The translations under genes and the position numbers were made by a program. DNA of 64,000 bases from contig NZ_JAGQBU010000005.1 of assembly GCF_024345795.1 (NCBI RefSeq), positions 62,001 through 126,000 of the forward strand, in the 5' to 3' direction. Positions 1 through 64,000 of the stretch are shown piece by piece (the stretch's first letter is position 1; every line of letters begins with the position of its first letter). The DNA comes from Synechococcus sp. J7-Johnson. GTDB lineage: Bacteria; Cyanobacteriota; Cyanobacteriia; PCC-6307; Cyanobiaceae. The notes under the pieces are model-generated. The model did not search any database. It had not been told where the DNA came from and saw only the letters and a list, made by a program, of their open reading frames with translations.

Positions 1-2
1 TG

Positions 3-755
3 CTGGCGAGCAGCCGGCACCTGCGCGGCATCTATCTGGTCGACATCGCCTGCATGGTGGTGGTGATCACCCTGCTGCTGCGCTCACCTCTGCCCGTGGC
101 GGCCGCCAGCAGCGACGGGGATCGCCGGCTTGCCTGGCGCCAGTGGGTGAAGCCCCTGCTGCCCCTGCTGGGCGTGACTCTGCTGGCCACGGCCATGGTG
201 TCGCTCCTGCAGAGCGCCCTGCCGCTGGATCTGGTTCGGGGTGGGCTGGAGCGGGCACCGCTGCCCGAGAGCCTCGGGGCCCTGCTGCTGGGCCTGCAGC
301 TCAGCTTGCTGCTGCTGTTCCAGTGGCCCCTGGGGCGCTGGCTGTCGGAGCGGCGGGTGGCCTTTGGGCTGGGCTGGAGCCTGCTGGGCTTTGCACTCGG
401 CAGCCTGCTGCTGGCCCTGTCAGCCCTGGGCTGGCAGAGCCTGCCCCTGCTGGTGTTGGCCCAGGTGCCACTGGCGGCAGCGGCGGCGGCCTTCCTTCCC
501 ACCGCCAGTGAAGCGGTGATCGAAATCACTCCAGCAACGCACCAGGGGATGGCTCTGGCCCTGTTCTCCCAGTGCTTCGCAATCAGCTCCTTCGTGGCTC
601 CCCTGGTGGGGGGCTGGCTGCTGGAAAACCAACGGCACGGAGCCGGCCTCTGGCTGCTGATGACGATGCTGAGCCTGCTGGGTCTGCTGCTGGTGGGGGA
701 GCTGAACCGCTTCCATCCCCACCCCGGTCAGCGGCGGATCCAAGCGGGCCCCTGA
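3..755 (+). CDS. MFS-type transporter, C-terminal part (5' truncated by window edge)
   Basis: The frame is open to the left edge, so the start lies outside and about 250 C-terminal residues are visible. It is very rich in Leu, Ala and Gly, with about six to seven hydrophobic segments separated by short loops. The loop WPLGRWLSERRVAFGLG resembles the degenerate motif A found between helices 8 and 9 of major facilitator proteins, and the tail ends in a short polar stretch. This fits the second half of a 12-helix secondary transporter in the inner membrane. The substrate cannot be told. It ends 14 bp before the end of a convergent small gene. The family call is good and the function is open. Confidence 0.75.
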   Translation: MASSRHLRGIYLVDIACMVVVITLLLRSPLPVAAASSDGDRRLAWRQWVKPLLPLLGVTLLATAMVSLLQSALPLDLVRGGLERAPLPESLGALLLGLQLSLLLLFQWPLGRWLSERRVAFGLGWSLLGFALGSLLLALSALGWQSLPLLVLAQVPLAAAAAAFLPTASEAVIEITPATHQGMALALFSQCFAISSFVAPLVGGWLLENQRHGAGLWLLMTMLSLLGLLLVGELNRFHPHPGQRRIQAGP

Positions 756-769
756 GCGATGGCGCCCCC

Positions 770-1000
770 TCAGGGGCCCTTGACCTGGGCGTCGGCATTG
801 GCCTGCTGGGCGCGGATCCAGGCTTCCGACTCATGGGGGAGCGGCTCGGTGCCGTATTCCCAGTCGTCGTAGTCGGGGTCGTTGCGGATCCGCTGGTGCA
901 GTTCCTTCTGAACCTCGAAGTTGTGGGGGTGATCGGCGGGAGCGGCCGGATCGATTGGCGCTTCCGGATCGTTGGCGGGAGACGTCTGGGATGTGGGCAT
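770..1000 (-). CDS. small conserved hypothetical protein, 76 aa
   Basis: This is a short acidic, soluble protein. The N-terminal 25 residues are Pro/Ala/Asp-rich and look disordered. The C-terminal part (about residues 28-65, NFEVQKELHQRIRNDPDYDD onward) has a compact pattern with Trp, Tyr and charged residues that looks conserved. The ATG at 1000 follows the last plausible upstream codon, and the longer open frame to 1735 runs antisense over the protease gene and is a shadow. No signal peptide or membrane segment is visible. I cannot assign a function. It is divergent from the Anbu gene and convergent with the MFS gene. Confidence 0.6.
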   Translation of the reverse strand: MPTSQTSPANDPEAPIDPAAPADHPHNFEVQKELHQRIRNDPDYDDWEYGTEPLPHESEAWIRAQQANADAQVKGP

Positions 1001-1111
1001 CACCGGCCACTGCAGCTGCTCCCATTGTCCCCCCTCAGCGGGGGCGCCGCCGGGACAGACGCTGGAGCGGGTCCGCCGTAAAAATGGAGCCGCCAAAGCA
1101 AAAATAAGACT

Positions 1112-1843
1112 GTGACGTATTGCGTGGGCATGCTGCTGCAGGAGGGTCTGGTGATGGCCTCCGATTCGCGCACCAATGCCGGCGTCGATGATTTCGCCAG
1201 GTTCTGCAAGATGACCACCTTTGAGCGGCCCGGTGATCGGGTGATCGTTCTGCTCAGTTCGGGCAGCCTGGCCGGCACCCAGGCGGTGGTGAGCCTGCTG
1301 CAACAGCGGGCCAGTCGCAACGACGGCAGCTCCACCCTGTGGACCGCCCAGACCCTGTTCGATGTGGCCATGCTGGTGTCGGATGCGATGCGCGACATCG
1401 AACATCGCGATGCCCCCTTCCTGGAGGGCAGTGCACTGAAATTCAACGCTTCCTTCATTCTGGGCGGCCAGATCAGGGGAGAAGTCCCGCGGTTGTTCCG
1501 CATCTATGCCGAAGGCAACTTCATCGAAGCTGGCGAAGACACACCCTTCCTGCAGACCGGCGAAGCGAAATACGGCAAGCCGATCATCGACCGTGTGATC
1601 ACCCCTGCCACGACATTGGCCGATGCCACCAAGTGCGTACTGGTGTCCTTCGATTCCACCATGCGCAGCAATCTGTCGGTGGGCATGCCGATCGACCTGA
1701 TCTGGTACGAGCGCGACAGCCTGGCCATTCGCCACAGGCGCCGCTTCCTCGATGGCGACCCCTACTTCTCAGCCCTGAGCACCGGCTGGAGCACAGGCGT
1801 ACGCCAGGCCTTCCGCGGACTTCCCGCTCTGGACTGGTCCTGA
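1112..1843 (+). CDS. Anbu-type proteasome-like peptidase
   Basis: This is a 243-residue Ntn-hydrolase of the Anbu (ancestral beta subunit, COG3484) family, a homologue of HslV and 20S proteasome beta subunits. The GTG start gives an N-terminus MTYCVGMLL, so Thr2 becomes the N-terminal nucleophile after Met removal. Asp18 (SDSRTNAG) and Lys33 (RFCKM) match the proteasome Thr1/Asp17/Lys33 set. No ATPase partner is nearby. In many bacteria Anbu sits with alpha-E, transglutaminase-like and ATP-grasp genes (family knowledge), none of which is here. It probably assembles into a cytoplasmic ring or helical complex, and its substrates are unknown. A methyltransferase gene starts 52 bp downstream on the same strand. 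Confidence 0.88.
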
Positions 1844-1895
1844 GCCCTGCATTCAGAGTGAGCGAGTCAGGCAACCAGACATCCACATACCAGCC

Positions 1896-2333
1896 GTGAA
1901 CCCTGAAAAAATCCTGCAGACCGGGATGGCCTTCTGGGCCTCGAAAGCCCTGATGAGCGCGATCGAGATCGGTGTGTTCGCGGAACTGGCCCGGGGGCCT
2001 CAGTCGTTGGATGCCCTGCGCGAAGGCCTGGGGATGCACCCGCGCTCGGCCAGGGATTTTCTGGATGCCCTCGTGGCCCTTGGCTTCCTGAAGCGAAAGG
2101 CAGATGTCTACAGCAACACCCCCGAAACCGACGCTTTCCTGGATCCCGGGAAGCCGTCTTACATGGGCGGCATTCTTGAGTTGGCCAACTCACGTCTCTA
2201 TCCCTTCTGGGGCCATCTCACCGAGGGGCTGCGCACGGGCCTGCCGCAGAATGAGCTCAGGTCTGGAGGACCAGCCCTGTTCGAAACCCTCTACGCCAGT
2301 CCCGCGCGCCTCAAGGAGTTCCTGGTGCCATGA
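1896..2333 (+). CDS. O-methyltransferase, N-terminal dimerisation/winged-helix part
   Basis: 145 residues with a GTG start. The fragment holds a helical dimerisation segment followed by a winged-helix-like region ([20 protein letters not shown], then [18 protein letters not shown]) typical of plant-type and hydroxyneurosporene-type O-methyltransferases. It has no SAM-binding motif of its own, so alone it should be inactive. Its stop overlaps the ATG of the second half by four bases. Confidence 0.65.
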
Positions 2334-2896
2334 GCGGGATCAGCCGAGGCGCCAACATGGCCATTGCCAGAATGTTCCCATGGAACGAACAGCGCACCTT
2401 TGTGGATGTCGGCACCGCTCAGGGCGATCTGGCGGTCCAGATTGCCCTCACCAACCCCCATCTGGAGGGTATCGGCTTTGACCTGCCCGAGGTGGCGCCG
2501 ATTTTCAAGGACTACGTTTCATCTCATGGCCTGTCGGCTCGACTCAGATTTGAATCTGGTGATTTTTTCAAACAGGAATTACCCAAAGCTGATGTCGTTC
2601 TGATGGGTCACATCCTGCACGACTGGGACCTGTCCACGAAACGAATGCTCATCCAGAAGGCATTTAACGCATTGCCTGATGGTGGCGCTCTCGTGGTCTA
2701 CGAGGCCATCATCGACGATGATCGATCTCAGAATACTTTTCGACTGCTGATGAGTCTGAACATGCTCATCGAAACACCGGGCGGCTTCGACTACACCGGC
2801 GCCAACTGCACCGGCTGGATGAAGGAGGCCGGATTCTCGACAACGAGGATGGAGCATCTCGTCGGACCCGACTCGATGGTGATCGCGATCAAGTGA
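2330..2896 (+). CDS. O-methyltransferase, C-terminal SAM-binding domain
   Basis: 188 residues carrying the catalytic domain: SAM motif [16 protein letters not shown] (about residues 25-39), an acidic motif II around [16 protein letters not shown] (the histidine of HDW matches the usual catalytic base) and a C-terminal [18 protein letters not shown] block. It lacks the N-terminal dimerisation domain, which lies in the preceding frame. The base composition is noticeably richer in A+T than its surroundings. The ATG used here is an internal Met of the ancestral protein. Confidence 0.65.
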
Positions 2897-3000
2897 CCGA
2901 GTCCGGGCCAGCGTGGCCGGTTCAGCCTCGATCCGGCTGCAGACTGATGGGCTAAGTGGAGCCTGACCTCTCATCAGAGTTCCAGCCATCGTGTTTTTCC

Positions 3001-3801
3001 ATGTCACAGATTGACCAACTGCCAGCGGGCGTCGTCGTGGTCACCGGTACCAGTCGCGGCCTGGGGCGCGAGCTTGTGAATCAGCTCCGCCAGCGCGGGC
3101 GGTCCGTGATTGCTGTGGTGCGCAGGATCGTGAGCTGCACCCTGCCGGCCCACGACGACGACCTGCAAATGGTGGAAGCTGATCTTTCCACCCCCGCCGG
3201 AATCGAGGCCGCCATCGAGGGCATCGAGCTTGCCCTGGGGCCCCGTAGCCTCGCCGCCCTGGTGAATGGAGCAGGGGCGGTCACGCCGGTCGGTCCGCTG
3301 GTGGCTCACTCCAGCAACGCCATGACGGCGGCGCTGACGCTCATGGCCATTGCCCCCGCGCGGCTGAGTGTGGCCTTGGCGCAGCGCATGGTGCCCGCAG
3401 CCCGGGTGCTGAATCTCTCCACCCGCTCAGCCCACGAAACCTTCCCAGGGCTCTCTCTGTACTGCATGAGCAAACACGCCCTGCATTCCGTGAGCCGCTC
3501 CCTGCAGCTTGAGTGCCCGACCACGATGGCGGTGGCCGAGCTCATCCCCGGGGAAGTGGATACGGACATGCAGTCGGACCTGCGCACCCCCGATCCGGCC
3601 GACTTCAAGATGGCGGAATTCTTCCGCATGAATCAGCCCAACTTGATCCCCACGGGACTGGCCGTGGCTTTCATCGCCTGGGTACTGCTGGACACCTCTC
3701 CGGATGATTACGCCCGCACCGACCCCTGGTATGTCTATGACGCAAGCACCCACCCCCAGTGGCTGCCGCAGGGGGTGGCCTTCAATTATCCAGAGCCCTG
3801 A
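3001..3801 (+). CDS. short-chain dehydrogenase/reductase (SDR)
   Basis: 266-residue classical SDR. The nucleotide-binding motif TGTSRGLG is at residues 15-22, NGAG at 89-92 and the catalytic Tyr154-x3-Lys158 in LYCMSKHA, with a Ser at about 140-143. It should be an NAD(P)(H)-dependent oxidoreductase in the cytoplasm. The ATG at 3001 is preferred because the nucleotide-binding strand begins about ten residues after it. An in-frame GTG at 2956 would add 15 residues that look unstructured. The substrate is unknown. It is followed after 8 bp by an acetyltransferase, so the two may be co-transcribed. Confidence 0.82.
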   Translation: MSQIDQLPAGVVVVTGTSRGLGRELVNQLRQRGRSVIAVVRRIVSCTLPAHDDDLQMVEADLSTPAGIEAAIEGIELALGPRSLAALVNGAGAVTPVGPLVAHSSNAMTAALTLMAIAPARLSVALAQRMVPAARVLNLSTRSAHETFPGLSLYCMSKHALHSVSRSLQLECPTTMAVAELIPGEVDTDMQSDLRTPDPADFKMAEFFRMNQPNLIPTGLAVAFIAWVLLDTSPDDYARTDPWYVYDASTHPQWLPQGVAFNYPEP

Positions 3802-3809
3802 CCTGAGCC

Positions 3810-4337
3810 GTGACCTCAGCCCTGGAAACCGCACCGCCATGCCAACACCCCATGATCCGCCTTCTGAGAATGCGCGCAGAAGCCTTCTCTGGCTTCATCA
3901 AACAAGCGATCGAGAGCTCTCTGGACGATATCGAAGGCTTGAATCGATGGCCTAAAACAGAATCTCTCGAACTTGCACAAGCCGAGATCAAAAGGCTTCT
4001 CCCCCAGGGCCTGTCAACGCCTAACAACATCTTTTTGGAGATCGTTGAAAACGACAGCAAATCGGCAATCGGCTTCATCTGTGTCAGCCTTGGCAGCAGA
4101 GGATCTGAGCAGATCGCATTCATTCATCAGCTATTCATCTATCCACAGCACAGACGCCAGGGGCATGCCCGGGCAACATTGGAGGCGATCGAGGCCGCCC
4201 TCCTGGCGCGGGGGGTTGCAGCCATTGTCTTGCACGTGTTCAACTCCAACAAGACGGCTCAGCAGCTTTATGCAACAGCTGGATACGAAGTGGCCAGCCT
4301 GAACCTGCAGAAAAAATTGGCACAACCTGCTGGCTGA
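3810..4337 (+). CDS. GNAT-family N-acetyltransferase
   Basis: 175 residues with the acetyl-CoA motif RRQGHA (about 115-120, the Q/R-x-x-G-x-A signature), preceded by the strand HQLFIYP and followed by the helix that packs on the pantetheine. NSNKTAQQLYATAGYE near the C-terminus is the usual GNAT motif B/C region. The GTG at 3810 is the first start; an ATG at 3852 (MIRLLRM) is a good alternative that would drop 14 residues. A hand count of 60 bases at 3901 gives 29 G/C against 45 in 60 at 4501, so this gene is compositionally unlike its neighbour and may be acquired. The substrate is unknown. Confidence 0.78.
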   Translation: MTSALETAPPCQHPMIRLLRMRAEAFSGFIKQAIESSLDDIEGLNRWPKTESLELAQAEIKRLLPQGLSTPNNIFLEIVENDSKSAIGFICVSLGSRGSEQIAFIHQLFIYPQHRRQGHARATLEAIEAALLARGVAAIVLHVFNSNKTAQQLYATAGYEVASLNLQKKLAQPAG

Positions 4338-4428
4338 AGCGTCGGCTCAGTGGCAGGTCCAATCTCTAGAGATCACGCCATGTTCAGTTGCTCCAGCTGT
4401 GAGCGGCGGGAGGCTGAGGCTTATCTCT

Positions 4429-5520
4429 TCAGACGTTGAACAGAAACTCCATCACGTCCCCTTCCTGGACCACATACTCCTTACCCTCACTGCGCAGCCA
4501 GCCGCGGTTGCGGGCTTCCGGCAGGGAGCCGGCCTCCACTAGCTGGGCGTAGGCCACGGTCTGGGCACGGATAAATCCCCGCTCGAAGTCGGTGTGGATC
4601 ACCCCGGCGGCCTGGGGGGCTGTCATACCGGCGGTGATCGTCCAGGCGCGGGTTTCCTTCTCGCCGGTGGTGAAGTAAGTGCGCAGGCCCAGCAGGCGGT
4701 AGGTGGCGTGGATCAGGCTCTGCAGCCCACCCTCGCTGACCCCCAGGCCCTCCAGGTAATCAGCGCGCTCAGCCTCGCCAAGCTCGATCAGTTCCGCCTC
4801 CACCTGGGCCGAGATGCGCACGGCCTCGGCGCCTTCCTTTAAAGCCAGCTCCTCCACGGCGCGGCTATGGGCATTGCCCTCGGCCAGATCGTCTTCCGAA
4901 ACGTTGGTGGCGTAGATGATCGGCTTGGCGGTGAGCAGCCCCAGGGGCTTCAGCATGGGCAACTCCTCCTCCCCCAGCTCCACGTTGCGGGCGGCACCTC
5001 CCTGCTCGAGCTCCGCCTGGATCCGCGCCAGGGCTGCATCCTCGGCCTGGGCCTCCTTGCTGGTGCGCGCCTGCTTCTTCAGCCGCTCACGGCGCTTCTC
5101 GATCTGGCCCAGATCCGCCAGGCCCAGCTCCAGATTGATCACTTCGGCGTCACGCACCGGATCCACCTCACCCGACACGTGTATGACGTCGTCGTCCTCG
5201 AAGCAGCGGACCACGTGCACGATCGCGTCCACCTCGCGGATGTTGGCGAGGAACTTGTTGCCCAGGCCCTCCCCCTGACTGGCTCCCTTCACCAGACCGG
5301 CGATGTCGACGAACTCCACCCGGGTGGGGACTATCTCGCGAGAGCTGGACAGATCCGAGAGCATCTGCAGCCGCCCGTCAGGCACTGCCACAACGCCCAC
5401 ATTCGGCTCGATCGTGCAGAAGGGGAAATTGGCCGCCTGGGCCTGGGCGTTGGCCACCAGGGCGTTGAACAAGGTGGATTTGCCCACGTTGGGCAGCCCC
5501 ACGATTCCGGCTTTGAGCAT
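4429..5520 (-). CDS. ychF: redox-regulated ATPase/GTPase YchF
   Basis: 363 residues, the usual length of the Obg-like YchF family. The N-terminus gives the P-loop GLPNVGKST (residues 8-16), switch [12 protein letters not shown] and the coiled-coil insertion rich in Arg/Lys/Glu. The C-terminal TGS-like domain ends in [17 protein letters not shown] sits where family members carry the NxxE motif linked to ATP preference. It binds the ribosome and acts in the cytoplasm in stress and translation control. The ATG at 5520 is followed directly by the P-loop strand, so the longer frame to 5991 is antisense shadow. It is divergent from the membrane-fusion protein gene with a 103 bp gap. Confidence 0.95.
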
Positions 5521-5623
5521 GGGGCGAAATCTAGACGGGGGCACCTCCGGGGACAGGGCCACAGTTGGGAGCAACACCAGGAAGACTGGTCGCAGTGAAT
5601 GGAGCACGGCCATCGCCACGCGG

Positions 5624-6820
5624 ATGCTCGAACAACCCCCAGCCCCGAAGCCGCCCCAGGCTCCGCTGACCCGCGGCGTGTCCGCAACGGCTGGAGAGGG
5701 GGCAATCGGCCCGGCTCCGAAACGCCGCTGGCGGCGACTGGCGGCCGGGGCCGTGGCCTTGCTGGTGGTTGTGGGCGGTGTGACCGTCTGGCAACGCCAG
5801 CGCCAGGCCGCCAAGCGCAGCAACCTGGCCGATTTCACCGTGGTGGCCCAGCGCGGCACCCTCCCGGGAGTGGTGAGCGCCAGCGGCGAGCTGGAGGCAG
5901 GCCGCAGCGTCAACGTCAGCCCCAAGCGCGGCGGTGTGCTCGAGTCGCTGTTCGTGGATGAAGGCGACCGGATCAGCGAGGGCCAGCCCATCGCCCTGAT
6001 GGACAGCGGTGACCTGCGCCAACGGGAGCTGGAACTGGAGGCCCAGGTGCGCCTGGCGGAAGCGGAGGAGAACCGAGCTCGCTCCGACTACGAACGCCGA
6101 CTCAAGCTGTTCGAGCAGGGGGCCATCAGCGAGGACGACATCGTGTCCTTCCGCACCCGTGCGCTCACGGCCAGGGCCTCACTGGACGTGGCCCGCAAGC
6201 GCTTCAACCAGCGCACGGTGGAACGCGCTGAGCTCACGATCCGGGCCCCCTTCGATGGGGTGATCACCCAGCGCTTCGCCGACCCCGGCGCTTTCGTGAC
6301 TCCCACCACCTCCGCCTCGGCCAACGCCGGCGCCTCCAGCTCCTCGGTAGTGGAGCTGGCTCAGGGGCTGGAGGTGGTCGCCAAAGTGCCCGAGAACGAC
6401 ATCGGCCGGATCAGCATCGGCCAGAGCGCCAGCGTGCGAGTGGATGCCTTCCCCGACAAGAGATTCGCTGCACGGGTGATCCAGGTGGCACCGCGGGCGG
6501 TGAAAAACAACAACGTCACGTCGTTCGAGGTGAAACTCTCACTCAGCGATCCCAACAACCTGCTGCGCATCGGCATGACCGCCGACATCGACTTTCAGAC
6601 CGGCAGCCTTCCCCCACAGACCCTGGTCCCCACCGTGGCGGTGGTGACTGAGGAAGGACGGCCGGGCGTGCTGCTGGTGGGCAAGGACAACCAACCCCGC
6701 TTTCAGCCGGTGACCCTGGGCTCGAGCAGTGGTCGCAACACACAGATCATCACGGGTCTCAAGGAAGGCACCCGGGTGTTCATCGACCTGCCCCCCTGGG
6801 CCAAGAAACGGGATTCCTGA
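5624..6820 (+). CDS. HlyD/MacA-type efflux periplasmic adaptor (membrane-fusion protein)
   Basis: 398 residues. A Pro-rich cytoplasmic leader is followed by one membrane anchor at about residues 39-56, then a biotinyl-lipoyl-like half (VVSASGELEAGRSVNVSP, GGVLESLFVDEGDRISEGQ), a coiled-coil hairpin (about 130-200, LEAQVRLAEAEENRARSDY) and the second lipoyl half (ELTIRAPFDGVITQRFADPG) with beta-barrel domains. It bridges an inner-membrane ABC or RND pump to the envelope. No pump subunit is adjacent; a MacB-like ATPase is about 43 kb away at 49555. Related cyanobacterial proteins are called DevB. The ATG at 5624 is the last Met before the conserved part. Confidence 0.85.
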   Translation: MLEQPPAPKPPQAPLTRGVSATAGEGAIGPAPKRRWRRLAAGAVALLVVVGGVTVWQRQRQAAKRSNLADFTVVAQRGTLPGVVSASGELEAGRSVNVSPKRGGVLESLFVDEGDRISEGQPIALMDSGDLRQRELELEAQVRLAEAEENRARSDYERRLKLFEQGAISEDDIVSFRTRALTARASLDVARKRFNQRTVERAELTIRAPFDGVITQRFADPGAFVTPTTSASANAGASSSSVVELAQGLEVVAKVPENDIGRISIGQSASVRVDAFPDKRFAARVIQVAPRAVKNNNVTSFEVKLSLSDPNNLLRIGMTADIDFQTGSLPPQTLVPTVAVVTEEGRPGVLLVGKDNQPRFQPVTLGSSSGRNTQIITGLKEGTRVFIDLPPWAKKRDS

Positions 6821-6838
6821 CGGCGGCCGGATGCCCGA

Positions 6839-7963
6839 TCAGTTCCGGCCTCCGCTCAGGAAGTTACGGCTGGCCTCGAGGATCCGGCCACTGGCCTGGC
6901 CATCGCCGAAGGGGTTATGGGCCTGGGCCATGGCGGCATAGGCCTGGGGATCGTCCAGCAGCCGGCTGGCCTCGTCCACGATCGACTCCCTGTCGGTGCC
7001 GATCAGGCGTGCCGTTCCGGCCGTGACCGCTTCTGGCCGTTCCGTGGTTCTCCGCAGCACCAGCACCGGCTTGCCCAGGGCCGGCGCCTCCTCCTGCAGA
7101 CCGCCGGAATCGGAGAGCAGCAGGGTGCAGCCCCTGATCGCCCCCACCAGCTCGTCGTAGTCGAGCGGTTCGCAGAGGTGAGCGCGGGGATGGTCGCCCA
7201 GCAGCTCCTGCAGGGGCTCCCGCACCGTGGGGTTGCGGTGCAAAGGCAACAGCAGGGCCGTGTCGGGGTGGCGGTCCAGCAGCTGACGGAATCCCTCTCC
7301 GATGCTGGTGAGACGCTCCCCCCAGTTCTCTCGGCGGTGGACAGTGGCCAGAATCACCCGCTGCCGCTCCCAGTCGAGGCCTGGGACCTGGGGCAGGGGG
7401 GCCGAGGCGGCCATCAGCAGCAGCGCATCGATCACCGTGTTGCCCGTGACCAGGATCTGCCCCACCACGCCTGACGCCTTCAGGTTCGCCTCGGAGACAC
7501 TGGTGGGGGCGAAGTGCAGCTGGGCCACCTGGGAGATCAGGCGCCGGTTCGCCTCCTCCGGGAAGGGATCGAGCAGGTTGTCGGTACGCAGCCCGGCCTC
7601 CACATGGCCCACGGGGATCTGCTCGTAGAAGGCCGCCAGGGCCGAAGCGAAGGCGGTGGTGGTGTCGCCCTGCACCAGCACCAGCTCGGGTCGATGCTCC
7701 AGGAACTCCTCGCGCAGTCCCTGCAGTGCCGCGCAGGTGACATGGGTGAGGGTTTGCTTCGGGGCCATCAGGGCCAGGTCGCGGTCAGGGGTGAGCCCGA
7801 ACAGATCCATCACCTGGGCCACCATCTCCCGGTGCTGACCCGTGAGCACCACCCGGGTGCGGAAGCCTGGATCGCGCTGAAAAGCCAGGATCACCGGCGC
7901 CAGCTTGATCGCTTCAGGCCTGGTGCCCAGCACGATGCTCACGAGCGGTGCGGTGGCGGACAA
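6839..7963 (-). CDS. wecB: UDP-N-acetylglucosamine 2-epimerase (non-hydrolysing)
   Basis: 374 residues of the WecB/MnaA family, which interconverts UDP-GlcNAc and UDP-ManNAc for surface polysaccharide synthesis in the cytoplasm. Visible signatures are GTRPEAIKLAP near the N-terminus, QGDTTTAFASALAAF, GHVEAGLRT, FPEEANRRLI and SDSGGLQEEAP near the C-terminus, all lining the UDP and active sites. Length is normal. It converges on the membrane-fusion protein gene with an 18 bp gap and diverges from pilT across about 105 bp. No other ManNAc-pathway gene is adjacent, although a nanE homologue lies at 28.3 kb. Confidence 0.94.
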   Translation of the reverse strand: MSATAPLVSIVLGTRPEAIKLAPVILAFQRDPGFRTRVVLTGQHREMVAQVMDLFGLTPDRDLALMAPKQTLTHVTCAALQGLREEFLEHRPELVLVQGDTTTAFASALAAFYEQIPVGHVEAGLRTDNLLDPFPEEANRRLISQVAQLHFAPTSVSEANLKASGVVGQILVTGNTVIDALLLMAASAPLPQVPGLDWERQRVILATVHRRENWGERLTSIGEGFRQLLDRHPDTALLLPLHRNPTVREPLQELLGDHPRAHLCEPLDYDELVGAIRGCTLLLSDSGGLQEEAPALGKPVLVLRRTTERPEAVTAGTARLIGTDRESIVDEASRLLDDPQAYAAMAQAHNPFGDGQASGRILEASRNFLSGGRN

Positions 7964-8068
7964 GGGGGCGAGGCGGTGGCTCGGATCCTAGGGAAGGGGG
8001 CCCGCAGGCTCTTCCGTGACAGGGGCTCAGTTTCGAGCAATGCTGCTTGCACTGGCCGCAGCCAACCT

Positions 8069-9277
8069 GTGAACCCGCTCGAGAGCAGCAACGCTCCCCA
8101 GGCCCTGGTCGATGCCGCAGCAATCAGACTGCCGCCCCCACCTCCGCCGACTCCGGCCCCTGTGGATTCGGTCCATCCAACGCCGGAATCCGTGCGCCCG
8201 ACCTTCGGCGATCTGCCTCCCAGCCTTGAAGCGATCGTGGCAATCGCCGAAGCCAGGGACTTCTCCGACGTGCACATCAGCGTGGGCGAAACGCCCCGCT
8301 ATCGCGACCAGGGGGTGATGGTGAACACGGGCTGGCCCACCACCGACCGGGAGCAATTCCGGCGCTGGCTGGAGGAGATCGTCGAGCCCGCCGACCTGGA
8401 TCGTTTCCGTCGCGACCTGGACTTCGACGGGGCTTACGCATTCCCCTTCGCGCGCGTCCGCATCAACCTGCTGGAGAACGTGCGCGGCCCTGCGATGGTG
8501 CTGCGGCTCATCCCGTTAGAGGTGCCAAGCCTGGATCAACTGGCGATGCCGCCGGTGATGAAGCAGCTGGCCAACTATCCGAAGGGGCTGGTGCTGATGA
8601 CCGGCCCCACGGGCTGCGGCAAGAGCACCACCCTGGCCGCGATGATCGACTGGATCAACCGAACCGCCGCCAAGCACGTCATCACGATCGAAGATCCGGT
8701 GGAATTCGTGCACACCAGCCGCACCTGCCTGATTCGACAGCGGGAGGTGGGGCATCACACCAAGCACTTCCACACCGCCCTGAGAGCAGCGCTTAGGGAG
8801 GATCCCGATGTGATCCTGATCGGTGAAATCCGCGACCGCGACACCCTCACCACCGCCCTTGAAGCCGCCCAGACCGGCCACCTGGTCTTCGGAACCCTCC
8901 ACACCAATTCAGCCGTTCGCACGGTGGACCGGGTCATGGGACTGTTCGACCCGGCCAGCAAGGAACAGATGCGCCGCGAGCTGGCGGAATCCCTGCTGGC
9001 GGTGATCTCCCAGGGGTTGATCCGCACCGTGGGCGGGAAGCGCAGGGCCTATCACGATCTACTGGTGAACACTGAAGCCTGCCGCGACTACATCCAGCGC
9101 GGGGATCTCGACGAGGTGGAGCAGATCATGGCCCGCAGTGCCTTTGACGGAATGCAGACCATCAATCAATCACTGGCCGCACTTGTGGAAGAGGGTCAGG
9201 TGGATCCCCGCGAAGCCCTCTCCCACAGCCTCAAACCGAACGAGCTGGCCCAGACCCTGCGCGGTCGGATCAGCTGA
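8069..9277 (+). CDS. pilT: PilT-type twitching motility ATPase
   Basis: About 402 residues of the secretion/pilus retraction ATPase family. A Pro-rich leader of about 50 residues precedes the PAS-like N-domain (DFSDVHISVGETPRYRDQG). Walker A GPTGCGKSTT is at about 178-187, with Cys where Ser is usual. The Asp box is ITIEDPVEFVH, Walker B VILIGEIRD is at about 248-256 and the His box is FGTLHTNSA. It should power pilus retraction at the cytoplasmic membrane. No other pil gene is adjacent. The GTG at 8069 is an inferred start; the upstream frame is antisense to wecB. The PilT AIRNLIRE motif is diverged to ACRDYIQR. Confidence 0.88.
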   Translation: MNPLESSNAPQALVDAAAIRLPPPPPPTPAPVDSVHPTPESVRPTFGDLPPSLEAIVAIAEARDFSDVHISVGETPRYRDQGVMVNTGWPTTDREQFRRWLEEIVEPADLDRFRRDLDFDGAYAFPFARVRINLLENVRGPAMVLRLIPLEVPSLDQLAMPPVMKQLANYPKGLVLMTGPTGCGKSTTLAAMIDWINRTAAKHVITIEDPVEFVHTSRTCLIRQREVGHHTKHFHTALRAALREDPDVILIGEIRDRDTLTTALEAAQTGHLVFGTLHTNSAVRTVDRVMGLFDPASKEQMRRELAESLLAVISQGLIRTVGGKRRAYHDLLVNTEACRDYIQRGDLDEVEQIMARSAFDGMQTINQSLAALVEEGQVDPREALSHSLKPNELAQTLRGRIS

Positions 9278-9292
9278 GGGTGCCGACGCTGC

Positions 9293-9475
9293 TCAGGAGC
9301 GGGTGACCAGACGGATCAGCAGCAGACTCGCCAACCCCAGGGACAGGCCAAGCATGGCCAGGCGCCCGTTCCAGATCTCAGCCTGGGGAGTGAAACCACG
9401 GCGCCAGGCATTCAGTTCCTGTGGGTCGACATCGACGGGCTCGAGCAGGTTCTCGCTGATCTCAGCAGGGGCCAT
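9293..9475 (-). CDS. hli: high-light-inducible protein (Hlip, small CAB-like)
   Basis: 60 residues with one transmembrane helix containing the chlorophyll-binding signature AEIWNGRLAMLGLS (Glu33, Asn36, Arg38), the hallmark of Hlip/Scp proteins. These thylakoid proteins bind chlorophyll and carotenoid and protect newly made photosystem II under excess light. The ATG at 9475 is chosen; an in-frame TTG at 9490 would add five residues. It lies 33 bp downstream of tsaD on the same strand and could be read through from it or have its own promoter. No promoter box is clear in the 33 bp. It is convergent with pilT. Confidence 0.93.
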   Translation of the reverse strand: MAPAEISENLLEPVDVDPQELNAWRRGFTPQAEIWNGRLAMLGLSLGLASLLLIRLVTRS

Positions 9476-9508
9476 CTGTTCTCGTCCCAAGACAGATTTC
9501 CAAATACT

Positions 9509-10573
9509 CTAAAGCGACTTACAACCGGACCGCGTTTCGTAAAGGCTGCCGGCCTGCTCAAGCGTAAGGCGTGCCATCACCCCCAGATCGCAGCCGCTGC
9601 GGGCCCCGCTGGCCAGTCGGGCCGCGCCTGCCACGCCGATCATGGCGGCGTTGTCGGTGCAGTAGGCCAGGGGAGCCACGCGCCACTGCAGGCCGAGGAC
9701 GGCGCAGCGCTCCTCCATGGCCTGGCGCAGGCGGCGGTTGGCAGCCACTCCGCCCACCAGCACCACCGTGTCCAGCCCCTGATCCAGAGCGCAGCGGCAG
9801 CTGCGCTCCACCAGCACCTCCGCCACCACCCGCTCGAAACTGGCGGCGATGTCGGCAACAGGAAGCTCCTGCGGCTCCTGCTCGAGGCGCTGCACCAGCC
9901 GCAGCACCGCGGTCTTGAGACCACTGAAGCTGAAGTCGTAAGGATGGAACCCACCCTCTGGCCTGGACACCCGGCCCTTGGGCAAGGGAAAGCGTTGGGA
10001 ATCGCCGGTGGCGGCGGCCGCCTGGATGGCGGGGCCGCCGGGGTAGCCCAGTCCCAGCAGCCGCGCCACCTTGTCGAAGGCCTCCCCGGCTGCGTCGTCA
10101 TGGCTGCGTCCAAGCCGCTGGTAGGAGCCGACCCCATCGACCCGCACCAGCTCCGTGTGGCCGCCGCTGACCAGCAGCACCAGGTAAGGGCCTGGTGGAA
10201 GTGGCTCCCCCAGCTGCACCGAGCAGAGGTGCCCCTCAAGGTGGTGCACCCCCAGAAAGGGCAGGCCGTGCAGGCGGGCAAGGGTGCGACCGGTGATCGA
10301 TCCCACCAGCAGGGCCCCCACCAGCCCCGGTGCCACCGTGGCCGCGATTGCGTCGAGATCGGCGTAGTTCAGCCCCGACTCCGCCATCACCCGCTCCACC
10401 AGCTGGGGCAGGGCCTCTACATGGCGCCGGGAGGCGATTTCCGGCACCACCCCCCCCCAGCGGGCGTGCTCCTCCACCTGGGAGGCCACAGCGCTGGCGA
10501 GCACCTGGCGATCGCGCACGACGGCGGCGGCGGACTCGTCACAACTTGTTTCGACGGCCAGAACGGTGGGCAT
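9509..10573 (-). CDS. tsaD: tRNA N6-adenosine threonylcarbamoyltransferase TsaD
   Basis: 354 residues of the Kae1/TsaD ASKHA family, which transfers the threonylcarbamoyl group to A37 of ANN-decoding tRNAs with TsaB and TsaE. Seen are the N-terminal [27 protein letters not shown], the metal-binding HHLEGHL (HxxxH type), VSGGHTELV and [10 protein letters not shown]. Length is typical. It is divergent from psaF with a 77 bp gap and is followed by hli on the same strand. Nothing unusual is seen. Confidence 0.96.
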
Positions 10574-10650
10574 GGGCTCCAGGGAAGTCCCCTACTGTCC
10601 GCGTGTGACATCCTGCCTTCCCGCAGGTCTTAATCCCAGCACCGGACACG

Positions 10651-11130
10651 ATGCGCCGTCTCTTTGCTGTTCTGATTTCAGCCTTCCTGATCTTCGGCTT
10701 CGCCCCCATGGCGAACGCCGATCTGGCAGGGCTGACCCCCTGTGCTGAGAGCCCCCGCTTCCAGCAGCGGGCGAGCCAAGCCACCAACGACCAGGCCAAG
10801 GCCCGGTTCGCGAACTACAGCCAGGCCCTCTGTGGCACCGATGGATTGCCCCGTCTCATCGTCGATGGCCGCTTCAGCCATGCCGGTGATTTCCTGATCC
10901 CTGGCCTCCTCTTCCTCTACATCGCTGGCACGATCGGCTGGGCCGGCCGTAGCTACCTGATTGCCATCCGCGGCAGCAAGGACGCCACCATGCGTGAAAT
11001 CCAGATCGATCTGCCCCTGGCGTTCAAATCCACCCTGTCCGCCGCCGTCTGGCCCCTGGCAGCCTTCAGTGAGTTCGCCAGCGGAAAAATGGTGGAAGCC
11101 GACGCCAAAGTGACCGTTTCCCCCCGCTGA
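10651..11130 (+). CDS. psaF: photosystem I reaction centre subunit III (PsaF)
   Basis: 159 residues. A cleavable signal peptide spans residues 1-23 (ending PMANA, mature start DLAGLTPC), followed by the lumenal domain with the paired Cys residues and two hydrophobic helices. PsaF is the lumen-exposed subunit of photosystem I near the docking site of plastocyanin or cytochrome c6. It lies 11 bp upstream of psaJ, the usual psaFJ operon, which ends in the terminator at 11287-11316. The 77 bp upstream region must hold the promoter, but I see no convincing RpaB/HLR1 repeat there. Confidence 0.97.
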
Positions 11131-11141
11131 TTCCTAGACCC

Positions 11142-11258
11142 ATGAAGAAATTCCTCACCACCGCCCCCGTTGTTGCCGCCGTCTGGTTCACGCTCACGGC
11201 CGGGATCACCATCGAGATTTTCCGCTTCTTCCCGGATCTGATCATCCACCCCCTCTGA
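11142..11258 (+). CDS. psaJ: photosystem I subunit IX (PsaJ)
   Basis: 38-residue single-helix protein. It starts [15 protein letters not shown] and ends [10 protein letters not shown], both characteristic of PsaJ. PsaJ packs against PsaF and stabilises its position in photosystem I, and both are encoded here as an operon with an 11 bp gap. The length is standard for cyanobacterial PsaJ. Confidence 0.96.
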
Positions 11259-11286
11259 AAGCCTGCATCAGGCCTCATTGATCGTT

Positions 11287-11316
11287 AAAAGCGGCCCTTC
11301 AACAGGCCGCTTTTTT
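11287..11316 (+). terminator. Rho-independent terminator of psaFJ
   Basis: The arms AAAAGCGGCC (11287-11296) and GGCCGCTTTT (11305-11314) are perfectly complementary around an 8-base loop CTTCAACA, and the 3' arm runs into a T tract to 11316. It lies 28 bp after the psaJ stop. The A-rich 5' flank would also give a U tract to gmk transcripts arriving on the other strand, so it may work in both directions. Confidence 0.92.
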
Positions 11317-11362
11317 CATGTCTGCTCCTCCCTCCTTGGGTTCCAGTCTTCGCATGTCTCGT

Positions 11363-11956
11363 CTATTGGATATGGCAGGCATCACCGAACCCCAGCAGCA
11401 GCTCCAACTCCTCCAGGGCCACGCCAAGGTCGGCGTTCACCAACACGGCGTCGAACTCAGCCTCGGCCATCAGTTCCTGGCGTGCGCGTGCCAGCCGCCG
11501 CTTGATGGCCTCCTCGTTGTCGGTGCCCCTTCCACGGATGCGCCGCTCCAGCTCCTCGAAACTGGGGGGCTTGATGAACACATGAAACCCGGCTGGGAAG
11601 CTGCGCCGCACCTGACGGGCCCCCTCAAGTTCGATCTCCAGCAACACCGGCTGTCCCTCGGCCAGATGCTGCTCCACGGGAAGCCGCGGCGTGCCATAGA
11701 GGTTGCCGGCAAACTCGGCCCACTCCAGAAAACCACCTGTCTGCACCTGGGACTCGAAGCGCTCGCGATCGAGAAAGCGATAGGTGGCTGCATCGATCTC
11801 ACCAGGCCTGGGCGCGCGGGTGGTGGCCGAAACCGACAGCCAGATGTCGGGATGGCGCTGCAGAAGAGCCGCCACGAGTGTGCCCTTGCCCACACCACTG
11901 GGGCCGCTGATCACGGTGAGCCGTCCTGGCGTTGAAGGCGATCCCATGGGGGTCAT
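11363..11956 (-). CDS. gmk: guanylate kinase
   Basis: About 197 residues. The P-loop [12 protein letters not shown] near the N-terminus, the GMP-binding region [19 protein letters not shown] and the lid with the Arg-rich [21 protein letters not shown] identify guanylate kinase (GMP + ATP to GDP + ADP), a nucleotide-salvage enzyme of the cytoplasm. Two close ATGs (11956 and 11947) are possible and neither has a strong Shine-Dalgarno; the longer is used. The usual psaF-psaJ-gmk neighbourhood is kept, with gmk convergent to psaFJ. Confidence 0.94.
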
Positions 11957-12014
11957 CGGCTGGCCAGCAGAGTAGAGGGATCCCACCGCACGCTCCGGCG
12001 TGGAGCGGCAGCCC

Positions 12015-13814
12015 ATGGCGCCCCAGACCCAGCCAAGCCCGGCCATCCAGGCCATGGATCTCACCACCCTGCGGGCGGTGCTGGCGGAGCTGCGTCCCCT
12101 GCTGGTGCCGGCACGCTTCGAGAAGGCTCAGCAGCCCAATCCCCACACCCTGCAGCTGGGGCTGCGCGGTCTGAGCGGAATGCGCTGGCTGGAGATCAGC
12201 TGGCTGGCGGCGGCCCCCCGATTGCTGGCGATCGATCCGCCGCCGAAGCAGGGGGACGGCAGCACCCTGGCTCGGGTTCTCCAACACGGCCTGTCTGGAC
12301 TGGCCCTGGTGGCGATCGAGCAGGAGGGCTTCGAGCGGGTGGTGGATCTGCACTTCGCGCCCCGGCCCGGGGAACCCAGTGGCCGCCGTCTGGTGGTGGA
12401 GCTGATGGGCCGCCACAGCAACGTGTTCCTGCTCGATGCCCAGGGAAGGGTGGTGAGCCTGGCCCGCCAGGTACGGGAGCAGCAGTCACGGCTGCGGCCG
12501 ATCGCCAGTGGCTCCAGCTATGTACGCCCGCCGGCCCTGCAGTCGGATCAACCCAGCCTCAGGGAGACCCAGGAACGCTGGCTGCGGCGGCTGCAGCTGG
12601 TACCGGTGTCCTTGCGTCAGGCCCTGCAACAGACTTACCAGGGGATCAGTCCAGCCCTGGCGCTGCAGCTTGCCGATGGGGCGCCGGTGCCGGCGGTGGA
12701 GTTGCTGGCTCAACCTGTGGGCGAACTCAGGCAGGAGCACTGGGATCACCTCTGGGCGCGCTGGCAGCGCTGGCTGCAGGACCTGGAGCAGGAGCGCTTC
12801 GGCTGGGAAGAATGTGACTCCACAACTGGCTCTGGCGGCTCCAGCCACTACCGCTGCTGGGGCACCGCCAGCCGTGGGCCCGTCAACGCCCCCCTGGCGG
12901 CCTACTACAGGCAGCGGCTGGGCCAGGGGGAACTGCAGCGACGCCGGGCGTGCCTGGAGCTGAAACTGCTGGCGGCCCGGGAGCGGGAGGAACGCCAGCG
13001 GCAGCAGCAGCAAGCCCTGCTCGATCAGGTGGAGAGCGGGCATGATCTGCGCCGGCAAGCCGACGCCCTGCTCTGTCTGGAGGCCCCCAGCCGCGAGCAG
13101 GTGGGCGAGGCCCAGGCCCTCTACCGGCGGGCCCGGCGGCTGCGGCGCTCGGTGGTCTCGATCACCCCCCGGCTGGAGTTGCATCAGCGACAGCTTGAGC
13201 GAATCGACGCCAGCCTGGCCTTCCTCGCCCTGCACAGCCCAGAGATCAGCCCCGGCCACGGCAACCATGTCGGGGATCTGGAGGACGCCCTCAGCCAGCT
13301 GGAGGCCCTTGAGCAAGAGAGCGATGAGCTGCTGGCCAGGGGAGGCGCTGAAGGGCGCCGCTCCGGCCGCCGCGGTCCGCCCCGCCCAGGCCAGGCCAGC
13401 ACCCCGTCCCCCCTGGAGCTGCTGACGCCCGGCGGCCTGCGGGTGCAGGTGGGCCGCAACCACCGCCAGAACGAGTGGATCAGCCTGCGCCAGGCCCGCC
13501 GAGGCGATCTCTGGTTCCACGCCCAGGAATGCCCGGGCAGTCATGTGATGCTCAAGGCCTCAGCGTCTGTGGCAGCCGACGCCGACCTCCAGCTGGCCGC
13601 TGATCTGGCAGCCCACTTCAGCCGAGCTCGTCACAATGGGCGCGTGCCGGTGTTGAAGGTGCCCTGCGATCAGCTGCAACGACTTGCCGGGGCTGCCGCC
13701 GGCACCGTGACCCACAAGGGGGGGGAGGTGGTCTGGGCCTCGCCCGAGCGGGCCGCCCACTGGCTCGCGGCGGCGGAATCTGTGCCTAAGGTCCCAGCGG
13801 AGCCAGGGCCATGA
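12015..13814 (+). CDS. NFACT-family (RqcH/fibronectin-binding-like) RNA-binding protein
   Basis: About 599 residues with the NFACT layout: NFACT-N ([13 protein letters not shown] onward, [16 protein letters not shown] at about residue 130), helix-hairpin-helix and coiled-coil middle ([19 protein letters not shown]), and NFACT-R ([37 protein letters not shown]) at the C-terminus. Family members such as RqcH bind the 50S-peptidyl-tRNA complex and add Ala tails in ribosome rescue. The ATG at 12015 has a GGAG nine bases upstream; ATG 12054 is an alternative. It overlaps tatC by four bases (ATGA), suggesting coupled translation. Function by family only. Confidence 0.87.
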
Positions 13815-14626
13815 GCGAACCAACCCCATCCACAGCCAGCGGCGGATCAACCGGAACCGCCCTGCCCGCGCCGGCACCCATCCGCGTCAGCCGCCCGGAT
13901 GAGTTCCCCGCAGAAGTGGAGATGACCCTGGTGGAACACCTGGAGGAGCTGCGGCGGCGCGTGCTGCGCAGCCTGCTGGCCCTGGTGGTTTCCGCGGCCG
14001 TCTGCCTGGCGCTAGTACGCCCCCTGGTGCGTGTGCTGCAGGTGCCGGCGGTAGGCATGCGCTTTCTGCAGCTGGCACCTGGCGAATTCCTGTTCGTCTC
14101 CCTGAAGGTGGCCGGCTACGCCGGACTCACCCTGGTGCTCCCCTACATCCTCTATGAGCTGCTTTCCTTCGTGCTGCCCGGGCTCACCCGGCGTGAGCGG
14201 CGACTGGTGGCCCCCGCAGTGGCGGCATCGGCGGTGCTGTTCATGGCAGGCCTGGCCTTCGCCTGGTGGGCGCTGGTGCCCGCTGCCCTGCGCTTCCTGG
14301 TGAACTACGGGGCCGATGTGGTTGAACCGATCTGGTCGATCGAGCGCTACCTCGACTTCGTACTGCTGCTGATGGTGGCCACTGGACTGGCCTTCGAGCT
14401 GCCGGTGCTGCAGCTGCTGCTCGGGGCCTTCGGGCTGGTGGGATCCCGCACCATGCTGGGTGCCTGGCGCTGGGTGGTGCTGGGCTCGGCCCTGGCCGGC
14501 GCCGTCCTCACTCCCTCCACAGACCCGGTGACGATGTTGCTTCTCACTGGAGCAATCACGGCCCTGTTCCTGATCGGGGTGGCGCTGGTGGCACTGGTGG
14601 AGCAGGTGAGGCCCGAGCCCGCCTGA
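13811..14626 (+). CDS. tatC: twin-arginine translocase subunit TatC
   Basis: 271 residues with six hydrophobic helices. The N-terminal cytoplasmic signature MTLVEHLEELRRRVLRSLLA (about residues 38-57) is the TatC signal-peptide recognition site, and the conserved loop LPYILYELLSFVLPGLTRRER follows. TatC receives folded cofactor proteins with twin-Arg signals, including the Rieske protein PetC encoded just downstream at 15138. The first 35 residues are an unconserved Pro/Ser-rich leader. The start overlaps the upstream NFACT stop. Confidence 0.95.
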   Translation: MSEPTPSTASGGSTGTALPAPAPIRVSRPDEFPAEVEMTLVEHLEELRRRVLRSLLALVVSAAVCLALVRPLVRVLQVPAVGMRFLQLAPGEFLFVSLKVAGYAGLTLVLPYILYELLSFVLPGLTRRERRLVAPAVAASAVLFMAGLAFAWWALVPAALRFLVNYGADVVEPIWSIERYLDFVLLLMVATGLAFELPVLQLLLGAFGLVGSRTMLGAWRWVVLGSALAGAVLTPSTDPVTMLLLTGAITALFLIGVALVALVEQVRPEPA

Positions 14627-14638
14627 ACCGCTCTGAGG

Positions 14639-14989
14639 TCAAAGCAGGAATTCACTGCTGCGCCCATCCGCTGCCGGCTCCAGAGCCAGGCTCATAGCCT
14701 TGCCAAGCCGCGGCCGATCTCTTGTGGTGCTCAGCCACCCCCTCACCTGCTCCGCCACCTGGAGATTGTTGAGCACCTCCACCAGCTCCCGCAGACGGGC
14801 TTCGTAGCCGGCGGCATCGAGCGGGAAAGACTGCTGCTCGAGATAAGCCCACATCACCTGCAGGTACAAGCGCCCTCGGCGCTGGACCAGCTGCAGGTCG
14901 TAGGAGGCCTGCCAGCGAGAGCGCAGCAACGTGATCACCTCCTCATAACGAAGAGGCGCCGGGGCGAAGGGAGCGGCTGGATCGGACAA
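14639..14989 (-). CDS. DUF3067 family protein
   Basis: 116 residues. The block [20 protein letters not shown] and [20 protein letters not shown] match DUF3067, a small soluble family of cyanobacteria and plastids with no assigned biochemical role. The listed start is a TTG at 14989; an internal GTG (VITLLRSRW) closer to where relatives begin is equally possible. It is divergent from petC, so the 148 bp between them serves both, and convergent with tatC. Confidence 0.78.
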
Positions 14990-15094
14990 CGGCGAGGACG
15001 GCGAGGAGGAGCGCAGCGGTGGAAGTCACAACAGCATGTTGCGGCAGCTGATCAGACCCCCGATCTGGCCGCCTGGGGCCGGAGGTGCAACGGT

Positions 15095-15100
15095 CATAAT
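15095..15100 (+). promoter_or_regulatory. petC: candidate -10 box of petCA
   Basis: CATAAT, 37 bases before the petC ATG, is the only TATAAT-like hexamer in an otherwise G+C-rich intergenic stretch. An AAGGAA Shine-Dalgarno-like run (15125-15130) sits between it and the ATG. No convincing -35 box is visible. Confidence 0.4.
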
Positions 15101-15137
15101 GATCGGCACGTTGCTTCGGCACCAAGGAACGCCTCGT

Positions 15138-15674
15138 ATGACCCAGATCCCTGTGAGCGATGTGCCCGGAATGGGTCGTCGGCAGTTCATGAATCTGCTC
15201 ACCTTCGGCACGGTCACAGGGGTTGCCCTTGGCGCTCTCTACCCGGTGGTCAACTACTTCATCCCCCCCAGGGCCGCTGGCGGTGGCGGCGGCACAACAG
15301 CCAAGGATGAGCTGGGCAACACCGTGACGGCCACCGGCTGGCTCTCCACCCACAAGGAAGGCGACCGCAGCCTGGTGCAGGGGCTCAAGGGTGATCCCAC
15401 CTACCTGCTGGTGGAAGGTCCCGAGGCGATCGGCAGCTACGGCATCAACGCCATCTGCACCCATCTGGGCTGCGTCGTGCCCTGGAACAGCGGCGCCAAC
15501 AAGTTCATGTGCCCCTGTCACGGCAGCCAGTACGACGCCACCGGCAAGGTGGTGCGCGGTCCGGCACCCCTCTCCCTGGTTCTGGCCAACGTCACGGTCG
15601 AGAACGACACCGTGTTCCTGAGCCAGTGGAGCGACACCGACTTCCGGACTGGCGACAAGCCCTGGTGGGCCTGA
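15138..15674 (+). CDS. petC: cytochrome b6f Rieske iron-sulfur subunit
   Basis: 178 residues. A twin-Arg n-region (GRRQF, residues 13-17) precedes one membrane helix (about 20-42), then a Gly-rich hinge (AAGGGGGTT) and the Rieske fold. Cluster ligands are in CTHLGC (Cys107, His109) and CPCHGS (Cys125, His128), with the disulfide Cys112 and Cys127. It carries electrons from plastoquinol to cytochrome f at the lumenal side of the thylakoid. The 46 bp gap to petA fits the standard petCA operon. The ATG at 15138 is favoured over an upstream in-frame Met at 15036. Confidence 0.97.
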
Positions 15675-15720
15675 TCCACCCCGTTCTCCCTTTCCTTCGT
15701 CGCCCGTTCGCCCACCCACC

Positions 15721-16653
15721 ATGCGTCGTTCCCTCTCCCTGCTGCTGAGCTCCCTGCTCGTCGCTGCTGCCCTGCTGGTCGCTCCCCAGGCCAGCTGGGC
15801 CTATCCGTTCTGGGCTCAGCAGAATTACGCCAGCCCCCGTGAAGCCACCGGCAAGATCGTCTGCGCGAACTGCCACCTGGCCAAGAAGGCCACCCAGGTG
15901 GAGGTGCCCCAGGCTGTGATGCCCGACACCGTCTTCAAGGCGGTGGTCAAGATTCCCTACGACACCGCCGTGCAGCAGGTGGGAGCTGACGGCAGCCGTT
16001 CCGGCCTGAACGTGGGTGCGGTGGTGATGCTCCCCGATGGCTTCAAGCTGGCTCCTCCTGAGCGACTGAGCGAGGAGCTGAAGGAAGAAACCGCTGGTGT
16101 TTACTTCACCCAGTACAGCGAGAACGATCCCAACATTCTTCTGGTGGGCCCCCTGCCTGGCGACCAGCACCAGGAGATCGTCTTCCCGATCCTCTCGCCT
16201 GATCCGGGCAGCGACAGCTCCATTCACTTCGGTAAGTATTCGATCCACGTTGGGGGCAACCGGGGCCGTGGCCAGGTGTATCCCACCGGTGAGAAGAGCA
16301 ACAACGGGGCCTTCAACGCTTCCGTGGACGGCACAGTGGCCGCCATCACCCCTGGTGAGAACGGCGCTTCCGTGGTGGAGATCAGCACCGCCGATGGTCA
16401 GAGCGTGAGCGACACCATTCCCGCCGGCCCAACCCTCACCGTGGCGGTGGGTGACAGCGTCAGCGCCGGTGCCCCTCTCTCCGATGACCCCAACGTGGGT
16501 GGCTTCGGTCAGCTCGATGCTGAAATCGTCCTCCAGAATCCTGTCCGTATATATGGGATGCTCGCCTTCTTCGCGGCGGTGGCTCTGGCCCAGATCATGC
16601 TGGTGCTGAAGAAGAAGCAGGTGGAGAAGGTCCAGGCCGCTGAGGGCATCTGA
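15721..16653 (+). CDS. petA: cytochrome f
   Basis: 310 residues. The signal peptide spans residues 1-27 and cleavage before YPFWAQQ leaves Tyr28, whose alpha-amino group is the axial heme ligand. The c-type heme motif is CANCH at 48-52. The large and small beta domains follow, and the membrane anchor near the C-terminus ([18 protein letters not shown]) ends in a Lys-rich stroma-facing tail. It passes electrons from the Rieske centre to plastocyanin or cytochrome c6. Normal in every visible feature. Confidence 0.97.
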
Positions 16654-16683
16654 GGAGCCTTGACCACCATGCCGTTCGCCTGA

Positions 16684-17586
16684 GTGCATTCGTTGGAGTT
16701 TCTCTCCCAGGCCACTGCCCTGGCTGTGTTCACCTCACCGGGTCCCCTGATTGTTCAGCTGGGCCCCTTTTCCCTGCGCTGGTACGGCCTGCTGATCGCC
16801 TTGGCAGTGCTGGTAGGTCTGCGGCTGGCCACCCGGCTGGGCAAGGCCCGGGGCATCGACCCCGCCCTGATCGCTGACCTGCTGCCACTGCTGGTGCTGG
16901 CCGCTGTGCTGGGCGCCCGCCTCTATTACGTGTTGCTGGAGTGGCGGCAGTATCAGCTCAACTGGCTGGAGGCGCTGGCCATCTGGCGCGGCGGCATCGC
17001 AATCCACGGGGCTCTGATCGCCGGCACCCTGGCGGTGATCGCCTATTGCCGCTGGCGCAAGCTGGCCTTCTGGAACCTGCTTGATGTGCTGGTGCCCTCC
17101 GTTGCCCTCGGCCAGGCGATCGGGCGCTGGGGCAACTTCTTCAATTCAGAGGCCTTCGGCCTTCCAACCGACCTCCCCTGGAAGCTCTACATCCCCGCCC
17201 TCAACAGGCCGGCACAGTTCCTCGATCAGCAGTATTTCCACCCCACGTTCCTCTACGAATCCATCTGGAACCTCGCTGTGGTTACCTTGCTGCTCGCTCT
17301 GTTCCGCGCAGGGCTCAAAGGCCGCATAGCCTTGCCCCCCGGCGCCCTGAGCTGCATCTATCTGGTGAGCTACAGCCTCGGCAGATTCTGGATCGAAGGG
17401 CTGCGCACCGACCCGCTCTGTCTTTTCTCCACGCCGCCCTTCTGTGAGGGAGGCCTGCGCATGGCCCAGCTCATGAGCCTGCTGCTGATCGCGCTCGGCA
17501 GCTTCGGCCTCTGGCGGATCTACGGCCAGGACCGCCCCCTGCCCGATCCAGGCGGTGCTCCCCTTCTGCCCCGGTACCCCTCTTGA
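16684..17586 (+). CDS. lgt: prolipoprotein diacylglyceryl transferase Lgt
   Basis: 300 residues with about seven membrane helices. The family signature [15 protein letters not shown] lies mid-protein, and [18 protein letters not shown] near the N-terminus contains the conserved aromatic/Arg region. It adds diacylglycerol to the lipobox Cys of prolipoproteins at the plasma membrane. Likely clients in this window are the lipoproteins at 41605 and 44548. A GTG start is used. Its stop overlaps the cobM start, so the two are probably translated together. Confidence 0.94.
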
Positions 17587-18425
17587 ACGAACCGTCGACC
17601 CCAGCGCCAGGTTCCTCAAGCCCGGTGCTGATCGTGGGTGCAGGCCCCGGCGCCGTCGATCTGATGACCGTGCGGGCCACCCGTGCCGTTGAAGCCGCTG
17701 ATGTGCTGGTGTGGACTGATTCCCTGGTTTCGCCCCAGATTTCCGCGCTGGCCCCTGCGCAGTGCGAACGGATCCGCACCAGCACACTCACCCTGGAAGA
17801 GGTGATCGATCTGGTGGTGGAGCGGGCGCGGGCCGGCTTGCGGGTGGTGCGCCTCCACGATGGCGATCCCTGCCTCTACGGAGCCCTGGCGGAGCAGATC
17901 TGCCGCCTGAGCGAATCAGGGCTCGAGGTGGAGGTGGTGCCTGGCCTGAGCGCCTACCAGGCCACCGCCGCAGCTCTCAAGGCCGAGCTCACCATCCCGG
18001 GGCTGGTCCAGACCATCGTGCTCAGCCGTGCTGGTGGGCGCACCGGGGTGCCGGAGCGGGAATCACTGGCACACCTGGCTTCCCTGAGAGCCTCCCTCTG
18101 CCTGTACCTCAGCGCCCGCCATGTGGAGTCGGTTCAGCAGGAGTTACTGGAGCACTACCCCGCCGACACCCCGGTGGCTATCGGCTACCGGGTGAGCTGG
18201 CCGGATCAGTGGCTGCAGGTGGTGCCGCTGGAGCAGATGGCGGCTGTGAGCCGAGAGCGACAGCTGATCCGCACCACTCTGTATGTGGTGAGCCCGGCGC
18301 TGGCCGCGCCTGAACAGGCTCGCTCCCGGCTGTACTCCCCGAGCCATGATCACCTGTTCCGGGCTGCCACTGCTTCAGGCTCGGCTGAGTCTGCAGCGGT
18401 CCAGGCAGCGGGATCAGTGAGCTGA
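17583..18425 (+). CDS. cobM: precorrin-4 C11-methyltransferase
   Basis: 280 residues of the tetrapyrrole methylase superfamily. The N-terminal [20 protein letters not shown], the loop [16 protein letters not shown] (SAM-binding GDP motif) and [17 protein letters not shown] are diagnostic. It methylates C11 of precorrin-4 or cobalt-precorrin-4 in corrinoid synthesis. The start is a TTG overlapping the lgt stop (TTGA); the next candidate is a GTG at VLIVGAGPG. The last 25 residues are Ala/Ser-rich and not conserved. cobT, later in the same pathway, lies at 42.7 kb. Confidence 0.9.
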
Positions 18426-18437
18426 ACCGCGGTGTTT

Positions 18438-18443
18438 TAAGAT
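18438..18443 (+). promoter_or_regulatory. trnV: candidate -10 box of tRNA-Val
   Basis: TAAGAT ends 10 bases before the tRNA 5' end and lies in a short A/T-rich patch (TTTTAAGAT) right after cobM. Spacing suits a transcript starting just before the mature tRNA. No clear -35 hexamer is seen. Confidence 0.45.
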
Positions 18444-18453
18444 CAACGGGTGC

Positions 18454-18525
<72 letters not shown>

Positions 18526-18565
18526 TTCTTCAGTTCAGGCCGGTGCCTAGGCCCGCCTCTCAGGA

Positions 18566-18985
18566 TCAGGCCGCCACCGGACTGCAGACCAGTTCGGCAT
18601 GCAGGATGTCCATCACCTCAAAAATCCGGGCTGATTCGTTGTCAGGAATCTCAAGCTGAGCAGCTAGATCGGAGAGGATCTGTTGTTCCTCGGGCACCAA
18701 CGGCCCGTCGGAGCGCATGATTTCAGCCGCCACCGCAAAGGCGGTGCGGCGCTCGTGCGGATCCAGTTGCAGAGCCGCGCGGGCCATCAGGATCGGTGCA
18801 CCATCGCGGCGCAGGTCAGCGAGCAACTGGTCGAACAGCTGAATCATCACCGCATCTCCCATCTGATTGAAGGGCACGCGGTAGTCGAGGGAGTGGCGCA
18901 GGGCCCGGGAACCGGCGCGGGTGAGCAACCCATCCCAGGACACGGCGGCAAGGGCCACGGCCACGAAGGCGGTCGGAGAATCCAT
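18566..18985 (-). CDS. TerB-like helical protein
   Basis: 139 residues, all-helical and acidic. It looks like the TerB/DjlA-type tellurite-resistance fold: a first helix with VAVALAAVSWDGLLTRAGSR and a C-terminal ERRTAFAVAAEIMRSDGPLV then PEEQQILSDLAAQLEI, the usual pair of acidic helices proposed to bind metal. Such proteins are often stress-linked but unproven. ATG 18985 is chosen because the conserved part begins just after it; ATG 19012 would add nine residues. No ter partners are nearby. Confidence 0.65.
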   Translation of the reverse strand: MDSPTAFVAVALAAVSWDGLLTRAGSRALRHSLDYRVPFNQMGDAVMIQLFDQLLADLRRDGAPILMARAALQLDPHERRTAFAVAAEIMRSDGPLVPEEQQILSDLAAQLEIPDNESARIFEVMDILHAELVCSPVAA

Positions 18986-19053
18986 GGAACTGGCGGCTCG
19001 AATGTCCTTCATCTGTCATGGCGAAAGCTGGACCAATCATGCGGTTGTCGTCG

Positions 19054-20682
19054 CTACCGGCTGTCGGATTCCACCAGCAATCGCACCCCTGTTGCTTCCG
19101 CCAGGGGCTCGGCGCACCCCTGCAGGCTCCAACGCTCCAGGCTCAGATCCAGGGGTGAGGCCGCATCGAGCCCGATGCTCAGCTCACTGGTGCTGCAGGC
19201 GATCCGCAGGCCCGCCACCGCAGGCGTGGGACGGCGATCGAGGGAAGCGGCCAGCCGCAGAAGCATCGCCATCGCATTGACAGTGCGCCTCTGCTCGCGG
19301 CCCGGCAGCAGAAGCCAGGCCTCGTGGCGCTTCTTGGGGAGGCTGCGGCGGTGATAGCGGGCAATTGCGGCCACCATCAGCTGCTCGGTTTCGGAGTAAC
19401 CGAGCAGGTCGCCATGGCGGATCAGATACCAGCTGTGCTTGTGGTACGCCCCGATGTTGATGTGCTGGCCCGAGGCATGCAGCATCGCCGCGGCCCAGAG
19501 CAGTTGTCGCCCCTCTCCTTCGTCGTGGTGCAGCACCCCGCGACAGCGGTCGTAGAGGCTGAGAGCATGCTGGGCCACCCGATCCGCGCGCGCCTGGACG
19601 ACGCCGTAGCGCTGGGCCAGCTGCAGCACCGTGCGACGGCGGATGCTGCTCTGGTAAGCGAAGCGATCCACGATCAGGTCGTGGCGGAGCATCCAGTCGA
19701 CGATCAGTCCTTCACGCAGGGCCCGCTCGCTGATCACCATCTCCCCGGCCTGCAGCATCGCCATCGCCTGCTGCAGCACCAGCGCCCCCGGCACGATGAT
19801 CTCAGCGCGGCGCTCATTGATGGCGGGCAAGGAGCGCCGCTGCTCCGGCGTCAGAGTCGTCAGCCGGTTGACCTGCTGATTGATCTGCTCCCGGCTCATG
19901 CGGAATCCCTGCAGGCGCAGGGGGGTGCGCTCCTGCTCGGAGGCCACCAGGGCTGCCAGTGCCGTGGCGGTGCCGCTGGTGCCCACCATCACCGGCACCT
20001 CCCCCGGCCGCAGCTGACGCTTCACGCGCTCCACAGCCGGCTCCAGGGAACCCTGGATGAACGCCCGCAGGAAGGTGAGCCGGGCTGCCGGCATCGGGTC
20101 CTCGCGGATGAAGTCACGCTGCAGTCGCACTGCGCCGATGCGGGTGCTGGTGAGTTCACGGGCATCAGCCCCGTCAGCCAGGATCAGCTCGGTGGAGCCA
20201 CCGCCGATATCGAGGATCAGGTGGGGGGTGTCACCGAAGGCCATCCCCGAGAGCACCCCGAGATAGATGAGGCGAGCCTCCTCCTGGCCGCTGACCAGAT
20301 CCACGTCCAGACCCAGTTGCTCCTGGACCGCCTGCACGAACAGTCGGCCGTTGGGCGCCTCCCGCACCGCGCTGGTGGCGGCCGTGAGAATCTGCTCAAC
20401 GCCGTGGCTCTCGGCCAGCTGACGGCAGTGACGCAGGGCGATGAAGGCGCGCTCGATCGCCTCGGGGGTGAGGTCTCCCGTTTCGGGATCCCGCTCTCCC
20501 AGCCGGGTGGACGACTTCTCCGCCAGCACCAGGCGGAAGCTGCGCAACTCCGGGTCCACCGCCGCGATCAACAGGTGGATGGAGTTCGAGCCGATGTCGA
20601 TGGCCGCCACATGCCTTAGCCCAGTGCCTGGGCCCTGGCTGACGGGAGCGACCACCGTGACGGCGGGGTCGGGAGGGACCAT
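19054..20682 (-). CDS. ppx: exopolyphosphatase (Ppx/GppA family)
   Basis: About 542 residues of the ASKHA-fold Ppx/GppA family, which removes terminal phosphate from polyphosphate and in some members acts on pppGpp. Seen are the phosphate-1 motif HVAAIDIGSNSIHLLIAAV, the catalytic region SGQEEARLIYLGV, the phosphate-2 motif LILDIGGGSTELIL, GTSGTATALAAL, and a C-terminal HD-like domain (LHHDEGEGRQLLWAAAMLHA). Starts at 20682 or 20745 are both possible. The much longer open frame upstream to 21627 is antisense to ubiA. It diverges from ubiA. Confidence 0.92.
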   Translation of the reverse strand: MVPPDPAVTVVAPVSQGPGTGLRHVAAIDIGSNSIHLLIAAVDPELRSFRLVLAEKSSTRLGERDPETGDLTPEAIERAFIALRHCRQLAESHGVEQILTAATSAVREAPNGRLFVQAVQEQLGLDVDLVSGQEEARLIYLGVLSGMAFGDTPHLILDIGGGSTELILADGADARELTSTRIGAVRLQRDFIREDPMPAARLTFLRAFIQGSLEPAVERVKRQLRPGEVPVMVGTSGTATALAALVASEQERTPLRLQGFRMSREQINQQVNRLTTLTPEQRRSLPAINERRAEIIVPGALVLQQAMAMLQAGEMVISERALREGLIVDWMLRHDLIVDRFAYQSSIRRRTVLQLAQRYGVVQARADRVAQHALSLYDRCRGVLHHDEGEGRQLLWAAAMLHASGQHINIGAYHKHSWYLIRHGDLLGYSETEQLMVAAIARYHRRSLPKKRHEAWLLLPGREQRRTVNAMAMLLRLAASLDRRPTPAVAGLRIACSTSELSIGLDAASPLDLSLERWSLQGCAEPLAEATGVRLLVESDSR

Positions 20683-20793
20683 CTGGCGACCAGCCGGCAC
20701 TGACCGCGCCACTTTGCCACCGAAGCCTGCAACCAGTCGCCCCATGTCACTGCCCCAGGCATCCCCAGCCCTGAAGCGCCGTAACCTGCGCCG

Positions 20794-21675
20794 ATGAACA
20801 TCAGCGCCTCCCTGCGGGGTTGGTTCGAGCTGCTGCGCTGGCACAAGCCCAGCGGACGTCTGATCCTGCTGATCCCGGCCGGCTGGGCCCTCTGGCTCAC
20901 CCCCCAAGCCCCGCCAGCTCCCAGCCTGGTGGGCCTGATCGTGGCCGGCGGGCTGGCCGTGAGCGGCGCCGGCTGCGTCGCCAATGACATCTGGGACCGG
21001 CGCATCGATCCACTGGTGGAGCGCACCAGCACGCGCCCCCTGGCCAGTGGCCGGGTGGGCTTGGTCGAGGCGGTGATGCTGCTGCTGGCCTGCCTGCTGG
21101 TCGCGCTGACGGTGGTGCTGGCTCTGCCGGAGCCCAGCCGCGGCCTGTGCCTGACCCTGGCGGTGGCCACCCTGCCGCCGGTGCTGCTCTATCCATCGGC
21201 CAAGCGCTGGTTTGCCTATCCCCAGCTGGTGCTGGCCTTCTGCTGGGGGTTCGCGGTGCTGATCCCCTGGGCCGCAGCCACGGCCGCTCTGGGGGGAGGC
21301 TGGACCCTGCCGCTCGTCTGGCTGGCCACCCTGCTGTGGACCTTCGGCTTCGACACCGTCTACGCCATGGCCGACCGGGCGGATGACGCCGCCCTGGGGG
21401 TGCGCAGCAGTGCCCTCAGCCTGGGGGAGAGCGCCCCCACCGCGGTGGCCCTCAGCTATGGAGCGGCCGCCCTGCTGCTGGCGATGGCAGCCACCAACGC
21501 CGGGGTGAGCTGGATCTTCTGGCCCCTGTGGACCATCGCCGCCGCAGGCATGCAGCGGGAAGCCCAGCGTCTGCGGGGGCAACCGCCGCGCTCCCGCTAC
21601 GGGGAGCACTTCAGCCGCCAGGTGCAACTAGGCGCCCTGCTGCTGCTGGCCCTGGTGCTAGGGCGCGGGGCATGA
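20794..21675 (+). CDS. ubiA: 4-hydroxybenzoate polyprenyltransferase (UbiA family)
   Basis: 293 residues with about eight to nine helices and both prenyl-diphosphate/Mg2+ motifs: NDIWDRRID (N/DxxxD) and DTVYAMADRADD. The N-terminal ELLRWHKPSGRLILLIPAGW is typical of 4-hydroxybenzoate transferases. In cyanobacteria this enzyme prenylates 4-hydroxybenzoate for plastoquinone synthesis (family knowledge), in the membrane. It overlaps the next gene by four bases (ATGA), so translation is probably coupled. Confidence 0.92.
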   Translation: MNISASLRGWFELLRWHKPSGRLILLIPAGWALWLTPQAPPAPSLVGLIVAGGLAVSGAGCVANDIWDRRIDPLVERTSTRPLASGRVGLVEAVMLLLACLLVALTVVLALPEPSRGLCLTLAVATLPPVLLYPSAKRWFAYPQLVLAFCWGFAVLIPWAAATAALGGGWTLPLVWLATLLWTFGFDTVYAMADRADDAALGVRSSALSLGESAPTAVALSYGAAALLLAMAATNAGVSWIFWPLWTIAAAGMQREAQRLRGQPPRSRYGEHFSRQVQLGALLLLALVLGRGA

Positions 21676-22583
21676 GCGACTGGTTGCCACCCCCACTGCG
21701 GCCGGGGGACCGGGTGAGGCTGGTGGCGGCCAGCTCTGCCCTGGCGGAACGCCAGCGGCTGGAAGCAGGCATCGCCGTGATCGAAAGCTGGGGACTGAAG
21801 GTGGAGCTCCCTTTCGCCCCGGAGCGGCGCTGGGGGTATCTGGCTGGCAGGGACCATGAACGTCTTTCCGACCTGCTGCCGGATGGTTCTGCCAGCACTG
21901 GCGAAGGGGCCGCCCTGCTGGCCTGTGTGCGGGGCGGCTGGGGAGCGGCACGCCTGCTGGAACAGTCGCTGTCCCTGCCTGAGGGCTGGTTGCTGGGTTT
22001 CTCTGATGTGACCTCCCTGCTGCTGGCCCAGCAGGCCCGGGGGCGGCGCGGCGCGGTCCATGGCCCCATGGTCACCACCCTGGCGGCCGAGCCGCCCTGG
22101 AGCCAGGATCGCCTGCGCCGGCTGCTCTTCGGGGAAGCGCCGGGTGCGTTGCAGGGAACCCCATGGCGGGGCGGGCTGGCGGAAGGACCGCTGCTGGTGG
22201 CGAACCTCACTGTGGCCACCCATCTTCTGGGCACGCAGCACCTGCCCGATCTCAGGGGGGCGGTGCTGATCCTGGAAGACGTGGGCGAGGCCCCCTACCG
22301 GATCGAGCGCATGCTCACCCACTGGCGCCTCTGCGGCGCTCTGCAGCAGCTGGCCGGGATCGGCTTCGGCAGCTTCCAAGGCTGTGAAGAGACCGACGGG
22401 GAGGGAGCAGCTGCCGGAGAACGGTTCAGCCTCGAGCAGGTGCTGCGCGAACGCACCGCGGATCTCGGCATCCCAGTGCTCGCGGGGCTGCCCGTGGGCC
22501 ATGAGCCCGGCAACGGCGCCCTGCCCCTCGGGGTTCCCTGCCGCCTGGATGGGGAGTGCGGGGAGCTGAGCCTGCTGCTCTAG
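21672..22583 (+). CDS. LD-carboxypeptidase (peptidase family S66)
   Basis: 303 residues. The S66 signatures are [10 protein letters not shown] (about 87-96), the nucleophile elbow GFSDVTSLL with Ser111, the catalytic Glu region [16 protein letters not shown], and [12 protein letters not shown] with the catalytic His. These enzymes cleave the L-Lys/DAP-D-Ala bond of tetrapeptides in cytoplasmic murein recycling, and relatives process microcin C-like peptides. It has no signal peptide. It starts inside the ubiA stop and ends at CTAG, where its TAG stop and the TAG stop of ispD on the other strand coincide. Confidence 0.88.
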
Positions 22584-23269
22584 GCCCCGTCGCTGCGGGC
22601 AGCCAACACCGCAGCGGCGATGGCCAGATCAAAGGTGGTGGTGAGCTTGATGTTCGAAGCCGAGGCCTCGATCACCCGCACCGGCCAGCCCAGGCGCTCG
22701 AACAAGGAGGCGTCGTCGGTGACGCTCCAGCCCTCGGCCGCTGCCATGGCATGGCCGAGGAGCAGCTGGGCCAGGGGGAAACCCTGGGGGGTCTGGGCCG
22801 CCCAGAGCACCTGGCGATCGGGGGTGTCCTCGATGGTGCCATCTGCCGCCACCCGTTTGATCGTGTCCGACACCGGCACCGCGGCGATCACGGCTTCCCC
22901 TCGGGCGGCAGCGGCGGCGCACCGGCTGATCAGCTCCGGCTCCACCAGGCAGCGGGCGCCATCGTGAATCAAAACCGCTTCAGCGTCCGGAGGCAGAGCC
23001 GCCAGGCCGAGGCGCACCGACTCCTGGCGGGTGTCCCCGCCCTCGATCCAGTGCACGGGGCGCTCAGGTGCCGCAGCCACCACCAGTGCCTCCACCTCCG
23101 CCTGATCGCGGCTCTGGCCCACCACACCGATCCAGCTGATTTCCGGCGTGGCCAGAGCCGCCTCAAGAGTCCAGGCCAGGACGGGGCGCCCTGCCACAGG
23201 CAGCAGCAGCTTGTTGCGCTCACCGCCCATCCGGCGGCCACTGCCTGCAGCGGCGATCAGCAAATGCAC
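22580..23269 (-). CDS. ispD: 2-C-methyl-D-erythritol 4-phosphate cytidylyltransferase
   Basis: 229 residues. It starts [20 protein letters not shown], the CTP-binding Gly-rich loop with conserved Arg and Lys. [33 protein letters not shown] and [13 protein letters not shown] are all IspD signatures. It makes CDP-ME in the MEP isoprenoid pathway, which feeds carotenoids, the phytyl chain and quinones. The GTG at 23269 is preferred because GGGAG lies six bases upstream; a TTG at 23293 also opens the frame. It converges on the LD-carboxypeptidase gene, sharing CTAG. Confidence 0.95.
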
Positions 23270-23347
23270 AAGGGACTCCCGCGCAGCGGACAAACCAGAC
23301 CAGATTCATACAATCAGCCCGCCCGCCGCCTTCCAGCCACCGCTCTG

Positions 23348-24196
23348 ATGCGTGTACTTGTACTGATCCCGGGCGGCATGGCAGACCAGCTGCAGGCCGT
23401 TCCGGCGGTGGCCGCCGTCGCCAACCATCTCCATGCCCAGGTGCAGGTTGCCTGCACCGCTGGGGTGGCTGCGGCCTGGAAGCTGGTACCGGCCGTGGAG
23501 AAAGTGCTTGGCTACGGCTTCGATCAGGGGGTGAGCCTGGCCGACTGGGCCAACCTGCTGGGTGGGGTGCGCGAGCCCGATTTCCAGGTCTGCCTGAATC
23601 TGGGCAGCGGCTGGCCGATCGATCTGATGCTGTCCCTCGGCCACATCCCCACCCGGATCGCCACCGGTGGCTTCTCAGCCACCACCACCGTCAGTCGCCA
23701 ACCGGGTTGGCCAAACCAGACGCTCGAGGCCTGGCTGCGACCGATCGGTGTGCCCCTCGATGCGGCCGGCTACCGCCTCAGCCTGCCCAAAGCCGACCTG
23801 GAGAAGGCGGTTGCTGCCACGCCGGCAGGCGATGGCCCGCTGCTGCTGCTGGCCCCTGACCCCCAGCCCACCGTGGCGGAACCCGACTGGCCGGCCCAGC
23901 GCTGGCAGGAGCTGCCGGAGGCTATCCGGACCCGGCTCCCCCAGCTGCGCGTGCAGCAGGCCCGCCGTGATGGCAGCCCGCTCGAGCGGGCTGCCCAGGT
24001 GGCCGCCGCCGACGTGGTGCTCAGCCACGACCCGATCACCACCGAACTGGCCCTGCTCAGCGGCACCCCCCTGGTGGCCCTGGGTCGCAGTGGCGACAGC
24101 CTGCCCGTCAGAGCGGGTGTACAAGGACTCGGTCTGGCATCATCCCTGCACGAGCTCGATGTTGCTGACGTCCTGCAGGCACTTGGCCTGGGCTAA
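23348..24196 (+). CDS. glycosyltransferase family 9-like (heptosyltransferase-like) protein
   Basis: 282 residues. The N-terminal MRVLVLIPGGMADQLQAVPA corresponds to the GT9/ADP-heptose:LPS heptosyltransferase start, and there are two Rossmann-like halves with VLSHDPITTELALLSGTPLV as the GT-B sugar-nucleotide region in the second. Residues usual for heptose donors are not clearly kept, so the donor sugar is uncertain. A role in outer-membrane saccharide assembly is inferred. It is 29 bp upstream of a potassium-channel gene on the same strand. Confidence 0.72.
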   Translation: MRVLVLIPGGMADQLQAVPAVAAVANHLHAQVQVACTAGVAAAWKLVPAVEKVLGYGFDQGVSLADWANLLGGVREPDFQVCLNLGSGWPIDLMLSLGHIPTRIATGGFSATTTVSRQPGWPNQTLEAWLRPIGVPLDAAGYRLSLPKADLEKAVAATPAGDGPLLLLAPDPQPTVAEPDWPAQRWQELPEAIRTRLPQLRVQQARRDGSPLERAAQVAAADVVLSHDPITTELALLSGTPLVALGRSGDSLPVRAGVQGLGLASSLHELDVADVLQALGLG

Positions 24197-24225
24197 GCGT
24201 CCACTCTTCAACCCCGGCCCCTCGG

Positions 24226-25356
24226 ATGCCTCCACTCACCAGGCGCCGACGCCCCAGGCCTCCCTCCTCCCGGATCCGACAACCCTGGCGAACCCCCCTG
24301 ATCGCCCTGGTGGCCCTGGTGAATTTCTCGGCAGCGGGTTACCGCTTCACCGAGGGCTGGGACTGGGGCGACTGCTACTGGATGGTGCTGGTGATCCTCA
24401 CCACCCTGGGCTGGAGCGACGGCACCACCCAGCCCCTCTCGGGGGCCGGCCGTGTGGTGACCACCCTCTCGATCGCCGGGGGGTTGGTGGTGGTGCAGAT
24501 GACGATCCAGGGCCTGCTTGGGCTCACCGATTCCGGCTACTTCCGCCGGATGCGCGAACTCCGCTTCCGCCGCTGGCTTCTCACGATGAATGACCATGTG
24601 ATTCTCTGCGGCTATGGCCGCATCGGCCGGGAGATCGCCGATCAGATCACCGCCGAGGGCGTGCCGCTGCTGGTGGTGGAGATGGATCAGAGCCGCAAGG
24701 ATGCCGCCGAGGAGAGCGGCCTTCCCGTGCTTCAGGCCGATGCCACCCTCGATGAAACCCTGGTGGAAGCCGGCATTCACCACTGCCGCAGCCTGGTGGC
24801 CGCTCTGCCCAGCAACGCCGCCAATCTCTATGTGGTGCTCAGTGCCCGGGGCATTGCCCCCCGCTGCCGCCTGATCGCCCGCTCCGACAGCGATGAGGCT
24901 GCGCGCAAACTGCGGCTGGCCGGCGCCGATCAGGTGGTGAGTCCCTACGTGGCCGGCGGGCGCAGCATGGCAGCAACTGCCCTGCGGCCCCTGGCGGTGC
25001 AGTTCATGGACCTGCTGGCGGGATCGGAGTGCGAGGTGGAGGAGTTTCAGATCAGCAACAACGGCCAGCTGCTGGGGGATCTCAACGGGCGCACCCTGGC
25101 CGAGCTGGAACTGCGCAAGCGCACCGGTGCCCTGGTGCTGGCCGTGCGCATGCCCGCTCCGAAGGCGACCAACCAATCGGTTTACCGCGGCATCACCAAC
25201 ACTCCGCCCCCCCCGAAGCTGATTGCCAACCCCAATGGCGATGTGAGGCTGTTGCCGGGCCAGTTGCTGGTGGTGATGGGCAGCAAGGAGGAACTCCAGC
25301 GCTTCGCCCAGCTGCTGGGCCCCGCCGTGGAGGGGGTCGAAGCGATGACCAACTGA
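24226..25356 (+). CDS. potassium channel-like protein with RCK/TrkA-N domain
   Basis: 376 residues. A basic leader precedes TM1 (about 24-42), a pore helix, the filter region TTLGWSDG (59-66) and TM2 (about 76-99). Then comes a complete RCK domain (HVILCGYGRIGREIADQI from about 124) and a TrkA-C-like end (LPGQLLVVMG). The layout matches two-helix ligand-gated K+ channels such as MthK. The filter departs from TVGYGD: Trp replaces Tyr and Ser replaces the second Gly, so selectivity is uncertain. It sits between the GT9-like gene and fabG on the same strand. Confidence 0.82.
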   Translation: MPPLTRRRRPRPPSSRIRQPWRTPLIALVALVNFSAAGYRFTEGWDWGDCYWMVLVILTTLGWSDGTTQPLSGAGRVVTTLSIAGGLVVVQMTIQGLLGLTDSGYFRRMRELRFRRWLLTMNDHVILCGYGRIGREIADQITAEGVPLLVVEMDQSRKDAAEESGLPVLQADATLDETLVEAGIHHCRSLVAALPSNAANLYVVLSARGIAPRCRLIARSDSDEAARKLRLAGADQVVSPYVAGGRSMAATALRPLAVQFMDLLAGSECEVEEFQISNNGQLLGDLNGRTLAELELRKRTGALVLAVRMPAPKATNQSVYRGITNTPPPPKLIANPNGDVRLLPGQLLVVMGSKEELQRFAQLLGPAVEGVEAMTN

Positions 25357-26163
<807 letters not shown>

Positions 26164-26170
26164 GGCCCGA

Positions 26171-26419
26171 TCACGACTGGATCGGCTGCCCCAGCTCCTC
26201 CCGCAAGCGGCGGATTCGCTGCAGCAGCCGCAGCCGGCGGCTGCGGGCCGTGATTGTGAGAAAGAGCCGCAGGGGCACGTAAACCAGAGCCATCGCCAGC
26301 CCAAGGCCGGCGATGACAAGGAACACCATCAGACTGGCCCCCGAGACCGTGTCGATCGCGGGGTCGGTGAGCGCATCGGCCACCGAGGCCGATAGGCTGG
26401 CGCGCAGGTTCTCCTCCAT
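26171..26419 (-). CDS. small conserved membrane protein, 82 aa
   Basis: A single strong hydrophobic helix (about residues 29-55, SLMVFLVIAGLGLAMALVYV) lies between an acidic N-terminus and a very basic C-terminal half (ARSRRLRLLQRIRRLREELG) that should face the cytoplasm. It has no recognised domain and no signal cleavage site. It is convergent with fabG, 7 bp away, and divergent from groL. A conserved but uncharacterised picocyanobacterial protein is my best guess. Confidence 0.6.
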   Translation of the reverse strand: MEENLRASLSASVADALTDPAIDTVSGASLMVFLVIAGLGLAMALVYVPLRLFLTITARSRRLRLLQRIRRLREELGQPIQS

Positions 26420-26507
26420 AGCAGGACCCTATCGAGAGATGGAGCCGGCCGCAGCGCCCGGGTGGGCGCGCGATTCGGCTTTCCCCACCCGCAGGCTCCT
26501 GACTGGT

Positions 26508-26522
26508 CCACAGCCGCTGTGG
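26508..26522. repeat. inverted repeat CCACAG-CCG-CTGTGG upstream of groL
   Basis: Six-base perfect arms with a 3-base spacer, about 97 bases before the groL ATG. It is the upstream member of two short dyads in this 199 bp intergenic region. It may be an operator or part of the leader, or it may be chance. Confidence 0.4.
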
Positions 26523-26537
26523 GACGCTGATTCCATC

Positions 26538-26558
26538 TGGGTACGGAGGCCGTACCCA
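26538..26558. promoter_or_regulatory. groL: perfect 9-bp inverted repeat upstream of groL (candidate operator or leader hairpin)
   Basis: TGGGTACGG (26538-26546) and CCGTACCCA (26550-26558) are exact reverse complements separated by AGG, 60 bases before the groL ATG. It is not a CIRCE element, whose arms are TTAGCACTC. No T tract follows, so it is not a terminator. It could bind a dimeric regulator or form a 5'-UTR hairpin. Confidence 0.5.
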
Positions 26559-26576
26559 ATTCCGCCAGGGAGGTAG

Positions 26577-28289
<1,713 letters not shown>

Positions 28290-28296
28290 GCCTTCC

Positions 28297-28324
28297 CGCG
28301 GGCCGCTTGCTTCAGCGGCCCGCG
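28297..28324 (+). terminator. G+C-rich hairpin after groL, overlapping the nanE stop
   Basis: CGCGGGCCGCT (28297-28307) and AGCGGCCCGCG (28314-28324) are perfect complements around the loop TGCTTC. It begins 7 bases after the groL stop, where a terminator is expected, but no T tract follows on either strand. The 3' arm lies within the end of nanE on the opposite strand, whose stop codon (28312-28314) falls in the loop and first base of the arm. Confidence 0.6.
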
Positions 28325-29019
28325 TCCATCCGCCCCACGTAGGCGCCCACCTGCAGATCCACCCCAGTGATTGCGGTGCCAACGACCACGGCGTCCGCTC
28401 CTTTTTCCAGAGCTCTGATGGCCTGATCTGCCGAAGCGATTCCCCCTTCGCAGATCAGGGCAGTTTCAGGGGGCAACTGCCGGCGCAAAAGCGGCAGCAA
28501 CTCCCAGGCCGGGGGGCGAAGTTCGGCTGTGGCCTCGGTGTAGCCCAGCAGGGTGGTGCCCACCCACTGGCAGCCGAGAGCAGCAGCTCGCAGGCCGTTC
28601 TCGAGGCTGTCGACATCGGCCATCAGCGGGACCTTCAGATCGCGTTGGGTCCGCTCGATCAGGCTCGCCAGTACCTCCCCCGCCGGGCGATGCCTGGCGG
28701 TGGCATCGATCGCCACGATGTCGGCCCCCGCGGCCCACACCGCACGCATCTCCTCCCAGCCAGGCGTGATGTACACGGAGCTGTCGGGGTAGACCTGCTT
28801 CCATAGACCCACGATCAGGGCCCCGGGGCAGCGCTTTCTCACGGCGCCGATGTGCTCCGGGCTCTCGAGGCGAACCCCGAACGCACCATTGGCCAGGCTG
28901 GCCTCCGCCATCGCGGCGATCACCGAGGGATCACGCATCGGCGACCCTTGAGGGGCCTGGACTGAGACAATCAGGCGGCCGTTCAGCGCTCCACGAAGCA
29001 GCCTTGAATCAACGATCAC
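28312..29019 (-). CDS. nanE: putative N-acetylmannosamine-6-phosphate 2-epimerase (NanE)
   Basis: 235 residues, TIM barrel. LIVSVQAPQGSPMRDPSVIA, ANGAFGVRLESPEHIGAVR, GADIVAIDATARHRP, LMADVDSLENGLRAAALGC and ICEGGIASADQAIRAL match NanE, with the Lys/Asp active-site regions present. It converts ManNAc-6-P to GlcNAc-6-P in family members. No sialic acid catabolic genes are adjacent, so its role here may be in amino-sugar recycling. The GTG at 29019 starts 5 bases after the upstream stop (TGAGGACTGTG), giving a built-in GAGG. Confidence 0.85.
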   Translation of the reverse strand: MIVDSRLLRGALNGRLIVSVQAPQGSPMRDPSVIAAMAEASLANGAFGVRLESPEHIGAVRKRCPGALIVGLWKQVYPDSSVYITPGWEEMRAVWAAGADIVAIDATARHRPAGEVLASLIERTQRDLKVPLMADVDSLENGLRAAALGCQWVGTTLLGYTEATAELRPPAWELLPLLRRQLPPETALICEGGIASADQAIRALEKGADAVVVGTAITGVDLQVGAYVGRMDAGR

Positions 29020-29024
29020 AGTCC

Positions 29025-30374
29025 TCAGGAGGCCTGACGTTGGTCGTCCTGCTCCAGAGCGTCCGGCAGCCACGAACGCAGCGAGTCGAGGGCGGGATGG
29101 CTGGGAGCGGGCGCGGTCGATCCGGGCGCCGGCCGGTTTGACCGAGCGCCACGGCCGGCCGAACTGTTGCGTTCGCCACGCAACCGCCCCTGGTCCTGCC
29201 TGGTGGGCTGAGGAGGCTGCTGCAGAGCGAAGGGTGGTGGAGCAATCGGGCCCCGAGGAGCTGGCGGCTGGACCGGAAAAGCGTCGAAGAATGGATGGGG
29301 AGGAGCAGAGACATCAGGAGCGGCCTGGTAGTCGCCCATCAGGGGCGCCTCAGCCGATGCCGCCGCAGGTTTCACGGGTTTGTAGGCCGCCTCATCGTCG
29401 TTGCCGAAGGTGCTTGCCACCTCTTCGACGCAGTCCTTGAGCAAGCCACGCAGACGGGAGAAGGGATTGCGACGAGGCTCAGCAACCTTCTCGGGAGCCG
29501 ACTCAGCCGGAGTGGAAGCAGCCGGAGTGGAAGCCGTCGGCATCGGGGTGGCTTCGGCTGAAAGCTCCTCCTTGAATGGAACCAGGGGTTCAGCCTGGAG
29601 TTCAGCCTGAACTTCATTCTTGAACTGAGCCTCCAGCGGCGGGAAGGCCTCCAATTGCAGCTCTTCGGGCAGGACTGCGGCCATCACTGGCGGGACGATC
29701 GGGGGGGCCAGTGGCCTTTCCGCCAACTCCGACTGCATCGCGAAGATGGCCTGGACGTTGAAGCTGGGCAGGGGTTCGAGTCCGGGAATCGGGCCGAAGG
29801 CCTCGGCCAGGGGCGGCAGCGGCTCTGGGGCCGAAGCGGCAGCCGGCTCAAGACCAGCTGGCTCAACAGCGACGGGCTCAAAGGCAGCAGGTTCAACTAC
29901 CCCCACATCCAGTTGGATCACTTCAGGCTGAACAGCCTCGCCGTCGCCAATGGCTGCAGCAGCAGGCTCCAGCTCAGGCGCAGGCTGCTGGTCAAGGCTG
30001 GCAGGCACCAGCCACTCCGCGGGCAGCGGGACGGAGTCCTCATCGACAGAAAGAGTGAGCAACGGCTGCGTCGCCGAGGAGATCGCGACTTCCTCCACTA
30101 GCTGGGACCCATGGAGAGCCTCCGTGACAACTGCAGCCGGGGTTGGGCGCACCAGTTGTTCGCGCCACCAGAGTCGGGCAGTTTCATCAAGCGCCTGGTC
30201 CTGGATCAATCTCTCCAGCGCCTCAACCCCATGGCGGTGAGCCCAGCGCAGGGAGTGGGCCGCGAGCAAGGCACCGTCTCTTTGCTCCAGAGCCTCGCGC
30301 AGGTCCTGAGAAGAGAGCCTTGTGCTGACCTGGGACATGGCGTCTGCTGCAAGGAGGGAATCGGTGGTGGACAC
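29025..30374 (-). CDS. large low-complexity Pro/Glu/Ala-rich hypothetical protein
   Basis: About 449 residues. Only the first 75 look ordered: helices with REALEQRDGALLAAHSLRWA and HGVEALERLIQDQALDETAR, ending in LWWREQLVRP. The rest is Pro/Glu/Ala-rich with degenerate repeats (AAFEPVAVEPAGLEPAA; STPAASTPAESAP), a short basic/helical island PFSRLRGLLKDCVEEVAST, and a Pro/Gln/Arg-rich C-terminus. No signal peptide or membrane segment is seen. Starts at GTG 30374 or ATG 30338 are both possible. It lies between the ABC-2 permease and nanE in one minus-strand operon. No function can be assigned. Confidence 0.7.
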   Translation of the reverse strand: MSTTDSLLAADAMSQVSTRLSSQDLREALEQRDGALLAAHSLRWAHRHGVEALERLIQDQALDETARLWWREQLVRPTPAAVVTEALHGSQLVEEVAISSATQPLLTLSVDEDSVPLPAEWLVPASLDQQPAPELEPAAAAIGDGEAVQPEVIQLDVGVVEPAAFEPVAVEPAGLEPAAASAPEPLPPLAEAFGPIPGLEPLPSFNVQAIFAMQSELAERPLAPPIVPPVMAAVLPEELQLEAFPPLEAQFKNEVQAELQAEPLVPFKEELSAEATPMPTASTPAASTPAESAPEKVAEPRRNPFSRLRGLLKDCVEEVASTFGNDDEAAYKPVKPAAASAEAPLMGDYQAAPDVSAPPHPFFDAFPVQPPAPRGPIAPPPFALQQPPQPTRQDQGRLRGERNSSAGRGARSNRPAPGSTAPAPSHPALDSLRSWLPDALEQDDQRQAS

Positions 30375-30382
30375 GGGTTGAC

Positions 30383-31255
30383 TCAACTGAGTTTGCGATC
30401 CAAAACAGGACGGATCAGGAGAAAGAGGCCGATGGCAAGAGCGGCGAGTATGCCCAGACAGGCGAGACCTGTGAGATCCCCGTAGGGGGCTTCCAGGACT
30501 ACCGCCTGAAGAGAAAAGCTGCCTGCGTAGGCAGCGCGTATGGGTTCAATTGCGAAGGTAAGTGGATTCAGGGCCGCAAGCCAGCCCAGCCAGGTGGGCA
30601 TGAAGGAAATCGGAGCCAGCGCGGTGCTGGCGAACAGCAGGGGCAAGTTGGCCACGAAGATCACCGCGATCAATTCGATGTGACCCGGCAGGGTGAAGGC
30701 CAGCCCCAGGCTGAGGGCCGTCACGGCAAACACCAGCAGCAGCAGGGTCACCAGCACCAGCAGCAGGCCAGCGCCGCCCGGCCAGCCGTAACCCAGCAGG
30801 GAGGCTGTGACCATGATCGCCAGGCTCTGAACCAGGCTGAGGCTGGTGATGTAAAGCACCGAGGCCAACACGATCGAACTGCGGGAGCGCAGCGGCGCCA
30901 CCAGAAGCCGGTTGAGGAAGCCGAATTCCCGGTCGAACATCACCGGCAGGCCGGCGTTGAGAGCCGCACTGAAGGCGGTGAAGACGATCACCCCAGCCCC
31001 CAGGAAGCGGCCATAGCTCATGCCATCCGGCAGCAGACCTTCCGGAGCCTTGGCGAAGAGCGCCCCGAACAGCACCAGCCAGATCAGCGGCTGCAGCACC
31101 CCCGCCACCAGGGTGGAGGGGCGTCGGGCCAGCTGCAGGAACAACCGGCGGGTGAGGGCCAGGGTCTCCTGGCTGAGGTCAGCGAAGGCGGAACGCTGGG
31201 CCGGACCCTGATCGGGCAGGGCGGCGTTGAGCGTCAGGGGCGAAGCGCTGGTCAT
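30383..31255 (-). CDS. ABC-2 type transporter permease
   Basis: 290 residues with six membrane segments in the second two-thirds and a cytoplasmic N-terminus (LALTRRLFLQLARRPSTLVA) just before TM1. The conserved ABC-2 loop LPVMFDREFGFLNRLLVAPL and the C-terminal LAALNPLTFAIEPIRAAYAG place it in the DrrB/NodJ-like permease family. It pairs with the ATPase encoded 60 bp upstream to form an exporter; the substrate is unknown. Its stop overlaps a TTG just before the downstream low-complexity gene, so the three genes look co-transcribed. Confidence 0.9.
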   Translation of the reverse strand: MTSASPLTLNAALPDQGPAQRSAFADLSQETLALTRRLFLQLARRPSTLVAGVLQPLIWLVLFGALFAKAPEGLLPDGMSYGRFLGAGVIVFTAFSAALNAGLPVMFDREFGFLNRLLVAPLRSRSSIVLASVLYITSLSLVQSLAIMVTASLLGYGWPGGAGLLLVLVTLLLLVFAVTALSLGLAFTLPGHIELIAVIFVANLPLLFASTALAPISFMPTWLGWLAALNPLTFAIEPIRAAYAGSFSLQAVVLEAPYGDLTGLACLGILAALAIGLFLLIRPVLDRKLS

Positions 31256-31315
31256 GGCCGGGGGACGGAAGAAGCGGGCGGTCGGGAGATCGGGCAGGAC
31301 ATGGTGGGAAGTAAC

Positions 31316-32323
31316 TCAGCGCATGGCCTGCTTGCGCTCGGCCTTGGGATCACGGTTGCCGACCACCTCCAGTTCGGCATCCATCAACGTACGGCCGGTG
31401 GCCTGGAGGTAGACGTCATCGAGGCTGGGACGGCTCTGGGAGAGTGAGAACACGGAAAGCTGGGCCTCACTCAGTTGGCGGCGCAGTTGCTCGATCACGG
31501 CCTCCCCATCCACCACCAGGTTGAGGGAATGTCCCTGGGCACGGTTGACCACCACCTGGCGCACGCCCGGGCAGCCCTGCAGCACCTGCTGCACCCGGGC
31601 CGACTCCGACTCATCACTGAATTCGCGCACCCGCAGGGTGACGCGATCGCCTCCAAGAGCACGCTTGAGCTCGCTGGGGCTGCCCTCGGCAATCACCCGG
31701 CCCCCGTCAAGGATCGCCAGCCGATCGGCGAGGGCATCGATCTCCTCCAGGTAATGGCTGCTGAGCAGAACCGTGGTTCCGGCGTCGCGCAGCTGCCGCA
31801 ACACCTGCCAGATCACCGCACGGCTCTCGATATCCAGTCCCACGGTGGGTTCATCCAGCACCAGCACCGAGGGCTGATGCAGCAGGCCGCTGGCCAGATC
31901 AAGGCGGCGACGCATGCCACCGGAGTAGGTGCCGCAGCGACGGTCGATCCAGCCCGCCATACCCAGAAGCTGAATCAGATCGTCGATGCGCTGGCGCAGA
32001 TGGGGCGCAGCCAGGTGGTACAGAGCGCCTTGCAGGAGCAGCATCTCCCGTCCGGTGAGAATCTTGTCGATAGCCACCTCCTGGGCCACGTAGCCCAGTC
32101 GCTCGCGCACCTGGCGAGGCTGCTGAAGGGCATCGATACCAGCCACACGGACCCCACCGGTATCTGGGGCCAGCAGGGTGCAGAGGATGCGCAGGGCGGT
32201 GGTCTTGCCGGCCCCGTTTGGTCCAAGCAGGCCATAGAGGCTGCCGGCAGGAACATGAAGGCTGAGGCCATCAAGGGCCACGACCGGCCCGTACGCCTTG
32301 CTGATCTGATCCAGATGGATCAT
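31316..32323 (-). CDS. ABC transporter ATP-binding protein (DrrA-like)
   Basis: 335 residues. Walker A LLGPNGAGKTTALR is at about 37-50, with the Q-loop in LGYVAQEVAIDKILTGREML, signature YSGGMRRRLDLASGL, Walker B VLVLDEPTVGLD and H-loop SSHYLEEI. A C-terminal extension of about 100 residues with RPSLDDVYLQATGRTL is typical of DrrA-type drug or lipid exporters. ATG 32323 starts directly on MIHLDQISKAYG. It sits 52 bp downstream of ctaB on the same strand, a linkage that could reflect shared regulation with heme a synthesis. Confidence 0.93.
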   Translation of the reverse strand: MIHLDQISKAYGPVVALDGLSLHVPAGSLYGLLGPNGAGKTTALRILCTLLAPDTGGVRVAGIDALQQPRQVRERLGYVAQEVAIDKILTGREMLLLQGALYHLAAPHLRQRIDDLIQLLGMAGWIDRRCGTYSGGMRRRLDLASGLLHQPSVLVLDEPTVGLDIESRAVIWQVLRQLRDAGTTVLLSSHYLEEIDALADRLAILDGGRVIAEGSPSELKRALGGDRVTLRVREFSDESESARVQQVLQGCPGVRQVVVNRAQGHSLNLVVDGEAVIEQLRRQLSEAQLSVFSLSQSRPSLDDVYLQATGRTLMDAELEVVGNRDPKAERKQAMR

Positions 32324-32375
32324 GGCTTCTGGCTGTACTGCTGACACACCGGCCCGGCCAATTGAAGCTTGCAAT

Positions 32376-33374
32376 CTAGAAAGCGGGGGAGGGGAGGTTG
32401 AGCGCAGCCAGCAATTTCCCGGTCTGGAGGCTGAAGGTTTCAGCTCCGGGCAGCCGGGCCAGCAGCAGCAGGAGGCAGATGCCGAATAGATAAAGGATCG
32501 ACCAGCGGAACAGTCCCCGGGCCGGGGCGACCTCATCGGGATTGAGGCCCAGGGTGTGGGCCATCTGCAGCAAGCGGGCATTGAAGGGGATCACCAGCAG
32601 GCCGTAGAGCCAGCCGCCGGTGGGGAGTGCGAGCACCCCCAGCAGGCTCACCAGCACTGTGGCGCGGGCGTAATGGCCGATCGCCGCCGCGGTCACCTCG
32701 GTCCCTTTGACCACCGGCAGCATGGGAATCCCGACCGAGCGGTAGTCCTCCTTGAGCAGGAGGGCCAGCGCCCAGAAATGGGCCGGGGTCCAGAGCATCA
32801 CCAGGCCGAACAGCCACCAGCCGCCCAGGCCCACATGGCCGGTGGCCGCGGCAGCGCCCACCAGGGGGGGGATCGCTCCGGCCACCCCACCGATAACGAT
32901 GTTCTGGGTGGTGCGGGGCTTGAGCAGGGCGGTGTAGAGCAGCACGTAGCTGCACAGGCCCAGCAGGGAAAGCCCCGCAGCCAGACAATTCACGCCGCTC
33001 ACCAGCAGCAGGGCAGCCGCGCACGTGAGGGAGACCGCCACGGCGAAGGCGGTGCCGGCCGAAAGCCGGCCTGAAGGCAGGGCACGGCCGCTGGTGCGCA
33101 CCATGCGCCCATCAAGCTCCTGCTCCCAGAGGCAATTGAGAACCCCGGCGGCCGCAGAGGCCAGGGCGCCACCGCCGAGGGTGCAGGCCAGCCGCGGTGC
33201 CGTCATCGGCCAGCCCTCGGAGAGGGCCATTCCCCCCAGGGTGGTGGCCAGCAGCAGGGGGATCAGTCTGGGTTTGGCGATTTCGAGCCAGGGTGGCAAG
33301 CGCACCTTGGAGCGGGAAGGGACTACCTGGTCGCGGCTGCTGAGCTGGGGGCTGAGGCTGGTGGCGCTAACCAT
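32376..33374 (-). CDS. ctaB: protoheme IX farnesyltransferase (heme O synthase)
   Basis: 332 residues, a UbiA-superfamily membrane enzyme with about nine helices. The farnesyl-diphosphate motif [15 protein letters not shown] and the second conserved region [19 protein letters not shown], with [21 protein letters not shown], are specific to CtaB/Cox10. It converts heme b to heme o, the precursor used by CtaA. It overlaps the end of ctaA by 8 bp, so the pair is translationally linked, and it faces the coxBAC operon that needs heme a. Confidence 0.95.
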
Positions 33375-34362
33375 GGCAGGACTCGAGACGGGGGTTCTGG
33401 GGCTGGACGGAGGTGATTGCCTCGGAGGAGGAGATCGGCCGGTGGCGCATCGCCAGAGCGCTGAGCACCGCCACCAGCAGGGCGGCGGTGAGCTGGTGGG
33501 TCACCGTGACCAACGGCACCGCCAGGGAGAGGCGAAGCGTGAGCACCCCAAGGGCGATCTGCAGGCAAACCAGCAGCAGCGCGGCGAGGGCATAGGGGCC
33601 TTGTCGACTCCGTTTCCGGCTGACCAGCAGATGGGCAGCCGCCAGCACCAGGACAGAGGCCGCCACGGGGGTAGCCAATTGACGGTGCAGGGCCAGCCAG
33701 CCGCAGGCCACACCTGAGGTCAGGCAGCTGCCCGAAGCCCATTGGGTGGCCATCAGGGCACCGCTGACCGCCTGGATGAAAACGGCCAGAGCGGTGATGG
33801 CGGAGGCAAGCCACCAACCGTTGCGCCCTAGCCAGGCCAGAGGCGAAGTAACGATCGGCTCTGCAACCAGAGCCCGCCCAGCGGCTGGCCGGGAATTCGG
33901 CGAAAGGGCCAGAAGGTCAGGATCAGCCAGTCCCTGGTGGATGGCACTCACCAGGGCCACCAGCACGAGCGCGGTGGAAAGGTGGGCAGTCACCACATCG
34001 AAACGGAGAAGCTGGGTGACAGTGAGCGCCCCGAGCAACCCCTGAACCGCCACAAGGCCAAGAGCGGCTGCGCTGGCAGCGATCAGCCAGACCGGACGCC
34101 TGCCGGCGGGCCGCCTGAGCACAACCACCTGGAGGGCCACCAGAGCCAGCCCGACAAGAAAGGCATCCAGCCGGTGAAACCACTCCAGGAAGACCTGAAG
34201 GTTCATCTGGCGGCCCGGCAGGAAGGTCCCATAACAAAGTGGCCAGTCCGGACAGGCCAGGCCGGCTTCCATAACCCTGGTGGCTCCACCGATGCCCACC
34301 AAGGCGATCAGCGCCACCACCAGATGGGAAGTCAGGAGAGTGGTGAGACGGGCGGATCGCAT
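33367..34362 (-). CDS. ctaA: heme A synthase CtaA/Cox15
   Basis: 331 residues with eight membrane helices arranged as two four-helix repeats. Seen are the extracytoplasmic Cys pair in [12 protein letters not shown], the heme-ligand His in [13 protein letters not shown] and [13 protein letters not shown] in the first half, and [13 protein letters not shown] and [12 protein letters not shown] in the second. It oxidises the C8 methyl of heme o to make heme a. It is divergent from coxB across 200 bp. Confidence 0.94.
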
Positions 34363-34562
34363 TGGCGAAAGCTAGCGATCACGGTTGGTGCTGCCGTCCG
34401 GTTGTGGGGAAGCACTCACGTGCTCGGGCAGGGCCCATCAGCAACGACTCGCCATCATGTGCTGAGTTCCTCACAGGTTTCCAACGCACACCGAAGGCCT
34501 GCGGACAGCCCCGAGCGCCACGCCGACGATCCCCATATGGTGGAGCGAGCTTTGTTCCAGTC
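34363..34562. promoter_or_regulatory. divergent ctaA/coxB intergenic region
   Basis: 200 bp separate the ctaA start from the coxB GTG and must contain the promoters for both the heme a synthesis/ABC operon and the oxidase operon. The stretch includes CCCCATATGG at 34531-34540, the most A/T-rich patch near coxB. I see no clear -35/-10 pair or long inverted repeat. The coxB frame stays open through it, but that part does not resemble CoxB. Confidence 0.4.
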
Positions 34563-35462
34563 GTGCCGATCCCCTCTGCCATTCTCAGCCTTGTTCTGGG
34601 AATGGCCCTTGTGCTCACTGGCCTCTGGATTGGCCAGAACGTTGAACTGCTGCCAGTAGCAGCCAGCTTGAATGCGCCGATTTACGACCAGCTGTTCAAG
34701 GTGCTTTTCAGCATTGGCAGCATCCTGTTCATCGGAATTTTTGGACTTCTGTTATTCAGCTTGATCCGCTTCCGCCGCCGCGACGGTGAGACTGGAGATG
34801 GCGCAGCCGTCGAGGGAAATCTGCAGCTGGAGATTTTCTGGACCGCAATTCCAGCGATCGTGGTGCTGTTCGTTGGCATTTACAGCTACGACATCTACGA
34901 CCGCATGGGTGGCATGGTTCCCCTCAGCGATCCCCACTCCATGCATGGCGCGGCAATGGCGCCGCAGGCGAGCGATGGCAGCGCCGGAGCCGTGATCCAG
35001 GCCTCCGTTCTCGGCACTCCCCCTGAGCCTTCCAAACGGATCTGGGGTGGTATCGGATCCGGCCAGATCTCGGCTGGGCCAGCTCTCCCAGTCGAAGTGA
35101 CCGCACTCCAGTTCGCCTTCCTGTTCCATTACCCGCAGGGCGACATAACCAGCGGCGAGCTGCATGTTCAGAAGGGTCAGCCTGTGGAGTTACGCATGGA
35201 GGCCCGCGATGTCATCCATGCCTTCTGGGTGCCCGAGTTTCGTCTCAAGCAGGACATCATCCCCGGACAGCCGACCCTGCTTACCTTCACCCCGATCAAG
35301 GCCGGCAGTTATCCGATCATCTGCGCCGAGCTCTGCGGCCCGTACCACGGCGGCATGCGCTCCACAGTGGTGGTGCATGAGCCCGACGAGTTCGCAACCT
35401 GGTTCGAGAAGAACAACACCGCCACCGTGGCCATCGCTCCCAGCACCAGCTCCACCGGCTGA
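34563..35462 (+). CDS. coxB: cytochrome c oxidase subunit II
   Basis: 299 residues with membrane helices at about 3-23, 46-68 and 92-110, then the cupredoxin domain. The CuA ligands are complete: His219 (DVIHAFWVPEF), Cys254, Glu256, Cys258, His262 and Met265 (CAELCGPYHGGM). It accepts electrons from cytochrome c6 or plastocyanin at the outer or lumenal face. No lipobox is present. The start is GTG 34563, giving VPIPSAILSLVLG as in relatives; a longer frame from 34362 adds non-homologous residues. It is followed by coxA and coxC. Confidence 0.95.
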   Translation: MPIPSAILSLVLGMALVLTGLWIGQNVELLPVAASLNAPIYDQLFKVLFSIGSILFIGIFGLLLFSLIRFRRRDGETGDGAAVEGNLQLEIFWTAIPAIVVLFVGIYSYDIYDRMGGMVPLSDPHSMHGAAMAPQASDGSAGAVIQASVLGTPPEPSKRIWGGIGSGQISAGPALPVEVTALQFAFLFHYPQGDITSGELHVQKGQPVELRMEARDVIHAFWVPEFRLKQDIIPGQPTLLTFTPIKAGSYPIICAELCGPYHGGMRSTVVVHEPDEFATWFEKNNTATVAIAPSTSSTG

Positions 35463-35512
35463 TCGGCCATCCAGCAGCTCAGTTTTCCCCCACCGCTTCG
35501 CCGCTCGCCCCC

Positions 35513-37183
35513 ATGACCATCGCTTTTCCGCCGCAGACCAGTTCGTCGCCGCCTGGGCTTCAGCCCGAGGGTTGGCTGCGTTATCTCAGCTTCAGCCTTG
35601 ATCACAAGGTGATCGGCCTGCAATATATGGTGGCAGGCTTCTTCTTCTATCTGGTCGGCGGAGCACTGGCCGGGATGATCCGGGTTGAGCTGGTGAGCCC
35701 GATCTCGGATTTCATCAGCAGGGAAACCTACAACGAGGTGCTGACCCTCCACGGCACGGTGATGATCTTTCTCTGGATCGTGCCGGTGGTGAACGGTGCT
35801 TTCGGAAACTACCTGATTCCCTTTTATGTCGGTGCCCGCGACATGGCTTTCCCGCGGCTCAATGCCGTGGCCTTCTGGCTGATTCCCCCGGCAGGTTTCC
35901 TGCTGATCGCCAGTTACTTCATTGCCGGTGCGGCCCAGTCAGGCTGGACGGCCTACCCACCCCTCAGCCTGACCACTCCCGCGGCGGGTCAGGTGGTCTG
36001 GATTCTGAGCGTGCTGCTGCTGGGGGGCAGCTCCATCTTCGGTGGAATCAACTTCATCGCCACGGTCCTGAAGATGCGCAGGCCAGGTCTGAAGTTGATG
36101 CAGCTGCCGATGTACTGCTGGGCCATGCTCGGCACCAGCATTCTGGTGGTGCTCTCCACCCCGGTTCTTGCAGGCACTCTGGTGCTGCTCAGCTTCGACA
36201 TCATTGCCCACACAGGTTTCTTCAATCCTGCCTTGGGCGGCAATGCGGTGGTCTACCAGCACCTGTTCTGGTTTTACTCCCACCCTGCCGTCTACATCAT
36301 GGTGCTGCCGGCCTTCGGGCTGGTGAGTGAGATCCTGCCGGTACACGCCCGCAAACCCCTGTTCGGTTACACCACCATGGTGTACTCGATTCTGGGCATC
36401 GTGTTCCTGGGGCTGATCGTCTGGGCCCACCACATGTTCACCAGCGCCACACCGCCCTGGATGCGCCTGTTCTTCACGATTGCCACCGCCTTCATCGCCG
36501 TGCCCACCGGCATCAAATTCTTCAACTGGCTAGCGACCCTCTGGGGAGGCAAGATCGCCCTGAACAGCGCGATGCTGTTCTCTTGCGCCTTCATTATTCA
36601 CTTTGTCTTTGGAGGCATCACCGGCGTGGCCCTGGCCCAGGTGCCCTTTGATATCCACGTTCACGACACATACTTCGTCGTAGGGCATTTCCACTATGTG
36701 GTGTACGGCGGAACGGTGTTTGTGATCTTCGGATCTATTTACCACTGGTTCCCGAAATTCACCGGCCGGATGCTGAATGAAGATCTCGGCCGGTTCCACT
36801 TTCTGATCACCTTCATCGGTTTCAACCTCTGCTTTGCTCCCCAGCACTGGCTCGGCCTCAACGGCATGCCCCGTCGCGTCGCCGAATATGATCCCCAGTT
36901 CACACTGATGAATCAAATCAGCAGTGTCGGCGCTCTGCTGATGGCGGTGAGCACCCTGCCGTTTCTGATCAACGTGTTCTGGAGTGCCTTCTCAGGCCGT
37001 GTAGCCGGCGACAACCCCTGGAACGCCCTCACACCTGAGTGGCTCACCAGCTCGCCGCCACCGGTGGAAAACTGGAAAGGGGAAGCCCCTTTGGTGCAGC
37101 ACCCCTACGGCTATGGGGTTACGCCTGGCCAGATAGATCTCGGAGCCGCTACCGGCCGCGAGATCTGGTCCAGCGGCCAATGA
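35513..37183 (+). CDS. coxA: cytochrome c oxidase subunit I
   Basis: 556 residues with twelve helices. Heme a ligands are His80 (LTLHGT) and His394, the heme a3 ligand is His392 (GHFHYVVYGG), and the CuB ligands are His257, His306 and His307, with Tyr261 as the cross-linked residue. Helix VI reads FYSHPAVY where the common mitochondrial-type sequence is GHPEVY, so the D-channel Glu is replaced by the Tyr-Ser pair, the mark of A2-type heme-copper oxidases. Lys335 (PTGIKFFNW) fits the K-channel. It is 50 bp after coxB. Confidence 0.97.
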   Translation: MTIAFPPQTSSSPPGLQPEGWLRYLSFSLDHKVIGLQYMVAGFFFYLVGGALAGMIRVELVSPISDFISRETYNEVLTLHGTVMIFLWIVPVVNGAFGNYLIPFYVGARDMAFPRLNAVAFWLIPPAGFLLIASYFIAGAAQSGWTAYPPLSLTTPAAGQVVWILSVLLLGGSSIFGGINFIATVLKMRRPGLKLMQLPMYCWAMLGTSILVVLSTPVLAGTLVLLSFDIIAHTGFFNPALGGNAVVYQHLFWFYSHPAVYIMVLPAFGLVSEILPVHARKPLFGYTTMVYSILGIVFLGLIVWAHHMFTSATPPWMRLFFTIATAFIAVPTGIKFFNWLATLWGGKIALNSAMLFSCAFIIHFVFGGITGVALAQVPFDIHVHDTYFVVGHFHYVVYGGTVFVIFGSIYHWFPKFTGRMLNEDLGRFHFLITFIGFNLCFAPQHWLGLNGMPRRVAEYDPQFTLMNQISSVGALLMAVSTLPFLINVFWSAFSGRVAGDNPWNALTPEWLTSSPPPVENWKGEAPLVQHPYGYGVTPGQIDLGAATGREIWSSGQ

Positions 37184-37272
37184 TCAGGTCATGGCCTGGC
37201 CGTCGCGACGACTGCAGGCCCAGCCTTACGTCCAGCCATCCCTGATTTCCTCCTTCATCGCCAGGAGCACCC

Positions 37273-37917
37273 ATGACAGCCTTCTCCCCCAGCTCTGATC
37301 AATCTCCCTCCAACACCCTCGCCCCGCCACTGCGTGAGGGATCGGCGCCCATGGCCCAGGTTGCGACCGAGAACGGCCATCCTGACCACCGCATGTTCGG
37401 CCTGGCCACATTCCTGGTGGCCGACGGCATGACCTTCGCAGGCTTCTTCGCCGCCTACCTGACCTTCCGGGCCGTGAATCCACTGCCAGCCGGTGCGGTC
37501 TACGAGCTTGAGCTGATCCTCCCCACGATCAATACCGTGCTGCTGGTTTTAAGCAGCTTCACCTTTCACCGCGCCGCCAAGGAACTGCGCCACGATCAGC
37601 TCGGGGCCTGCCGCCTCTGGTTGCTGATCACAGCGGGGCTGGGTCTGGCTTTCCTCGGAGGCCAGATGGTGGAGTACTTTTCACTGCCCTTCGGCCTCAC
37701 CGACAATCTCTATGCCAGCACCTTCTACGCCCTGACTGGATTCCACGGTCTGCACGTATCGCTGGGGGCTCTGATGATTCTGATCGTGTGGTGGCAAGCC
37801 CGCACCCCCGGACGATTCACGGCCGATCATCACTTCGGCGTAGAAGCCGCCGAGCTCTACTGGCACTTCGTCGATGGAATCTGGTTAGTTCTTTACGGCA
37901 TTCTCTACCTGCTTTGA
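37273..37917 (+). CDS. coxC: cytochrome c oxidase subunit III
   Basis: 214 residues with five clear membrane helices. MFGLATFLVADGMTFAGFFA, YALTGFHGLHVSLGALM and FGVEAAELYWHFVDGIWLVL are subunit III signatures; the last contains the conserved Glu and His. The short five-helix form is common in bacteria. The first 35 residues are a variable polar leader. It closes the coxBAC operon after an 89 bp gap from coxA. Confidence 0.95.
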   Translation: MTAFSPSSDQSPSNTLAPPLREGSAPMAQVATENGHPDHRMFGLATFLVADGMTFAGFFAAYLTFRAVNPLPAGAVYELELILPTINTVLLVLSSFTFHRAAKELRHDQLGACRLWLLITAGLGLAFLGGQMVEYFSLPFGLTDNLYASTFYALTGFHGLHVSLGALMILIVWWQARTPGRFTADHHFGVEAAELYWHFVDGIWLVLYGILYLL

Positions 37918-37977
37918 AGGGCCCCTTGCCGAATCTGCATCCCCCTGGCCACAATCGGAGCTAGGACTGTCAAAACC

Positions 37978-38403
37978 ATGTCGAATGTCATGCCGTCACT
38001 CGGCAGAACCATGCTCCAGGGCAAGGAGTTGCTCGACAAGGCCCGCTCCCTGAGCAACTGCTCGGAAGATGAAATCGCCAGGGGCTGCGGCTACGTGAGC
38101 CCGGGGGGACGGGTTCTCAAAAAGAGCTTTTACAGGGCTCTGGTGGAAGCCAAGGGCTACCGGCTGGGGGGAAGTGCGGCCAGCTCCGGAGCGAGCAAGG
38201 GGCGTCAGGCCGAGTTCCGCACCCGCGTGCATGGCAACGGCAACCTACTGATCGGCCATGCCTACACCCGTCGCATGGGGTTGGAGCCCGGGCAGGAGTT
38301 TCACATCCAGATCCACCACGAAACCGGCTCTATCTGGCTGCTCTCCGTTGATGGCGACGCTGCCGATCCCGAAACCGGCCCTACATCACCGGTCCATCCC
38401 TGA
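37978..38403 (+). CDS. cyanobacterial AbrB-family transcriptional regulator
   Basis: 141 residues. The N-terminal LQGKELLDKARSLSNCSEDE and GYVSPGGRVLKKSFYRALVE are specific to cyanobacterial AbrB (cyAbrB) proteins. The AbrB-like swapped-hairpin domain is C-terminal here (about residues 80-120, VHGNGNLLIGHAYTRRMGLE and GQEFHIQIH). Such proteins regulate carbon/nitrogen balance and other genes as DNA-binding dimers. It starts 60 bp after coxC and may have its own promoter or be read through from cox. Confidence 0.87.
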   Translation: MSNVMPSLGRTMLQGKELLDKARSLSNCSEDEIARGCGYVSPGGRVLKKSFYRALVEAKGYRLGGSAASSGASKGRQAEFRTRVHGNGNLLIGHAYTRRMGLEPGQEFHIQIHHETGSIWLLSVDGDAADPETGPTSPVHP

Positions 38404-38430
38404 AGATCGGGGCAGCAACGAGTCTGCGAT

Positions 38431-39027
38431 TCAGTCCTCGTCAGGATGGAAGCTGGCGCCGAAGGCCAGCAGGTCGACACCGCTGAACAGGAAGCTCACC
38501 CCCACCAGGATCCCCAGTACCGAGAGCTGACCCCCCAGTTTCATCGACAGGATCAAGGCGCCGAGCACCAGGGTGACCAGGCCGTTGAGCAGGCCCCAGG
38601 CCCAGCCAGTTGCGCCCCGGTGGCTGATCGCCACCAGCACCGCCACCAGGCCTTCCACCAGAAACACCACCCCCACAGCCAGGGAGAGGGCCGCCACCTG
38701 ACTGGCTACCTGCAGCGGCCCACCGCGGAACTGGGAGATCATCCAGCCGCCGGTCACCAGGAACAGGGTCGAAACCACCAGCCGCCAGAAGGTGTGGCGG
38801 CGGCTGAGCTGACGGGCCCTGACCAGGTTGTCGATCCAGCCCACCAGACCTCCCACCAGGAAGGCCAGGGCCACCATCGCCGTGATCCAGAAGGAGGCCA
38901 CCACCGGGAACACCAGCGCCAGCACCCCCAGAACCAGCATCAGCACCCCTTCGGCGATGGTGAAGGTGCGCAGGGCGGTCGCCTGACGCGGCTCGAGAGG
39001 ACGCAGGGGCGGAAGCGGCGAGGTCAT
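38431..39027 (-). CDS. HdeD-family membrane protein
   Basis: About 198 residues with six predicted helices in three pairs. ALRTFTIAEGVLMLVLGVLA, FWRLVVSTLFLVTGGWMI and LSVLGILVGVSFLFSGVDL show the repeating DUF308/HdeD pattern. HdeD is tied to acid resistance in enterics; the cyanobacterial role is unknown. ATG 39027 gives a family-length protein, and ATG 39054 would add nine residues. It is convergent with the AbrB gene and follows ribE by 77 bp on the same strand. Confidence 0.82.
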   Translation of the reverse strand: MTSPLPPLRPLEPRQATALRTFTIAEGVLMLVLGVLALVFPVVASFWITAMVALAFLVGGLVGWIDNLVRARQLSRRHTFWRLVVSTLFLVTGGWMISQFRGGPLQVASQVAALSLAVGVVFLVEGLVAVLVAISHRGATGWAWGLLNGLVTLVLGALILSMKLGGQLSVLGILVGVSFLFSGVDLLAFGASFHPDED

Positions 39028-39104
39028 GGTTGCCCAGTCAGCGTCGAAGTCCATCAGGCTACGGCGAGTCTCCGGGAGCCCATGCCGGGGCTGGCTGCCT
39101 CTGT

Positions 39105-39755
39105 TCAGCTCCAACCATGCTCCGCCAGCCAGGATCGGTCCAAGGGCGGCGCCGAAGCCCGAGGGTGCGATTCATGCCGCAGCAGGCGTTCTGTGTACTT
39201 CGCCAGCAGATCTGCCTCCAGATTGACCCGGTCGCCCACTTGCCGCTCCAGCAGGGTGGTGCTCCCCCAGGTGTGGGGGATGACAGCGATCCAGAAGCGC
39301 TCCCCGGCCGGGCTGCTGCCAGCCACCGTCAGGCTGATGCCGTCGACGGCCACGCTGGCTTTGTCGCAGACATAGCGGCCATAGGCGGGATCCTCCCAGG
39401 CAAGCTCCAGCCGCCAGGAGCCTGCGTCCTGCGTCACCGCCAGCACTTCGCCCACGCCATCGACATGGCCGCTGACCAGGTGCCCCCCCAGGCGATCCGA
39501 AAGCCGCAGCGCCGGCTCCAGATTCACCGCCGCGCCGGCCTCGGCCTTGCTTGCCAGGGTGCTGCGCCGCAGCGTCTCCTCACTGACATCGGCGCGGAAG
39601 GCATCCGCCATCAGGGCACTGACAGTGAGGCAGACCCCATCCACCGCCACGCTGTCACCAAGGGCCAGGGGATCCAGGCCGCTCAGGCCCTCGATGGTCA
39701 CGCCATGGGCGTGGCGCCGCAGGCGGCCCACCGTCTGAACCAGACCGGTAAACAT
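39105..39755 (-). CDS. ribE: riboflavin synthase alpha chain
   Basis: 216 residues made of two lumazine-binding repeats. MFTGLVQTVGRL at the very start is the family hallmark. The first repeat has VAVDGVCLTV and GHLVSGHVDGVGEV, and the second has KASVAVDGISLTVAG and IPHTWGSTTL. It dismutates two 6,7-dimethyl-8-ribityllumazines to riboflavin. No FMN riboswitch is apparent in the 55 bp before it, which is shared with the divergent DUF151 gene. Confidence 0.94.
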   Translation of the reverse strand: MFTGLVQTVGRLRRHAHGVTIEGLSGLDPLALGDSVAVDGVCLTVSALMADAFRADVSEETLRRSTLASKAEAGAAVNLEPALRLSDRLGGHLVSGHVDGVGEVLAVTQDAGSWRLELAWEDPAYGRYVCDKASVAVDGISLTVAGSSPAGERFWIAVIPHTWGSTTLLERQVGDRVNLEADLLAKYTERLLRHESHPRASAPPLDRSWLAEHGWS

Positions 39756-39810
39756 TGGAGGTTGCGGCGCTGCTGGCCATAATCGGATAAAGGGCCAGCG
39801 CTGCAGGACC

Positions 39811-40464
39811 ATGGTGGAGATGCGCGTCGCCGGAATCGCCCTTGATGCGGCCAGCCGCAGCCCGATCGTGCTGCTGCGGGATCCCTCCGGCCGGCGGCAG
39901 GTGCCGATCTGGATCGACCAGGCCCAGGCCCAGAACATTCTCGCGGGCCTGGGGGGAACGACTCCGCCCCGTCCACTCAGCCACGACCTAATGGCCGCCC
40001 TGATGGCCGTGGGCGGGGTAAGCCTGGAGCGGGTGATCATCCACTCGATCGAAGACGCCACCTTCCGGGCCGTGCTCAAGCTCACCGACTCCGACGGCGA
40101 GGCCAGCGAACTCGACTGCCGGCCAAGCGACGCGATCGCCCTGGCCCTGCGCACCGGCAGCGGGATCTGGATGCTGGAGGAGGTCGTGGCCGACGCCTCG
40201 ATCCCAGTGGATTCCGAGGCCGATGCCGAGGAAAAGGCCGATTTCCGCCGCTTCCTCGACCAGGTGAGCCCCGCTGAGCTGATCCGCAACCTCAGCCGGG
40301 CCCAGCGCCAGGACAACCCCGACAGTGACAACCCCGACAGTCGCGAAGACAACGGTGGTGGTGACGACGGTGGCGACGACGAGCCGGGCCCAGGTGCTGC
40401 GGACAACGGTTCCGCCAATGGTCCGATGGATGAACCTCCAGCCCCCTCCTCCAGCAACTCCTGA
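39811..40464 (+). CDS. DUF151 bifunctional nuclease-family protein
   Basis: 217 residues. The DUF151/BFN core covers residues 1-155: RVAGIALDAASRSPIVLLRD, RQVPIWIDQAQAQNILAGL, RPLSHDLMAALMAVGG and LDCRPSDAIALALRTGSGI are characteristic. Some plant members have RNase and DNase activity; the bacterial role is unsettled. The last 50 residues are an acidic Asp/Asn/Gly/Pro-rich disordered tail (DNPDSDNPDS, GGGDDGGDDEPG). The start of the next gene overlaps that tail by 35 bp. Confidence 0.85.
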   Translation: MVEMRVAGIALDAASRSPIVLLRDPSGRRQVPIWIDQAQAQNILAGLGGTTPPRPLSHDLMAALMAVGGVSLERVIIHSIEDATFRAVLKLTDSDGEASELDCRPSDAIALALRTGSGIWMLEEVVADASIPVDSEADAEEKADFRRFLDQVSPAELIRNLSRAQRQDNPDSDNPDSREDNGGGDDGGDDEPGPGAADNGSANGPMDEPPAPSSSNS

Positions 40465-41608
40465 GGCCGGCGTGCCACCAGAGCGGCGCCCGTTCGGCTC
40501 CGGTCCTGGGGTTTCCCTGTTCACCCTCGGCACGATGCGAGCCGCCGGCAGCCCCGAGCAGATGCTGGAGCTGCTGGAGGCCGCCCTTGACGCCGGCATC
40601 AACCACGTCGAGACAGCCCCGTCCTACGGACCGGCCGAGGCCTACCTGGGCCAGGCCCTGGCCAGGATCGCCACCAGCCGCGCCGGGGATCGCGCCGATC
40701 TTGTGCTCACCAGCAAGATCCTCCCCGGCGCCTCTCTCGAGAGCGGCCAGGCCCAGCTGCTCGGCAGCCTGCAGCGGCTGGGGGTCCACCGTCTCGACAA
40801 CCTCGCTGTGCATGGGCTCAACAGGCCAGAGCATCTGGAGTGGGCCCTGGAAGGGGCGGGGGCGCGGCTGCTGGAGTGGGCCCTGGCGCAGGGGCTGGTG
40901 GGTCAGCTGGGGTTCAGCAGCCATGGCTCCACCCCCCTGATTGAGCAGGCCCTGGCCAGCGGGCGGTTCAGCTTCTGCAGCCTGCACCTGCACCTCTTCG
41001 ATCAGGAGCGGCTGCCCCTGGCCCAGCGGGCCCTGGCCGGGGGCCTTGGAGTTCTGGCCATTTCGCCGGCCGACAAGGGCGGACGCCTCTACGACCCTCC
41101 CCCTGAGCTGATAGCCGACTGCTCGCCCCTGGAGCCCCTGCGGCTGGCCTACCGATTCCTGCTGGCCGAGGGGATCAGCAGCCTGACCCTCGGTGCCGAG
41201 CAAAGGCAGGATCTTGAGCTGGCCAGGCAACTGAAGGCGGCCGCCGGCCCCCTGGACACCCAGGAGCTCCTTGCCCTCCAGCATCTGGAGGGCAGCGGCC
41301 ACAGCCGCCTCGGTGCCGAGCGCTGCGGCCAGTGCCGGGCCTGCCTGCCCTGCCCGAGCGGTGTGCCGATCCCCGAGCTGCTGCGCCTGCGCAATCTGAC
41401 CCTGGGCCATGGCATGGAGACCTTCGCCAGCGAGCGCTACAACCTGATCGGCAGGGCCGGCCACTGGTGGGCATCGCTCGATGCCAGTGCCTGTCGCAGC
41501 TGCGGCGACTGCCTGCCCCGCTGTCCCCATGGGCTGGAGATTCCCGCCCTTCTGGCCGACACCCACAGGCGCCTGGCCGCAGCCCCTAGGCGCCGGCTCT
41601 GGGGCTAG
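40430..41608 (+). CDS. aldo/keto reductase with two C-terminal [4Fe-4S] motifs
   Basis: 392 residues. The N-terminal barrel has SLFTLGTMRAAGSPEQMLEL, AGINHVETAPSYGPAEAYLG (conserved Asp replaced by Glu-Thr, Tyr kept) and LGFSSHGST. The C-terminal 80 residues carry two cluster motifs, CGQCRACLPCPSG and CRSCGDCLPRCPHG. This build is seen in predicted iron-sulfur oxidoreductases of the aldo/keto reductase family (COG1453-like). The substrate is unknown. ATG 40430 is favoured, with ATG 40418 close. It ends at CTAG, shared with the stop of the convergent lipoprotein gene. Confidence 0.85.
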   Translation: MNLQPPPPATPEAGVPPERRPFGSGPGVSLFTLGTMRAAGSPEQMLELLEAALDAGINHVETAPSYGPAEAYLGQALARIATSRAGDRADLVLTSKILPGASLESGQAQLLGSLQRLGVHRLDNLAVHGLNRPEHLEWALEGAGARLLEWALAQGLVGQLGFSSHGSTPLIEQALASGRFSFCSLHLHLFDQERLPLAQRALAGGLGVLAISPADKGGRLYDPPPELIADCSPLEPLRLAYRFLLAEGISSLTLGAEQRQDLELARQLKAAAGPLDTQELLALQHLEGSGHSRLGAERCGQCRACLPCPSGVPIPELLRLRNLTLGHGMETFASERYNLIGRAGHWWASLDASACRSCGDCLPRCPHGLEIPALLADTHRRLAAAPRRRLWG

Positions 41609-42672
41609 GAGCCGCTGCGGTCCCAGAGCGATTGCAACTCGGGGCGCTGCTCCTCCGCCAGCGGCGGCAGGGAGGTGCAGCGTGCCAGCAGGGCCGGCGC
41701 CGGATAGAGCAGGGCAGCCACCGCCGGCGGCCAGCTGGAGAGCGCAGCGGCCAGCAGGTCCCGACGCAGCGGCGGCACCCAGCCTGCCGCCAGCAGACGG
41801 TTGAGCAGGGGCGCTTCCCGGGCCTGCAGCAACCAGCGCAGCGGCGGAACCTCCCGGGTCTGGGCCGGGCGCAGCAGCAGGTTCCACCAGAGGGCCGAAC
41901 CGCTGGCGGGCAGCAGGGCGCTCAGGCGGGTGTCGCTGCGCAGCAGCGGCAGCACCCTCTGGCTGGGCAGCACGGCGGCCTCCACTTCGCCTGAGAGCAG
42001 CAGGTTGAGTCCATCGCGATCATCGAAGGCAGCGGCCTGGCGGCGCAGCCGGCTGAGCTGATCACCCAGGCGAGGGTCGCTGACACTGGCCGGAACGCCC
42101 GGAGGCAACCCCAGCTGACGCAGGGCCAGATCGATGACCAGCCGCGGCGAGGAGGGCAGCAGCAGCTGACCTCGCAGGCTCGGGTCCAGCAGCAGCGCCC
42201 AACCCTCAGCCGCCCGGGCCACCAGGTCTCGGCGGTTGCGCAGCACCAGCAACCAGGTCCCGAAGGACCAGGGGTAAGCCAGGGCGGGGGCCGGTTCAGG
42301 GCGGAACAGGCGGGTGAGCGGCTGGGCCTCGGGCGCCAGCCCCTCCCAGAGCTCAGTTGAGGCAGGGGAGCCAGCCGACACGAATGGTTGCCAGGCATCG
42401 GCATCCGTCGCCTCCAGCCAGCCGTCCCCGAGCTGCACAAGGGCGGCAGCGCGGGCGGAGAGCACCGCTTCTGGGCCTTCCACGGCCTGGGCCCGCCAGG
42501 GATCCGGCAGTCGTTTTGCCCAGACGGCGGGCAACTCCCCACGCCCGTAGACCAGCTGCGCGCCGGAGCCCCGGCCGCAGCCACCCACCAGGCCCAGGCC
42601 TGCAAGGGCAGAGAGCTGCAGCAGCCTGCGGCGGCTCATGGAGCAGCTGAGAGGACGGGGATCGGCCTGCAT
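41605..42672 (-). CDS. lipoprotein resembling an ABC solute-binding protein
   Basis: 355 residues. The n-region has SRRRLLQ, a hydrophobic stretch LSALAGLGLVGG and a lipobox LVGGC, so it should be a lipid-anchored periplasmic protein, possibly exported by Tat. The mature part resembles the PotD/extracellular solute-binding family (YPWSFGTWLLVLRNRRDLVA; LLLSGEVEAAVLPSQRVLPL) but is diverged. No permease or ATPase is next to it. ATG 42672 is used and ATG 42639 is an alternative right before SRRR. It is the last gene of the topA operon and ends at the CTAG shared with the reductase gene. Confidence 0.72.
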   Translation of the reverse strand: MQADPRPLSCSMSRRRLLQLSALAGLGLVGGCGRGSGAQLVYGRGELPAVWAKRLPDPWRAQAVEGPEAVLSARAAALVQLGDGWLEATDADAWQPFVSAGSPASTELWEGLAPEAQPLTRLFRPEPAPALAYPWSFGTWLLVLRNRRDLVARAAEGWALLLDPSLRGQLLLPSSPRLVIDLALRQLGLPPGVPASVSDPRLGDQLSRLRRQAAAFDDRDGLNLLLSGEVEAAVLPSQRVLPLLRSDTRLSALLPASGSALWWNLLLRPAQTREVPPLRWLLQAREAPLLNRLLAAGWVPPLRRDLLAAALSSWPPAVAALLYPAPALLARCTSLPPLAEEQRPELQSLWDRSGS

Positions 42673-42692
42673 GGCTGGACCCTAGGAGGCGA

Positions 42693-43868
42693 TCAGATGC
42701 TGTCCTGCAGCTCCTGCATCGCCAGATCGCAGGCGGCAGCCAGGGCCCCTGGGGAGCGGCCGCTCAGCTCCCAGAGCAGGGCGAGACCGCCGGCACCTAC
42801 CCCCTCCTTGACGTACCCCCGCTCGTAGTCGCGCAGGGCGACGCTGCGGCAGGCGCCAAAGCGCAGGGAACTGGCAAAGGCCATCGGCCTGACTCCCCAG
42901 CGCTCCCCGAGGCGCTCCAGCAACAGGCTGAGGTTGCTGCCGGGCTCGTGGGCCACCCAGGCGGTGGTGGCGATGGCCCCGTGGTTCGCCAGACAGGATC
43001 GCTGGCTGGCCGGTGCCAGAGCCAGGGCCAGGGCCAGCACGGCGGCCATCTGGCTGCCCCCGGCCAGCAGCACCGGTACTCGCCGGCTGGCGATCCCCAG
43101 CAACAGTCCCGTCGCCAGAGCCTGCATCGGATCGCCCACGGCGGAGAGCACCGCCAGGGGATCAAGCGCCAGCAGCGCTCCAGGAATCGGCTGAGCCTCA
43201 GAAAATTCCAACCCCAGCCCCGCCGCCGCCAGCCCGCGAGCCGTGAGCTCGCTCTTGAGTGCATGGGCCGGCTGGCGCAGGCTGCCGCTCACCAGACCCG
43301 CAGCTTCCACCCCCAGCCCAGTGAGCACAGCCTGAGCCGTGCTGGTGCCCCCCGGCACGCATTCGGCAATCAACACCGGAGGCGGCTCGCCCGTCGCGGT
43401 GTCGTGGCGGGCCGCACACCAGCGGGCTCCCCAGCGCTGGCCCAGGCGCAGCAGCCGCTCCACCCGTTGCCTCGGCATCGCGGCTCCGCTGCTGAGGCAA
43501 CGGGCCGGCGTGCCGCCCAGGCGCAGGTGGGAGACCGCTGGTGCCACGGCGCAGCCCAGGTCGGCCACCAGCGGCACCAGAGACAGCTCCCGGCAGACCA
43601 CATGGGAAATCAGGGCCGGGCTGACCCCGGCGGGCAGAGGCGGCAGGGCGTGGGGCCGCTGCCCCGACGGGCCGAGCAGGAGCAGCTCCGCGTCGGCGGC
43701 GGCGGTGTGGAGACGCACCTCTGGGGTGGCTCCGGCAGCGGAGATGCCTGGCACCGCCGCTGTATCGGTACCGGCCAGAAGTAACAGGATCTGGCTGGCG
43801 GGCCAGTCGCGGGCTAGGCGCTCACACCAGCGGCGGGCCTGGTCCGGGTCACCGCAGAGGCTGATCAA
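42693..43868 (-). CDS. cobT: nicotinate-nucleotide:lower-base phosphoribosyltransferase CobT
   Basis: 391 residues. ILLLLAGTDTAAVPGISAAG, IAECVPGGTSTAQAVLTGL, VPVLLAGGSQMAAVLALAL and YERGYVKEGVGAGGLALLW match the cyanobacterial/archaeal CobT-like family that activates the lower ligand of cobamides. The catalytic Glu is likely the one in YVKEGVGAGG. Picocyanobacteria make pseudocobalamin, so the in vivo base may be adenine (established for the group, inferred here). The TTG start lies 6 bp after the DUF2232 stop; confidence in the start is modest. Confidence 0.85.
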   Translation of the reverse strand: MISLCGDPDQARRWCERLARDWPASQILLLLAGTDTAAVPGISAAGATPEVRLHTAAADAELLLLGPSGQRPHALPPLPAGVSPALISHVVCRELSLVPLVADLGCAVAPAVSHLRLGGTPARCLSSGAAMPRQRVERLLRLGQRWGARWCAARHDTATGEPPPVLIAECVPGGTSTAQAVLTGLGVEAAGLVSGSLRQPAHALKSELTARGLAAAGLGLEFSEAQPIPGALLALDPLAVLSAVGDPMQALATGLLLGIASRRVPVLLAGGSQMAAVLALALALAPASQRSCLANHGAIATTAWVAHEPGSNLSLLLERLGERWGVRPMAFASSLRFGACRSVALRDYERGYVKEGVGAGGLALLWELSGRSPGALAAACDLAMQELQDSI

Positions 43869-43874
43869 GGGGAA

Positions 43875-44537
43875 TCAGAGGGGATCGAGCGCCACCAGGG
43901 AACGCAACTGGGGGGGCGGCTCACTGATCGGGGCCTGCAACCGGGGGAAGATCCAGTAAGCCACTGCATGGAGCGCCAGCACGTAGATCAGGTTCTGCAC
44001 CAGCACCAGAGCCAGGGCCATCAGCTGCACCTGCAGCAGGTCGGGGCCGACCCCCAGGTTGAGCAGCGAGCTGAGGCGCTCGAGCAAACCGGCGGCTGCG
44101 GCGGTGATCAATACCCAGAGGTTCTCCCCCAGCAGGAGCGAGAGAACTGCCACCCGCACCAGAAAGCCACCACTGCCGATCAGCAGGCCCACGCCCCAGG
44201 TGAGCCACCAGCTGCGCCGGGCACACCAGCCCCAACCAAGCCACAGGGCCAGCAGTCCGTAGGGGAAAAGCACCAGGGGCCCACGGATCGGGCCCATCAG
44301 CGCCACCAGCAGCAGAGACGCCACCACCGCCCCCTCCCAACCTGACCTCCAGCCCTGACGCACCTGCAGAAGGGCCAGGGGGAGGGGCAGGGCCAGTCGA
44401 AACAGGGCTCCCCCCACGGGCAGGTAGTAGAGGCCCGCCCAGAGCAGGGCGGTGGCTGAGGCCAGATAGGCAGTTTCCACCAGCTGGCGGGCCTGGCGGG
44501 GGCTGAGGCTGGTGGTGGGGGGAGACGAGGGAGGCAT
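43875..44537 (-). CDS. DUF2232-family membrane protein
   Basis: 220 residues with about six membrane helices. TAYLASATALLWAGLYYLPVGG near the N-terminus and VLITAAAAGLLERLSSLLN resemble the DUF2232/YybS-like family of integral membrane proteins with no known activity. ATG 44537 lies 10 bp after the lipoprotein stop. Position in the topA-to-cobT operon suggests cotranscription but does not suggest a job. It could be an S-component-like membrane protein, since DUF2232 is distantly similar to those; this is speculative. Confidence 0.75.
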   Translation of the reverse strand: MPPSSPPTTSLSPRQARQLVETAYLASATALLWAGLYYLPVGGALFRLALPLPLALLQVRQGWRSGWEGAVVASLLLVALMGPIRGPLVLFPYGLLALWLGWGWCARRSWWLTWGVGLLIGSGGFLVRVAVLSLLLGENLWVLITAAAAGLLERLSSLLNLGVGPDLLQVQLMALALVLVQNLIYVLALHAVAYWIFPRLQAPISEPPPQLRSLVALDPL

Positions 44538-44547
44538 CGCAGCAGGC

Positions 44548-45135
44548 TCAGCGGGGGGCCGGGGCAGGGCTGGAGGCCGGGGCGACCGCGTTGGAGCCCG
44601 CAGGAGCGGTGGCACGGCCGCCATCTGATGGCATCCGCTCGATCGTCTCCACTTCGAAACTCACCCCCGCGGCCCGCAGGGCCTCGGTGACCACCTCGGC
44701 GGGGGCGGAGGGATCAGCCCCGGGCAGCTTGATGGTGATTCGGTAAGCAGCAGAACTGGCGGGGGACCGAGGGGCAGAACCTGCCCCCTGGGAGCTGGCG
44801 ACGGGCTTGGCGGGCTTGGTGGCTGCCGCCTCACCAGGCTTGGCAGATCCGCTCGCCCCGGCCGTGCCTGCCCGCGAGGTGGGCGAAGGGGACGGGGGCG
44901 GCGCGGCGGCTTTTCCGGCGGCGGGACTGGTCCCTGCCGCTCCAGTGGCATTGCCGGCGCCGGCCTCTGATCTGGTGTCGGTGGAACTCCCCGGAGCAGC
45001 GGCAGGGGTGGCCGGTGCTCCGAAACTGCCAGAGAGACGATCACCGAGAGGAGTGCCGCTGCAGGCGGACAGGGCAGCGAGCAGAACGCTCGCCAAACCC
45101 GCCAGGCTGAGGCCATGGATCAGGGGGCGGGCCAT
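44548..45135 (-). CDS. putative lipoprotein with low-complexity Ala/Pro/Ser/Thr linker
   Basis: 195 residues. The signal peptide [20 protein letters not shown] leads to the lipobox LSAC with Cys25. About 100 residues of Ala/Pro/Ser/Gly/Lys-rich linker follow, then a short ordered segment (about 130-168: AAYRITIKLPGADPSAPAEV onward to VSFEVETIERMPS) and another low-complexity tail. The ordered part is too small to classify. Its ATG shares its A with the topA TGA stop (TGATG), so it is probably translated by reinitiation after topA. Confidence 0.68.
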   Translation of the reverse strand: MARPLIHGLSLAGLASVLLAALSACSGTPLGDRLSGSFGAPATPAAAPGSSTDTRSEAGAGNATGAAGTSPAAGKAAAPPPSPSPTSRAGTAGASGSAKPGEAAATKPAKPVASSQGAGSAPRSPASSAAYRITIKLPGADPSAPAEVVTEALRAAGVSFEVETIERMPSDGGRATAPAGSNAVAPASSPAPAPR

Positions 45136-47870
45136 CAGCCCGAGCCAGCCTGGATGATGCGCACCAAGCTGGCCCTAGGGCGGCCCGTCTTGGTGGTGGA
45201 GGGGACCTTGGGCTTGCTGGCAGCGGCTGCCTTGGGCTGGGCTTTGGGCTTGACCTTTGACGAGCCTGCCTTGCTGGCGGCTGCTTTCGTCGCACCGGTT
45301 TTACCGGTCTTGCTCTTGCCGCTGGTGGCCTTGGCCGCCAGCAACTCGACGGCCTGCTCGAGAGTGACGGCCTCGGCACCGGTGCCCTCGGGCAGGGAGG
45401 CATTGACCTTGCCCTGCTTCACGTAGAGGCCGTAGGGGCCATCGAAGACCTGGATGGCTTCGCTCGCGCCTTCGGGGGTGCCGAGATCGCGCAGGGCGGT
45501 GCGCCCGCCCCGGCCGCGCTTGGGCATGGCCAGCAGCTCCAGGGCCCGCGACAGGTCCACTGCCAGCACGTCGTCCTCGGCCTTGAGCGAACGGTAATCC
45601 TTTTCGCCTTTGCCCTTGTCGTGCACCACATAGGGGCCAAAGCGCCCCAGACCCGCCTGAACCTTGCCGCCGTCCGGGTGCTCCCCGAGCTGGCGCGGCA
45701 GCCGCAGCAGGCCGAGGGCATCTTCAAGGCTGAGCTCCTCCGGCTTGACGCCCTTTGGCAGGGAGGCTCGCTTCGGTTTTGGGACCTCATCGCTCACCTG
45801 CCCCCGCTGCAGGTAGGGCCCGTACTGGCCGAAAATCAGGTAGATGGCTTCGCCGGTTTCCGGATCGACACCGATTGATTCCGGTCCTTCGCTCTTCTGG
45901 CGCAGGATCAGCTCGGCCTGCTCGCTATCGAGTTCTCCCGGGGTGATCTCCTGGGGAAGGGTGGCCTTGATCAGCTCCTCGTTGCCGTCGTCATCCACCC
46001 GCTTGGCCTCGAGGTAGGCGCCGAAACGGCCGATCCGCACCACGCAGGGGAGGCCCTCCAGCTCGATCGTGCGCGAGACGGTGGGGTCGATGTCGTCCTC
46101 CCGCTGCTGCACCTGGGTTTCCAGGCCCTTCTCGCCCTTGTAGAACTCGGTGAGATAAGGGAGCCACTCCAGCTTGCCGGTGGATATCTCATCCAGGCTC
46201 GACTCCATCCGGGCGGTGAAGCTGGTATCCACCAGGTCGGGGAAATGGCCCTCCAGCAGGGCAGTCACGGCGAAGGCCGTGAAGCTGGGGGTGAGGGCGT
46301 TGCCCGAGAGCGTTGCGTAGCCACGGTCGACGATCGTGCCGATGATGCTGGCGTAGGTGGACGGGCGGCCGATGCCCTCCTTCTCAAGCATCTTCACCAG
46401 CGCGGCCTCGCTGTAGCGGGCAGGCGGCTGGGTCTGATGGCCGAGGGCCTCCACCCCGGAGCAGGCGGGCCGGTCATCGACGGCTAGGGAAGGCAGGAGC
46501 ACTTCCTGGCCTTCGAGAGCGGCGTCGGGATCGTCGCTGCCCTCGACGTAGGCCCGGAAGAAGCCTGGAAAATCAATGCGCTTGCCGCTGGCTCGGAAGC
46601 TCGCATCCGCCACCTGCAGCTCCACGCTCAGCATTGTCAGCCGTGCCTCCGCCATCTGAGACGCCACGGTGCGCTTCCAGATCAGCTCGTAGAGGGCCAG
46701 ATCCTTGCCATCCAGTCCACTGTCCCTGGGGGTGCGGAAGGAATCGCCAGAGGGGCGGATCGCCTCGTGGGCCTCCTGGGCGTTGCGGGATTTGGTGCTG
46801 AATTGCCGCGGCGCCGGACTGAGGTAGTCGGGTCCGTACTTCTCCCTGACACAGGCACGGGCGGCATTGATCGCCTGATCGGAGAGATGCACCGAGTCGG
46901 TGCGCATGTAAGTGATGAAGCCGCGCTCGTAGAGCCCCTGGGCGGTGCGCATGGTGTCGCGGGCGGAGAGGCGCAGCTTGCGGTTGGCCTCCTGCTGCAG
47001 GGTGCTGGTCGTGAACGGCGGCACCGGCTTGCGCATGGTGGGCTTGGCTTCCACCTCAGCGACACGCCAGGGTTGGCTGAGCACCTTTTCCCGCAGATTT
47101 CGGGCTTCCGATTCCTCCAGCAGACGCACTTTGCTGCCGGCCTTGAGCGCGCCGGTGGTTTCGTCGAAATCAGAGCCGCCGGCGATCCTTTCAGCACCGA
47201 CATGGGTGAGCCTGGCCTCGAACTCGCTGCCGCCGTGCTCCAGCCTGGCCTTGAGATCCCAGTAGGAACCACTGCGGAAGGCCCGGCGGGCCCGCTCCCG
47301 CTGCACCAGCAGCCGCACCGCCACCGACTGCACCCGGCCGGCGGAGAGGCCCCAGGCCACTTTCTTCCAGAGCAGGGGGGAGAGGGTGTAACCCACCAGC
47401 CGATCCAGGATCCGGCGGGTTTCCTGGGCATGGACCAGCTCCATGTCCAGATCGCGGGTCTCCTCAAGTGCGCGGCTGATCGCCTCCTTGGTGATCTCGT
47501 GAAACACCATCCGCTTGACGGGAACCTTGGGGTTGAGCAGCTCCTGCAGATGCCAGCTGATGCTCTCCCCCTCCCGATCCTCGTCCGTGGCCAGCAGCAG
47601 CTGATCAGCACCCTTGAGGGCCTCCTTCAGCTCCTTGACGATCTTTTTCTTGTCCTTTGGAACCACGTAGAGCGGTTCGAACTGGTGGGCCGTGTTGACG
47701 CCGAGGTTGGCCCACTTCTCCCCTTTGTGGGCAGCCGGAATCTCACTGGCGTTGTTGGGCAGGTCACGCACGTGTCCCATGGACGCCTCGACCCGGAACT
47801 CCTTCGGCAGGTAGCCGCGGATGGTGCGGGCCTTGGTAGGGCTCTCAACGATGACCAGCGTGTGCGCCAC
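45135..47870 (-). CDS. topA: DNA topoisomerase I (type IA)
   Basis: 911 residues. The TOPRIM domain starts [17 protein letters not shown] and has DEDREGE at 96-102. The active-site Tyr321 lies in [10 protein letters not shown] (E. coli Tyr319). The C-terminal part has no zinc fingers but at least four short repeats of the [40 protein letters not shown] type. The last 65 residues are Lys/Ala/Ser-rich and basic. It relaxes negative supercoils. The GTG start at 47870 replaces the usual ATG of [10 protein letters not shown]. It heads a five-gene operon. Confidence 0.96.
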
Positions 47871-47992
47871 AGGCAGGCATGAACCGGTTCCCTCTTTATC
47901 GCATCGGGGGGCCGCACTGCCAAACAAGCTGCCAAACAAGTCCTGCCATCGCGGCTACAGTCCGCAGCATCACGACCTGCCGAAGACCAGTG

Positions 47993-49558
47993 ATGACGGT
48001 GTTTTGCGCCTTGACCGCTGGGGGAGCTCCGGCCATCACGGCTCTGCAGCTCAACGCCGGTGCCATTGCTCCTGAAAGCGCCGTACTGGTGGCCCTGCTG
48101 GTCTGTCTCCTTGTTGATCTGGCCGGTGAGGAAGCCGCCAGCCGCTGGGTGCCGCCCATCTGCTACGCGGGGCTGGGCTCCGCCCTGGTGCTGCTGGCCC
48201 TGCAGTGGAATGCACCACTGGAGCCCTCCTTCATGGGATCGTTCCTGGCCGACAACCTTGCGATCGCCTTCCGCGGCGTCGTTGCCGCCTCCACCCTGCT
48301 CTCCTTGCTGATCAGCTGGCGCTATGTGGAACGCAGCGGCACGCCTGTTGGGGAGTACGCAGCGATCCTGCTGGCGGCGACCCTGGGGGCCATGTTCCTT
48401 TGCGGTGCCACCGATCTGGTGAGCATCTTCATCTCGCTGGAAACCCTGTCGGTCTCGAGCTATCTGCTCTCCGGGTACATGAAGCGGGATGCCCGCTCCG
48501 GGGAAGCCGCCCTCAAGTACCTGCTGGTGGGTTCAGCAGCAGCGGCGGTGTTCCTCTACGGCGCCTCCCTGCTCTACGGCCTCACCGGTGGCGAGACCAG
48601 CCTGGAGGCGGTGGGTCTGGCCCTGCAGACCAGCGCCACCCCCGTCACGGCCCTGGCCCTGGTGTTCGTTCTGGCCACGGTGGCTTTCAAGATCGCGGCG
48701 GTGCCCTTCCACCAGTGGACACCGGATGTCTACGAGGGTTCGCCGACCCCTGTGGTGGCCTTCCTCTCGGTGGGCTCGAAGACAGCAGGCTTCGCCCTTG
48801 CCCTGCGACTGCTGGTCGGCTGCTTCGAGAGCTTCGATGCCCAGTGGAAGGTGCTCTTCACGGTGCTGGCGATCCTGAGCATGACCCTGGGCAATGTGGT
48901 GGCACTGGCCCAGACCTCGATGAAACGGATGCTGGCCTACAGCTCCATCGGTCAGGCCGGATTCGTGATGATCGGCCTGGTCTGCGGCACCGAGGACGGC
49001 TACGCCGCCATGGTGCTTTACATGGCGGCCTACCTGTTCATGAACCTGGGCGCTTTCGCCTGCATCATTCTCTTCTCCCTGCGCACCGGCAGCGACCGCA
49101 TCTCCGATTACGCCGGTCTGTACCAGAAGGATCCCCTGATCACCCTGGGCCTGAGCCTCTGCCTGCTCTCCCTGGGCGGAATCCCTCCGATGCTGGGATT
49201 CTTCGGCAAGATCTATCTCTTCTTCGCCGGCTGGGCCGATCAGCAATATCTCCTGGTGGTAGTCGGACTGATCACTTCTGTGGTGTCGATTTACTACTAC
49301 ATCTCTGTGATCAAGATGATGGTGGTGAAAGAACCCCAAGAGGCCTCCGATGTGGTTAAAGCATATCCGGAGATCAGCTGGAACCTCGCTGGAATGCAAC
49401 CCTTGCGGACCGCGCTGGTGGGCTGCGTGCTGGTGACTGCCATCGGTGGAGTCCTCTCCAATCCGTTGTTCACCTGGGCCAATGCCGCCGTGGCGGGCAC
49501 GCCGATGCTCCAGCACGCGATCGCGGCCAGCGAAGCCGCCGCCGCGGCCCTGGGATGA
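47993..49558 (+). CDS. ndhB: NAD(P)H-quinone oxidoreductase subunit 2 (NdhB)
   Basis: 521 residues with about fourteen membrane helices. [60 protein letters not shown] and [18 protein letters not shown] are antiporter-like NdhB signatures, with the proton-path Lys and Glu residues kept. It is a core membrane-arm subunit of NDH-1 in respiration and cyclic electron flow. ATG 47993 gives the family length. It is divergent from topA and overlaps the next gene by four bases. Confidence 0.96.
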
Positions 49559-50286
49559 GCGGACTGAGCGCCCCAGCCTCTTCAACTCGGCCCGGCACCA
49601 GTCCGGTGGCTGATCAAGAACCGGTTGCTCGCCTCGAGCACATCACCAAGATCTACGGGTCCGGTGATACGGAGGTGAGGGCCCTCGACGACCTCTGCCT
49701 CACGGTCCAACCCGGCGACTATCTCGCCGTGATGGGTACCTCAGGGTCGGGGAAAAGTACAGCAATGAACATCATCGGCTGCCTGGATCGCCCCACCTCC
49801 GGCAGCTACCTGCTGCGGGGAACCCCAGTGGAGCAACTCGATGACGACGCCCTTGCGGACTTGCGCAACCGCAGTCTCGGCTTCGTGTTCCAGCAGTTCC
49901 ACCTGCTGCCCCAGATGAGTGCGCTCGACAATGTGATCCTGCCGATGGTCTATGCCGGCATCCCGGCCAAGGAGCGTCGTGAGCGGGCCGTGGCTGCACT
50001 GGAGAGGGTTGGGCTGGCCCAGCGCCTGCGCAACAAGCCCAACGAACTCTCAGGAGGCCAGCAACAGCGGGTGGCTGTGGCCAGGGCGATCATCAACCAG
50101 CCGGCCCTGCTGCTGGCCGATGAGCCCACCGGTGCACTTGATTCCCACACCACCCAGGAAGTGCTGGAGATCTTCGACGACCTCCATCGTCAGGGGATGA
50201 CTGTGGTGCTGGTGACCCACGAAGACGACGTGGCCGCGCGGGCCCAGCGGGTTGTGCATTTCCGCGACGGCCGCATCGCCGACTGA
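49555..50286 (+). CDS. ABC transporter ATP-binding protein, MacB/DevA/LolD type
   Basis: 243 residues. Walker [10 protein letters not shown] is at 61-69, the Q-loop in [20 protein letters not shown], signature [15 protein letters not shown], Walker [16 protein letters not shown] and the H-loop in VLVTHEDD. The sequence is of the MacB-type exporter ATPase class, which works with a four-helix permease and a membrane-fusion protein. Neither partner is adjacent; a suitable fusion protein is encoded at 5624. The ATG overlaps the ndhB stop (ATGA), an odd pairing with an NDH-1 gene. Confidence 0.92.
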
Positions 50287-50322
50287 TTGATCCACTCACC
50301 AAGGATCAACCAAAACGCCGAA

Positions 50323-51516
50323 TCAGCCCGCCGCCGGGGCCGGGGCCACAGGCCGCTCCAGGCTCTGCAACAGCTGGCCCATCAGCAGAGCGATGGCATC
50401 GGGACCACCGACCACCGAACCGCCGGGATCGAGCATGCCTGGGTCCACAGCCACCCAGCCGCCGTTCTCCGGCAGCCGCAGTTCGAAATGGAGGTGAGGA
50501 CCCGTACTCAGGCCAGTGCTGCCCACCCGTCCGATCACGGCGCCCTGCTTCACCTGTTCGCCTTCCTTGACGTAGAGCTCAGAGAGGTGCCCATAGAGGG
50601 TGCGGCGCAGGGGATTCCTGTGCTCAATCTCCACCGCCAGCCCGTAACCGCCCGCCACACCGCTGCTCACCACCCGCCCGGCGAGAGCTGCCACCACGGG
50701 GGTGCCTTCCGGGGCTGCCAGATCCTTGCCGGCGTGCATCAGCCAGCTGCCCAGCACCGGGTGCAATCGCCAGCCGAAGCCGCTGGTGGTGACGGCGGAG
50801 CCGATCAGGGGAAAGAGCAGGCCCCGGTTGCCATTGCCCGCCAGGGGAGCTGGGCGGGGGGTCACACCGAAGACATCACTGAGGCGAAAACTGCCGCCGG
50901 CACCGGAGAGCAGAGCCGAGACGGGCACGGTGATCGGAGGGAGGGGCAGGCCGTCACTGCCGAAGCGGCCCATGCCTGCCATCAGCGTTCCACTGGTCTT
51001 GCCGCCGTTGTCGAGGCGCTCCTCCTCCAGGGGATTGCGCCCGCGCCAGCGCACGGACACGCCGGTGCGGCACTCCTGCTCTGAGAGAGCGCCATTGCTG
51101 CAGGCCTGTTGGTGGGCAGGCAATTCCCCGGGCCGCAGGGCACCGGAGGATTGAACCCGGCTGCGCTCAGCAGGGGTCACGACCCCCTGGCGAACCAGTT
51201 CGTCAAGCGACTGATCAAAGCGGCGAGGCCGGCCCTGGGGAACCTGATCGAAACTCGGCTTCAGCGGCGCCGGGGGATCGTTGGCCAGGCGAGGTGAAAG
51301 GGCGCGGGGAGCTGGCGCCGGGGGGGGCACAGCCGGAGCAGCCAGGGTCTGAGGTGCGGCCGGTGCAGCAGGCTCAACAGGGGCCGTCAGCTCTGCCGGA
51401 GGCTGCAACTGAGCCAGGCTGAGGGGAGCTGACACCAGCACCAGGGAGCCCAGCATCAGGCGGTTGTACCAGGAGTAGCGACGCAAACCGGAATCAGAGT
51501 TGATTGGCAGGAGCAT
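50323..51516 (-). CDS. secreted M23-family metallopeptidase
   Basis: 397 residues. A long basic n-region and hydrophobic stretch (LMLGSLVLVSAPLSLA) form a signal peptide. A Pro/Ala-rich linker, a small middle domain with Cys residues (QQACSNGALSEQECRTG) and the C-terminal M23 domain follow. The zinc ligands are present: His in HAGKDLAAPEGTP (HxxxD) and HLHFEL. FGWRLHPVLGSWLMHAG is the substrate-cleft strand. It should cut peptidoglycan cross-links or act as an EnvC/NlpD-like activator outside the membrane. It is last in the pspA-to-M23 minus-strand run. Confidence 0.9.
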   Translation of the reverse strand: MLLPINSDSGLRRYSWYNRLMLGSLVLVSAPLSLAQLQPPAELTAPVEPAAPAAPQTLAAPAVPPPAPAPRALSPRLANDPPAPLKPSFDQVPQGRPRRFDQSLDELVRQGVVTPAERSRVQSSGALRPGELPAHQQACSNGALSEQECRTGVSVRWRGRNPLEEERLDNGGKTSGTLMAGMGRFGSDGLPLPPITVPVSALLSGAGGSFRLSDVFGVTPRPAPLAGNGNRGLLFPLIGSAVTTSGFGWRLHPVLGSWLMHAGKDLAAPEGTPVVAALAGRVVSSGVAGGYGLAVEIEHRNPLRRTLYGHLSELYVKEGEQVKQGAVIGRVGSTGLSTGPHLHFELRLPENGGWVAVDPGMLDPGGSVVGGPDAIALLMGQLLQSLERPVAPAPAAG

Positions 51517-51571
51517 AAGAAACTCTGCCTGTGTTCAGCCACACAACTGACCCCCTCGGCAAGTGGGCCCC

Positions 51572-52330
51572 TCAGAAGCTGCGCCTGAGCACAATCCGCT
51601 CGCCAGCGCGACTAAGCAGCAGGCCGCCAGCCACGCTCAGACCCTCCACCTGCCAGCGTTCCTGGCGGTAGGTCATCCCCTCGGCGGGCACCAGCAGGCG
51701 GCGCTCAGCCAGGCGGCGCACCAGTTCGGGGCTGGTGCTGCGGAACACCGCCCACTCCAGAGCGGCAAGCACGCGAGCCGTCAGGGCCGGCACATCGCTG
51801 GCCGTGGTCTGACGGCCGAGAGCCTCGCGCAGGCTGATGGCACCGGCCGGCACCCGGTTGCGGCCATTGAGACCGACCCCCACCCTGGCCAGGCGAATCG
51901 CTGGCCCCCGCAGGCTCAGGCGCGGCAGCAGGCCAGCCAGCTTGCGCCCATTCACCAGCAGATCGTTGGGCCACTTGAGCTGAACGGTCAGACCGAGTGC
52001 TTCCAGCTGCAGGGCCAGGCCCACCGCCACGGCCAGCCCCAGCGCCGAGCTGGCACCAGGCTCCGCCGGCCAGGGCAGGGCCGCGCTCAGCCACACCCCC
52101 CCCGGCGGGGAGATCCAGGGCCGCCCCCGTTGGCCATGACCGAAACGCTGGTGGCCGGCCAGCACCGCCAGTGGTGGCTGGCCTCCGGAGGCCAGTTCCT
52201 GCTCCAGCCGCTGCTCGGTGCTGCCGCAGCAGGGCCACCACGTAAGCCGCCAGGGCAGCCGCGGCGCCGGCAGGTCCGGACCCAGCGTGGCGCACGCTTG
52301 TCGTCGCGCCGCCTGAACCCTGCCGATCAC
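51572..52330 (-). CDS. birA: biotin-[acetyl-CoA-carboxylase] ligase
   Basis: 252 residues, with no N-terminal helix-turn-helix, so it is a ligase only. The biotinoyl-AMP loop reads GHGQRGRPWISPPGGVWLS where GRGRxGR is common: two Arg positions are changed to His and Gln. KWPNDLLVNGRKLAGLL and GVGLNGRN are conserved. It attaches biotin to AccB. The GTG start at 52330 lies 7 bp after the aminotransferase stop. The changed loop is noted, but the fold is clearly BirA. Confidence 0.88.
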   Translation of the reverse strand: MIGRVQAARRQACATLGPDLPAPRLPWRLTWWPCCGSTEQRLEQELASGGQPPLAVLAGHQRFGHGQRGRPWISPPGGVWLSAALPWPAEPGASSALGLAVAVGLALQLEALGLTVQLKWPNDLLVNGRKLAGLLPRLSLRGPAIRLARVGVGLNGRNRVPAGAISLREALGRQTTASDVPALTARVLAALEWAVFRSTSPELVRRLAERRLLVPAEGMTYRQERWQVEGLSVAGGLLLSRAGERIVLRRSF

Positions 52331-52337
52331 GGCTTTC

Positions 52338-53567
52338 TCAATGGCTGGGGCTCAGTGCATCATCGAGGCGGCGCAGCCACTCGCCAATCCGCTCGGCGCC
52401 CGCCTCCAGCTCCTCCACCGGATGCACCAGCGCCAGTCGCATCCAGCCCTCGCCGCTGGGGCCAAAGCCGTTGCCGGGGGTCAGCGCCACGCCGGTGGCC
52501 TCCAGCAGGGCCGCGCAGAACGACTCCGAATCGAGACCCCGGGCCCGGGCCACCTCCGGCAGGCCCAGCCAGAGGTAGAGCGCCATCGTTGGCCGCTGCA
52601 ACGGCCAGCCCTGGGCCTCCAGGGCCGCCGCCATGCGGTCGCGGCGCAGCCGATACACCTCCCGCAGCTGCGCCGGCCACTGGGGCGCCTTTTCCAGGGC
52701 AGCTATCGCCCCGGCCTGGAGGGCCAGCGACTGGTTGAAATCCACCACGCCCTTGAGCTGGCGCAGGGCTGTGATCAGGGGCTCGGCGCCGATGGCGAAG
52801 GCCAGGCGGAAGCCACCCAGGCACCAGCTCTTGGAAAAGGAAAAGAACTCAATGCCGCAGCTGCGCCAGTGGGGATTGCGCAGCAGCGCCGGTGCCTCGC
52901 CCTCGAGGGCCAGGTCCACATAGGGGTTGTCATGAGCGAGCACGAAGCCATGGCGCCGGGCCCGCGCGACGGCCTGATCCAGCCACTCCTGCTCTCCCAC
53001 CGTGGCGGTTGGGTTGTGGGGAAAGCCGAGGACCATCAGCCTCAGTTGATCCCAGACGGCCGGGGAGATCGCCTCGAACTGGGGCTGCCAGCCCTGGTCG
53101 GCGCGCAGGGGCAGCAACTCGGTGCGGGCTGAGGCCAGCTGCAGCCCACCGTGGTGAGAGGGGTAGTAAGGATCCAGCAGCAGGGCCGGCTCGCCGGGGT
53201 TCAGCACTGCCAGGGGCAGGTGGGCCGTGCCCTCCTGGGAGCCAACCAGCAGCAGGACCTCAGCCTCAGGGTCAACGGCCACGCCGAAGCGGCGCCCGGC
53301 CCAGGCCGCCACTGCCTCCCGGAACGGCAGGGTGGCGCCGTGGAGGCAGTAAGAGGCGCTGCTGGGCAGTTTCATGGCCGCGGCCATGGCCTCCAGCGCC
53401 ACCGCCGGAGGGGGCAGGTCGGTGGAGCCGAGGGAGAGATCCAGCAGAGTGGGGCGGCCGGGGGGCCGCTCCGGATTCAGCAGACCCTCGCTGTAGGCGA
53501 TCTTGCGCTGGTCGTTGCGTGCGAAGACCCCCTGACCCAGGCGGGTGACCCGTTCAGAGATGGGCAT
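52338..53567 (-). CDS. class I/II aminotransferase (LL-diaminopimelate aminotransferase-like)
   Basis: 409 residues, fold-type I PLP enzyme. Asn185 (GFPHNPTATV), Asp213 and Tyr216 (AHDNPYVDLA), Lys246 (FFSFSKSWCLGGFR, Schiff base) and Arg254 match the class. The sequence is close to cyanobacterial aminotransferases often annotated as LL-DAP or aspartate aminotransferases; the substrate is not fixed by what I see. ATG 53567 is used. It overlaps the end of trxA by 14 bp and lies 7 bp before birA, so it is tightly coupled. Confidence 0.88.
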   Translation of the reverse strand: MPISERVTRLGQGVFARNDQRKIAYSEGLLNPERPPGRPTLLDLSLGSTDLPPPAVALEAMAAAMKLPSSASYCLHGATLPFREAVAAWAGRRFGVAVDPEAEVLLLVGSQEGTAHLPLAVLNPGEPALLLDPYYPSHHGGLQLASARTELLPLRADQGWQPQFEAISPAVWDQLRLMVLGFPHNPTATVGEQEWLDQAVARARRHGFVLAHDNPYVDLALEGEAPALLRNPHWRSCGIEFFSFSKSWCLGGFRLAFAIGAEPLITALRQLKGVVDFNQSLALQAGAIAALEKAPQWPAQLREVYRLRRDRMAAALEAQGWPLQRPTMALYLWLGLPEVARARGLDSESFCAALLEATGVALTPGNGFGPSGEGWMRLALVHPVEELEAGAERIGEWLRRLDDALSPSH

Positions 53568-53874
53568 CAAGGAAGGCCTTGAGCTGGGGCTTGGCCATGG
53601 CGCCCTCGTGGCGAGCCAGTTCCTTGCCGTCGCGGAACAGGATGAGGGTGGGAAGACCCTGGATCCTGTGGCTGTCGCGGACTTTGGGATTCGGATCAGC
53701 TTCGAGTTTGCCAACCAGCAGCAGACCGCCGTACTCGGCCGCGGCCCAGTCCATCAGGGGAGCCATCAGCCGGCAGGGGCCACACCAGCTGGCCCACACA
53801 TCCACCAGAACCGTGCCGGGGGCGGCAAGCACGTCAGCCTCAAAGTTGGCATCGGTGAAAACAGCAACGGCCAC
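53554..53874 (-). CDS. trxA: thioredoxin
   Basis: 106 residues. The active site WCGPC is at 30-34, with Asp25 (VLVDVWASWCGPC) and the cis-Pro loop GLPTLILFRDG. It is a typical soluble thioredoxin of about 12 kDa without a signal peptide. It reduces protein disulfides in the cytoplasm or stroma. The N-terminal Phe-Thr-Asp-Ala start resembles m-type relatives only loosely, so the subtype is not called. It lies 74 bp downstream of pspA and overlaps the aminotransferase start. Confidence 0.93.
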   Translation of the reverse strand: MAVAVFTDANFEADVLAAPGTVLVDVWASWCGPCRLMAPLMDWAAAEYGGLLLVGKLEADPNPKVRDSHRIQGLPTLILFRDGKELARHEGAMAKPQLKAFLDAHL

Positions 53875-53948
53875 GGACCCGGTTCAGCTGACTGGATTGT
53901 ATGGAGCCGGCCGGGGTCGCCAGGGAGATCAGATCCTCCTGGCTGGGC

Positions 53949-54722
53949 TCAGAGCTTGTCGATCGAGCGTTTCAGTTCCTCGAGCTCTGCGTCCACCTCA
54001 GCCACCTTCACCGGTTCGAGCTGGGGAACAGGGCCGTTATCGACCGGCAGGGAGATCGGATGGGCGCCTCCCTCGAGGCGGGTCTTCAGAGCGGCGAGCT
54101 CGTCGTCAACGTCGGTGCCTTCAAGGGCCGCGAACTGGCTTTCGAGATCGGCGCCGGCCAGCTCGGCAGCCGCCTGGCTGCGGGCCTCCTGCTGCAGCAC
54201 CTTCTCCTCCATCTGCTCGAAAGCGGCCATGGCGTTGTTGGTGCCCAGGCCGCTCACGGCGCTCTGAAGCTGCTCCTGAGCCTGGGCCGCCTGGGAGCGG
54301 GCCTTGAGCATGTCCTTCTTGGTCTTCGCCTCGGCGATCTTGCCCTCAAGGGCGGTCAGGCTCTTCTTGAGCGTTTCCACCTGACCGGCCTGGCTGTTGA
54401 GCTGGGCATTGAGAGCCGTGGCGGTGTCCTGGTACGTCTTGCGGCGGCTGAGGGCCTCGCGGGCCAGATCCTCCCTGTTCTCCTTGAGAGCCAGCTCGGC
54501 CTTGTTCAGCCAGGACTTGCTCTGGGAGTCCGCCTGCTCCGCCTGGTTCTGAAGCCGTTTCTGACTGGCGATCGCGGTGGCCACCGCCTGGCGCAATTTC
54601 ACCAGGTCGGACTGCATGTCCGCCACGGACTGATCCAGGATCTTGGAAGGATCCTCGGCCTTGCTGACCAGATCGTTGAGGTTGGCCCGCAGCAGGCGGC
54701 TGAGCCGGTCGAAGAAGCCCAT
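53949..54722 (-). CDS. PspA/Vipp1 (IM30) membrane-remodelling protein
   Basis: 257 residues. MGFFDRLSRLLRANLNDLVS is the amphipathic N-terminal helix that binds membranes, followed by a long coiled-coil (EDPSKILDQSVADMQSDLVK to about residue 190) and a C-terminal helix (AEVDAELEELKRSIDKL). This is the ESCRT-III-like family that maintains thylakoid or plasma membrane integrity. Vipp1 has an extra C-terminal helix, and the extended tail here fits Vipp1, but I do not separate the two with confidence. It leads the minus-strand run to trxA. Confidence 0.9.
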   Translation of the reverse strand: MGFFDRLSRLLRANLNDLVSKAEDPSKILDQSVADMQSDLVKLRQAVATAIASQKRLQNQAEQADSQSKSWLNKAELALKENREDLAREALSRRKTYQDTATALNAQLNSQAGQVETLKKSLTALEGKIAEAKTKKDMLKARSQAAQAQEQLQSAVSGLGTNNAMAAFEQMEEKVLQQEARSQAAAELAGADLESQFAALEGTDVDDELAALKTRLEGGAHPISLPVDNGPVPQLEPVKVAEVDAELEELKRSIDKL

Positions 54723-54812
54723 GGGTCGAGGTGGGGGCAACTCGGAGGGTAGCCGCTGTGGCTCACCGGAACACGGACGGTTGCCCGCACCCTCACTCCC
54801 TAATCTCAGGCC

Positions 54813-55331
54813 ATGGCCAAGGCTCCGCAGGACCAGGTGCGCCGGATCGGCAACGTGAGCGTGCTGATGCCGGCACCTCCGGCGCCGATCGTTGCTGTGG
54901 GCTCCTGCCTGGATCAGATCCAGCAGGAGTGGCGGCGGGCCGGCAGCCTGGCCGCCCTGTGGCAGGCCTGGCCTCGGATCGCCGGCGACCAGCTCGCCCC
55001 CCACTGCCGCCCTCTCAGTCTCCGCGGCGGCGTGCTGACCGTGGGCGCCCAGCATCCCCAATGGCTGCAGGCCCTCCGCTACAACCGCCATCAGTTGCTG
55101 GGCGCCTTGAGGGGGTCCGGTTTTCCCGTCCGCGACCTGCGCTTTCGTCAACACCAGGTCCATGCCGCCAGGCTGCCGGGCAGTGAGGACATCGCCCAGG
55201 TCTGGGCCGCCCATCCCAGCCGGGTGGACGTGCATGGGCTGGGACTCTGCCCGGCCTGTTGCAGCCCCGCCCCAGCCGGTGAACTGGCCCGCTGGGGCCA
55301 CTGCGGCCTTTGCCACCGCAACCTGGAGTAG
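54813..55331 (+). CDS. DUF721 (DciA-like) protein with C-terminal zinc-ribbon-like motif
   Basis: 172 residues. The DUF721 domain (about 30-115) shows LAALWQAWPRIAGDQLAPHC, RGGVLTVGAQHPQWLQALRY and the downstream basic strand. A short tail has CPACC (146-150) and CGLC (164-167), a CxxC-x14-CxxC pair that should bind zinc. DUF721 includes DciA, the helicase loader of many bacteria, so a role near DnaB at replication is possible (family inference). It is divergent from pspA with a 90 bp gap and convergent with the GT83-like gene. Confidence 0.82.
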   Translation: MAKAPQDQVRRIGNVSVLMPAPPAPIVAVGSCLDQIQQEWRRAGSLAALWQAWPRIAGDQLAPHCRPLSLRGGVLTVGAQHPQWLQALRYNRHQLLGALRGSGFPVRDLRFRQHQVHAARLPGSEDIAQVWAAHPSRVDVHGLGLCPACCSPAPAGELARWGHCGLCHRNLE

Positions 55332-55339
55332 GCCGGAGG

Positions 55340-57193
55340 TCAGTAACGCTCGGGCACCGGCAGCTGCCAGGTGGGCGCCACTCCAACGGCCCGCAGCTCA
55401 GCGGCCCGTCGCTGGAGCCGGCCCCTATCGAGGCGCCAGAGCCGGTACAGCCCAGAGCGGCCCAGCTCGACTGGAGCGAGGCCCTGCCAGTGGGGCTTCC
55501 TGGCCGTGCCCTGATCGATCACCACCAGCACGGTGGGTTGAACCTCAACGGAGCTGGGGCTCAGACCCAGGCGGTGTTCCCGCTCGAGGCGGTCGGCCAG
55601 GTTCACCAGCGCGGTGCGGGATATCCCCTCGTAGAGGACCACCTGACGGGTGTAGTAGTGCAGCGACGGTTTGAGGATTCCCACCATCGCCAGGGGCTCG
55701 GAGCCCAGGCGCTGCAGCCGAACCTGCTGGGCCACCGTCCGTACCGGCAGCCCCCTCACCCGGTCCCCGAGATTCCACATCGGCAGGACCGCCAGCAGGT
55801 GAAACAGCACCAGGGCCAGCTGGGCTGGCACCAGCCCCCAGGGCCGCGGCTTCGGCGTCCAGCAGAGCCAGATCCCGGCCAGGGTGGCCAGGGCAAAACA
55901 GACCGCCGCCCGCAGCACCAGGCCACTGGCCAGCAACTCCGCCGGCAGGGTGGGCATCTCCGGATCGTTGATCAGGGGAATCCAGCGGGGCGAGAGCGCC
56001 AGGACCAGGGTGAGCGCCGCCATCAGCGCCACGGAGGCCCCCAGGGCCCAGCGGCTGGCCCTACCGCCTTCGGCGGCGGTGAGGGCGACCAGCAGGCCGG
56101 CGGCGGGTGTGGCCGGCAGCCAGTAGCTGGGAAGTTTCGTGGCGGCCAGGGTGAAGAAGATCAGCACGGCCAGCAGCCAGCAGGCGGCGTAGCTGGCCAG
56201 GGAGCCGGCGGGCTCGAGCAAGGCGGCAGCGGGGGCCACCGGCCCACGCCTGCGGCGCCAACAGCGGCCAAGGGCCCTGAACAGGCCGAGCAGGAGCAGG
56301 GGAGTGAAGGGAAGGCCGGCCAGCAGCAGCACCGGCGCGAAATACCACCAGGGCTGGAGGTGCTGGTTCACCACCGAGGTGAATCTCTGCACGTTGTGGT
56401 AGCCGAAGAAGCTGGCCCAGAACGGCTCGCCCTCCAGCGCAAGAGCCGCCAGGTACCAGGGCAGGGCCACCAGAGCGGTGAGTGCCAGACCCGGCAGGGG
56501 CCGCAGCCGTCGCCAGAGCGCCCCCAGGCGGCGCTGGCTGAGCCCGAACCCCAGCAGGGTCAGGGCCGCAAGGGCCAGGGCCACCGGCCCCTTGGCGAGC
56601 ACCGCCAGGCCGAGCACGATCCAGGCGGACCAGACCGCTCGACGCGGCTCAGCCCAGCTCTGCCAGAACAGCAGCAGCGACACTGCCAGACAGCCGGTGA
56701 GCAGGGCATCGCTGACGGCGATCCGCCCCCAGAGCAGGATCAAGGGCGAGAGGGCAAAGGCCAGAGCAGCCCCGAGGGCGGTGCAGGCGGAGCGCAGCCC
56801 GCCGCTCGACTGTGGCCAGCGCAGCAGGGTGTAACCCAGGCTGAGCATCACGGCGATCACCGACAGGGCCGAGGGCAGACGAGCGGCCCAGGTGCCCAGG
56901 GGGTTCCACTGCTCCTGGCCGGGGATCGCATAGCCCACTCCCATCAGCCAGTAGATCAGCGGCGGCTTGTCGTAGCGCGGCAGTCCATTGACGTGGGGAA
57001 TCAGCCACTGGCCGGTTTCGGCCATGGCCCGGGCGGAAGCGGCGAACAGGGGAGGTGTCTCATCCACCAGCCCTGTGGCGCCGAGCTGCCAGAGGAACAG
57101 GGCGATGCCCAGCACCAGGATCAGGCCGAGCACCGCCCAACTACCAGTGGCACGTTGACCCCCATCCGGGGAACGGGAAGGGGACGGGGACAC
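55340..57193 (-). CDS. ArnT/PMT-like membrane glycosyltransferase (GT83-type)
   Basis: 617 residues with about twelve membrane helices. The first extracytoplasmic loop has GLVDETPPLFAASARAMAET with the conserved Asp-Glu pair of polyprenyl-phosphate-sugar transferases, then LPRYDKPPLIYWLMGVGYA. HNVQRF mid-protein is also characteristic. It is predicted to move a sugar from a lipid carrier to an envelope acceptor on the periplasmic side; donor and acceptor are unknown. The GTG start at 57193 is inferred. The C-terminal 200 residues are mainly soluble. It follows a GT4 gene by 25 bp. Confidence 0.85.
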   Translation of the reverse strand: MSPSPSRSPDGGQRATGSWAVLGLILVLGIALFLWQLGATGLVDETPPLFAASARAMAETGQWLIPHVNGLPRYDKPPLIYWLMGVGYAIPGQEQWNPLGTWAARLPSALSVIAVMLSLGYTLLRWPQSSGGLRSACTALGAALAFALSPLILLWGRIAVSDALLTGCLAVSLLLFWQSWAEPRRAVWSAWIVLGLAVLAKGPVALALAALTLLGFGLSQRRLGALWRRLRPLPGLALTALVALPWYLAALALEGEPFWASFFGYHNVQRFTSVVNQHLQPWWYFAPVLLLAGLPFTPLLLLGLFRALGRCWRRRRGPVAPAAALLEPAGSLASYAACWLLAVLIFFTLAATKLPSYWLPATPAAGLLVALTAAEGGRASRWALGASVALMAALTLVLALSPRWIPLINDPEMPTLPAELLASGLVLRAAVCFALATLAGIWLCWTPKPRPWGLVPAQLALVLFHLLAVLPMWNLGDRVRGLPVRTVAQQVRLQRLGSEPLAMVGILKPSLHYYTRQVVLYEGISRTALVNLADRLEREHRLGLSPSSVEVQPTVLVVIDQGTARKPHWQGLAPVELGRSGLYRLWRLDRGRLQRRAAELRAVGVAPTWQLPVPERY

Positions 57194-57218
57194 GGGTGGA
57201 GCCTGAGTCGCTGCGAAC

Positions 57219-58310
57219 TTAGGCCGGGCGCAGACCCTCCTGGATCCAGGTCTCGATCCGCTCGGCGAAGGCCTCCCTGGAGGCGTGGCGCTCCACCCAG
57301 CGGCGGCAGGCGGAGCGCTCCAGCCCCGCCGCGCCCCGCGCCGCCAGCGTCAGGGCGGCCACATCGTCGGGGGGCACCAGCACCCCGGTGACACCCGGCA
57401 CGATCAGTTCGCCGGGGCCGCCACGGGCGTAGGCCACAACAGGCACGCCACAGGCCATCGCCTCGACCACCACATTGCCGAAGGCCTCGTTCCACTTGGG
57501 CGTGTTCAGCAGCAGCCGGCAGCGGCCCAGCTCCGCCTGCAGGGCACTGGTAGGCAGGAAACCACGCCATTCGATGGTGCCTGAGGGCACCGAAGCCTCC
57601 ACAGCGGCGGCGTAGGTCGGGTCCTCACGCACCCCCCAGACCAGCAGCCGCTCACCCAGGCTGGCCGCCACCGCCGCAGCGTCCTCCAACCCCTTCTCAG
57701 GCGCGATGCGGCCAGCCCAGCCGAGCAGGGGCTCGGGATCCGGCCGCTCGCGGAAGCTGTAGGCCGACAGGTCGAAGCCATTGCCCACCACCAGCGGCGG
57801 GGCGGGCAGGCGGAAGTCGCTGGCCTGGGCCCTGCTGTGAAAGGCCAGCCGGCGCAGGTCACTCAGGGCCACCGCCTCGATCACCTCATCCATCACGGTC
57901 GCCACCGAGCCCATGCTCACCAGGTGGAACAGCGGCGTGCGCAGCAGGGGGGTGAGCCAGAAGGGCAGCCAGTCGTAGGCAAGGTTCAACACCGCATCGA
58001 ACTGCCCCTGGCGAGCATGCACCTGCTGCCAGATGGCCGGCAGCAAACCGGCAGCGGGAATCTGAACGGGGGCGTCACGAAGCTGGTGCTGCCAGCTGGG
58101 CTGATCGACGCCGGCCGCCGTCCAGAGGCGGGCGGCCTGGCAGCTGCTGGAAAGCCGCGACCCCTCGGCGGCCAGCACCGTGAGCTGGTGACCGCGGCCG
58201 AGCAGACCGGCCACCAGGCTCTCGAGCGTGAGCTCCACCCCGCCGCCAGCACCTGAGCCGAGCGTTCCTACCGGCGTGCTCACCACGAGCAGGCTCCAGG
58301 GGGCCGTCAT
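57219..58310 (-). CDS. family 4-type glycosyltransferase
   Basis: 363 residues, GT-B fold. STPVGTLGSGAGGGVELTLE at the N-terminus is the acceptor-side Gly-rich loop, and LLGWAGRIAPEKGLEDAAAV and EAFGNVVVEAMACGVPVVAY (EX7E motif) bind the nucleotide sugar. It is a cytoplasmic retaining glycosyltransferase. ATG 58310 overlaps the EamA stop by four bases. With the GT83-like enzyme and the EamA transporter it forms a compact minus-strand set that may serve envelope glycans. Confidence 0.9.
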   Translation of the reverse strand: MTAPWSLLVVSTPVGTLGSGAGGGVELTLESLVAGLLGRGHQLTVLAAEGSRLSSSCQAARLWTAAGVDQPSWQHQLRDAPVQIPAAGLLPAIWQQVHARQGQFDAVLNLAYDWLPFWLTPLLRTPLFHLVSMGSVATVMDEVIEAVALSDLRRLAFHSRAQASDFRLPAPPLVVGNGFDLSAYSFRERPDPEPLLGWAGRIAPEKGLEDAAAVAASLGERLLVWGVREDPTYAAAVEASVPSGTIEWRGFLPTSALQAELGRCRLLLNTPKWNEAFGNVVVEAMACGVPVVAYARGGPGELIVPGVTGVLVPPDDVAALTLAARGAAGLERSACRRWVERHASREAFAERIETWIQEGLRPA

Positions 58311-59278
58311 GGCGTCAGGCACGGCGGTTCCGGTTCGGGCAGCGCCGGGCGCCAGAGCCGCTGGCGTTGGTTGATCAGCAGCACCGAGCCAAGCGCCAGG
58401 ACCGAGCCGAACCACTGCAGCGGCCGCAGCCGTTCCTCCAGCAGCAGCAGGCCGCAGAGCAGGGCGAACACGGGCGTGAGAAAGGTCAGCGCGGTGAAGC
58501 CGGTGAGGTCGCAGCGGCTGGCGAACCAGAAGAACAATCCGTAAGCCAGGGCGCTGCCCAGCAGGCTGGCATAGGCCATCAGCCCCCACTCCAGGGGGCT
58601 CCAGGCAGGCCAGAAGGGCGCCGCGGCGGGATCCAGCCGAGTGACGCCCAACGATCCGATCAGCAGGGGCACCCCACCGATAAGCATGTGCCAGCCGGTG
58701 ACGGCCACCGGATCGCTGCCGCGACTGGCATAGCGGCAGAGCACGGTTCCCACCGCCATGGCCACCGCCGCCCCCAGCATCCAGGTCTCGCCATGGCTCC
58801 AGGGATGCAATCCCAGGGCCTCCGGTCCATCCAGCCACCAGTGCCGCAGCAGCGGCGCCGGCAGGCCCAGGCAGGCGATGCCGGCCAGACCCAGCAGCAG
58901 ACCCGACCAGCCCACCGGATTGATGGCCTCACCGAAGAGGCTGCGGGCCAGCAGGGCCACCAGCAGGGGCTGGGAGTCGATCAGCACCGAGCCCAGACCC
59001 GCACCGGTGCTCTCCAGACCCCGGGCCAGCAGCCCTTGAAACAGGGTGCCGTCCACCAGGGCGAAGGCCAGCAGCCAGAGGCGATCAGAGGCCGCCACCG
59101 CCAGGGAACGCCCCTGCAGCCGCGCCACCACCAGCACCGCCAGGGCTGCCGGCAGCAGGCGCATCCAGGCGATCGTGAGCGGGCCGGCTGACTCGAGCAG
59201 GGGTTTCATCGCCGCCATCGCCGTGCCCCAGAGGGCGAAGGGCAGCAGCATCAACAGCCATCGCAGCTGGGGCGTCAT
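58307..59278 (-). CDS. EamA/DMT-family transporter
   Basis: 323 residues with ten helices in two EamA repeats: ALWGTAMAAMKPLLESAGPL in the first and LLGSALAYGLFFWFASRCDL in the second, each with the conserved Pro/Gly helix breaks. It belongs to the drug/metabolite transporter superfamily; the substrate is unknown. It starts 53 bp from the divergent sppA ATG and leads the operon with the two glycosyltransferases. Confidence 0.88.
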   Translation of the reverse strand: MTPQLRWLLMLLPFALWGTAMAAMKPLLESAGPLTIAWMRLLPAALAVLVVARLQGRSLAVAASDRLWLLAFALVDGTLFQGLLARGLESTGAGLGSVLIDSQPLLVALLARSLFGEAINPVGWSGLLLGLAGIACLGLPAPLLRHWWLDGPEALGLHPWSHGETWMLGAAVAMAVGTVLCRYASRGSDPVAVTGWHMLIGGVPLLIGSLGVTRLDPAAAPFWPAWSPLEWGLMAYASLLGSALAYGLFFWFASRCDLTGFTALTFLTPVFALLCGLLLLEERLRPLQWFGSVLALGSVLLINQRQRLWRPALPEPEPPCLTP

Positions 59279-59331
59279 CGAAACGGTCGTCGGTGACCTT
59301 TTTAAGATCCAGCGACATCGATCTGCATCGC

Positions 59332-60144
59332 ATGCCCTGGCCCTGGCGCCGCAAGTCCCGCAAGAGCATGGCGAGGATCGTGATCGAGGGGGCGATCGCC
59401 GGCCCGACCCGGGAGCGGGTGGTGAGAGCCCTCCGGCAAGTGGAGGACAGGGAATTCCCTGCGCTGCTGCTCCGCATCGACAGCCCCGGCGGCACCGTGG
59501 GCGACAGCCAGGAGATCCATGCGGCCATCGGTCGCCTGCGCAGCAAGGGCTGCCGCGTGGTGGCCAGCTTCGGGAATATCTCCGCCTCCGGAGGCGTGTA
59601 TGTGGGGGTGGCCGCCGAAAAGATCGTGGCCAACCCGGGCACGATCACGGGTTCGATCGGCGTGATCCTGCGCGGCAACAACATTTCGAAGCTGCTGGAG
59701 CGCATCGGCATCAGCTTCGAGACCGTCAAGAGCGGCCTCTACAAGGACATCCTCTCGCCTGACCGGGCCCTGACCGCCGATGAACGGGAGCTGCTGCAGG
59801 GTCTGATCGACTCCAGCTACGGCCAGTTCGTCGAGGCGGTGGCCCAGGGCCGCGGACTGAGCGACAGCGTGGTGCGCGGCTTCGCCGACGGAAGGGTGTT
59901 CAGCGGTGCCCAGGCCTTGGCGCTCGGGTTGATCGACGAACTCGGCGACGAGGAACACGCCCGGCGGCTGGCCGCTCGCCTGGCCGGTCTGGATGAGGAG
60001 AAGACCCGGCCTGTGATGTTCGGCAAACCCCAGAAGCGGCTGGCGGGCCTGATCCCCGGCCGGAACCTGCTGGGAGGTCTGCAGCAGGCCCTCAGCCTGG
60101 AGCTGGCCTGGTGCGGCCAGCCGCTGTGGCTCTGGCGGCCATGA
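59332..60144 (+). CDS. sppA: signal peptide peptidase SppA (short form)
   Basis: 270 residues. RIDSPGGTVGDSQEIHAAI and GNISASGGVYVGVAAEKIVA match the S49 family. The likely dyad is Ser86 in SASGG and Lys138 in SGLYKDIL, a spacing of 52 residues as in Bacillus SppA (Ser147/Lys199). This is the single-domain form that works as an oligomer. No strong N-terminal membrane helix is evident, which is unusual for a membrane-attached SppA. Its stop overlaps aroH (ATGA). Confidence 0.9.
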   Translation: MPWPWRRKSRKSMARIVIEGAIAGPTRERVVRALRQVEDREFPALLLRIDSPGGTVGDSQEIHAAIGRLRSKGCRVVASFGNISASGGVYVGVAAEKIVANPGTITGSIGVILRGNNISKLLERIGISFETVKSGLYKDILSPDRALTADERELLQGLIDSSYGQFVEAVAQGRGLSDSVVRGFADGRVFSGAQALALGLIDELGDEEHARRLAARLAGLDEEKTRPVMFGKPQKRLAGLIPGRNLLGGLQQALSLELAWCGQPLWLWRP

Positions 60145-60521
60145 ACGAGGACAGGGAGTTGCGGGCGCTGAGGGGCGCCACCACCGCCACATCCAACACC
60201 ACGGGCGCCATCGAGGAGGCGGTGAGCGAATTGCTCGCCAACCTGATCGATGGCAACGGCCTCAGTGGAGCGTTGGTGTTGTCGGTGACCTTTTCAGTGA
60301 CCGCCGATCTCGACGCCGGGTTCCCAGCGGCCATCGCCCGACGGCAGCCCGGCTGGGACGGAGTGGCGCTGCTCGACTGTCAGCAGATGGCCGTGGCCGG
60401 CGACCTGCCCCGCTGCATTCGCCTGCTGGCACACGCCTGGATGGAGCCAGGCAGGCAGCCCCTGCACCCCTACCTGAGGGAGGCGGCCCGGCTGCGGCCG
60501 GACAGATCCGGTCACAACTGA
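60141..60521 (+). CDS. aroH: chorismate mutase, AroH type
   Basis: 126 residues. LRALRGATTATSNTTGAIEEAV at the N-terminus and TFSVTADLDAGFPAAIAR match the monofunctional AroH trimer, which turns chorismate into prephenate on the Phe/Tyr branch. The catalytic Arg is in LRGATTA near residue 10. ATG 60141 overlaps the sppA stop by four bases. It is a short, typical AroH. Confidence 0.93.
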   Translation: MNEDRELRALRGATTATSNTTGAIEEAVSELLANLIDGNGLSGALVLSVTFSVTADLDAGFPAAIARRQPGWDGVALLDCQQMAVAGDLPRCIRLLAHAWMEPGRQPLHPYLREAARLRPDRSGHN

Positions 60522-60625
60522 CAGCTGTGCCGCTGCCCCCACGAGGGGCTGGCCCCGATGGCGCCGGCCGACAATCCAGACAACACCCGGGCCCGCTTGC
60601 GCCGGCCACTCCTGATCCACTCTCC

Positions 60626-61258
60626 ATGACCCTTCCGACCCTGCAACAACGGCTGCGCCGACTGACGCCCTCCCTGCCCAGACGCACCGGCCTGCTGATG
60701 GCTGCCGCGGGCATGGGCCTGGGGACCTTGATGGCCGGTGCTGGCGCCGGAATCGCTCCGGTGGCAAGCCTGGCCCAGGGCACCCCCGGGCTGCTGGAGT
60801 TCCGCTGGGATAACAACAAGGACTACCGGCGGCTCTATTTCTTCATGACCGACACCTCGCGGCTGAAGCGATCCGATTACTACCTGATCCTGAGGCCAAA
60901 GGATCGCAAGACGGCCATGCTCAAGCTCACCATTTCAGTTCCAGATAACTTCGATACAAAAATCGATCCCAAAGACATCAAGCTCTGCATGATGAAGGAA
61001 GGCGGGATGCTCTCCCGTACCCGCTGCAAGGAAACGATTCCTGCCGTTATTGAAGTGAATGCCAACGGCAAGTCGATCGAGATATTCCCGGAACGGCCTG
61101 TGCCCGTTGATGGCACCATCGGCGTGTTCATGTCGATCTTCAATCCATTCAACATCGGCATGTACCAGTTCAATGCTCTGGCCCAGGCACCTGGCGATGT
61201 GCCATTCGGCGGCTACCTGGGCAGCTGGCTGATCCAGATCGATCCGGGGATCGATTGA
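60626..61258 (+). CDS. DUF2808 family secreted/envelope protein
   Basis: 210 residues. A signal-like N-terminus (basic leader, hydrophobic stretch GLLMAAAGMGLGTLMAG) is followed by the DUF2808 domain: LLEFRWDNNKDYRRLYFFMT, SDYYLILRPKDRKTAMLKLT and a C-terminal FGGYLGSWLIQID. The family is nearly cyanobacteria-only and its function is not known. The middle is more A+T-rich than its neighbours. ATG 60626 is the start nearest the signal peptide. Confidence 0.84.
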   Translation: MTLPTLQQRLRRLTPSLPRRTGLLMAAAGMGLGTLMAGAGAGIAPVASLAQGTPGLLEFRWDNNKDYRRLYFFMTDTSRLKRSDYYLILRPKDRKTAMLKLTISVPDNFDTKIDPKDIKLCMMKEGGMLSRTRCKETIPAVIEVNANGKSIEIFPERPVPVDGTIGVFMSIFNPFNIGMYQFNALAQAPGDVPFGGYLGSWLIQIDPGID

Positions 61259-61311
61259 CCCCTGGCTGGTAAGTTGACAGATCGAGAACAGGCCAGACGC
61301 CGAGACGCACC

Positions 61312-61449
61312 ATGACCAAGCGAACCCTGGAAGGAACGAGTCGCAAGCGCAAGCGGGTGTCGGGATTCCGCGTACGGATGCGTTCCCACACCGGCCGCCG
61401 CGTGATCCGCACCCGCCGTCGCCGCGGACGTGCTCGCCTGGCCGTCTGA
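61312..61449 (+). CDS. rpmH: 50S ribosomal protein L34
   Basis: 45 residues, very basic: [20 protein letters not shown] and [20 protein letters not shown]. This is the standard cyanobacterial L34 with the conserved [10 protein letters not shown] core. It lies 26 bp upstream of rnpA, the classical rpmH-rnpA pair. A TTGACA hexamer lies 33 bases upstream of its ATG but without a recognisable -10 partner. Confidence 0.96.
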
Positions 61450-61475
61450 GGCCTTGCAGGGAGCTTCCCAGCCCT

Positions 61476-61865
61476 ATGGCCCTGCCCAGGGATCTGCGCC
61501 TGCGGGGCGACAAAGCCTTTGATCACCTCTACCGCAAGGGCCGCCGTTTTCACGGCACGTACCTGGTGCTTCGCTCCGTCGTCGGCGAGCCCTCGCTCCT
61601 GCGTGCTCCCCTGGGCCAGGTGCCGCTACAGGGTTGCCGCTGCGCCGTCGTGGTGAGCACCAAAGTGAGCAAGCGTTCAGTACGGCGCAACCGGCTCAGG
61701 CGCCTGCTGCACGGCTGGCTGAACGAGCACTGCGGTCACTGGCCCGCCGACCCCAACGGCCTGTGGCTGCTGCTCAGCCTCAAGCCCTGCTGCGTTGAGG
61801 CCAGCCCCGAGGCCTTGCTGGGAGAATGTTCCGAGCTGTTCCGCAAGGCAGGCCTGAGTCGATGA
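61476..61865 (+). CDS. rnpA: ribonuclease P protein component
   Basis: 129 residues. LRLRGDKAFDHLYRKGRRFH and the RNR motif KRSVRRNRLRRLLHGWL, plus VVVSTKVSK, identify the RnpA protein that assists RNase P RNA in cutting tRNA leaders. A short insertion (about residues 37-55) between the first strands is usual in cyanobacteria. It overlaps the following PH-domain gene by four bases (ATGA). Confidence 0.95.
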   Translation: MALPRDLRLRGDKAFDHLYRKGRRFHGTYLVLRSVVGEPSLLRAPLGQVPLQGCRCAVVVSTKVSKRSVRRNRLRRLLHGWLNEHCGHWPADPNGLWLLLSLKPCCVEASPEALLGECSELFRKAGLSR

Positions 61866-62290
61866 CCATCGAGGTGACCGAGACCACGTTCTACGAAGGG
61901 GGACCGGCTCGGGGAGATCTGCTGTTCAACCTGCTCTTCGGCCTCACCCTGATCGGCATCCCCTTCGCGGTCGGCGCGATCGTGCGGGCCCTCTGGCTGC
62001 GCTTCCGGATCACCAGCCGGCGGATTTCGGTCAGCGGTGGCTGGCTGGGCCGTGACCGGACCCAGGTGGTCTACAGCCAGGTGCAGGAAGTGCGCTCGGT
62101 GCCCCGGGGCTTCGGCGCCTGGGGCGACATGGTGCTGGTACTCACCGACGGGGCCAAGCTCGAGATGCGCTCCATGCCTCGCTTCCGTGAAACCGAGGCC
62201 TACATCCTCGAGCAGATGGCCCGCCGTGGCGGCGCCAAGGCCCCAGCCGAAAACAAGGGATTCGCCGACTCCCAGGCGGCCAGTGCCTGA
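61862..62290 (+). CDS. PH-domain (bPH2-like) membrane protein
   Basis: 142 residues. One or two hydrophobic segments (LLFNLLFGLTLIGIPFAVGA) precede a bacterial pleckstrin-homology-like domain (RFRITSRRISVSGGWLGRDR, TQVVYSQVQEVRSVPRGFGA, DMVLVLTDGAKLEMRSMP) and a polar tail. It sits between rnpA and yidC, a placement conserved in cyanobacteria as far as I know. A role near membrane protein insertion is a context inference only. Confidence 0.78.
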   Translation: MTIEVTETTFYEGGPARGDLLFNLLFGLTLIGIPFAVGAIVRALWLRFRITSRRISVSGGWLGRDRTQVVYSQVQEVRSVPRGFGAWGDMVLVLTDGAKLEMRSMPRFRETEAYILEQMARRGGAKAPAENKGFADSQAASA

Positions 62291-62410
62291 CCCCCAGGAA
62301 CAGTCCGCCAGTTCGAGGCCTCCGGACGGGATTTCCCCGCATCGGCGGCACTCCGATCGGCTGCTCGGGCACACTGGTCCAAACCCTCACCCTTCCGCCG
62401 CCTCCCCGCT

Positions 62411-63547
62411 GTGATCGGCTACATCTCCGACAACCTGCTGCTGCCCATCCTCGACTTTTTCTATGGGCTGGTGCCGAGTTACGGGCTGGCGATCATCGCC
62501 CTCACCGTGGTGATCCGGCTGGCCCTCTTCCCCCTGAGCGCAGGCTCGATCCGCAGTGCCCGGCGCATGCGCATCGCTCAGCCCGTGATGCAGAAGCGTC
62601 AGGCTGAGATCAAGAGCCGGTACGCCAGCAACCCCCAGAAACAACAGGAGGAACTGGGCAAGCTGATGAAGGAGTTCGGCAGCCCCCTGGCCGGCTGTCT
62701 GCCCCTGCTGGTGCAGATGCCGATCCTGTTCGCCCTTTTCGCCACCCTGCGCGGCTCACCCTTCGCCGATGTGCCCTACACCCTCAATCTGAAGGTGTTA
62801 CCGGCCGATCAGATCGCTGCGGTGGAGATCAAACCGTTCAACAGTGCCAGTCACTCGATCTTCATCACCGAAACCAGCCATGTGCCCGTCGTTGCCAGCC
62901 TTGAGGCCGGCACCAAGCTGGGCATCGGCGACTCAGCCCAGGTCAACCTGCACACCAAGGACGGGCAACCCTTCAGCAGCGTGCTCGAGGGCGTGGAGAA
63001 CGGCTCGAAGTACACACCGGCCTGGCGCGTCAGCAAAGGCGAAGGCGTGGTGCGGGTTAGCGAGTCAGGCTTGATCGAGGCGATCGCCCCTGGTGATGCC
63101 ACGGTGGAAGCAACGGTGCCCGGCCTGGCGGCTCGCAGTGGATTCCTGTTCATCAAGGCCCTTGGTCAGGTGGGCTTCTACACCGACGGGGCGATCAACT
63201 GGGACATCGCCATCCTGGTGGGGGCCTTCGGAGCCAGCCTGTTCATCTCCCAGATCCTCTCGGGGGCTGGGATGCCGCCGAATCCTCAGCAATCAACGGC
63301 CAACAAGATCACGCCGGTGATGATCACCGGAATGTTCCTGTTCTTCCCTCTGCCCGCGGGGGTGTTGCTCTACATGGTGGTTGCCAACATCTTCCAGGGC
63401 CTGCAGACCTTCCTGCTCAGCCGGGAGGCCCTGCCTGAGAACCTTCAGGACATCCTCGATCAACAGCTCGCCCAGCAGACGGTGGCGGTTGCCGCCAGCA
63501 CCGGTGGGTCTGAGCGGCTGCCATTTGAGCCCAAGGGCAAGAAGTGA
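62411..63547 (+). CDS. yidC: membrane protein insertase YidC with an Ig-like insertion
   Basis: 378 residues. The conserved core is present: TM1 ([20 protein letters not shown]), the cytoplasmic hairpin ([20 protein letters not shown] and [18 protein letters not shown]), then TM2 and TM3-5 after about residue 258. Between TM2 and TM3 a roughly 120-residue lumenal/periplasmic segment ends in a BIG2-like pattern ([20 protein letters not shown] followed by [14 protein letters not shown], about 206-239). E. coli P1 is elsewhere, before the core. GTG start. Function in thylakoid or plasma membrane insertion is well established for the family. Confidence 0.93.
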
Positions 63548-64000
63548 TGACGCGGCGTCCCTCGCCGTTGCCTGAACCATCCCTGCTGCGGCCCGTGCCC
63601 CTGCAGGAGCTCCGCCTGCTGCAGGAACCACGCTTGTGGGCTGTCGACCAGCAGCTGGAGGATCTCGAGAGCCTCACTCCGGTGAGGGGTTGGTTGAGCG
63701 TCCGCCACGGTGAGCCCGTGCTGGAGGTGGAGGGGGAAGCCGAAACCATCGTCACCCTCTGCTGCGACCGCTGCCTGAGCACCTACAACCACACCCTGCA
63801 CTTCCGGGGGGAGGAGCGACTCTGGCTCGGAGAGGCCGATCAACTTGGCGATGACCTCGACGCAAGCGAGCTGATCGAGGCTCTCGATCCCCGCGGCAGC
63901 TTCGATCCGGCCCGGTGGCTGTTTGAGCAACTCAGCCTTCAGCTGCCCTTGCGGAACGACTGCGGCCCGGGCTGCCCCGGACCGGACCTGCCAGAACAAC
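63547..64000 (+). CDS. DUF177/YceD family protein, 3' truncated by window edge
   Basis: About 151 codons are visible and the frame is still open at the right edge. The ATG shares its A with the yidC TGA (TGATG). LCCDRCLSTYNHTLHFRGEE, the following acidic stretch DQLGDDLDASELIEALDPRG and LPLRNDCGPGCPGPD are the DUF177/YceD signatures, including two Cys pairs that may bind metal. The family is linked to 23S rRNA accumulation in plants and bacteria. The stop lies beyond the window. Confidence 0.85.
   Translation, partial: MTRRPSPLPEPSLLRPVPLQELRLLQEPRLWAVDQQLEDLESLTPVRGWLSVRHGEPVLEVEGEAETIVTLCCDRCLSTYNHTLHFRGEERLWLGEADQLGDDLDASELIEALDPRGSFDPARWLFEQLSLQLPLRNDCGPGCPGPDLPEQ

Follow-up and report, generated by a model that had tools for sequence, protein, structure and literature searches.

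A predicted BIG2-like immunoglobulin domain in the P2 loop of cyanobacterial YidC, with a homolog in a sister class

In Escherichia coli, the YidC insertase carries a beta-rich soluble domain, P1, which faces the periplasm, and the fold of P1 in proteobacterial YidC is a supersandwich. The topology of YidC places loop P2 outside the cytoplasm as well. YidC participates in making photosystem subunits, and Synechocystis Slr1471 (P74155) presumably belongs to the cyanobacterial YidC equivalog model NF002734/PRK02654. BIG2 domains, a group of bacterial immunoglobulin (Ig)-like domains, are usually found in surface or phage proteins. A 2026 study (Hambucken, Baurain, and Cornet; preprint PMC13174344, journal version PMC13326532) gives the name "P1" to the domain found in cyanobacterial YidC, and the journal version proposes that the outward-facing domain of YidC helps to explain the move of photosystem II (PSII) to the thylakoids. 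Our own alignment agrees with the study on the missing residues, but puts the domain in P2; judged by its position in the aligned sequences, the domain named "P1" is P2. In the main text, the words "immunoglobulin" and "big" are absent from the preprint, and "Ig-like" and "Vampirovibrion" from the journal version. Our literature search, made partly by title and abstract and including few subscription papers, found no work which names the domain as Ig or BIG2 or places it in P2.

The window analyzed here is a stretch of 64,000 nucleotides from Synechococcus sp. J7-Johnson (contig NZ_JAGQBU010000005.1). Based on profile matches, its yidC gene (Table 1) is an ordinary cyanobacterial YidC, and it is single-copy, since a profile search of the whole genome yielded one 60KD_IMP match. 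Pfam 60KD_IMP matched the encoded protein with 123.2 bits (cut-off 35), and the core alignment covers TM1-TM5 of this putative insertase. NF002734/PRK02654 matched with 633.3 bits (curated cut-off 324), aligning residues 2-378 to model positions 5-379 of 384. This alignment extends across the P2 insert, which is therefore a normal constituent of cyanobacterial YidC, and the window protein belongs to the same family over its full length, with no difference in architecture. A further 18 NCBIfam YidC equivalog models matched the protein; the best stretch of each stops short of the Ig domain, at residues 111-128. NCBIfam BLB8/JUQZ matched below its cut-off (2.2e-5). The closest named relatives (98-99% identity) are the YidC proteins of Synechococcus sp. 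Cruz-7E5, WH 5701, and 1G10. Besides rpmH and rnpA, a gene encoding a bacterial PH domain lies upstream of yidC, and a YceD gene follows it. A DUF2808 gene (88.9 bits; window positions 60620-61258) adjoins the rpmH-rnpA-yidC cluster.

Table 1. Features of the yidC locus (positions in the window; residues refer to the YidC protein)
Feature	Positions	Strand	Basis or remark
rpmH	61312-61449		upstream of yidC; identified by eye
rnpA	61476-61865		upstream of yidC; identified by eye
yidC (cyanobacterial YidC/Oxa1/Alb3, PRK02654 type)	62411..63547	+	378 aa, GTG start, stop included
Core TM1, cytoplasmic hairpin, TM2 (residues 8-113)	62432..62749	+	profile/alignment, helix pattern of low-confidence full-length model; no P1 before TM1
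End of TM2 (conserved RGSPF) plus the insert's N-terminal linker/strand (residues 114-150)	62750..62860	+	AF2 model, alignments
BIG2-like Ig domain in loop P2 (residues 151-241)	62861..63133	+	Pfam Big_2, AF2 model, Foldseek and VIA rows (model residues 37-127)
Extra stretch of about 10 residues (inside residues 189-202; helical in part in the model)	62975..63016	+	AF2 model, alignment rows
Motif quoted in the sequence-only reading (residues 204-234), C-terminal half of the Ig domain	63020..63112	+	translation
Native conserved P2 segment with FLFI motif (residues 237-258)	63119..63184	+	alignments; Ig insert precedes FLFI
Core TM3-TM5 (residues 264-338)	63200..63424	+	profile, alignment

An insertion between TM2 and TM3 had been proposed from the sequence alone, and this was borne out. 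The 191 positions of TIGR03592 are stretched across residues 23-337 (315 aa), leaving about 124 residues surplus, and the stretch from the end of TM2 to the start of TM3 (residues 114-263) comprises 150 aa, compared with 32-49 aa in 11 short-loop relatives from the phylum; about 110 extra residues lie in loop P2. There they are predicted to form an Ig (BIG2-like) domain immediately before the conserved FLFIxxL segment. The proposal that its position is unlike that of P1 also held: E. coli P1 is found before core TM1, whereas the window domain is located in P2, after TM2. Just 23 residues precede Y24, the start of TM1, and no large soluble domain of the P1 type lies between an N-terminal TM and core TM1 of the window protein. 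In 98 of 101 YidC proteins of the phylum, the open frame before the start of TM1 comprises 21-58 residues, which leaves no P1 domain in these 98; the frames of the other three (L209, L211, and L232) merely open further upstream, and no sign of a P1 domain was seen in them. Since P2 is non-cytoplasmic in YidC topology, the Ig domain should be located on the exit side of the insertase and is probably exposed to the periplasm or lumen. The full-length AF2 model (39 sequences; alignment from 38 of 80 loci) was poor (pLDDT 55, pTM 0.35), and where the domain would sit with respect to the groove was derived from topology.

The identity of the domain was assessed with profiles and structure prediction, both of which the sequence-only reading had suggested along with a BIG2/Ig-like nature. 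In the window protein, Big_2 (PF02368) matches residues 205-236 with 18.2 bits (E 0.0025) when the whole protein is scanned and with 20.1-20.3 bits (E 0.00053-0.00064) for the segment alone, below the gathering cut-off of 22.8. When 51 diverse Cyanobacteriia segments were scanned singly, Big_2 was found at E<=0.1 in 25 (best 6.9e-9), and no other family appeared in more than three in the same Pfam scan. The motif on which the reading was built, within 62820-63180, makes up the C-terminal half of the Ig domain, and the N-terminal half lies just upstream inside the same interval. Searched against the PDB, the Cyanobacteriia profile matched a Hoc-like phage protein (E 2.1e-7), which we take to be Ig-like, and the Big_2-bearing chain 7quz (0.07); an influenza polymerase subunit (0.0067, ranked above 7quz) and DnaJ chains in the same search look like chance matches. 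The whole window protein matched YidC/OXA1L chains of the PDB through its core, with no convincing match to its insert, and the sister-class profile gave no PDB match at E<0.1.

The AF2 model of the domain (residues 115-262) was built from 27 rows: the window protein and 26 sequences kept from 67 tried among 80 loci. The other 41 comprised 40 without a match in a simple end-motif search and one in which both motifs were found; by elimination, this one contained an undetermined residue. Beta structure predominates in the model, which also has short helices (mean pLDDT 74.8); it reaches pLDDT 92-93 in its best ten-residue blocks and falls below 50 at model residues 1-4 and 126-148. The first two Foldseek rows against the PDB were Big_2-CBM56 chains (prob 0.99 and 0.97), with E-values of 0.15 and 0.28, which are not significant; no row reached E<=0.001. 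VIA rows with Z 5-6, a range able to reflect a common arrangement, lay mostly over model residues 37-127 and included 7quz/7r3t (Big_2, Z 5.4), the S-layer protein SbsB, LigA, phage head/tail proteins, and nuclear-pore chains, several of which presumably contain Ig domains. Non-Ig MATH/TRAF-type chains (SPOP, TRAF6, and SIAH) were aligned over a longer stretch with Z 3.2-3.9. The window domain resembles Big_2 in its sequence pattern, mostly beta model, and first Foldseek rows, and differs from it in its score under the gathering cut-off, in being a single loop insertion in a polytopic insertase instead of belonging to a surface or phage protein, and in an extra helical loop before the Trp strand. 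That the resemblance is spurious and the domain has some other beta fold would agree with the sub-threshold Big_2 score, the insignificant Foldseek E-values, the modest VIA Z together with the MATH/TRAF-type chains, and the presence of Big_2 in just one of 17 segments from the sister class described below, where three other families match two segments each. We consider this very unlikely, however, given the Big_2 matches in relatives, the PDB profile match to the Hoc-like protein, and the Big_2 chains leading the Foldseek rows. Although each score alone is indecisive, the combined profile and model evidence supports a BIG2-like Ig sandwich at residues 151-241 as the best reading.

The insert is not peculiar to the window genome: it was present in all 51 Cyanobacteriia sequences measured, and this class-wide occurrence with near-constant length excludes chance. 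The stretch corresponding to residues 114-263 comprises 148-162 aa in 43 Cyanobacteriia, including the window protein, and 136-143 aa in eight sequences of the deep-branching families f54, f61, and f62, all of which have the Ig domain. Most Cyanobacteriia rows were chosen for full-length match to the query, so a loss of the insert could have been missed among them. The set of 101 YidC proteins was taken from L111-L182 and L205-L235, without L183, L204, L208, L210, and L215 (dropped as fragments, as split matches, as a near copy of L211, or as superfluous); L082-L110 and L184-L203 lay outside this measurement. In a draw of 292 genomes of the phylum, each of the 139 genomes of the window's class had one continuous YidC match (hand count), and in a draw of 388 genomes of that class a match was found in 380, some split or partial. 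The sequence-only reading would have been refuted by the same segment in ordinary YidC of all bacteria; in the phylum sampled, all 11 proteins measured from seven other families (f30 and f32-f37) are short-looped, and the 18 other equivalog models stop before the Ig domain.

Within the domain, about 10 residues between the GQPF and Trp strands distinguish subsets of the class. Among 13 rows compared, they were present in the four Cyanobacteriia rows other than the deep-branching ones and absent or shorter in five deep-branching and four sister-class rows; a "helix loop" difference reported for the cyanobacterial domain (PMC13326532) agrees with the extra residues in the window protein. Psb27 was matched in none of nine genomes of f54, f61, and f62, compared with six of six other genomes, and Gloeobacterales are reported to lack both Psb27 and thylakoids (PMC13174344). 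Because of their deep branching in the class and the lack of a Psb27 match, f54 and f62 were taken as Gloeobacterales, and the three families probably are, or include, this group.

The Ig region is under purifying selection, which is looser than that on the core. Mean pairwise identity among 43 Cyanobacteriia was 0.44 for residues 151-236; it was higher in TM1-TM2 (0.75), the FLFI segment (0.71), and TM3-TM5 (0.67). In pairwise comparisons of the window gene with 16 nearer relatives, dN/dS was 0.04-0.35 for residues 131-236 and 0.00-0.06 for TM1-TM2, ratios which are rough because many dS values were near or above 0.7. Such a loose constraint on the Ig body would be anticipated for a docking arm but not for a catalytic site.

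P2 inserts were also found in a second class of the phylum, presumably Vampirovibrionia, from which 117 genomes were drawn (families f31, f38, and f40-f46; YidC match in 109; the short-loop families are absent from this draw). Two kinds of insert occur there. Type A (f38, f40, f42, f43, and f44) has 141-169 aa between landmarks in 17 of 18 sequences and 284 in the eighteenth. Compared with the Cyanobacteriia insert by hhalign, the type-A profile, built from 17 of the 18 sequences with L228 (two copies) omitted, gave a probability of 99.5 (E 4e-23) over 134 columns with 24% identity; on this profile evidence, the type-A insert is a homolog of the cyanobacterial Ig domain, located at the same site. 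None of the 18 type-A genomes (5 + 13) matched Photo_RC (PF00124), the PSII reaction-center family, whereas it was present in all nine tested genomes of the window's class (4 + 5). The P2 Ig-like domain is duplicated in tandem in the YidC of L228 (G304:C6:18721-20742), whose frame comprises 530 aa; compared with each other, the copies share 31.5% identity across 130 columns (E 3e-19), and the profile recognizes two domains, with 75 and 71 bits. Long YidC frames (518-555 aa) were also noticed in five other f40 genomes (G325, G349, G354, G359, and G362), and one f38 match (L188/L149; G240:C12:52942-54036) contains an in-frame TAA, perhaps the end of a shorter protein read through.

Type B comprises f31, f41, f45, f46, and f39, the last placed with f31 in the tree, and all 21 sequences (L152-L157, L173-L175, L177-L179, L181, L182, and L229-L235) have 143-168 aa between landmarks. 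The insert itself, of about 125-150 aa, follows the FLFI motif. It is similar in size to the window insert and located in the same loop; the window insert, however, precedes FLFI, and there is no profile similarity beyond that motif. The possibility that type B is a diverged copy of type A was rejected, since hhalign aligned the two over 14 columns of the FLFI stretch alone (probability 4.7) and the side of insertion differs. One of the 21 type-B inserts matched Big_4 (0.0004), which makes an Ig-like fold possible, and type B may therefore represent another Ig-like domain.

Residue counts around FLFIxxL place the two inserts on opposite sides of one segment. In short-loop proteins, 17-22 residues precede it and 13-30 follow it (8 of 11 rows with the pattern). 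The preceding stretch is 121-152 residues long in Cyanobacteriia and type A (267 in L228), and the following one 13-15 (28 in L132). In type B, 16-17 residues precede the segment and 124-149 follow it (19 of 21). The pattern was not recognized in 2 of the 43 Cyanobacteriia rows, 2 of the 21 type-B rows, and 3 of the 11 short-loop rows. With an unrelated insert on the other side of FLFI in part of the sister class, P2 must have been invaded at least twice, and two unrelated insertions are thus found in one loop of a universally important machine. A tree of the core, built without the insert from 65 of 101 rows, recovered a short-loop group (100/99), a group of Cyanobacteriia that includes f54, f61, and f62 (100/100), and a type-B group (95/93). 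Type-A sequences were split into two clades next to type B, joined by a poorly supported fork (85/68), and came out as a single clade in 10% of bootstrap trees; f54, f61, and f62 branched deep, the order of f62, f61, and f54 being weakly supported (93/71, 90/65). With the tree rooted on the short-loop group, the simplest history would be a single acquisition of the Ig domain by the common ancestor of the two classes, with type B later replacing it once; a transfer of the domain between classes is also possible.

Taken as a whole, the results are best explained by an ancient insertion of an Ig domain into P2 which serves as a general arm, a reading to which we assign a probability of roughly 0.55. 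Its architectural part is highly likely, while the chances of the functional part, general docking or chaperoning, are about even. The Ig domain would extend from the outer face of the insertase into the periplasm or thylakoid lumen and could act as a docking/chaperone arm on the exit side, where it would position partner factors (SecDF or assembly factors of the periplasm or lumen), soluble loops of nascent clients, or both. Such a role would be comparable to that proposed for proteobacterial YidC P1, accomplished via a different loop and a different domain. The loose constraint, the fixed length and site, the occurrence in genomes lacking PSII reaction-center genes, and the size-matched replacement would suit a general arm more readily than either a module for photosystems or a catalytic element. 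Against this reading stands, by analogy, the report that deletion of 90% of E. coli P1 left viability unimpaired (PMC13174344).

The sequence-only reading had suggested a lumenal docking or chaperone module for photosystem assembly. The periplasmic or lumenal side agrees with YidC topology, whereas specificity for photosystems was weakened, and a photosystem-specific module, possibly tied to the origin of thylakoids, now appears improbable. Synechocystis YidC is reported to co-purify with ChlG, HliD, and Ycf39, as part of that assembly complex (PMC6175206), and with Ycf48 (PMC11449106), and the extra residues of Cyanobacteriia other than the deep families, likewise described in PMC13326532, would suit such a module. 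However, a homologous domain occupies the same site in all 18 sampled sister-class genomes without Photo_RC, it is also present in the deep, Gloeobacterales-like families, and only the extra loop, not the whole domain, could track thylakoids. Given the related domain in non-photosynthetic relatives, the Ig domain probably has a general role in the assembly of membrane proteins and an origin unconnected with photosynthesis, although a later photosystem role within cyanobacteria is possible. The Ig-type P2 identity together with the homolog in non-photosynthetic relatives would therefore remove the domain as such from the account of how PSII moved to thylakoids, and the candidate left for that account is mainly the short extra loop. 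A passive spacer or structural lid, that is, a tolerated insertion which stabilizes or shields P2 without a specific partner, would explain why the Ig body diverges far faster than the core, why a second, unrelated insert occupies P2 in another clade, and why one sister-class genome has a tandem duplicate. We regard it as rather doubtful, since no loss was seen in the 51 measured Cyanobacteriia, even though they were chosen for full-length matches, dN/dS is well under 1, and all 39 measured type-A and type-B sequences have one insert or the other, with at least 141 aa between landmarks, which suggests that something is needed in P2.

A more far-reaching possibility, though less likely than not, is that the P2 Ig domain evolved independently to stand in for proteobacterial P1, having been gained in the common ancestor of Cyanobacteriia and their non-photosynthetic sister class, and that P2 is a recurrent site of acquisition. 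Part of the sister class might then have swapped the Ig domain for an unrelated domain on the other side of FLFI with the same job, and Cyanobacteriia with thylakoids might later have adapted the older domain to lumenal assembly by means of the helical loop.

Two observations concern individual records. One 38-kb contig of Synechococcus sp. CS-1328 (NZ_JAHLYT010000063.1) contains two YidC loci in opposite orientation (L042 and L043), each 84% identical to the window YidC, representing a duplication or an assembly artifact. A YidC 83% identical to that of the window was found in a record labeled "MAG: Bifidobacterium breve" (L064; CALPNT020000056.1), which is probably mislabeled or contaminated.
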